From IMG/VR virus record IMGVR_UViG_3300022920_000033, positions 1 to 26,177 of that record: a DNA stretch of 26,177 nt. One strand, given 5' to 3'. Each line of letters opens with the position of its first letter. Positions within the stretch are counted from its first letter, which is position 1. The position numbers and the translations under genes are program-made. Shown piece after piece: positions 1 through 26,177 of this stretch. The stretch is from a virus. The notes below the pieces were generated by a model, which saw only the letters and a list, made by a program, of their open reading frames with translations, ran no database searches and had not been told where the DNA came from.

Positions 1-914
1 TCTTGTATTTGAGTATTGACACCAGCGATAGAGCTTATATTTTCAGCGTCTAAAAATGAGTTTGCAAAATCAATAATTGTTTGTGTTGCGTCAGGCACGA
101 TATTGATAACATCATTGAAAAAGTCATCCATAACAGGCGCAAGAGTTGCGCTGATTGAAGTTGAAGCGTTGCCGATTTGAGTTGTCATTAACTCAAAGGA
201 CGTGCTTACCTCTTTTAGTTTCTTAGCTTGAACACCCGTGATTTGCAAAGATTCATTAACATCATTAAATCTAGATTTTAACTTAAGTAACTCTTTAGAA
301 TTATTGGCGAATGCTGGTTGAAGTTTAGACAAGTCGTTACCAATAGACTCAAGGGCAAAAGTCATATCGTAAGCGCTAACACCAGCGCTTTCCATCTCAG
401 AAACCATCTTGCCAATGACTTCCTGTGAGGACATAGTGGTAAATTCCTTCGCTGCTTCTCTCGCTTCTTCCTTTGTCAGCTTTAAAGTGTCAGCGTAATC
501 TTGAAAAGCACCTGTTCCGGCAATGCTGAATTCAGATACCTTATCAGAAATATCTTTCGATATGTCAGCTATCTGCTCGGCATTAACGCCATACTGACTA
601 GTGGCAAATGATAACGCTTGAAAATCTTCTGCTGAAGTTTTTGCTTGGTTAGATAGTAATTCTAATGACTTTCTATTTTTAGCTGATATTAGAACCATAG
701 CGCTAATTGCTGCATTAACAGCTAGAGCACCTTTGGCTAAGTTAAGAAGTCCACCAGCAACATTTTTGCCAGTTTCTGACATTTTAAATAGTGATTTGTC
801 GGCTTTTTCTGTTTTGCCTTCAAACTCATCCATTCTTTTTTCTGATGCTCTTAACTTTGCATCTAACTTCTGAGTCTGAGCGTCAAGCAATACAATTAAT
901 TCTTCAGTAGCCAT
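1..914 (-). CDS. Tail tape measure protein, N-terminal part (runs off the window)
   Basis: Open reading frame without a stop to the left edge; about 304 codons are visible. It begins MATEELIVLLDAQTQKLDAK and continues with a charged, heptad-like coiled-coil segment (residues ~10-50), then a small hydrophobic alanine/leucine-rich stretch (~55-80) and long helical regions with many N, S, K and A residues. This composition, and the position immediately after a frameshifted chaperone pair, are the usual marks of a siphovirus tape measure protein, which sets tail length and is threaded through the tail tube. The start ATG (912-914) lies 19 bases inside the end of the frameshift product, implying translational coupling. 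The C-terminal bulk is missing, so any peptidase or lysozyme domain cannot be judged. Confidence 0.85.
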   Translation of the reverse strand, partial: MATEELIVLLDAQTQKLDAKLRASEKRMDEFEGKTEKADKSLFKMSETGKNVAGGLLNLAKGALAVNAAISAMVLISAKNRKSLELLSNQAKTSAEDFQALSFATSQYGVNAEQIADISKDISDKVSEFSIAGTGAFQDYADTLKLTKEEAREAAKEFTTMSSQEVIGKMVSEMESAGVSAYDMTFALESIGNDLSKLQPAFANNSKELLKLKSRFNDVNESLQITGVQAKKLKEVSTSFELMTTQIGNASTSISATLAPVMDDFFNDVINIVPDATQTIIDFANSFLDAENISSIAGVNTQIQ

Positions 915-1518
915 TCTTTAGATGCTCCGTTTAACTGTCTTTGGTAATTAAGCATTATGCTTGTATCGATGGCTTCGTTATCTTCGTTATTCAATAAATG
1001 AACTATATCAATAAAGTCTAACTTCCAAGCTTCCGAAGGCGAAATATTAAGCTGACGAACGCAAAGCCTGAACAAACCCCAATAATCATGAGGAGCTTGT
1101 TCGCCTTTTTCTATCCCGCCTAAATATCCGCTTTTTTTTTAGGTAGGTTTTTATTCATGTACTCGTTAATTTCTAACGCTGTATTATACATGACTACCGA
1201 CCAAGGCTCAGATAAATCATCAGGGCGATCGCTTAATTGCCAGCTTACCCTATACGTTGCATCTTCAATTTCTTTAAGTTCAACGTCAGGATTTACGGCA
1301 GATATTATTGAATGTAAAGCATAGTTAACTATTTCTCTCGTATACAAATGGCTATATATTTGCATTCGAGTAATTAGATTAACACCTTCAGTCTCAAAGG
1401 ATGCTTTTATATAATCACCAAAGACAGTCAGCAAATCCAAACCTGTTTTATCAGCAAAGTATTTGTGAGCGCCCTCAGTGATTTTCCATTCATACTTTTT
1501 ATAGCATAAGTGGATCAT
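896..1518 (-). CDS. Tail assembly chaperone, -1 frameshift product (lambda GT-like)
   Basis: If ribosomes slip back one base on the nine-A run at 1132-1140, they leave the KKKADI-stop frame and continue as KKK-SGYLGGIEKGEQAP... to a TAA at 896-898. The arithmetic closes exactly: 623 bases plus one re-read base give 208 codons, a 207-residue fusion. The -1 extension contains DYWGLFRLCVRQLNISPSEAW, which looks like real coding sequence rather than noise and has no other start. In lambda the T extension recruits the tail tube protein to the chaperone-coated tape measure. The stop overlaps the tape measure start by 19 bases. Slippage by RNA polymerase on the A-run is an alternative route to the same protein. 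Confidence 0.7.
1120..1518 (-). CDS. Tail assembly chaperone, short form (lambda G-like)
   Basis: 132-residue protein ending in KKKADI just after an A-run. No sequence family is recognised by eye. The identification rests on position (between tail tube and tape measure), size, and a downstream -1 frame that stays open and can be reached only by slippage, the hallmark of the G/GT chaperone pairs of siphoviruses. The short form is made by normal termination and would coat the tape measure protein during tail assembly. Its ATG overlaps the stop of the tail tube gene (TAATG), so it is probably translated by coupling; I see no strong independent ribosome binding site. Confidence 0.75.
   Translation of the reverse strand: MIHLCYKKYEWKITEGAHKYFADKTGLDLLTVFGDYIKASFETEGVNLITRMQIYSHLYTREIVNYALHSIISAVNPDVELKEIEDATYRVSWQLSDRPDDLSEPWSVVMYNTALEINEYMNKNLPKKKADI
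1132..1140 (-). other. Slippery A-run for -1 frameshift
   Basis: Nine consecutive A on the minus strand, read in the zero frame as AAA AAA AAA GCG, six codons before the stop. A AAA AAA is a classic slippery heptamer for tandem -1 slippage. It lies exactly where the zero frame ends and the -1 frame opens. Confidence 0.7.
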
Positions 1519-1940
1519 TAAACATCACTGGCTGGGGTAATAGTTACAGGACCGCTAGAGCTAAATGACAATGATGTCTTGCCAGCTTCGCCATGACCAA
1601 GACTGTCACTTAATGCATTTGGAGTAAACAACCCAACAAATGATTCATCATTAACCGCTCCTGATCCGACATAAGTTAGCGTGTACGTATCTTGTATTCC
1701 GGTAAAGGTGTCAGCGCGAGTATTACGGAACTCCGCATCATTATTATAAACGAATTCACCAGCAAAAACGTGCTGCTTTCCTGCTAACTCGCCATCAAGA
1801 TTTGTTACGTAGTCTTGATATGATTTGTTACTAATAGGAATTAATGCGCCAGCGTAAGTATGCGTGAAAGCACCTTGACCAACGATTACACCCGAACTAT
1901 TTTGTACTACTGTATTAGTAGTGTTAATTTCACCAGCCAT
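1518..1940 (-). CDS. Major tail tube protein
   Basis: 140-residue, beta-rich protein with many G, T, S and N residues (for example GQGAFTHTYAGALIPISNKS) and the internal TADTFTGIQDTYTLTYVGS-like strand pattern expected of a tail tube subunit. It is placed between the tail terminator-like protein and the chaperone pair, the standard siphovirus position for the tube protein, which would polymerise as hexameric rings around the tape measure. The family assignment rests on position, size and composition rather than a catalytic motif. A small tail structural protein of another kind is the alternative. Confidence 0.65.
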   Translation of the reverse strand: MAGEINTTNTVVQNSSGVIVGQGAFTHTYAGALIPISNKSYQDYVTNLDGELAGKQHVFAGEFVYNNDAEFRNTRADTFTGIQDTYTLTYVGSGAVNDESFVGLFTPNALSDSLGHGEAGKTSLSFSSSGPVTITPASDV

Positions 1941-1947
1941 TTTATTC

Positions 1948-2373
1948 CTACCTTGTGCTAAATGTTAAATAATTAATTGATATGTCACGTTTTACCCATG
2001 ACTCTACTTCTATTTCATCGCCCACAGTGGACTCTAAAATACTTACCGTCTGCCCATTATACACATTACTGCTATTATAATAAAACAGAGCTTTTACGCT
2101 GTCGATTGCTGTTAGTTGAGATACGCCATAATCACCGACATCCTTAGGGGTGAAAACACTGATTTGATATATACCCCTTTGTTCATTTGATGATGCGTAA
2201 GTCTTGCCCATGCTCACCTCTGTTGCTGGTATTGTGTACTCAGCGATCCAAAGTGATTTATTAGCAGGATCGAACAACTCAGGCGCATCTTGAAATGATA
2301 TGTCATCATTAGGAGCTACAGCCCCAGCAGTTAACATTCCTGATAATGCCATTTTTGTTTTTAATAAACTCAT
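1948..2373 (-). CDS. Tail terminator / tail completion protein (DUF4128-like)
   Basis: 141 residues. The pattern of an early helix, a short FQDAPELFDP-type strand, then RGIYQISVFTPKDVG followed by a helix and a long C-terminal strand resembles the DUF4128/gpU-like tail terminator family, whose typical core is an 'R-G-x-Y-Q-V-x-V' strand. Such proteins cap the finished tail and form the joining surface to the head. The start ATG overlaps the end of the upstream neck gene by 4 bases, and the tail tube gene follows 7 bases downstream, consistent with the usual neck-terminator-tube order. Confidence 0.65.
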   Translation of the reverse strand: MSLLKTKMALSGMLTAGAVAPNDDISFQDAPELFDPANKSLWIAEYTIPATEVSMGKTYASSNEQRGIYQISVFTPKDVGDYGVSQLTAIDSVKALFYYNSSNVYNGQTVSILESTVGDEIEVESWVKRDISINYLTFSTR

Positions 2374-2861
2374 AGTGACCTTATTTTATTAGCCATAGCT
2401 ATTAATGTCTTTCTAACCCACCCGCTTGGTGCTTGCTTACTAAACCCACCAGACGAAAGCTTTTGATAAGTATTGCCTTTTACTCTCGTTCCTTTTTTAA
2501 CTGGGTTAGGAAAGCGACCATATTCAAGCGAATTTATATTTGGCTTGTTGTTCGTGTAAAATATCTTTTTATTCATTACGAGCTTAGGCATTTTACGCAA
2601 TTGTCTGATTGAAGATAAACCGTTAGATTTACTGGTCGTTGTTTGTGAAGACGGAATACCTACAGATAAAAACCAGTTGTTTTTCGTTAACCCTGAAGTT
2701 GACGTTGTACCCTTAGGTAATTCGCTTTGGGCTAATCCAACTGGCGTACCTTCCATTATATTAAACAAGCCGCCAACAAAAACACCTCTAACATTATCGT
2801 TAACTCTAAGATAAGCATCTTCTGTCATTTTGGTGACTTTCTCACGACCTAGTAACGGCAT
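2370..2861 (-). CDS. Neck / tail completion protein (HK97 gp10-like)
   Basis: 163 residues. The N-terminal half holds a GTPVGLAQSELPKGTT..LTKNNWFLSVG segment, matching the family pattern 'P-V-D-T-G-x-L-R-x-N-W'. The C-terminal half has FYTNNKPNINSLEYGR followed by SKQAPSGWVRKTL, which matches the conserved 'NNxPYINxLEYG-x-SxQAPxGMVR' signature of HK97 gp10-like head-tail connector proteins. It would link the tail to the head-closure ring. It overlaps the next gene by 4 bases and abuts the previous one by a single base, so all neck genes are probably co-translated. Confidence 0.75.
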   Translation of the reverse strand: MPLLGREKVTKMTEDAYLRVNDNVRGVFVGGLFNIMEGTPVGLAQSELPKGTTSTSGLTKNNWFLSVGIPSSQTTTSKSNGLSSIRQLRKMPKLVMNKKIFYTNNKPNINSLEYGRFPNPVKKGTRVKGNTYQKLSSGGFSKQAPSGWVRKTLIAMANKIRSL

Positions 2862-3232
2862 TATTTCAACCTTACCTGTGGAAGATAAGCCAATGTATCA
2901 GATGTTGGAGCTATAACGTCAATTGATACTACATAGTACGTTAAAGCGCCTTGTGTGATTGTATCGCCTTGCTTAACTGTATTTACATTGTCACAAATAA
3001 GCCTTCTATCGCCAGCAAGTATATTGATATCAAAATACTTGGCATCGTAATCGATGAATATAGCATTAACTAACTCTACTGTTGAAGTGGTTGTTGTGCC
3101 TGGGTTTATCGGAGTGCCCGACGTAGTCGATTTTTTAACAAGATACACTTTATCACTAGTAGGTGAACCAGTTTTAATCTGCGCCCTTTTCAGCCCAGCT
3201 TTAATCCTTTTTTGTATCTGTGCAGCGCTCAC
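2861..3232 (-). CDS. Putative head-closure / minor neck protein
   Basis: 123 residues with an N-terminal basic helix (IQKRIKAGLKRAQIK), then a beta-rich body containing AGDRRLICDNV and GALTYYVVSID, like the small SH3-type beta-barrel head-closure proteins that bind the connector ring. Function is inferred from size, beta pattern and position between the DnaT-like connector and the gp10-like protein. The start is a GTG (3230-3232) overlapping the previous gene's TGA as GTGA, with a GGGG tract nine bases upstream; this strongly suggests termination-reinitiation coupling. Confidence 0.5.
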   Translation of the reverse strand: MSAAQIQKRIKAGLKRAQIKTGSPTSDKVYLVKKSTTSGTPINPGTTTTSTVELVNAIFIDYDAKYFDINILAGDRRLICDNVNTVKQGDTITQGALTYYVVSIDVIAPTSDTLAYLPQVRLK

Positions 3233-4062
3233 CCTAAAAACCCCATGCTTTCTTTATATAATCCACCACCACTTAAACCAGCGTTAGTATATGGCTTTAA
3301 TACTCTCGATACTGCTGGCATTTGTGCAAGTGTCGGAGTGCTTGAGCCTGATTGATAAGTTTCAGAGTATGCGCCACTACCAACACTAAACCCTGCTAGG
3401 TTTGCACTATCTTTTACAGCGTTAGTATCAACACCATCGTTAATAGAGAAAGCCGCTAACATTTGTGCGTTTTTAAAGTCTTGTGGTATTGAGTCGTTAG
3501 CAACTAAAGCATCGTAAGCATAAATATAATTACGAGGCATAATACCTGTTTGTGTTTGGGGTGCAACTCTGGAGCCTTGTAGTTGCTGCTCATAAGTAAA
3601 GTTAAGGAAGTCATAAGCATTAGCTAAATTAGCTTCTCTATCTGGCTGTGTAGCTGGTATAGAATAACCTTTAAGTTTTGCGTAAGCTTTGTATTCTTCG
3701 TCAGTTACAAATGAGTTAGCATTAGCTACACCTGAACCATCTTCAATGATTAACTGCGTGCCGATAGCAACGATTATTTGATCTAAGTTACCTAACTCTC
3801 TAGATGTTATGTCAGAGCCTTTGACACTTAATGCGTCAAATCTTTTTATTGTTACAAATATTTTTCCGACTTCTAAAGTGTCAGAGAGGTTTAATGATAA
3901 CTGAGTATCAGAATCAACGATAACAATAGTAGGGTTTAGTAATTTAGTGTAAACCTCATCGCCAAAATAAACCTTGATATCTGTAGCTGTAGATAAAAAA
4001 GCCCCGTTAAAGTTCAATACAACTAAGTTGTCAGCGCTTGCTATTGCTAAATTTTGAGACAT
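3229..4062 (-). CDS. Head-tail connector with DnaT-like domain and extra N-terminal beta domain
   Basis: 277 residues in two parts. Residues ~104-200 (IIEDGSGVANANSFVTDEEY through QTQTGIMPR) match the family annotated as 'putative DnaT-like ssDNA-binding protein', which in phages occupies the adaptor position of the head-tail connector. The old DnaT name is probably misleading. Residues 1-95 are beta-rich (LVVLNFNGAFLSTATDIKVY) and not part of that family, so this looks like a fusion with an appended domain, perhaps a surface or fibre-attachment module. The ATG is eight bases after an AAGG buried in a terminator-like hairpin (4063-4091), so expression may be attenuated at both transcription and translation. 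Confidence 0.65.
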   Translation of the reverse strand: MSQNLAIASADNLVVLNFNGAFLSTATDIKVYFGDEVYTKLLNPTIVIVDSDTQLSLNLSDTLEVGKIFVTIKRFDALSVKGSDITSRELGNLDQIIVAIGTQLIIEDGSGVANANSFVTDEEYKAYAKLKGYSIPATQPDREANLANAYDFLNFTYEQQLQGSRVAPQTQTGIMPRNYIYAYDALVANDSIPQDFKNAQMLAAFSINDGVDTNAVKDSANLAGFSVGSGAYSETYQSGSSTPTLAQMPAVSRVLKPYTNAGLSGGGLYKESMGFLG

Positions 4063-4091
4063 AAAAAAAGCCTTATTAAATATATAAGGCT
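4063..4091 (-). terminator. Intrinsic terminator-like hairpin overlapping a ribosome binding site
   Basis: On the minus strand AGCCTTAT (4091-4084) pairs perfectly with ATAAGGCT (4076-4069) around a 7-base loop and is followed by a T-run, then directly by ATG at 4062. The 3' arm contains the only good Shine-Dalgarno (AAGG, eight bases before the ATG). It lies downstream of the LamG-type gene and upstream of the connector gene. Confidence 0.75.
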
Positions 4092-4120
4092 AGTTTAACA
4101 CAAATTTTTATTAATGTAAT

Positions 4121-5395
4121 TTATGGCACGTCATTAACAATGTCAGCACTTGTCATGCTATACATTACAAAAGTACAGCTCCCCTCCGTTCCACTATCTT
4201 GTAGATTGGGGTAAGTATCACCGTCACCCATACGCCACCAGTGCTTAGGCTCAGTAGATAATGTAGATAAATCGAAAGGCGTTCCACCGTTATAGATGGC
4301 AGCAATGCTAGCGCTTTGATCGCTACCCCATATAGCCAATTCATCTATCTTCTCTCCATTCAAAGTATTACCGCTTACAAGTTTGGCTACCCTCAAGTTT
4401 TGCCCAGTTATAGCGCCACTCCATCCGTAGTTTGAATTGCTATTATTGGTTGTTTGACTAACCCCATCAACGTAAAGGCTAAACCTTGAATAGTAGTCGT
4501 TTATATCTGCGCTTGAAGCCCCTGTAGTGCCTCCGTCATAAGTTACTGTTATGTACTGCCATGTATCAACAGCCAAGGATGTAGGTGCTAGTATTTTAAC
4601 GTGATTATTATCACTTCCATACTGCAAGCGCAGCTTGTTTGCGCTTGTTAATCTTAGCTCGATGTATCCGCCGTTAGTCGTATCATTTGAGCCGTAATAA
4701 AACAAAACTCTACCTGTGATTGAGTTTGTAGGCTTTACCCAAAAGCCAATAGTCCAAGCGTCACCTGCTCCGCTACCGTTTCCAGCCCTACCTAATGTGC
4801 TGTCTAGCAATGAAGCATTTGCGCCTAGATAGTCAGAGTTATTAAACTGTATGCTCTTTGTGTTCGCAAACGGCGGATTACTAACCGTTAACACTATTGT
4901 TTCGCTGTCTTCACCATTGTAATTAATAGCTTTTACGGGGATGTTGTACGTACCACTAGCCAAGCCAGAGCCGCCTATTAATTTTCTAGGATTGCCCTCA
5001 ACTGTTGTAATACCCGTTACGGATGATAAGTCCCACTCATAACCAACACCATAGCTAGAAGTTAGCTCATAGTTTATTACTGCACCCTGAACACTGCTAA
5101 TAGTTAACGGACTGGTTATTGACGGTAGGTTGGTTGTCGGGGTTCCTGAGCTAGAAAAAATAGCATTTAAGGCATCACAAGTTTCTACCGCGCTTTCCCC
5201 GTAAGCATTGCCTGACTCGTCAACATATTCAGAAAATGATATACCTGTAGTCACTTCTATACTTCTAGCTGTGTCCGTTATAGAGCACGAACCATTGTCA
5301 ACCGATGCCTGCAAGCTATTTAAAAACTGCGCTCCGTTTGCATCCTCGATAAATATAGCGTTAGCTGAACTGTCTTTATATATTGTAATGCTCAT
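4121..5395 (-). CDS. LamG/concanavalin-fold phage structural protein
   Basis: 424 residues. Residues ~92-172 look like an Ig/cadherin-type beta domain (PSITSPLTISSVQGAVINYE...). Residues ~178-375 show the LamG/concanavalin A-like laminin pattern: SIQFNNSDYL, WTIGFWVKP, then DTWQYITVTYDGG, FSLYVDGVSQ and IDELAIWGSDQS. Such modules bind carbohydrate or stabilise virion surfaces and are common as accessory domains in phage decoration and fibre proteins. The N-terminal ~90 residues are unrecognised and may anchor it to the virion. It sits between capsid genes and neck genes, which is not the standard tail fibre position, so a head or neck decoration is plausible. A 4-base overlap with the upstream gene implies coupling. 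Confidence 0.7.
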   Translation of the reverse strand: MSITIYKDSSANAIFIEDANGAQFLNSLQASVDNGSCSITDTARSIEVTTGISFSEYVDESGNAYGESAVETCDALNAIFSSSGTPTTNLPSITSPLTISSVQGAVINYELTSSYGVGYEWDLSSVTGITTVEGNPRKLIGGSGLASGTYNIPVKAINYNGEDSETIVLTVSNPPFANTKSIQFNNSDYLGANASLLDSTLGRAGNGSGAGDAWTIGFWVKPTNSITGRVLFYYGSNDTTNGGYIELRLTSANKLRLQYGSDNNHVKILAPTSLAVDTWQYITVTYDGGTTGASSADINDYYSRFSLYVDGVSQTTNNSNSNYGWSGAITGQNLRVAKLVSGNTLNGEKIDELAIWGSDQSASIAAIYNGGTPFDLSTLSTEPKHWWRMGDGDTYPNLQDSGTEGSCTFVMYSMTSADIVNDVP

Positions 5396-5931
5396 TGTTT
5401 TATCACCTGTATAGCTGAACCCGCATTGACTAAAGTACCGCCAGCACTAAGCCTTACTTCTAGCCCTATGTGGTTATCTCTAGTGTTAGTGTCACCCATG
5501 TATATCATATCAGGGACCAATGATCGCCTGTAGCCAATACCAGAACCGCTATCAAGCCGACCTATTATTTTTTCTAGTGTGTAAGCGCCACCACCACCAC
5601 CTAAAGTATATCTAAACTCCAATAATGTATTATTAGTGTTTGGCGTGACAGTAAAGTCATTTCTTATGAGTATTGTAGATCCCAAAGGTAATTCTGTGGG
5701 ATCTATTTTACCCGTTGAAACATCCATTAACTCAGTAACCCCACTAGGTGTATAGGTTTTGTTAGTAAAAGCACCTAGCCCGTCATTTGGCAATGCTGTC
5801 CATGTATTCGCAGAAAGTGTTACAGGTGATGCTGTTGTTGATGTATCGTTATAATCAATAAAACCATTTGCACCACCACCTGATATAGTTACAGCTAGTA
5901 TGTCTTGAAGTAATCTATTGACGCCAGGCAT
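5392..5931 (-). CDS. Unrecognised beta-rich structural protein
   Basis: 179 residues, rich in T, G, N and L with short alternating strands (GSTILIRNDFTVTPNTNN) and glycine runs (TLGGGGGAYT). It has no signal peptide or membrane segment. The look is of a jelly-roll virion protein, and its coupling by a 4-base overlap to the LamG-type gene suggests the two form one surface structure. The ribosome binding site is GGGGG five bases before the ATG. I do not recognise the family; fibre base or capsid decoration are the main options. Confidence 0.5.
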   Translation of the reverse strand: MPGVNRLLQDILAVTISGGGANGFIDYNDTSTTASPVTLSANTWTALPNDGLGAFTNKTYTPSGVTELMDVSTGKIDPTELPLGSTILIRNDFTVTPNTNNTLLEFRYTLGGGGGAYTLEKIIGRLDSGSGIGYRRSLVPDMIYMGDTNTRDNHIGLEVRLSAGGTLVNAGSAIQVIKQ

Positions 5932-5932
5932 G

Positions 5933-6076
5933 TTAACCCCCTATAGCTGTTAACCAGCTTTGTAATAGTGATATTTTGTCGCTGCTGTTAATAGTTCCAC
6001 CTTTCGATTTAACTATCTCAGCTAATAAGCTGTTTAGCATCTCTTGCGAATCCGTACGTGTTTTGTTAGTACTCAT
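5933..6076 (-). CDS. Small protein of unknown function (47 aa)
   Basis: Reads MSTNKTRTDSQEMLNSLLAE... to ...SLLQSWLTAIGG and is preceded by AAGGGG at good distance from the ATG. It lies between a minus-strand terminator (6124-6147) and the beta-rich structural gene, with stop and next start almost touching. A TACAAT element upstream (about 6099-6104) could be a weak promoter restarting transcription. Mostly helical and uncharged at the end; it may be a small assembly partner of the next protein. No family recognised. Confidence 0.55.
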   Translation of the reverse strand: MSTNKTRTDSQEMLNSLLAEIVKSKGGTINSSDKISLLQSWLTAIGG

Positions 6077-6123
6077 GTAAACCCCTTGTTTTGTTTGTAT
6101 TGTAACACTAAAAAGAAGGCAAT

Positions 6124-6147
6124 AAAAAACCCCGACTAGCGAGGCTT
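6124..6147 (-). terminator. Intrinsic terminator after the 72-residue gene
   Basis: Minus strand: AAGCCTCG, loop CTAGT, CGGGGTTTT with two G-T pairs in the stem, running into TTTTTTATT. It lies 19 bases after the stop at 6166 and before the 47-residue gene. Confidence 0.7.
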
Positions 6148-6165
6148 AATGGTAATAAGACAAAA

Positions 6166-6384
6166 CTACTTGCCTTTTTCTTCTGAAACCCTTTTAGGGT
6201 CTACTTTTGTTGGTGTAATATTAGCTTTTCTTGCAAGTCTATTGCAATCATTTAAGCTAGCTTGCTTTGGTAGCTCAGCTGGATAAAGGGTTGATTTAAC
6301 CTCTTCTATCTTATCTTCAAGTTTTTTTACTTCAGCCCATACAGCGTTATTATGCTCTAGTTTTGTCAATTCTTTCTTAGCCAT
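6166..6384 (-). CDS. Small conserved-looking phage protein, function unknown (72 aa)
   Basis: Charged, with a short coiled coil at residues ~5-32 (HNNAVWAEVKKLEDKIEEVK), a proline-containing linker, then a basic helix and a lysine-rich tail. It has a strong ribosome binding site (AAGGAG, six bases before the ATG). It is flanked by terminators on both sides, directly downstream of the major capsid gene, so it probably receives only readthrough from capsid transcription. Position would fit a capsid-associated or head-completion role, but no domain is recognised. Confidence 0.55.
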   Translation of the reverse strand: MAKKELTKLEHNNAVWAEVKKLEDKIEEVKSTLYPAELPKQASLNDCNRLARKANITPTKVDPKRVSEEKGK

Positions 6385-6399
6385 GGTATTCTCCTTATA

Positions 6400-6426
6400 A
6401 AATAAAAGTGGGCAATTAAGCCCACT
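6400..6426 (-). terminator. Intrinsic terminator after the major capsid gene
   Basis: Minus strand AGTGGGC, loop TTAATT, GCCCACT followed by TTTATTTTAT: a perfect 7-bp GC-rich stem plus a U-rich tract, 16 bases after the capsid stop. It would trim most transcripts there, raising capsid mRNA relative to neck and tail genes. Confidence 0.8.
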
Positions 6427-6441
6427 ATAATTGGTTACTTA

Positions 6442-7449
6442 TTATCCATTGGTTTGTAAAAAGCAAATAGGAATATTTTTACGATCCCACACTCGGTTCC
6501 AGTTTGCCGCTGTTGCAAGCTCTGCTAATGTAGCTGACTGACCAGCAACCGAAGCCGATGTAAATTCAAAACCTAACGGATGAATAATGTCAGCGCGTCG
6601 AGAGTATAAATCAGACTGACCGCCGCCGTTGCCCTTCTCAGGGTTTCTATCTAGCTCGCTAGGTGTAGTTGTTCGACCCATGCCAGAGATTACAGAGCCA
6701 GCACCGAAAATAACAGTAGTATATGTTACGCGGTTTGTACCAGCTACAGCGCTCAGAGAGTCATCAACAATTACACGTAAGTTTCCATACATTTGGAATA
6801 AAGTGTTGTTGTCTGCATCACGGATGAAGTCAATCAGTTGTTGCTTGCGTAAACGGTTGTATACAACTGAGTGCATAGCAATTGCGCTAAATCCCGACTG
6901 ATGATCGCCAGCAGTTTGTTGTGCATCTAAGATCGCATCATTAGAAACCAATTCAGCAGCAGTAGGAGCGCCAGCAGCATCAGTTGCAATATTTACAACC
7001 ATGTCACTTGAGTCGTTAGCAACGTTATCATTCAACAAACCCATAGTTGATTGAATTAATCGGCGCTCAAGAGCAGTAGCCCAGTATTGACCAATACGGC
7101 CAGTAATTGCCGCAACTGGATCTTCTAAAGCTAAATCAGCAGCTAAATCCATTGTAGACCAAGACTGATTTTGACTAGCAAGTCGATACTTCATGATCGC
7201 GCTGGTTACTTTATTAGGCGTTGAAGTGTCACCTGTAACATCGTTTGAGTAGTTTGGTTCTTCAGTTCCTAATGGTTTGAAGAATGGTAGCTCGCCAATG
7301 TTACCGCCTACTGATGCCATAGCAGTTAAGCGAGGATCTACAGTCATTACACCTGAAGATAAAAATGCGTTAAGTTCAATTTGTGCTTCTTGCTCTGCAC
7401 CCATAAAAACTAAAGGGTTGTAGATATCTGAGATTCGTACGTTAGCCAT
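6442..7449 (-). CDS. Major capsid protein (HK97 fold, gp13-like group)
   Basis: 335 residues. It begins MANVRISDIYNPLVF and carries the segments GVMTVDPRLTAMAS, GELPFFKPLG, STPNKVTSAIMKYRLASQNQ, SWSTMDLAADLALEDPVAAI and GRIGQYWATALERRL. These match the group of phage major capsid proteins typified by 'S-T-P-x-K-I-T ... R-N-x-S-W-S-x-M-D-L' and 'YW-x-R-x-L'. It would form the icosahedral shell on the scaffold encoded immediately upstream. There is no N-terminal scaffold-like delta domain, consistent with the separate scaffold gene. The downstream terminator suits a highly expressed gene. Confidence 0.9.
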   Translation of the reverse strand: MANVRISDIYNPLVFMGAEQEAQIELNAFLSSGVMTVDPRLTAMASVGGNIGELPFFKPLGTEEPNYSNDVTGDTSTPNKVTSAIMKYRLASQNQSWSTMDLAADLALEDPVAAITGRIGQYWATALERRLIQSTMGLLNDNVANDSSDMVVNIATDAAGAPTAAELVSNDAILDAQQTAGDHQSGFSAIAMHSVVYNRLRKQQLIDFIRDADNNTLFQMYGNLRVIVDDSLSAVAGTNRVTYTTVIFGAGSVISGMGRTTTPSELDRNPEKGNGGGQSDLYSRRADIIHPLGFEFTSASVAGQSATLAELATAANWNRVWDRKNIPICFLQTNG

Positions 7450-7470
7450 GTTATGTATACCTTTTATAAA

Positions 7471-8118
7471 TTAATAGTTAGAGTTTGATTTGTTGGCTTG
7501 AATAGCCTGCTCTGTTAATGTCATTTTTTTACCTACAGCCCCGCCGCTTGGTATGGTATCGGCTCCACTGGAATCTACACCTTTTAAAATTCTTTTGAAT
7601 GCGTCCTGTCCATTAGCCCAGCTTTTGAACTCTTCTACATTATTTGCTACAACTTCACCATTGCTTTTAAACTGTGTGATTAGTTGCTGTTGGTCATTAT
7701 AACCAATTTCTAGCATATTTGACAACATAGCGCTTGATACGTCTTTGAAGTCATCATGAATAAGGTTAGAAACCTTACTTAGCACATCATTCTTATCACG
7801 AGACATTAGCGCGTCTTTAGCTGTCTTGGCTGTTGCTGTTAACTCTGCCGTGGTTGTTGCCAATTGCTCTTCATAGAATGATTTTAGTTCTTCGGTTTTT
7901 CCGGCTGCAATAAGATTTTCCTCATGCGCCTTTGCCGCTGCCTTGCGTGCATCTTCGATAACTTGATCCTTCTCTTGTGACGATTGCTGGACATTGCGTT
8001 TTTCTCCAATCAATTCTTCAACTTTGTTTTTTAATCCACCAATCTCTGAATCAAATAAAGCTGACAACTTAGCCGTTTGCTCTTCGTTAAGTCCGTCAAT
8101 ACCTGTTAAATCTACCAT
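7471..8118 (-). CDS. Capsid scaffolding protein
   Basis: 215 residues, highly charged and helical. A long coiled coil spans residues ~15-110 (EIGGLKNKVEELIGEKRNVQ, then EKDQVIEDARKAAAKAHEEN) and a basic, flexible C-terminus ends QANKSNSNY. Composition, size and the place directly before the major capsid gene are those of an internal scaffold that shapes the procapsid and is expelled or degraded before packaging. The ribosome binding site is a G-run (CCTTGGGGG) fourteen bases from the ATG centre, with a GGCAC/GTGCC hairpin just before it. Confidence 0.85.
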   Translation of the reverse strand: MVDLTGIDGLNEEQTAKLSALFDSEIGGLKNKVEELIGEKRNVQQSSQEKDQVIEDARKAAAKAHEENLIAAGKTEELKSFYEEQLATTTAELTATAKTAKDALMSRDKNDVLSKVSNLIHDDFKDVSSAMLSNMLEIGYNDQQQLITQFKSNGEVVANNVEEFKSWANGQDAFKRILKGVDSSGADTIPSGGAVGKKMTLTEQAIQANKSNSNY

Positions 8119-8162
8119 TTTTGTAATCCCCCAAGGATCGTAGTTGTGGCACTCAGTGCCGT

Positions 8163-9290
8163 TTATGTATTCGGTTTGTTTTGTGCTCGTAATATGCGAC
8201 CAAGCTCATTATTTTTTTGCTTTAGTTGCTTTATTGTTAAAGGGTTAAACTGCTCATCAAGTGTAGCCTTAGCAAATTGTGCGGGGTTATCCATTTTCCT
8301 GAATGCCTTGCCAAGTGTAGGGCCAAGTATATTATCTTGGTCTGTATCATCTAGGTTAGCCATATTAGCATAATAAATGGAATCACTATCTATAGGTTTA
8401 GGGTCACGCTTACCATCTACATTAAATGATGATGCCTTCTTGGTTTCATCGCTATCTAATTTGTATTTGTCAGCAACCTCAAATGTTAAAGCAGACCTAC
8501 AATTAGGGTGCAAAGGCGGGGTGGCTTTTTTTAAATCCGAACTGCCAGCCTTGAAAACTCGCTGGTCTAAGCTTCTGCACCTGCTTGATGTTTTTGAGTC
8601 GTTAACAGCTAAGAACCTATAGCCTTCTAATAGCTCATCATTAGTATCAACAAAAGCTATCCTAGCGGTATTAGCGTAATGATTTGTACCAGTAACAGCC
8701 AGGCTTCTCGCTGACCTTCTCGCTCTATCAAAAACCGACTTAGTAGTGCCTGACTTTGAAACCTCTATTTGTGACAATATAGAATTAGTTACTTCACGAA
8801 TCGTAGCGCCTTCTTGAAAGCCATTTAATACAATGCCGTCAACTTCATTAGACCATTTCTTCCAATAGCTAGAAATCATAGAAGAATAAGAAGTGTAACT
8901 ATTATCGCCAAGCTTAATAGGTGTAATAGTGGCAACGCTATTAATAGCCGCTGCGCTAGGTGATACCGCGTTAAAATCTTCATCATCAATTAAGCCGTTT
9001 AATGTGCTTGCTGCAAGCTCTCCCTCGTAAGCGCCTAAAGCCCTGTTTTCAACTTTAAGTTGTGAAGTGTAATCTTGTAAGTGCTTACGCGATGAATCGT
9101 TTATCTCCTTTTGTATAGCCGTCTGCAATGCCGCAGTTATTTTACGCTTACGATACTTATTAAGAATAAAAACAACATCATTTTCAATAAGCTCAAGATA
9201 AGGCGTAACTTTGAAGCCTTCAGTAGCGCCTAACCTCTGCAAGAAAACTGTGTGTTGAGAATATATCGTTGTAAGTTGCTCACTTGGCAT
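8163..9290 (-). CDS. Head morphogenesis / minor head protein (Mu gpF, SPP1 gp7 family)
   Basis: 375 residues. The diagnostic C-terminal module is at residues ~200-268: GTNHYANTARIAFVD, then FLAVNDSKTSSRCRSLDQRVF and ATPPLHPNCRSAL. This is the family's 'D-x-x-T-x-x-x-C-x-x-x-D-g-x-x-F ... P-P-x-H-P-x-C-R' signature, with C238, D242, H261 and C264 as likely metal-binding residues. The N-terminal half is helical and binds the portal in the studied members. Such proteins are packaged in few copies near the portal vertex and may be ejected with the DNA. Its first 11 bases overlap the methyltransferase gene. Confidence 0.85.
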   Translation of the reverse strand: MPSEQLTTIYSQHTVFLQRLGATEGFKVTPYLELIENDVVFILNKYRKRKITAALQTAIQKEINDSSRKHLQDYTSQLKVENRALGAYEGELAASTLNGLIDDEDFNAVSPSAAAINSVATITPIKLGDNSYTSYSSMISSYWKKWSNEVDGIVLNGFQEGATIREVTNSILSQIEVSKSGTTKSVFDRARRSARSLAVTGTNHYANTARIAFVDTNDELLEGYRFLAVNDSKTSSRCRSLDQRVFKAGSSDLKKATPPLHPNCRSALTFEVADKYKLDSDETKKASSFNVDGKRDPKPIDSDSIYYANMANLDDTDQDNILGPTLGKAFRKMDNPAQFAKATLDEQFNPLTIKQLKQKNNELGRILRAQNKPNT

Positions 9291-10035
9291 TTATGCGCTC
9301 ACTTGCAATTTTAAAATAACCTTCGTCCATTTCAATACCTATAAATTTACGGTTTAGGTTTTTAGCTGCTACGCCTGTGCTGCCGCTGCCCATTGCAAAG
9401 TCTAAAACTGTTTCGTCTTCGTTAGTGTAGGTTTTAATTAGGTATTCCATTAAGGCTACAGGTTTTTGTGTACTGTGAAGTCGGCTCTGAGCTGAGAAAT
9501 CTCTAGGGTAAGTGTGTATTGTTTTTGGGAACCTAACACCATTGTTCACCTGTTTAATAGGTTTTAGACCTAAAGCGTGGTTATTAGTTGCAGAACCTCG
9601 GTTATCTCTTGTGTAAGGTGTACCTTCTTCCATCTGAGGATTATATGTCAATCTTCCACTGCCGAAAATAACAATATCCTCATGAGATTGCATAGGTTTT
9701 ATCTTTGCCAGTGCAGGTTGTGTGCCTTTATTCTTGTCCCATACCATACAATATTTAAACATTTTGATGTTAGAACTAATCAACGTAGTTGTAAAGGGTT
9801 GGCTTGCTGTCATTACAATAGCGCCATTAGGTTTAATAATGCGTTTTAGCTGCTCCCACATTGGCTCTAGTGGAATAATCGAGTCCCATTTACAAGCAGT
9901 TGTTCCATAAGGCGGGTCAGTCAATATCATATCAACACTACCACTTTTAATTTCTTTCATTCGCTCAAGGCAATCCCCAAGCATTAGGTTAGGGTTATAC
10001 AATTCAGTCTCCCTTTGTTCGTCATAATGAGCCAT
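9280..10035 (-). CDS. DNA methyltransferase, DPPY type (probably N6-adenine, beta class)
   Basis: 251 residues. Motif IV (DPPY) is at 40-43, preceded by LGDCLERMKEIKSGSVDMIL; a HSTQKP element follows at 187-192, and the SAM-binding motif I DFAMGSGSTG is at 212-221, then FIGIEMDEGYF. Catalytic motif before SAM motif marks the beta class, and DPPY favours adenine-N6 over cytosine-N4. All key motifs are intact, so it should be active. No cognate restriction endonuclease is nearby, so it is an orphan phage enzyme, likely protecting virion DNA or mimicking host methylation. It is unusual in sitting inside the structural operon, overlapping the portal gene by one base and the head morphogenesis gene by 11. 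Confidence 0.9.
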   Translation of the reverse strand: MAHYDEQRETELYNPNLMLGDCLERMKEIKSGSVDMILTDPPYGTTACKWDSIIPLEPMWEQLKRIIKPNGAIVMTASQPFTTTLISSNIKMFKYCMVWDKNKGTQPALAKIKPMQSHEDIVIFGSGRLTYNPQMEEGTPYTRDNRGSATNNHALGLKPIKQVNNGVRFPKTIHTYPRDFSAQSRLHSTQKPVALMEYLIKTYTNEDETVLDFAMGSGSTGVAAKNLNRKFIGIEMDEGYFKIASERINAK

Positions 10036-11558
10036 TATTCACTAGCCCTTGTTGCTAATTTCTCATTAGCATCATCTAACTGAGCTTGTAACGCTGCCAT
10101 TTCCTCACTAGTTCCACCAGTTAACATTTGTTGGTCATTCAGAGCTTGTGCAATCTCATCATCATCCAAGTCTGTTAACTCAGCTTTTCTAGCTACTTGA
10201 TTCAATGTTACAGCAGGTAAAATACCACCTTGAACTAATGCCATGTGAGCGTTAATCATCTCAGGCGTTAAATCATCAGTAATAAAATCAGAGTTTAGTT
10301 TATAAACTGAAGTACTTTCTTCGCCTAAAAATAACGAGGTCCATGTAAACAACTGCTTAAAGCCATCACTGATATTATATGAAATTCTTTTAAGTGCTGA
10401 CATAGAAGCGTTTGCATCAATACGTTTAGCACCTAAGGTTTCATTGGCTGAGTTATCAGTAACTAATTGAGCGCCTGACATTACCATGCGATCTTCATCA
10501 CGAAGCATCTCTGAAGGTATTGCGCCAGTGGCTTCAATCTGAATAACATTAACTGAACCTGCCGCGTCAAGCATATTCATACCGCGAGCGCCAACATCTA
10601 AGCCGTTAGGGTTCATATCGTCAAATTCATCTTTGCTCATATCAGTAGATACTACCGTCATACCTTGACCGTGAAAATGCAAGTTATCGCGGTTATCGCA
10701 ATCTAAAACAAAGTGACCTAAGTTAGAATTGGCTAAATCGTATAAAGGTAATTTAGAGTATTCAGGACTATTATCATCAGCACCAAAGAACTGAAAAGGT
10801 ATTTCATTCAACAAAGAGCCGTTAGCCACTGGTGTTACGTCAGATAACAGTTTGTTTGTGTCATCCCATAGCTGATTATGATAAACACCATCTATAATAA
10901 TTAACCTGCGTATATACTCTTTATCTTCCCAATCAAATTCGTTTTTCTGAACGCTTTTTATTTCTATCAATCTTATTTCGTCAACAGAGCAAGAATCACC
11001 TGAAGATCTAAAATATATAATCTTGTCAGCTTCGTACTGAATCCACTTAGGAAGAAAATTTGGGCTTTCGTTTTGTGCTGGGGTTAGCTGAACTCTTTCG
11101 CCTGATTCATTAACTGGAGCTGCTGGCATATCAACTAAAACTCCGTACCTTCCGTCACTAATTACAGCGGCAGTAGTTTTTTGAGCTACTTCACGCAAGC
11201 CACAACCTGTTCCATCTGCATTATCTTCTAGGTATTCAAGCTTAGGCTGTATATCTTGCTCTGGTTCTTTACTCCAAATCATGCCGCCAAGTGTTTCATA
11301 GGTTCGACCAGTAGCAGGAAACCAACGACCACGCGACCAATAAGACTTAACGCGTAATGAATTTTGAATATTACAACGCTCACCTTGCGCTATGGCTTCT
11401 TTACTCATCCAGTCATATGAAGTAAACAATTTATATTGCGGACCTGGTAAGCATCTAATAATCTTTAATACTTCATATTTACCAGCAATAGCCGCGCGAG
11501 TTTGCTCACGAAGTTCGTATTGCTCAGTATATTTGTAATCTCTTTCGTCTAATGCCAT
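10035..11558 (-). CDS. Portal protein (DUF4055 type)
   Basis: About 507 residues. The N-terminal region with RCLPGPQYK, then NIQNSLRVKSYWSRGRWFPA and TGRTYETLGGMIWSKEPE, followed by DGRYGVLVDMPAAP, matches the DUF4055 group of phage portal proteins. The dodecameric portal forms the DNA channel at one capsid vertex, docks terminase during packaging and later the neck. The C-terminus is helical with a D/E/Q-rich tail (LTDLDDDEIAQALNDQQ). I prefer the ATG at 11556-11558 over a GTG six bases earlier, since AAGG lies eight bases before the ATG but only two before the GTG. It is separated from terminase by an oppositely directed cassette. Confidence 0.85.
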   Translation of the reverse strand: MALDERDYKYTEQYELREQTRAAIAGKYEVLKIIRCLPGPQYKLFTSYDWMSKEAIAQGERCNIQNSLRVKSYWSRGRWFPATGRTYETLGGMIWSKEPEQDIQPKLEYLEDNADGTGCGLREVAQKTTAAVISDGRYGVLVDMPAAPVNESGERVQLTPAQNESPNFLPKWIQYEADKIIYFRSSGDSCSVDEIRLIEIKSVQKNEFDWEDKEYIRRLIIIDGVYHNQLWDDTNKLLSDVTPVANGSLLNEIPFQFFGADDNSPEYSKLPLYDLANSNLGHFVLDCDNRDNLHFHGQGMTVVSTDMSKDEFDDMNPNGLDVGARGMNMLDAAGSVNVIQIEATGAIPSEMLRDEDRMVMSGAQLVTDNSANETLGAKRIDANASMSALKRISYNISDGFKQLFTWTSLFLGEESTSVYKLNSDFITDDLTPEMINAHMALVQGGILPAVTLNQVARKAELTDLDDDEIAQALNDQQMLTGGTSEEMAALQAQLDDANEKLATRASE

Positions 11559-11584
11559 CGTCACAGCCTTGTATAATTTTCTTT

Positions 11585-11614
11585 ATTATATCACTAATAA
11601 CTAAATAATTTAAA
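11585..11614 (-). promoter_or_regulatory. Putative promoter for the head-tail operon
   Basis: Minus strand: perfect TATAAT (11590-11585) with TTTAAA (four of six matches to consensus) 18 bases upstream. The predicted start near 11578 gives a leader of about 20 bases to the portal ATG. Because the upstream cassette points the other way, the structural operon needs its own promoter here. Confidence 0.5.
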
Positions 11615-11620
11615 CTTACC

Positions 11621-11649
11621 TTGTAATAATGCAAATGATGCACTATATT
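11621..11649 (+). promoter_or_regulatory. Putative promoter for the plus-strand cassette
   Basis: TTGTAA, 17-base spacer, TATATT; predicted start near 11656 and a short leader to the ATG at 11682, which has AGGGG as ribosome binding site. The spacer and start region are covered by ATGCAAA repeats. Confidence 0.55.
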
Positions 11650-11667
11650 AATGCAAATAATGCAAAT
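11626..11667 (+). repeat. Three direct repeats AATGCAAAT (possible operator)
   Basis: AATGCAAAT occurs at 11628-11636, 11650-11658 and 11659-11667. The first and third extend to ATAATGCAAA. They cover the promoter spacer and transcription start, where a bound protein would repress. The same ATAATGCAAA occurs, inverted, at 21208-21217 in the control region. Confidence 0.5.
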
Positions 11668-11681
11668 AACAGGGGTTTATA

Positions 11682-11957
11682 ATGGAAATATCTAATCTTT
11701 ACTTTGATGGATGTAAAGTGTGCTGCACTAGCATTTTGTTAGACAGTAAAAACAGGTGGGTTAATGTAGTGGGTTGCGACCTAACTGGAATCATTGACTT
11801 TTTAATTGGCAACATAAAAAACGAATCAGCCTTTAGTGTCGGTATTGATACGGATAACGGTTACTACGATTCACTTTGTTTTGTTGGTATGGTTAGCGAA
11901 GAAGAAAAGTCTTTTACTCTTTGCTTGAGTGGTAAGATAAATAAGGGCTATAAATGA
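11682..11957 (+). CDS. Cysteine-containing small protein, unknown function (91 aa)
   Basis: First gene of the plus-strand cassette. It starts MEISNLYFDGCKVCC and has six cysteines (11, 14, 15, 32, 66, 81), alternating beta strands and a short helix, with no signal peptide. The C-x2-CC cluster could bind metal but has no matching downstream pair. It has its own promoter-like element and an AGGGG ribosome binding site and overlaps the next ORF by 4 bases. Isolated placement between terminase and portal, on the opposite strand, suggests an accessory (moron-type) gene. No family recognised. Confidence 0.6.
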   Translation: MEISNLYFDGCKVCCTSILLDSKNRWVNVVGCDLTGIIDFLIGNIKNESAFSVGIDTDNGYYDSLCFVGMVSEEEKSFTLCLSGKINKGYK

Positions 11958-12118
11958 ATACACTAACAAAAAAGATTAAAAATAAAGGTTACTCGCTGAC
12001 TGAGTTTTGCGATAACCATAGGATATCACTAAGAAGCTACCGAACTTATGAGAAAGAAGATCATAAGCTGCATAATATGCTTTGCATGTGGATTGATAAT
12101 TTAAAGGAGAATAAATAA
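11954..12118 (+). CDS. Small basic HTH-like protein (54 aa)
   Basis: Begins MNTLTKKIKNKGYSLTEFC and continues DNHRISLRSYRTYEKEDHKL to ...NLKENK. The 'G-Y-S-L-T-E-F-C-x-x-x-x-I-S-x-R-S-Y' stretch looks like the first helices of a helix-turn-helix domain (helix, turn, recognition helix RISLRSYRTYE). It is very small, about the size of lambda NinH or Cro-type proteins. ATGA coupling with the previous gene and a one-base stop/start overlap with the next (TAATG, with AAGGAG upstream) support it as a real gene. DNA binding is inferred only. Confidence 0.5.
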   Translation: MNTLTKKIKNKGYSLTEFCDNHRISLRSYRTYEKEDHKLHNMLCMWIDNLKENK

Positions 12119-12330
12119 TGAAAACAACATACGATGCAGTGAATGAGCTTAAGCCGCTAGCTACACCTATAGAGTTAATAGATGGCAAGGCTTATCAGTT
12201 TGAGTGCCATAGTCACGATACTGTTATCGGTATATATTCAGAATCTCAGCAATCTTTTGATAACTACGGCCGAAAGTTTTACCCTTGGCATTGCGCCAAC
12301 ATTCAACCATTAACAGTAGAGGGTAAGTAG
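12118..12330 (+). CDS. Small protein of unknown function (70 aa)
   Basis: Reads MKTTYDAVNELKPLATPIEL... and ends ...HCANIQPLTVEGK. It is mixed alpha/beta with an aromatic and histidine-rich middle (FECHSHD, NYGRKFYPWHC). A strong AAGGAG ribosome binding site precedes its ATG by eight bases, within the end of the preceding ORF. Likely cytoplasmic; no recognisable domain. Third member of the inverted cassette. Confidence 0.6.
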   Translation: MKTTYDAVNELKPLATPIELIDGKAYQFECHSHDTVIGIYSESQQSFDNYGRKFYPWHCANIQPLTVEGK

Positions 12331-12489
12331 ATGAACTTAGAAGCAATAGTAGTATTTATAATAATGGTACTGGCAATAATTTTACTTATACGTGAGGTTA
12401 TATGTTGGTACTTTAAGATCAATAAGCGGGTAGAGTTGCAAGAGAAAATACTTGCTGAGTTGGTTAAGATTAATAAGGTAGATCATTAG
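12331..12489 (+). CDS. Small single-span membrane protein (52 aa)
   Basis: Begins directly after the previous stop. MNLEAIVVFIIMVLAIILLI is an obvious transmembrane helix (residues ~4-22), followed by a charged amphipathic helix (NKRVELQEKILAELVKINK). The layout, N-terminus out and charged tail in the cytoplasm, resembles small phage membrane effectors or superinfection-exclusion peptides, but also many unrelated proteins. Its TAG overlaps the stop codon of the terminase gene coming from the other side, so there is no room for a terminator between these convergent units. Confidence 0.55.
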   Translation: MNLEAIVVFIIMVLAIILLIREVICWYFKINKRVELQEKILAELVKINKVDH

Positions 12490-13871
12490 CCATCAATATT
12501 TAACCTTCCGCCACTGCGTTTAACTAAGTGTGGACATGCGCCCATGATGAAGCTATCAGCCAAATCATGGGACTTTTCAATTCTATTTTTAACTTCCTTC
12601 TTAGACTCTACCATATCAAGACCGCGCTTAGAATAGTCGGCTCTTGGTGCTGATAACTCGCTTTTTAATTCTTCCAGCCCTTTCAAGTCAGGTGATATAC
12701 TAATCAACTCGTTTAACTCGTACTTCATACCTTTTGTAACTGCGTTAAATGTATTTCTCATTCTGTCAGCAACATCACGCCATGCTTGAGCTTTTAGGTT
12801 CTCAAACTTCTTCTTGTTCGTTATCTTAGGTGAGTATTCTCTTGTAGGGTTAAACACTTCAGCGGCAGCATTAAATTTACAATAGTTTTTGTAGCCTTTG
12901 CCTTTTAGTATTGAGCCAACACCAGCACCAACGCCAATAGAATCATAAGATAATATCCCCCCTGATTCACCAAGGTGTTTATAGGCTCTTACTGATGAGC
13001 GCTCTAATTCATCCTCTCCTGCTTTCCACGCATCCATTGCCACAGCTACTGCGCCATTAAATACAGTTACACAATTTCTATCTGCGCCACTATCAGCAAC
13101 ATCGTAGCCAGCACAAATAGCACCAAATAAATCTACTTCTAATTTAGTGTGAGCGTCAATACAGGCATTCACCCATGAGCGCTTTATGATTGACTGATCA
13201 TCATCAGCGTAAGGGACGCCATTGTATACATGGTCAGCTAACTCGTAATCCTCTTCAAATTCTTCTGCGATATCTCTTAACGCTGATTCAGTTAAAAACA
13301 TATTCTCATCATAATTAATCTTACGAACCAGCGCACCTTTAGGCGGTGATTCTACTAATCTCTGCCAAGAGTAATCAGAAACAATCTGCCCGTTCATTGT
13401 GAACCACATCTCAGCACCATCATTACGCATAATGGTAGGACGTATAGTAGTAAACATCTTTTTAGTTAAGCTTTGTGATTCTTCATTCCACCAAACAGTA
13501 GCACCCTCGAATGATTTAATCTCTTCGATGTTTCTCGCAATACCGTAAAACTTAAACATTGAGCCGTTAGTTTTGTGCTCGATAGAGTTAGCGAAGATAT
13601 TAAAATTATCATCTAGCCCAAAGTATGAAATTTTATCTTTAAGCAGTGTATATACAGAATCCTCTATTTTGTTCTGATACATACGAGTACATAAAAACAA
13701 TTCCTTATGGTGGTTAGCTCTAGCAATTGCCATGCCTGCCGCATCATGAGACTTAGACGACATTCTACCGCCGTGAAGAACACGCATACTAACGGGAGTT
13801 CCGTCATCTAATGTGCGAGTTTTCCAAAATGGTTTTAATGCGGGGTTTAGTGTTGCTCTAGTAGAAGTCAT
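12486..13871 (-). CDS. terL: Terminase large subunit
   Basis: 461 residues. The ATPase domain has a Walker A-like GGRMSSKS at 34-41 (the usual glycine before K is serine, a known kind of variation), Walker B TVWWNEE at ~125-131 and a coupling-motif-like WFTMN at ~156-160. The nuclease domain has RNase H-like acidic clusters: GYDVADSGADRN (D257), LSYDSIGVGAGV (D310) and SHDLADSF (D436, D439). It translocates DNA through the portal and cuts concatemers. It starts 14 bases inside the small subunit gene, and is cut off from the portal gene by the plus-strand cassette, an unusual separation. Confidence 0.92.
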   Translation of the reverse strand: MTSTRATLNPALKPFWKTRTLDDGTPVSMRVLHGGRMSSKSHDAAGMAIARANHHKELFLCTRMYQNKIEDSVYTLLKDKISYFGLDDNFNIFANSIEHKTNGSMFKFYGIARNIEEIKSFEGATVWWNEESQSLTKKMFTTIRPTIMRNDGAEMWFTMNGQIVSDYSWQRLVESPPKGALVRKINYDENMFLTESALRDIAEEFEEDYELADHVYNGVPYADDDQSIIKRSWVNACIDAHTKLEVDLFGAICAGYDVADSGADRNCVTVFNGAVAVAMDAWKAGEDELERSSVRAYKHLGESGGILSYDSIGVGAGVGSILKGKGYKNYCKFNAAAEVFNPTREYSPKITNKKKFENLKAQAWRDVADRMRNTFNAVTKGMKYELNELISISPDLKGLEELKSELSAPRADYSKRGLDMVESKKEVKNRIEKSHDLADSFIMGACPHLVKRSGGRLNIDG

Positions 13872-14250
13872 CTAATGAGCTTCTTACATTTACACTAATA
13901 TTTGTTTCTGTATACTTATCAAGACCAACTAACTTGGCTTTACTCATTGTTGCTGTAATGGCTGCTGATGATTGCGGGGTGTCTGCTGATAGTGCTGCTT
14001 CCCTTGCTTCGTTTAACTCAAGTATAAGGCTCTCAATCGTCACACCGTGAGCTTTAACGGTATCTTCTTGCAATTGTTCGTACCTAGCCAAAACCTGTGC
14101 CTGTCTTGATAATGCACTAGCTTTATTGTGAACGGTATCGTCTTTCCATTTTAAGCTGCTTGGGTGTGATACTCGATAGGCTTCTGATTTATTACCTGTC
14201 TCTAGCCATACTTGACAGAATTGTTCGTGCTTGCTGTTTTCTAATGCCAT
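13858..14250 (-). CDS. terS: Terminase small subunit
   Basis: About 130 residues from the ATG at 14250 (a TTG twelve bases earlier is possible). The N-terminal helix-turn-helix region NSKHEQFCQVWLETGNKSEA, then TVHNKASALSRQAQVLARYE, matches the Terminase_2-type 'F-x-x-x-Y-x-x-x-G-N-x-x-x-A-x-x-x-A' DNA-binding domain. A central oligomerisation helix follows. The protein recognises the packaging site and regulates the large subunit. The ribosome binding site is GGGGG five bases before the ATG, deciding the start. Confidence 0.85.
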   Translation of the reverse strand: MALENSKHEQFCQVWLETGNKSEAYRVSHPSSLKWKDDTVHNKASALSRQAQVLARYEQLQEDTVKAHGVTIESLILELNEAREAALSADTPQSSAAITATMSKAKLVGLDKYTETNISVNVRSSLDDFY

Positions 14251-14272
14251 CTCAACCCCCAAGGTTTAAATG

Positions 14273-14305
14273 TTATCTCTCAGAGATAAGCGGCTTTTAC
14301 ACCGC
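14273..14305 (-). other. Two adjacent inverted repeats upstream of terS
   Basis: GCGG/CCGC (14290-14305, 8-base loop) abuts TTATCTC/GAGATAA (14273-14289, perfect 7-bp arms around TCA). No T-run follows on either strand, so these are not good terminators. They may be RNA processing structures or a packaging (cos/pac) or TerS-binding site, since such sites often lie at the terS start. Confidence 0.4.
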
Positions 14306-14313
14306 GTTTATGT

Positions 14314-14766
14314 TTATGCTGTTACTGTGATATTAACCGTCCCGGCTGCATCGAACGTAACTGTTAAATCGTTATTAACTAAATCAATCGCATCGCCATC
14401 GGCAGCACCTAATTGAATAGCATGATAACAATCATTTGTAGCAGTTGAGTTGATGATCAATAACGTCTTAGCTGTTGTCGGGCTTGATGCTAATTTAGTT
14501 AAGCTGATATCAGTAAAATCTAACTTACTTACACCTGCTGCAATAGTCCAAGCATTACCAGGCAAAGCATTACCACCAGCCGTATAGTTACCACCTGCTG
14601 CTACTTCCGTGAAGCTTGAAAGTGTAGGGTCAACAGTTGCCACATTAACAGTAGAATAAGCATCTGTAATAAATGCGTACTTAAATGTATCGTTAACGTT
14701 ATCATAAAGCTTTTTTCCTGCTTTAAACGGGTAGTATTGAAATGTTTTTAATGAACCTTGCGCCAT
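14314..14766 (-). CDS. Small phage structural protein (decoration-like)
   Basis: 150 residues, beta-rich. It contains FKYAFITDAYSTVNVATVDP, FTEVAAGGNYTAGGNAL and a final DLTVTFDAAGTVNITVTA strand pair. I recognise this layout ('LTDAY...E-V-x-G-x-x-Y-T-A-G-G-x-x-L' plus a terminal 'TIxWDAxGxLxLT') from small proteins of many tailed phages, where they are annotated as structural or decoration proteins of unsettled role. It lies immediately before the terminase genes and after the repeat protein, and would be exposed on the virion. Confident as a phage virion protein, not for its exact location. Confidence 0.6.
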   Translation of the reverse strand: MAQGSLKTFQYYPFKAGKKLYDNVNDTFKYAFITDAYSTVNVATVDPTLSSFTEVAAGGNYTAGGNALPGNAWTIAAGVSKLDFTDISLTKLASSPTTAKTLLIINSTATNDCYHAIQLGAADGDAIDLVNNDLTVTFDAAGTVNITVTA

Positions 14767-14798
14767 TGTCTTAACCTCTTAAAATTTTATGTATTGTA

Positions 14799-15962
14799 TC
14801 ATGTTTTAAAGTTAACTGTAATTTCGCTAGGTTTGAACCCTGCCGAATACAAGTTATCTGCAAATCCTGCTGTAACATTACCTATTACCTGTCCTGTGCC
14901 AACTTGAACTATTACGCTATTACTGTCGTATGAGATTGCACCTAGTGTGGTTGTTAACGCTGTTTGACCTTGTAGTGTTATTGCTGTGTTATTTGATGTG
15001 TAATCAATAGCACCTAAAGTAGCATTTACATTTATTCCACCAAGTAAGCTGATGTTTGCATCGTTAGAATTATAATCTATCGTGCCTAACGTAGCTGTCA
15101 CGTCAATATTACCAAACAGACTTATCGCTGTATCATTTGACGCGTAGCTTATAGTTCCTAATGTAGCAATTACATTAACATCACCTGAAACTTGTATTGA
15201 TGTGTCGTTAGATGAATAATTGATTGAGCCTAGTGTTGCTGCTATATCAACATTGCCAGTCAATCCGATTACAGTATCATTTGAATTGTATTCGATTGCA
15301 CCAAGTGTCGCTGCTATAGATATACCGCCGCCACCTACTGCCGGCCTTAATGCAAATGATACCGCTGTAATTTCATCGGTATTTTGAGCGAAAGTCCATG
15401 TTTTATCGCCAGTAGCACCAGCTGTAGCTATTAACTCGTAAGCTGACGCTGTGGTCATGCTGTTGAATTCTAGGTTGTCAACGAGCGTCATCCCTGATGG
15501 CTGAGTAAATGCATCGTCATCATCTGCCGTGGCAACATTAACCAGCATTGCACCATCTAAGGTGGTTGTAACAGATGGGGCGATTACTGTGGTATCACCT
15601 GGATCTTCAGTCGTCCACAAAGATGGCCCGACATCAATTTGCACGGTAGCATCAACACCTGAATATGAAGAGGCTAGACAAGCCATTATTTGAGATGAAG
15701 CACTATAGGTTGCTGTAGGATTTACTTCAGATGCTCCAGCCTTTTTGTACCATATCGATGCTTGATGTCCTAATCCTGAGATTGCTAAGCTGGCTAGCTC
15801 TGTGTAACCATCACTAACAGCGGTAAGCGCTTGTACTGCTGAATTATAGTTATGCACAAAAGATAGTATTATAACATCGCCCTCTGAATGAGAAGGCAAA
15901 GTTACCACCATAGTTGCTGCTGGGGTACTTGTTGTATTTGCTGAAGCAACAAAGTTTATCAA
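14799..15962 (-). CDS. Beta-rich virion protein with six 24-residue tandem repeats
   Basis: 387 residues. Residues ~1-208 form a concanavalin/lectin-like or similar beta sandwich (VVTLPSHSEGDVIILSFVHN, and ASIWYKKAGASEVNPTATYS). Residues 215-358 are six repeats of 24 residues built on 'V-x-A-T-L-G-x-I-x-Y-x-S-N-D-T-x-I-x-L-x-G-x', and the last ~29 residues are a different tail (AGFKPSEITVNFKT). Such a head domain plus repeated shaft is typical of phage tail fibres or spike-attachment proteins. The repeat number may vary between relatives by recombination. No chaperone or enzymatic domain is evident. Confidence 0.6.
   Translation of the reverse strand: MINFVASANTTSTPAATMVVTLPSHSEGDVIILSFVHNYNSAVQALTAVSDGYTELASLAISGLGHQASIWYKKAGASEVNPTATYSASSQIMACLASSYSGVDATVQIDVGPSLWTTEDPGDTTVIAPSVTTTLDGAMLVNVATADDDDAFTQPSGMTLVDNLEFNSMTTASAYELIATAGATGDKTWTFAQNTDEITAVSFALRPAVGGGGISIAATLGAIEYNSNDTVIGLTGNVDIAATLGSINYSSNDTSIQVSGDVNVIATLGTISYASNDTAISLFGNIDVTATLGTIDYNSNDANISLLGGINVNATLGAIDYTSNNTAITLQGQTALTTTLGAISYDSNSVIVQVGTGQVIGNVTAGFADNLYSAGFKPSEITVNFKT
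14889..15320 (-). repeat. Six 72-bp in-frame tandem repeats
   Basis: Units begin at residues 215, 239, 263, 287, 311 and 335 of the protein; core ATLGxIxYxSND is kept in the first four or five and decays in the last (TTLGAISYDSN). Period is exactly 24 residues with no indels, while synonymous positions differ, so the array is not a very recent duplication. Confidence 0.85.
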
Positions 15963-15976
15963 TTGCTTACCCTTGT

Positions 15977-16360
15977 TTATTTAAAGTTGAAACCAAGAAG
16001 GACTAGTAGCCCTATAACCAGCGCACCGACAACTTTAGAAAATGCACTATCCCAAATAGTGTGAAACCTTTTCGATCTTACTATTGTGTCGTGTGCCTCA
16101 TCCCATTTTGCATTGTTGCCGATATTATACATTTCTTGTTTTATATTTATTTCTTGTTGCTGCTTATCTTTTAAAACCCTTTCACGCTCAGTAGTTACAA
16201 GCTCTCTAACGCTTACAGTTAATTCTTTTACTGTTTCATTAGTTGCTTTTACTGTCTCGCTATTTGCACGAACTGAATCACTGATTGACTCATTACTAGT
16301 TACTAATGCTTTATTACTATCTAGCAATGCGTCTAGCATTTGCTGGTTCATATCGTTCAT
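15977..16360 (-). CDS. Coiled-coil protein with C-terminal membrane anchor (XhlA/holin-accessory-like)
   Basis: 127 residues. A long heptad region with repeated S/T/N-E-x-V patterns spans ~10-85 (SNESISDSVRANSETVKATN...), followed by a linker and a single C-terminal transmembrane helix (KVVGALVIGLLVLLGFNFK, ~108-126). This topology resembles XhlA-type proteins that act with holins, and the position between ninG and terminase is where lambdoid phages keep lysis genes. The assignment is positional and topological only; no endolysin is nearby. The ATG overlaps the stop of the nested reading frame (ATGA). Confidence 0.55.
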   Translation of the reverse strand: MNDMNQQMLDALLDSNKALVTSNESISDSVRANSETVKATNETVKELTVSVRELVTTERERVLKDKQQQEINIKQEMYNIGNNAKWDEAHDTIVRSKRFHTIWDSAFSKVVGALVIGLLVLLGFNFK

Positions 16361-16599
16361 AGTTTAGATTTGTTTGATTGTCTTTCCGCTATTATACCAA
16401 TAAAACAACATATAATCACTATTGAGCGCGATACGACTAAGAGAATTAACAAAACCCCGTAAACCGTCCCGAATTCTTTCGATAGGCACAAGTGAGCCAA
16501 TAAAGATAAGATGAGCGCAGGCAGCAATATATTCGATATTTTCCCAAAGAATTGTTTGGCGTATTCCATAATAACCATTAGTTCCATATAAGAAAGCAT
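16357..16599 (-). CDS. Possible nested two-span membrane protein (out of frame)
   Basis: 80-residue frame lying almost wholly within the 3' end of the 182-residue gene in another frame. It has two clean hydrophobic helices (NILLPALILSLLAHLCL and GVLLILLVVSRSIVIICCFIG), then a positive tail (AERQSNKSKL), the topology of a small holin. Its TGA overlaps the next gene's ATG as ATGA, a typical coupling junction. Against it: no good ribosome binding site at any of its ATGs (16599, 16587, 16569), and higher GC in third positions than neighbours. It may be chance, since a hydrophobic frame often produces hydrophobic shadows. Confidence 0.3.
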   Translation of the reverse strand: MLSYMELMVIMEYAKQFFGKISNILLPALILSLLAHLCLSKEFGTVYGVLLILLVVSRSIVIICCFIGIIAERQSNKSKL

Positions 16600-16912
16600 C
16601 TATTGCCAATGATAGCGAAAGTAAACAGATTGTAACACAGGCGTATTTACTTTGTTTTTTATCGCAACTGTTAAATGTATAAGAGTATATTACCATAACC
16701 AGCATATACATATTAAACTCGTTTACTACTAGCAACTGTTCGTTTCCAACAAGTAAAACGCAGAATAAAAAGGCCACCAACGGAGCGACCTTTTTTGCAA
16801 GTGTAGCAACTATAACGTAACCAACAAATATAATGTTATTTACGTTTTTTGCCACTTCCAGTTGTTTTTCTAGGTCGTTTAGTAGCTGCAACCATTCTAA
16901 TAACTCCATCAT
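16364..16912 (-). CDS. Multi-span membrane protein, unknown function
   Basis: 182 residues with four to five predicted membrane helices, roughly at 26-40, 42-57, 67-80, 90-110 and 127-143 (for example VAPLVAFLFCVLLVG and YACVTICLLSLSLAIDAFLYG). It has a short amphipathic N-terminus (MMELLEWLQLLNDLEKQLEV) and a polar C-terminus. The ribosome binding site AAGGA lies eight bases upstream of the ATG. In a lambdoid map this is the antiholin/holin position, so an inner membrane lysis function is possible but unproven. Third-position bases in the 3' region are AT-rich in this frame, arguing it is the main frame over the nested one. Confidence 0.6.
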   Translation of the reverse strand: MMELLEWLQLLNDLEKQLEVAKNVNNIIFVGYVIVATLAKKVAPLVAFLFCVLLVGNEQLLVVNEFNMYMLVMVIYSYTFNSCDKKQSKYACVTICLLSLSLAIDAFLYGTNGYYGIRQTILWENIEYIAACAHLIFIGSLVPIERIRDGLRGFVNSLSRIALNSDYMLFYWYNSGKTIKQI

Positions 16913-16927
16913 GATAAGGTTCCTTGA

Positions 16928-17452
16928 TTATATCAAATCCTTTAGTTTTTTCTTATAAATTAGTTCAATTTTTTTTAATTCAGCACAAGTGTACTTTTTA
17001 GGTTCGTGCGGCCCTTCTAACCACTCAACTTTTCCTAGCCCAATCTTCTTTATTAGGTTAATGCGGTAATCAGCGATATTGCCAGAAAGATGGTTGTTGC
17101 AAGGAGCGCATTGTTTGTTGTTGTTGTATTCTTCAAACCTAAGTTCAGGGTGCGCCCCAACGCTTCTATAATGCCCAGCATGATATTGACCAGTATGGTG
17201 GCGCTGACAGCTAATACAAGGATCGTCATTATCACGAAACCTAATATAAGCATTAAAGGATTGTTGAGCCATTTTAGCTCTGTACGATTTATCATTATCT
17301 TTTAGTTCCTTCTTTTTTTTACTGTGTGCTTTATCAGCCTTTAATTCTCGCTCTATCCTCTGCCATTCAGCTAAACATTTAGGCTCTATGCAAGTTTTCT
17401 GCAAAAAGAATCTAGACTCAAACTTAACTTTGCATACCTTGCACTTCGCCAT
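16928..17452 (-). CDS. ninG: NinG (Rap) recombination protein
   Basis: 174 residues. The N-terminus has CKVCK and C21/C26, then a basic coiled coil (ERELKADKAHSKKKKELK). The core has C79-x2-C82, YHAGHYRSVGAHPELRFEEY and NNKQCAPCNNHLSGN (C115, C118), the HNH-like zinc site of the lambda NinG/Rap family. Rap is a structure-specific endonuclease acting on branched recombination intermediates, supporting phage recombination. Length is near that of lambda NinG (about 200 aa). It follows a small zinc-ribbon protein with a one-base overlap (TAATG). Confidence 0.9.
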   Translation of the reverse strand: MAKCKVCKVKFESRFFLQKTCIEPKCLAEWQRIERELKADKAHSKKKKELKDNDKSYRAKMAQQSFNAYIRFRDNDDPCISCQRHHTGQYHAGHYRSVGAHPELRFEEYNNNKQCAPCNNHLSGNIADYRINLIKKIGLGKVEWLEGPHEPKKYTCAELKKIELIYKKKLKDLI

Positions 17453-17595
17453 TACTGACCCTTACACTTATCACAAATAAATACAGGTCGATTAAATTCA
17501 TCGTATCTCGCTCTGTATGCTGTTTGGCCTGACATAAATATATACCCGCATTTACAGGATTTGTTACCATCTTTAGAAACTTTCTGAATATTCAT
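17452..17595 (-). CDS. Tiny zinc-ribbon protein (47 aa)
   Basis: Reads MNIQKVSKDGNKSCKCGYIF... and ends ...PVFICDKCKGQ. C-x-C near residue 14 and C-x2-C at the C-terminus form a plausible zinc ribbon with a central SGQTAYRARYDEFNRP segment. Its stop shares a base with the NinG start, so it is coupled to NinG and may act with it. An AGAGGAA-type ribosome binding site lies upstream. Function unknown. Confidence 0.6.
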   Translation of the reverse strand: MNIQKVSKDGNKSCKCGYIFMSGQTAYRARYDEFNRPVFICDKCKGQ

Positions 17596-17615
17596 TAATC
17601 ATTCCTCTTGCTTAT

Positions 17616-17948
17616 CTAATTACCGTAATTACCAAACTCTTTTCGCTTACTTGCTTCATGAGTCCTATAAATCCCTATTCTTTCCTCTGCTATTTTCATC
17701 CTCCATTGAAACTTGGCATTTGTTTCTGTGGCAACCCTTAGCGCATCTAGCAACTCTAAATATTCATGGTTAGCATAGGCATAACTTTCACGTTCTTGCC
17801 CTGTCTTATGCCCCTTATCCTTGCCTTCTTGCATTAACATTGCTTTCTTTGACTTTCTGAACTCCCTCAAATAGACCTCATCAGCTTTAGCCTTTGCAGC
17901 TTCATCTATTGATGATCGCCACTCTTGAAACAGGCTTTCCACATTCAC
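17616..17948 (-). CDS. Conserved phage protein of recombination cluster, function unknown (110 aa)
   Basis: Helical and charged: MNVESLFQEWRSSIDEAAKA, then VYLREFRKSKKAMLMQEG, ERESYAYANHEYLELLDALR and a C-terminal WRMKIAEERIGIYRTHEASK. I recognise this layout ('E-F-R-K-x-x-x-A-x-L-M-x-E ... A-Y-A-x-x-x-Y-x-x-L-L ... W-R-M-x-x-A-x-x-R-I-x-x-x-R-x-x-E-A') from a recurrent family in temperate and lytic phages of proteobacteria next to replication and recombination genes. Biochemical role unknown. A 4-base overlap couples it to the upstream gene. Confidence 0.7.
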   Translation of the reverse strand: MNVESLFQEWRSSIDEAAKAKADEVYLREFRKSKKAMLMQEGKDKGHKTGQERESYAYANHEYLELLDALRVATETNAKFQWRMKIAEERIGIYRTHEASKRKEFGNYGN

Positions 17949-18232
17949 CTTCTCGAACGCTTAATTAGTGAGATAGCGTTTTTAATATTAGACTCGGTCA
18001 TAAAAAATTTATCAGCCAAGTCTTTAATTGATATATTCAAGCAATTATCTACATGCAATTCAGCAAGCATTAGAGTAGACCGCTTATGCTTAGCTTTTAG
18101 GTTGTCTCTATTTTTAGTAATCCATGCTGCTTTAGCTCTAAATTCTTCGCATTTCTTAGATAGTTCAGTATTCTTTTTTGTTAGAGATGCTATTTTATCC
18201 TGTAGACCATGATATTCCTTTATAGAATCCAT
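17945..18232 (-). CDS. Coiled-coil plus HTH-like protein, paralogue A (95 aa)
   Basis: An N-terminal coiled coil (residues ~5-45, LQDKIASLTKKNTELSKKCE) is followed by NRDNLKAKHKRS and then by a region resembling a helix-turn-helix (NCLNISIKDLADKFFMTESN, followed by IKNAISLIKR). It is clearly related to the protein at 18447-18719. The pair probably bind DNA as dimers through the coiled coils. Its ATG shares a base with the upstream stop (TAATG). Confidence 0.65.
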   Translation of the reverse strand: MDSIKEYHGLQDKIASLTKKNTELSKKCEEFRAKAAWITKNRDNLKAKHKRSTLMLAELHVDNCLNISIKDLADKFFMTESNIKNAISLIKRSRR

Positions 18233-18450
18233 TACACTCTAGCTCCTTCTGACAAATGATAAACAGAGCCGCTTGGTATGTTGTTATCTCTACCCGCTTT
18301 AGCTTTTGATTTTCCGCTTTTAATATCTGATAAAAATTTACTAACATCATCAGCGCTGTACTTACCCGTAGATTGTGTTTTTCTATGCCTTTGGTTGTAT
18401 GGGCTGGTTGGCTCTCTTTTCCAATCTGCTAAAAGTGTTGATATATTCAT
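18232..18450 (-). CDS. Small basic protein of unknown function (72 aa)
   Basis: MNISTLLADWKREPTSPYNQ, with RHRKTQSTG, then GKYSADDVSKFLSDIKSGKS and NNIPSGSVYHLSEGARV. Highly basic N-terminal half and a short C-terminal helix/strand suggest nucleic-acid binding. It lies between the two paralogous coiled-coil/HTH genes, overlapping both (ATGA and TAATG junctions), so the three are one translational unit. Family not recognised. Confidence 0.55.
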   Translation of the reverse strand: MNISTLLADWKREPTSPYNQRHRKTQSTGKYSADDVSKFLSDIKSGKSKAKAGRDNNIPSGSVYHLSEGARV

Positions 18451-18719
18451 TTTGCCTCTCTATGAACTAAAGTGCTTAAGTTTTTAATGTGAAGGTAACT
18501 AGTACAATAACGCTCTGCTATCTCTTTGTGTGTTAACTTTAAATGGCCGTCTATTTTTAATTTTAATACAGTTCTTAATTTGTTTTCATGCTTTAAATTT
18601 AGGTTGTCTCTGTTAGCAGTTAATGACCTGATAGTCGAGCGCTGCTTCTTATCTCTTTCTCTCAACCTTATAATTTCAGCCTTGTATTCTTTTGATGAAT
18701 AATTTTTGGTTAATCTCAC
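18447..18719 (-). CDS. Coiled-coil plus HTH-like protein, paralogue B (90 aa)
   Basis: Starts with GTG at 18719. An N-terminal charged helix (SSKEYKAEIIRLRERDKKQR) is followed by SLTANRDNLNLKHENKLRT and an HTH-like C-terminus (HLKLTHKEIAERYCTSYLHI, then KNLSTLVHR). NRDNL-x-x-KH and the following L-x-I-x-D/K-L-A-x-x-x pattern are shared with the 95-residue protein, so the two are paralogues about 40% alike by eye. The GTG lies inside the preceding tiny membrane gene's TGA (GTGA); AAGG eight bases upstream decides the start. Confidence 0.65.
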   Translation of the reverse strand: MRLTKNYSSKEYKAEIIRLRERDKKQRSTIRSLTANRDNLNLKHENKLRTVLKLKIDGHLKLTHKEIAERYCTSYLHIKNLSTLVHREAK

Positions 18720-18832
18720 AATATAAACCTTATTGCTTCAGGGTAGTAAGTTGTTATCGCGGCTAGTGATAAAGCCGCAATTGTTAGATAGATATGTAGT
18801 TTTGTTATAAAACGATCAGTAGACTTAGACAT
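18716..18832 (-). CDS. Miniature membrane protein (38 aa)
   Basis: MSKSTDRFITKLHIYLTIAA followed by LSLAAITTYYPEAIRFIL; one predicted membrane helix (~13-30) after a basic N-terminus. It overlaps the end of the preceding 40-residue membrane ORF by 28 bases and the next gene's GTG by four. GGAG lies ten bases before the ATG. Very small, so it could be missed by gene finders; both frame position and ribosome binding site support it. Confidence 0.45.
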   Translation of the reverse strand: MSKSTDRFITKLHIYLTIAALSLAAITTYYPEAIRFIL

Positions 18833-18927
18833 AAACCAAGTGCTCCAATTAATATTGTAATAACACCTTTCGTTATAAAGTGATTAAGCCTGTCGTGCTT
18901 TAGTTTTACATCGTGTTTATTTAACAT
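18805..18927 (-). CDS. Miniature membrane protein (40 aa)
   Basis: MLNKHDVKLKHDRLNHFITK followed by a hydrophobic helix GVITILIGALGLCLSLLIVL that runs to the C-terminus. A basic N-terminal half and a C-terminal membrane span give a tail-anchored look. AAGGA lies nine bases before the ATG. It overlaps the second miniature ORF in another frame; the two may be a pair of membrane peptides made at once. Confidence 0.45.
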   Translation of the reverse strand: MLNKHDVKLKHDRLNHFITKGVITILIGALGLCLSLLIVL

Positions 18928-18972
18928 TGTTACATATCCTTATTGTTTGCCTTCCTTGGCGTGTTTGGTTAA

Positions 18973-19401
18973 TTAAAAAGGCAAATCATCGTCGAAGTCT
19001 ACACTTCCATTGGTGTTAACGTTTTGCTGTACAGCCTGGTTAGTTTGCTGTCTAGCTTGACTTTGTTGTGGTGCTTGCTGAAATCCACCTTGATGCGCTT
19101 GCTGCTGTTGTTGCTGCTGCTGTTGCGCTTGTTGCTGGAATCCTTGCCCTTGTGGTTGTGGTGCTTGACCATTTTCAACCCAGAATATTTTACCATTACC
19201 AAGAATATTGCCTTTAATGCCTTGTTGTTTTTCTTCTTTGGTAACGTCTTGCGTGATCATCCCACTGTTGCCGTACTGGTCCAGCTCGGATAAATCAACA
19301 AAGATTGTTGCATCTAAATACGCGCCTTTCTGCCCTACAAATAATCGTGCTTTATCGATTTGTGATACGTTGATTTTTAAGCTTAATGCTACTTTACTCA
19401 T
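18973..19401 (-). CDS. ssb: Single-stranded DNA-binding protein with Q-rich linker
   Basis: 142 residues. The N-terminal OB-fold-like part (~1-75) is short and diverged from bacterial SSB: LSLKINVSQIDKARLFVGQK, LDATIFVDLSEL, GNILGNGKIFW. It is followed by a glutamine-rich linker (~80-125, with a Q run) and the diagnostic acidic SSB tail DFDDDLPF. The tail recruits replication and repair partners such as PriA, RecG and ExoI in hosts. The DNA encoding the linker is a GTT/GCT triplet-repeat tract. Located beside the exonuclease and the putative annealing protein, it belongs to the phage recombination set. Confidence 0.85.
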   Translation of the reverse strand: MSKVALSLKINVSQIDKARLFVGQKGAYLDATIFVDLSELDQYGNSGMITQDVTKEEKQQGIKGNILGNGKIFWVENGQAPQPQGQGFQQQAQQQQQQQQQAHQGGFQQAPQQSQARQQTNQAVQQNVNTNGSVDFDDDLPF

Positions 19402-19422
19402 GTTATTTACTCTCTTTATTGG

Positions 19423-20181
19423 TTATTTAGTTAATCGTGCGTGAATTTCTTTTACTAGTGTCACATCATCGTGACAATATTCTATTACTTTGTGCGGATC
19501 TGTTTGCCATGTGTCATAAACTAAAGAACCGTCCATTCCTTCCGTTTTTCCTTTTATACCTAAAATCTTACATAGGTTGTCAGCGCTTATTCTATTGCCA
19601 AACCCAGCCCATGCGATCATAGTGTCATAGCAACTATAGCCATGTTTAGCATCATTCCACTTAACGCCAGCACAGCAAGGTACATCATTAATCACTGAGC
19701 GTTTCCATATAAATGGTAAATCAAACTTAGCTAGGTTGTGACCGACAAAATTAACCTTTCTAACCTCTGTTCCGTTAGATGTGCATAAACTAGTTATGTA
19801 AGAGTGAAATTCCTCTAGCATTTCTTTCTCATTATTTATTGCAGAAGACTCAAACACAGCTTGCCGATATCCATGATCATCAAACCACCCTATACAAATA
19901 CAAGCTATATGAGCGACATCAGGATTAAATGAAGTCTTTTCCCATTGCCCCTGTGCAACATCTTCGCTTTTAGTTGATGCTAATTCTTTTTCCCAGCGTG
20001 CGATCATATCGTCTTTGCTGGTGAATTTAATTTCTTTAGCATCAGTCAAGCCTAAATCAATAGCAGCTTGGGCTTTTGTTAGTGTAGATGGAGCTTTAAA
20101 GTTTTCCTTGATATCGCTAAGTATTTGCAAGCGATGCTCTTCGGGTGATCTAAGTGTCTCTATATCTATAAAAATATTCAT
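19423..20181 (-). CDS. Putative 3'-5' exonuclease (DEDDy, DNA polymerase B exonuclease-like)
   Basis: 252 residues. The ExoI motif FIDIET gives D6 and E8, ExoII VGHNLAKFDLPFIWKR gives the second acidic group (D154), and ExoIII YCHDDV gives Y235 and D239, the DEDDy pattern of proofreading exonucleases. Domain order and the 'D-W/Y-D' style residues agree with the phage family related to predicted PolB-type exonucleases. No polymerase domain is attached, so it works alone, probably trimming 3' ends or D-loops during recombination. It touches the neighbouring annealing gene by a single base, suggesting functional coupling. Confidence 0.8.
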   Translation of the reverse strand: MNIFIDIETLRSPEEHRLQILSDIKENFKAPSTLTKAQAAIDLGLTDAKEIKFTSKDDMIARWEKELASTKSEDVAQGQWEKTSFNPDVAHIACICIGWFDDHGYRQAVFESSAINNEKEMLEEFHSYITSLCTSNGTEVRKVNFVGHNLAKFDLPFIWKRSVINDVPCCAGVKWNDAKHGYSCYDTMIAWAGFGNRISADNLCKILGIKGKTEGMDGSLVYDTWQTDPHKVIEYCHDDVTLVKEIHARLTK

Positions 20182-20771
20182 TACTGGCTATTCCCGTTAA
20201 ATGTATTGTTTAATTTTTCCGTTAATTGAGATGGTAAAGTGCTCCACTTATTAGCTATTAATCCGGACCAGTTTTCTACAACCCACTTAACATTATCTTG
20301 ATTTAAGATTATCAACTCTAACTCTGGATCTTCTTCTTTAAATTTTTCCTGCATTTCCAAAACGTATTTTGTATCGTCAAACCTACCCATAAATACATCA
20401 GCATTAAATCCAAGCTTACTAAGTGCCTTAGTTAATGCATCAGTCTCTATTTTTTTAGCGAAATCAGCGTCAACCATGTTTTCCGCTCTATCCATGTACA
20501 TTTTACTTGAGTTTATAATCTGAAATTCACCACCTGGATGAAAAAACACACCCTTAAACACAATAATCTTAAATACAGGGATTAAATTATAATCAAGCTC
20601 TATTGATTTAAAGCCCCATGTGACACCGTAAGGACCAAACTGCTCAGTTGCTAACATGATTTGATACTGTGGTGCTATGGCCGTTATTGTCATTCCACCA
20701 ATTTTAGCTGGCTTGGTGTATTTAGGGTCAGTCTCCTTCACCTTATTCCACAAATCTAAATTACTCATCAT
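20181..20771 (-). CDS. Putative single-strand annealing / recombination protein
   Basis: About 196 residues from the ATG at 20771 (an upstream GTG at 20780 is open, and a second ATG follows at 20768). It starts MSNLDLWNKVKETDPKYTKP and has APQYQIMLATEQFGPYGVTW and the strongly conserved DADFAKKIETDALTKALSKL followed by GFNADVFMGRFDDTKYV. I recognise the motif 'T-D-A-[LF]-T-K-x-L-S-x-L-G-F-x-A-D-V-x-x-G-x-[FY]-D-D-x-K-Y-V' from a phage family often near recombination genes. Its resemblance to Rad52/Erf-like annealing proteins ('TDA-x-x-R/K') is the basis for the call, which is moderate only. Confidence 0.55.
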   Translation of the reverse strand: MMSNLDLWNKVKETDPKYTKPAKIGGMTITAIAPQYQIMLATEQFGPYGVTWGFKSIELDYNLIPVFKIIVFKGVFFHPGGEFQIINSSKMYMDRAENMVDADFAKKIETDALTKALSKLGFNADVFMGRFDDTKYVLEMQEKFKEEDPELELIILNQDNVKWVVENWSGLIANKWSTLPSQLTEKLNNTFNGNSQ

Positions 20772-20904
20772 TACCACCACTTAACATTTCACCTAACTGG
20801 TAATCAAACCCTTCAAGTGCCTTGGTTACTTTGCTAATATCGTCAGTGTCTAAATCAATAACAAGAACGCCATCATGATTAACCTGTAATTTAAAATTAC
20901 TCAC
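20761..20904 (-). CDS. Small protein of unknown function (47 aa)
   Basis: Starts with GTG at 20904: (M)SNFKLQVNHDGVLVIDLDTD..., ends ...GEMLSGGNDE. Beta-hairpin then helix (DDISKVTKALEGFDYQLGEM). The AGGAG ribosome binding site, seven bases before the GTG, decides the start. Its end overlaps the start of the annealing-protein gene by 11 bases, so it is probably co-translated. Acidic; no known domain. Confidence 0.6.
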   Translation of the reverse strand: MSNFKLQVNHDGVLVIDLDTDDISKVTKALEGFDYQLGEMLSGGNDE

Positions 20905-21055
20905 TATACCTCTCCTTTAATATTTCTAACGACTCAACACTTGAATGAATCGAACCTTTAACCTGTGCGATAGTTTCATAACCTTCTGCGTTAATCTCTG
21001 CCAGTAAGTCATTTAACACTTGAAGCTTTGCGTTTATATGTGTTGATGCAATCAA
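20897..21055 (-). CDS. Small helical protein with TTG start (52 aa)
   Basis: Opens with TTG at 21055, seven bases after AGGAG: (M)IASTHINAKLQVLNDLLAEI, then NAEGYETIAQVKGSIHSSVE and SLEILKERYSE. No ATG exists for a frame of this length. Entirely helical, possibly a short coiled coil. The end overlaps the next gene by 8 bases. First gene of the leftward recombination operon. Function unknown. Confidence 0.55.
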   Translation of the reverse strand: MIASTHINAKLQVLNDLLAEINAEGYETIAQVKGSIHSSVESLEILKERYSE

Positions 21056-21103
21056 AATAATTCTCCTAAATTAGTTGCCAGTATTAGCTTAGTCCTTTTG
21101 ATA

Positions 21104-21145
21104 AGAAGTGGGACGGGATGCGACTGGCTTCGCTGCTTAACTTCT
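21104..21145 (-). other. Structured leader of the leftward operon
   Basis: AGAAGT (21145-21140) can pair with ACTTCT (21109-21104), enclosing GCGA/TCGC and GC-rich segments. It lies in the 5' untranslated region between the predicted promoter (21153-21180) and the TTG-started first gene. Possibly an antitermination or stability element; no known riboswitch pattern is recognised. Confidence 0.3.
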
Positions 21146-21152
21146 AGAATTA

Positions 21153-21180
21153 AATATACGCGCTTTTTGAATCATTGCAA
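21153..21180 (-). promoter_or_regulatory. Putative promoter for the leftward early operon
   Basis: Minus strand TTGCAA (21180-21175), 16-base spacer, TATATT (21158-21153). The -35 element is one arm of the inverted repeat at 21174-21194, so a repressor there would block it. The predicted leader is about 90 bases. Confidence 0.5.
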
Positions 21181-21194
21181 CTATTAATTGCAAT
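21174..21194 (+). promoter_or_regulatory. Perfect inverted repeat, likely operator
   Basis: ATTGCAA, seven-base spacer CTATTAA, TTGCAAT: both arms are perfect. It lies between divergent promoters, overlapping the leftward -35. A 21-bp site with two half-sites about one and a half helical turns apart fits a dimer of the Cro-sized HTH protein encoded at 21266. Confidence 0.6.
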
Positions 21195-21207
21195 ATATCG
21201 TAAATAG

Positions 21208-21236
21208 TTTGCATTATCTTATTAAAGGCGTATTAT
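21208..21236 (+). promoter_or_regulatory. Putative promoter for the HTH regulator mini-operon
   Basis: TTTGCA (four of six), 17-base spacer, TATTAT (five of six), start near 21243, then AAGGA and ATG at 21266. The -35 lies within TTTGCATTAT, the inverse of the ATAATGCAAA repeat found at 11626 and 11657. Confidence 0.5.
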
Positions 21237-21265
21237 TCAATCATCAACTATTATTAAGGAATAAC

Positions 21266-21457
21266 ATGAAAGTATCAGAGTTACTACGAACGGCAATGGC
21301 AAAGAAAGGCATTAAAAACGCAACTGAGTTATCAAAGCTTACTGGCGTTAAATATGGGACAGTAGCAAGAGCAATCAATAACCAGAATGTCGGTGTTGTT
21401 GTTGTTGTTGAGTTGTTAGATTTTATGGGCTATCAATTAAAAGCAGAGGCTAAATAA
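21266..21457 (+). CDS. Cro-sized HTH DNA-binding regulator (XRE-like)
   Basis: 63 residues from the ATG that follows AAGGA by five bases; an in-frame upstream ATG (21188) would add residues read from the promoter region and is rejected. The helix-turn-helix occupies NATELSKLTGVKYGTVARAI (~18-38), with typical 'A-T-x-L-S-x-x-T-G-V-x-x-x-T-V-x-R-A-I' spacing. A V-rich helix and LLDFMGYQLKAEAK follow. It likely binds the inverted repeat just upstream, regulating itself and the leftward operon. No dimerisation or cleavage domain is present, so this is not a CI-type repressor. Confidence 0.8.
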   Translation: MKVSELLRTAMAKKGIKNATELSKLTGVKYGTVARAINNQNVGVVVVVELLDFMGYQLKAEAK

Positions 21458-21458
21458 A

Positions 21459-21521
21459 ATGAAATTAATCGACTTAATAAACAAATCCGCTGAATTTTTT
21501 AATGAACTGTTTGGGTGCTGA
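21459..21521 (+). CDS. Possible 20-residue peptide
   Basis: MKLIDLINKSAEFFNELFGC: an amphipathic helix ORF beginning just after the HTH gene's stop and ending one base before the next ATG. It may exist mainly to couple translation of the following gene. There is no clear ribosome binding site of its own beyond AGAGG about eleven bases upstream. Confidence 0.3.
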   Translation: MKLIDLINKSAEFFNELFGC

Positions 21522-21522
21522 T

Positions 21523-21774
21523 ATGAATACTAAATTTACAAAAGGTGATTGGAATATTTCGTTTGTTGGCGATGCCACTTATATCGACTCTGACACAGGG
21601 CTTACGATAGCCCGTGTATTTGATATGGAAGGCAGTCCACACGATGCAAGTTTAATATCCTCTGCTCCTGATATGTACGCAATGTTAGAGATGTTAGTTA
21701 ATGGCGATAGTATTAATGATAATTCTATAGAAAAAGAAGTTTTAACTCTTTTAGCTAAAGCGCGTGGAGAATAA
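21523..21774 (+). CDS. Conserved small phage protein of unknown function (83 aa)
   Basis: MNTKFTKGDWNISFVGDATY, DTGLTIARVFDMEG, HDASLISSAPDMYAMLEMLV, KEVLTLLAKARGE. The 'F-T-x-G-x-W ... D-A-x-L-I-[AS]-x-A-P-[DE]-M-x-x-x-L-E' pattern is a recurring phage early-region family of unknown role. I chose the ATG at 21523 because an upstream ATG (21502) lies inside the 20-residue ORF and would lack the family's start. Confidence 0.65.
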   Translation: MNTKFTKGDWNISFVGDATYIDSDTGLTIARVFDMEGSPHDASLISSAPDMYAMLEMLVNGDSINDNSIEKEVLTLLAKARGE

Positions 21775-21775
21775 C

Positions 21776-21949
21776 ATGAAAGGGATTAGCGATGAACTTA
21801 ACAACCAAGTAAAGCGCGAATGCTTGCTTAAATCCGCCATCACAAGTGTAAAAAAGCAAAAGGAAGATGAGCGCCCTATTAACCGTAGACGTATAGAAGA
21901 TATATTAGAGGCTAAACGAATTGAAAAAAGTATGCAGCTTGATTATTGA
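21776..21949 (+). CDS. Small basic protein of unknown function (57 aa)
   Basis: MKGISDELNNQVKRECLLKS, TSVKKQKEDERPINRRRIED, ILEAKRIEKSMQLDY. Charged and helical, last gene of the mini-operon, followed within 20 bases by a terminator. The ATG at 21776 follows TGGAG by six bases; a GTG at 21764 is possible but less likely. May be a nucleic acid-binding helix bundle. Confidence 0.6.
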   Translation: MKGISDELNNQVKRECLLKSAITSVKKQKEDERPINRRRIEDILEAKRIEKSMQLDY

Positions 21950-21967
21950 TGCTATTTACGAATTATT

Positions 21968-21992
21968 AAAGAGAGCTTAGGTTCTCTTTTTT
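21968..21992 (+). terminator. Intrinsic terminator of the HTH mini-operon
   Basis: AAAGAGAGC, loop TTAG, GTTCTCTTT then TTTTATT: a 9-bp stem with one G-T pair and a T-run, eighteen bases after the last stop. Confidence 0.75.
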
Positions 21993-22012
21993 ATTGCCTT
22001 TGATTTACAGAT

Positions 22013-22039
22013 AAAAAAATACCTCACGCTAATGAGGTA
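22013..22039 (-). terminator. Intrinsic terminator of the minus-strand mini-operon
   Basis: Minus strand TACCTCA, loop TTAGCG, TGAGGTA followed by TTTTTTT: a perfect 7-bp stem, facing the plus-strand terminator at 21968. It closes the operon that starts at the promoter at 23469-23497. Confidence 0.75.
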
Positions 22040-22088
22040 AAAATGAAAGATGTATCTTGTCGGGCACTTTCTTTCCGTGTTCAGTGTA

Positions 22089-22349
22089 TCACGCTTTATG
22101 CGCCATTAAATAATTAAACTCTGTCTGCTGAATACTCTTTACTACATCACCATAAAGCCCGTTAGATGTTGCCTTTATAACGCTCCTGCAAGCATTAAAC
22201 AATATTTTATCTTTGGTTCTGTCGCGTATAACTTTACAGCACTTTGATATCTTAATTGCTCTCGCCTTTTCTGGTAAAAACTTGTGAACCTGGTTACACA
22301 ATAAAATTGATAGTGTGTCGGTTTGAATTGTTTTTGCTGAGTCACTCAT
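22089..22349 (-). CDS. Hypothetical early-region protein (86 aa)
   Basis: MSDSAKTIQTDTLSILLCNQ, then KFLPEKARAIKISKCCKVIR and KATSNGLYGDVVKSIQQTE. Helical, with four cysteines (including a CC pair) and basic middle. A good AGGAG ribosome binding site is located eight bases before the ATG. It is the last gene of the four-gene mini-operon and overlaps the upstream membrane ORF by 8 bases. Family not recognised; could be a host-takeover protein. Confidence 0.55.
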   Translation of the reverse strand: MSDSAKTIQTDTLSILLCNQVHKFLPEKARAIKISKCCKVIRDRTKDKILFNACRSVIKATSNGLYGDVVKSIQQTEFNYLMAHKA

Positions 22350-22482
22350 TGTTACTGCCTCCTGTTAAAATCATAAGTAAAACCCCAAAGTGCAATAAAA
22401 GTTGATTACCTATACTCATATCGAGAGTAAACGAAATTGACATTACACAAAGAAAAGCGCCTAACATTTTTAAATAAATCAT
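22342..22482 (-). CDS. Miniature membrane protein (46 aa)
   Basis: MIYLKMLGAFLCVMSISFTL, then DMSIGNQLLLHFGVLLMILT and GGSNNE: two short hydrophobic helices with a turn, the topology of a small holin or superinfection-exclusion protein. AAGGG lies nine bases upstream of the ATG. The end overlaps the following gene by 8 bases. A small membrane protein so early in the operon more likely affects host physiology or exclusion than lysis. Confidence 0.5.
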   Translation of the reverse strand: MIYLKMLGAFLCVMSISFTLDMSIGNQLLLHFGVLLMILTGGSNNE

Positions 22483-22506
22483 TCTTCTATCCCTTCTTGG
22501 TGTTTG

Positions 22507-22929
22507 TTAAAAATTATTACTTGCTGTCTTTTTGTATGACTGATGATTCTCGTCTATTTCATACTCGCAAGGAAATACACTTTCACTTTCAATCTGCTTT
22601 GATAATTTACCAATCGTTAGGGTTTTCATTTGAGGTCGGCCGTAAGATTCGCCATTTGGTAAAATATAATGATACTTGACGATAACTCTATTCATGTATT
22701 TACCGGGCATTTCTGCAATAGACATAACCTCATAGCGTATTTTACCCATGAAATTAGCAGTCCAATAAACACACTCTCGACAACCCCACCCTTGGTCTTC
22801 TTGCTCAGTATCACGATGACAGCCAGGAGTTAACATTGTTTCGATAACTCCATTATAAAATCCACAACCTTGATTATGAAAAGGGTATTCAATATCAAAA
22901 GTGTCTCCTTGCTTGAATTCAATCATCAT
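22507..22929 (-). CDS. Hypothetical protein with cysteine/histidine cluster (140 aa)
   Basis: It contains NQGCGFYNGVIETMLTPGCH, QGWGCRECVYWTANFMGKIR, and a beta-rich C-terminal half (RVIVKYHYILPNGESYGRP) ending ...CEYEIDENHQSYKKTASNNF. The C/H cluster (C22, C37, H38, C50, C53) could bind a metal ion. I recall similar 'GCHRDTEQ' phage proteins of unknown function. It follows the DUF551-like gene with a 30-base gap and a GGGGAATG ribosome binding start. Confidence 0.6.
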   Translation of the reverse strand: MMIEFKQGDTFDIEYPFHNQGCGFYNGVIETMLTPGCHRDTEQEDQGWGCRECVYWTANFMGKIRYEVMSIAEMPGKYMNRVIVKYHYILPNGESYGRPQMKTLTIGKLSKQIESESVFPCEYEIDENHQSYKKTASNNF

Positions 22930-22959
22930 TCATTCCCCTGTTTTGTTTGATGTGGTTAG

Positions 22960-23427
22960 TTACTCGTCATTAGCCGCAACTAGGCTTAATCCGCTTTTAT
23001 AAGTGTACTCTGGCTTTTCTGGCATAGCCATCCAGAAATCAACTAGGAACGGCGAAAGGTAAAGTGGCTCTCCATCCATCCTGAACTCATCACAACCTTC
23101 AGAAATAAACCATATACCACTATCCGCATCATAGTAGCCGACACAAGTTTCCTCTATTTCTCCAAGGTAAATTATAACCGTATCAAATGGAGTGGGAAGT
23201 TCGTCGGCTGTCTTTATCCATAACTTGCTATTACTTACTTTGCTACACAATGCTTTATCCAGCTCTATATAAACCACTTCAGGCGCTCTATTTCCTTTAT
23301 GGTCAGTCAACCAGTAAGCTGTGTTATCATCTTTATCATCTCCGTGGCTTACACTCTCGCTTACATTAAAATAAGCGCCATCCCTGTGCCCGACTGTTAA
23401 ATCTCTTTCGTAGTAAGTTACTTTCAT
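22960..23427 (-). CDS. DUF551-like phage protein (155 aa)
   Basis: The C-terminal half matches the DUF551 pattern: WIKTADELPTPFDTVIIYLG at 70-89, GYYDADSGIWF, then VDFWMAMPEKPE at 129-140 ('W-I-x-x-x-D-x-L-P ... V-T-H-W-M-P-L-P-x-x-P'). The N-terminal ~65 residues are a different beta-rich part (VTYYERDLTVGHRDGAYFNV). DUF551 proteins are common, small, accessory phage proteins whose role is unknown. First gene of the four-gene leftward mini-operon with its own promoter. Confidence 0.7.
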   Translation of the reverse strand: MKVTYYERDLTVGHRDGAYFNVSESVSHGDDKDDNTAYWLTDHKGNRAPEVVYIELDKALCSKVSNSKLWIKTADELPTPFDTVIIYLGEIEETCVGYYDADSGIWFISEGCDEFRMDGEPLYLSPFLVDFWMAMPEKPEYTYKSGLSLVAANDE

Positions 23428-23468
23428 TAGTTATTCCTTTTTGTTTGATTAGTTATTAACTGAGATAA

Positions 23469-23497
23469 ACAATAGCTAAAATAATTCTTGACGTCAA
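23469..23497 (-). promoter_or_regulatory. Leftward promoter of the DUF551 mini-operon
   Basis: Minus strand TTGACG (23497-23492), 17-base spacer, TATTGT (23474-23469). The -35 lies within the palindrome TTGACGTCAA shared with the rightward promoter. Confidence 0.65.
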
Positions 23498-23516
23498 GCG
23501 CAAATGCAATTATATT
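23488..23516 (+). promoter_or_regulatory. Rightward promoter of the replication operon
   Basis: TTGACG (23488-23493), 17-base spacer, TATATT (23511-23516): a near-consensus sigma70 promoter, start near 23523. The spacer and -10 are covered by CAAATGCAATTATATTTG (23501-23518), an inverted repeat CAAAT/ATTTG likely to be an operator. Confidence 0.75.
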
Positions 23517-23547
23517 TGTAATCACATTAACGAAAGAGGTTTATTGA

Positions 23548-23745
23548 ATGAAGGTATTAAATGTTAGGTTTAGCGATACGCAGCAACTAAAGATAAAAGA
23601 TGTATCTAGTGTTGTTGATATGGATTATAGCAAAGTAGCAAGGGCAGCAATGAAGCTTGGTTTAGCTCAGATACAAGCGTTAGCAGCTAGAGATTTAGAT
23701 AAGGCTATTGATTTAGTCTTGATTAATGACGCTAGAGCGAAGTAG
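23548..23745 (+). CDS. Ribbon-helix-helix regulator
   Basis: 65 residues: MKVLNVRFSDTQQLKIKDVS, SVVDMDYSKVARAAMKLGLA, QIQALAARDLDKAID. A first beta strand with alternating residues (VLNVRFS), a helix and a second helix with 'VARAAMKLGL' give the Arc/MetJ/CopG-type ribbon-helix-helix fold, which binds DNA as a dimer via the paired N-terminal strands. It has an AAAGAGG ribosome binding site. As the first gene after a divergent operator-promoter, it probably represses its own and the leftward promoter. Confidence 0.75.
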   Translation: MKVLNVRFSDTQQLKIKDVSSVVDMDYSKVARAAMKLGLAQIQALAARDLDKAIDLVLINDARAK

Positions 23746-23747
23746 AA

Positions 23748-23774
23748 ATAAAAAAGCGCCCTCTGAAAAGCGCT
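23748..23774 (-). terminator. Minus-strand terminator-like hairpin between plus-strand genes
   Basis: Minus strand AGCGC, ten-base loop, GCGCT followed by TTTTTATTT. The stem is only five GC-rich pairs. On the plus strand no T-run follows the hairpin. It would stop antisense transcripts arriving from the right before they enter the control region. Confidence 0.4.
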
Positions 23775-23801
23775 AATTGATTCGACCGAGGATATTATAA
23801 C

Positions 23802-24488
23802 ATGCACTACTATCAATTCAATATAGGTGATTACGTCAGCTCAACTCAACACCTAGATGAAACAGAAGATCTTATATATAGAAGAATGATGGATATTTAT
23901 TATTCAAAAGAGCTTCCTTTACCAGTTGATCAAAAAGACATAGCTAGATTAATAAGAATGCGAACGCATAGCGACAGCATTGCGACCGTACTGCACGAAT
24001 TCTTCACGTTAAAAAAGGATGGTTACCATTGCCAAAGGGCAGACAAAGAAATTTTAGCGTTTCAGTCTAAATCTGACAAGGCTAGGAAGTCAGCCGAAGC
24101 AAGATGGAATAAAAACAAGGACTTACCGTTAAAAGAAGGTGATGCGAACGCATTGCGAACGGAATGCGGAGGCAATGCTAAACATAAAACACTAAACACT
24201 AAACAAGAAACAGTTAAAGACAATACATCATTTATCAATGATGGCTTCGATCACTTTTGGAAGAGTTATCCTAAAAAGGTTGATAAAAAGAATTCTTTTA
24301 CTAAGTTTAAACTCGTTACTAAAAAACTTAATGATGATGAATTCACTGATTTTGTAAATCTAATAACTACCGATTGCAAAAAAAGATTCATTGATACTGA
24401 GGTTAACTTTATACCAAGCGCAGCAAAGTATTTAAATGGTGAGCGATGGAATGATGAAATGATAGGAAGCAATCAAGATGGGAGTTGA
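23802..24488 (+). CDS. DUF1376-type replication initiator (lambda O-like role)
   Basis: 228 residues. The N-terminal DUF1376 domain is clear: MHYYQFNIGDYVSSTQHLDE, TEDLIYRRMMDIYYSKELPL, then DKARKSAEARWNKNKD. A polar linker with ECGGNAKHKTLNTKQETVKD follows, then a C-terminal DnaT/replication-type domain (FDHFWKSYPKKVDKKNSFTK, ...IPSAAKYLNGERWND). Such proteins bind the phage origin and recruit the helicase encoded next, with which it overlaps by 11 bases. The DNA in the linker region carries repeats discussed elsewhere. Family is confident; the origin-binding role is inferred. Confidence 0.85.
   Translation: MHYYQFNIGDYVSSTQHLDETEDLIYRRMMDIYYSKELPLPVDQKDIARLIRMRTHSDSIATVLHEFFTLKKDGYHCQRADKEILAFQSKSDKARKSAEARWNKNKDLPLKEGDANALRTECGGNAKHKTLNTKQETVKDNTSFINDGFDHFWKSYPKKVDKKNSFTKFKLVTKKLNDDEFTDFVNLITTDCKKRFIDTEVNFIPSAAKYLNGERWNDEMIGSNQDGS
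23958..24153 (+). repeat. Exact 12-bp repeats inside the initiator gene (possible origin iterons)
   Basis: ATGCGAACGCAT at 23958-23969 and again at 24142-24153. Each is followed by a related CATTGCGA(A/C)CG element (23979-23989 and 24151-24161); the second array continues GGAATGCGG...CAATGC. Lambda places its origin iterons in the O gene, so an origin here is plausible. Confidence 0.45.
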
Positions 24489-25884
24489 ACATGAGCAATC
24501 ATTGATCGGTGGATTGATGAAGATAGCCAGTAGTGAATCTGAAATAGCGAGCTTTATATTATCAACTTTAAAGCCAGCTTCTTTTTCTATTCGTATAAAT
24601 AAAGAAATATACAAGGCGATATTATTATTGAATGCTAATAAAATGTATTTTGATAATTTATCTGTGATGAAGCAGTTAGAAAAAAATGACTGGGTTGAAA
24701 TTAGAGATATAGATTTATGTTACCAGTACGCTGCTGACGGTTCTTTATTGAGACAATATTCAACAGCAATTAAAGAAGAATCAATGGAAAGATTTTCTGT
24801 TGCAAAAATAGCCGACATTCAAGACATGATAACCAACCCTGAAAATGGAAATATTGGCCAGCGTTTAGGTTTAGCTGAATCGGTAATTTCTGGATTAATT
24901 GAGCAGATGCAAAACCGTGAAGAGAAAGGGTTGCGTGATGCTGGTTACTGGGCTGGCCAATGGATTGATGACAAAGAAGCTTATCACTCAGGTAAACAGA
25001 TAAGTTATACGCTTGGCATTCAAGGCATTGATGATGCTTTCAAGCCAAAAGGTGTGCTTCCTGGCTCTTTGGTTGTCGTTGGCGCAAGACCTAAAATGGG
25101 TAAAACATTTACTGCCGTTAAAATTATTGATCACTTCTTGAAGGAAACAGGTAAATCAGTTTGTGCTTTTTCGATGGAGATGCGAGGTGTTGATATTTGG
25201 GAAAGAGCAATGTCTAGTCGTGGGCGTGTTGACTCAGATAGTTTTTATTCTGTATCGATGGAAAATACAGGGTTTTGGGATCATGCTGGTGGAATTAATA
25301 ACGAACTGGCAAACTCTGAGTTTTATCTGGATGATAGTCCTTGTGTGAGTATGTCTAAGATTAAAAAAGAAGTACGCGAAGTTCATCGTAAAAACCCTGT
25401 TGGATTGGTTATGGTTGATTACTTAACTTTAATGGGTACAGAAGAGGCAGAAAGAAACGATCTTAAATATGCCGCAATCACAAAAGAGTTGAAGGTACTG
25501 GCTAAAGAGCTTGGTTGTGTGATCTTATTGTTGATTCAGTTAAACCGCGGATTAGAAAACAGACCTGATAAACGACCTGTCCCAAGTGATGGTCGTGATA
25601 CTGGCCAAATAGAGCAAGATTGTGATGTGTGGATTGGGCTGTATCGTGAAAGCGTCTATAACGCAGATTGCGGGCATACTTTAACCGAGGCTATAGTTAG
25701 GCTTAATCGTGCAGGAAGTAACGCGACAGCTTATCTAGAGCTGAATAATGGCTACTTTGAAGATGTAAATCAGCTGGATGCACACAGGCAAGTTGAAACA
25801 GTCAAAGCTGAAAAACGTAAACAGGAGCAAGAAGAAGATGAGCAATCAACATTTAAAGGTCGAGGAAAGCGAGCTAGACTTTAG
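24478..25884 (+). CDS. dnaB: Replicative DNA helicase (DnaB-like)
   Basis: 468 residues. The N-terminal DnaB domain (residues ~4-110, HEQSLIGGLMKIA...) is followed by the RecA-like C-terminal domain: Walker A GARPKMGKTF at 202-211, FSMEMRGVDIWERAMSS, Walker B VGLVMVDYLTLM (D314), motif with Q354 (LLLIQLNRGLENRPDKRPVPSDGRDTGQIEQDCDVW split by known motif 3/4). The C-terminus is a charged tail (EKRKQEQEEDEQSTFKGRGKRARL in part). It unwinds the phage fork in a hexamer and is loaded by the initiator encoded just before it. The ATG is preceded by AGGAAG eight bases upstream. All catalytic motifs look intact. Confidence 0.92.
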   Translation: MGVEHEQSLIGGLMKIASSESEIASFILSTLKPASFSIRINKEIYKAILLLNANKMYFDNLSVMKQLEKNDWVEIRDIDLCYQYAADGSLLRQYSTAIKEESMERFSVAKIADIQDMITNPENGNIGQRLGLAESVISGLIEQMQNREEKGLRDAGYWAGQWIDDKEAYHSGKQISYTLGIQGIDDAFKPKGVLPGSLVVVGARPKMGKTFTAVKIIDHFLKETGKSVCAFSMEMRGVDIWERAMSSRGRVDSDSFYSVSMENTGFWDHAGGINNELANSEFYLDDSPCVSMSKIKKEVREVHRKNPVGLVMVDYLTLMGTEEAERNDLKYAAITKELKVLAKELGCVILLLIQLNRGLENRPDKRPVPSDGRDTGQIEQDCDVWIGLYRESVYNADCGHTLTEAIVRLNRAGSNATAYLELNNGYFEDVNQLDAHRQVETVKAEKRKQEQEEDEQSTFKGRGKRARL

Positions 25885-26008
25885 GATTAGATTTAAAAAT
25901 GAATATGGAATTGATTATTATGAAGCTATCGACAACATAAAACGAAAGCAAGAAGTTAGAAATCAGTGGTGGCATAACATGTGCGTTTTATATAAATGGA
26001 ACGTTTAA
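25838..26008 (+). CDS. Small helical protein overlapping the helicase end (56 aa)
   Basis: MSNQHLKVEESELDFRIRFK, NEYGIDYYEAIDNIKRKQEV, RNQWWHNMCVLYKWNV. It starts in another frame 47 bases before the helicase stop, with AGGAG about ten bases upstream and GAAGAAG nearer. Aromatic, charged and amphipathic; no domain known. The overlap length suggests real coupling rather than chance, but a late start is also possible. Confidence 0.5.
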   Translation: MSNQHLKVEESELDFRIRFKNEYGIDYYEAIDNIKRKQEVRNQWWHNMCVLYKWNV

Positions 26009-26032
26009 AGCATAAAACATAAGGGTTATAAG

Positions 26033-26080
26033 ATGAGTATATTGATCGTGAAGATTTATTTTAAGGAGTGTAAGAGATGA
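26033..26080 (+). CDS. Possible 15-residue leader peptide
   Basis: MSILIVKIYFKECKR with AAGGG seven bases before its ATG. Its TGA overlaps the methyltransferase ATG (ATGA), so it could couple translation into that gene. The methyltransferase also has its own AAGGAG nine bases upstream. Too short to be sure. Confidence 0.25.
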   Translation: MSILIVKIYFKECKR

Positions 26081-26177
26081 ATGTATTAAGTTTATTTAAC
26101 GGAATGAGTTTCTGCTCAATGGCTTTAGAGTCATTAGGCGTTAACGTCAATAAAATGTATTCAAGTGAAATTGATAA
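26077..26177 (+). CDS. DNA cytosine-C5 methyltransferase, N-terminus only
   Basis: Partial, runs off the right edge. MNVLSLFNGMSFCSMALESL, then GVNVNKMYSSEID: this is the SAM-binding motif I region of C5 methyltransferases of the type 'V-L-S-L-F-D-G-M-S-x-x-x-x-A-L', followed by the acidic 'Y-x-S-E-I-D' motif II. The usual 'F-x-G-x-G' is FNGMS, as in several phage enzymes. Catalytic PC motif lies outside the window. It would be the second DNA methyltransferase of this phage. Confidence 0.8.
   Translation, partial: MNVLSLFNGMSFCSMALESLGVNVNKMYSSEID

Follow-up and report, generated by a model that had tools for sequence, protein, structure and literature searches.

A marine phage with a candidate divergent promoter pair sharing one palindromic -35 element

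In the viral record of a marine phage analysed here (the window, meaning the whole stretch of 26,177 bases), the ten-base palindrome TTGACGTCAA at 23488-23497 gives TTGACG as a -35 hexamer on each strand, the two hexamers overlapping by 2 bases, and sequence comparisons support a divergent promoter pair with one common palindromic -35. We judge it probable that this is a genuine back-to-back sigma-70-type pair whose -35s have merged and whose predicted operons compete for initiation. Our best explanation is built on the sequence itself, the conservation of the palindrome, a series of -35 spacings among relatives and the changing genes on both sides.

The promoter pair and its operons

Features of the region:

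23488-23497, no strand: palindrome TTGACGTCAA, -35 of both predicted promoters; also in L002, L003, L004, L198, L206, L192, L199 and L205
23488-23516, plus strand: predicted rightward promoter TTGACG-17-TATATT, 10/12 hexamer match, -10 at 23511-23516
23469-23497, minus strand: predicted leftward promoter TTGACG-17-TATTGT, 9/12 hexamer match, -10 at 23474-23469
23501-23518, no strand: imperfect inverted repeat CAAATGCAATTATATTTG, spanning the rightward -10; not significant
23548-23745, plus strand: gene 1 of the rightward operon, a small 65-aa protein that may be ribbon-helix-helix
23755-23774, minus strand: G+C-rich stem-loop in the gap between genes 1 and 2, terminator-like on the minus strand only (leftward transcription); pattern match
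23802-24488, plus strand: DUF1376 primosomal-type protein, second rightward gene
24478-25884, plus strand: DnaB-like replicative helicase, third rightward gene
22960-23427, minus strand: 155-aa protein of unknown function, first gene of the leftward operon
22507-22929, minus strand: 140-aa protein of unknown function (phrog_30464), leftward operon
22089-22349, minus strand: 86-aa protein of unknown function, leftward operon
22020-22039, minus strand: terminator-like stem-loop and T run after the leftward operon; pattern match (2 found, 2.3 expected)

The pair lies in an intergenic region of 120 bp. On both strands a sigma-70-type -35 and -10 are separated by 17 bases, within the 16-18 base range for the spacer. 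The -10 hexamers lie on opposite sides of TTGACGTCAA, and the predicted starts, near 23523 rightward and near 23462 leftward, are about 60 bp apart. An earlier note on this DNA had proposed that the ten palindromic bases serve as the -35 on both strands with 17-base spacers, and the coordinates and spacers are as it claimed. Both -10s are plausible, but its description of good -10 elements both ways is generous, as the left one, TATTGT, matches 4 of 6 bases. The inverted repeat that it placed over the rightward -10 is present, with 7 of 9 positions paired, but 21% of shuffles equal it. As an operator CAAATGCAATTATATTTG was rejected on that figure, and in L003 it is not the best repeat.

TTGACGTCAA occurs once in the window, against 0.01 expected. 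A promoter scan of 22000-26177 runs at chance (15 found, 14.9 expected). In Markov sequence, a shared 10-base block with two -35 matches (at least 4/6) and two -10s arises 0.18 times per 26 kb, and the same arrangement with both -35s at least 5/6, as in the window, was found in none of 60 simulated windows. Since the scan equals chance, hexamer counts are uninformative and the weight of the evidence is comparative; a chance origin of the promoter pair was rejected on the relatives, not on the hexamers themselves.

A search for relatives of the leftward 155-aa protein gave none. At 21188-21949, pointing towards the leftward accessory operon, a short gene cluster runs rightward and includes a Cro/C1-type gene.

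Relatives of the first rightward gene and the -35 spacing series

The family of the 65-aa protein comprises 16 members: the window, L002-L010, L105, L106, L108, L109, L110 and L112, the last from a Colwellia MAG. Outside it we left L011, a fragment of the gene that lacks upstream DNA, L111, which aligns at 45% over 42 residues, and the distant isolates L092-L096; L097-L104 and L107 duplicate L002-L010. The earlier note had suggested looking for the palindrome in relatives, and it is retained in the three closest, L002, L003 and L004, all found by protein, so that four of the 16 members carry it. In the left half, the right spacer and the right -10, L002 and L004 are 89-100% identical to the window; L003 is only 42, 46 and 50% identical there and keeps all ten palindrome bases.

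Judged from the upstream regions, divergent promoters are a predicted feature of the family. In all 16 members the first ATG is preceded, at 58-62 nt, by a rightward -35-like hexamer, and in 13 a rightward -35 (at least 5/6) with a -10 lies within 140 bases (2.1 expected). Ten of the 12 palindrome-less relatives have, no more than 140 bases from the ATG, a leftward TTGACA without mismatch and a -10 spaced 16-18 bases from it (0.12 expected); the remaining two, L008 and L009, have leftward TTTACA with TATTGT. Eight of 17 upstream regions share the leftward -10 motif ACAATA(G/A)C; counted by hand on the sequences, its distance to a -35-like hexamer is 16-17 nt.

The distance between the two -35s is +46/+47 in L005, L006 and L105, +34 in L010 and L110, +21 in L007, +14 in L008 and L009, and -10 in the window, L002, L003 and L004, where the two form one palindrome. 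Spacing in the eight unfused relatives of this series was scored with -35s of at least 5/6 on both sides; in L106, L108, L109 and L112 the distance is about 34, as taken from hexamer positions. Counting against our best explanation, L106, L108 and L112 have no pair with -35s of at least 5/6 on both sides, and in L109 the usual rightward promoter is accompanied by an abutting pair, TTGACC-18-TATAAT to the right and TTGACA to the left, that lies 105 bases upstream of the ATG of its gene for the small protein. In a gene tree the four palindrome carriers group together on one side of a modestly supported branch (64/91, recovered in 68% of bootstrap trees), so the -35 fusion may be a single derived event in the family. 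These four are close relatives and the other five contigs with the palindrome were picked by it, so the nine are not independent observations.

The palindrome before other genes

A strict scan requiring TA...T 17 bases away on each side of the palindrome, which misses spacers of 16 or 18 bases and 12-base forms such as that of L012, retrieved 19 viral contigs, including the three of L002-L004; three other palindrome scans were biased by their flanking bases. Among genomes of the Colwellia MAG's order, 0 of 148 contain the strict pattern, and the fused state is known from few metagenomic contigs. Five loci were selected by the palindrome, so that its presence in them is no test and only its setting is informative. 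In L198, L206 and L192 it stands before a different first gene, weakly ParC-like (NCBIfam ParC match at E 0.007 for L206 and none for L192; the analogous L012 gene matches at 4e-5), and the genes that come next in L198 and L206 share 84 and 82% identity with L003's second gene. The first ATG is 51 nt past the palindrome in 7 of 7 cases, with two unrelated kinds of first gene. In L199 and L205 a third kind of gene follows the palindrome; the L205 gene matches phrog_270 (replication initiation) weakly, at E 3e-5.

L012 was not selected by the palindrome: it is the best relative of the window's DUF1376 protein (55%) among the best 80 of 598 loci. At 2666-2677 it has the abutting form TTGACATGTCAA, with both -35s at consensus and TATTGT at 17 bases both ways; the ATG is 60 nt from the -35 start, and the ParC-like gene follows downstream. 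This form fits two -35s better than an operator with fixed half-site spacing. The best 80 of 598 DUF1376 loci, less L042, L045, L055, L067 and 8 duplicates, leave 68 distinct loci, and four of these have a strict divergent pair (0.2 expected). The -35s count as overlapping in L012 and are 3, 24 and 7 bases apart in L013, L021 and L069.

Divergent starts, defined as ATG starts within 160 bases on both sides with no spanning frame of at least 100 aa, are found at 12 of the 19 distinct strict sites. Where palindromes were selected on an unrelated flank the count is 0 of 26, and where the scans required one -10 it is 6 of 31. When the spanning-frame condition, which excludes L002's own contig and L209, is dropped, the counts become 14/19, 4/26 and 9/31. 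This control for context is partial, because A- and T-rich intergenic DNA favours TA...T by chance. By our own reading the 12 divergent sites fall into six lineages: the window phage group, L199/L205, L200, L138, L210 and L211.

Alternative explanations

The palindrome could instead be chiefly an operator: the small ribbon-helix-helix (RHH) protein would bind GACGTC, shut both promoters and autoregulate its own operon, with the -35 overlap as the means of repression. We consider this unlikely, though a serious possibility. The earlier note had called the protein encoded directly downstream RHH; a small gene is there, and the label is plausible but weak, its matches lying under the family cut-offs. 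In profile searches of the 16 family members, DUF6290 matches four (best E 0.044) and RHH_3 one (E 0.17), all below cut-off. The model of the 65-aa protein (mean pLDDT 82) has helices at 10-23 and 27-37 followed by two more, with no strand assigned in residues 1-9; in the RHH fold, the strand pairs only in the dimer. A fold search of the PDB with this model gave no match at E ≤ 0.001, and a sequence search of the PDB gave one weak, unrelated match. Of 394 genomes of the order, one has the RHH-like gene (the Colwellia MAG, L112) and none the first gene of L206; a plasmid search gave no match. Among isolate phages, distant relatives of the gene occur in 5 records, with no palindrome within 130 bases upstream.

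MetJ, an RHH repressor, binds AGACGTCT, and GACGTC resembles the MetJ box. Elsewhere the palindrome does lie beside RHH genes, in L138 (RHH_3, E 8e-14; Arc-like phrog_3180, E 1e-14) and in L211 (Arc-like phrog_582, E 3e-7), where three GACGTC boxes surround the gene, and within the family N-terminal residue 5 separates the four palindrome carriers, with N or S, from the other 12, with P, G or T. Against this, the records of L198, L206 and L192 (35.6, 37.0 and 14.6 kb, possibly incomplete) carry the palindrome with no RHH-profile match at E ≤ 1. GACGTC occurs once in the window, with 1.7 expected, and TGACGTC once each in the records of L002, L003, L004, L192 and L206 and twice in that of L198, the second copy lying, by eye, inside a reading frame. 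L012 shifts the half-site spacing by two bases and keeps both -35/-10 spacings. Nor does the palindrome track the regulator: the gene is found without it in 12 of the 16 family members, among them L005 and L006, whose protein is 82% identical. This mismatch weakens the operator rather than excludes it, as related proteins could have other sites. From the single site, the occurrence without a detected RHH gene and the spacing in L012, we argue that -35 function is the main constraint on the window palindrome; operator and -35 functions may coexist.

Likely operators were seen in other phages. At 6334-6440 of L211, the Arc-like RHH gene has its three GACGTC boxes near the start, likely an autoregulatory operator array. 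In L117, L124 and L135, by eye, TTGACGTCAA lies inside a larger inverted repeat of the TAAATA...TATTTA type, which suggests an operator there.

It is improbable that only the rightward promoter works, the leftward half being a coincidence or leftover and the left operon starting elsewhere. The left -10 at 4/6 and the chance-level promoter scan would agree with it, but the perfect leftward TTGACA of 10 of 12 relatives and the recurrence of the leftward -10 motif in 8 of 17 upstream regions would not; moreover, the TCAA end of the palindrome, which the right promoter does not need, is kept in L003, where the next 13 bases are 46% identical. The prospect that another phage or host regulator has the palindrome as its site is about as slim: a Cro/C1-type gene is present at 21188-21457, but matches to it (three spanning most of its length at 30-35% identity, the fourth covering 21 residues) were found in 4 of 14 phages tested, one of six with the palindrome and three of eight without, a distribution that does not follow the palindrome and on which this protein was rejected as the regulator.

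Changing genes and module edges

The genes flanking the merged pair differ among the nine fused contigs. Their first left genes, that of L002 included, show no mutual blastp match at E 0.01; in a comparison made without L002's first left gene, a later left gene pair of L003 and L206 is related (49%). In local alignments of the nine, a block touches the palindrome in 17 of 36 pairs, and 10 of these 17 blocks end at its edge. Left homology ends at the palindrome in window/L198, L002/L198, L003/L206, L003/L192, L003/L199 and L004/L199; right homology ends there in window/L003, L002/L003, L198/L206 and L198/L192.

Because ten identical bases attract alignment ends, we repeated the alignments with the palindrome masked. 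Blocks on the right then start between +21 and +28, those on the left stop at -12 or -14, and L003/L192, L003/L199 and L004/L199 no longer have a block. Only L003 and L206 remain alike right up to the left border of the palindrome (94% over 53 bases); past it they are unlike (42% over 60 bases), and homology resumes from +255. The piece exchanged between these two would be the right promoter half and the first gene, not the whole operon. The 66 left edges of the 12 unfused relatives comprise 28 at +16 to +24 and 6 at -2 to +10, the rest ranging from -125 to +76; edges near the rightward -10 are therefore a family trait, and edges inside this promoter are not peculiar to the fused form. Flanking genes thus appear to have been exchanged with boundaries inside the core promoter. 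The palindrome as the exact recombination joint was weakened both by masking and by the edges of the unfused relatives.

A bolder reading, which we hold to be doubtful, is that of a second class of bidirectional promoter based on -35 symmetry: -35s that slid together would couple the replication and accessory operons, and the palindrome would be a joint for exchange of a gene plus its -10 that leaves two working promoters.

On the left sides of window/L002 and of L003/L206, the left promoter and ribosome-binding region are retained and the next gene differs.

Competition between the two operons

We infer promoter activity, exclusion and competition for the window pair as follows. The rightward promoter would drive the replication operon and the leftward promoter the short accessory operon, with host polymerase engaging the palindrome in either orientation; the bound states would overlap and exclude each other. 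From the geometry it is fair to expect that polymerase bound at either promoter would cover the core of the other. Each initiation would clear the site, giving competition, not a latch, and the output ratio of the operons would be set by the two -10/spacer halves and any regulator.

The earlier note had gone further, making the two operons mutually exclusive even without a repressor. We do not find this supported: polymerase leaves the promoter after each initiation, so the expected outcome for the two operons is competition, not exclusion, and E. coli promoters with a shared -10 compete only at raised activity. Basal activity was too low for competition at 5 of 5 such promoters tested, and an improved -35 raised transcription in its own direction and greatly reduced the opposite one, the exception being bdcR, where the -35 change gave no stimulation (PMC12825309). 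In the window, each -35 gives up its sixth consensus base to the palindrome (G in place of A), a loss that the 12-base form of L012 avoids. We see no sign that the palindrome acts as an either/or switch; a coupling of the operons is plausible.

Relation to known systems

In ordinary back-to-back phage promoters, two early operons leave a common intergenic region in opposite directions. The window pair has the same layout, but its -35s overlap, whereas those of other family members are separate. It shares with MetJ/Arc-type RHH operators a GACGTC core like the MetJ box and an adjacent small RHH-like gene, and differs in being a single site and in that the palindrome is also found without an RHH gene. 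In lambdoid phages, boundary or linker sequences are short common stretches where exchanged modules meet; in the phages compared here the stretch held in common is promoter DNA, and the alignments do not pin down the exact joint.

Bidirectional bacterial promoters have been explained by -10 symmetry. They have an overlapping -10 and divergent starts 7-25 bp apart (PMC10268837), and the window pair falls outside this definition of Warman et al. The likeness to their promoters is that polymerase would use a single symmetric core element facing either way, so that binding one way would exclude binding the other way; theirs have the -10 in common, whereas the window pair has the -35 in common and predicted starts about 60 bp apart. 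PMC12825309 classes separate divergent promoters as not bidirectional, and in the parts of it consulted we found no discussion of overlapping -35s. In the literature searched we recognised no description of a shared -35 promoter pair, a phrase that is hard to search.

A natural homologous series in which the -35s are 47, 34, 21 and 14 apart and then overlap would let the effect of spacing, from independent to competing promoters, be measured. Should the palindrome prove to be a swap point as well, it would illustrate how genes can move between mosaic phages with no loss of promoters. We consider the fused end of this natural promoter-spacing series to be the more interesting part.

Other features of the window

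The frame at 9280-10035 looks by eye like a DNA methyltransferase (DPPY motif), and 26078-26177 appears, also by eye, to hold the start of a cytosine methylase that is cut by the end of the window.
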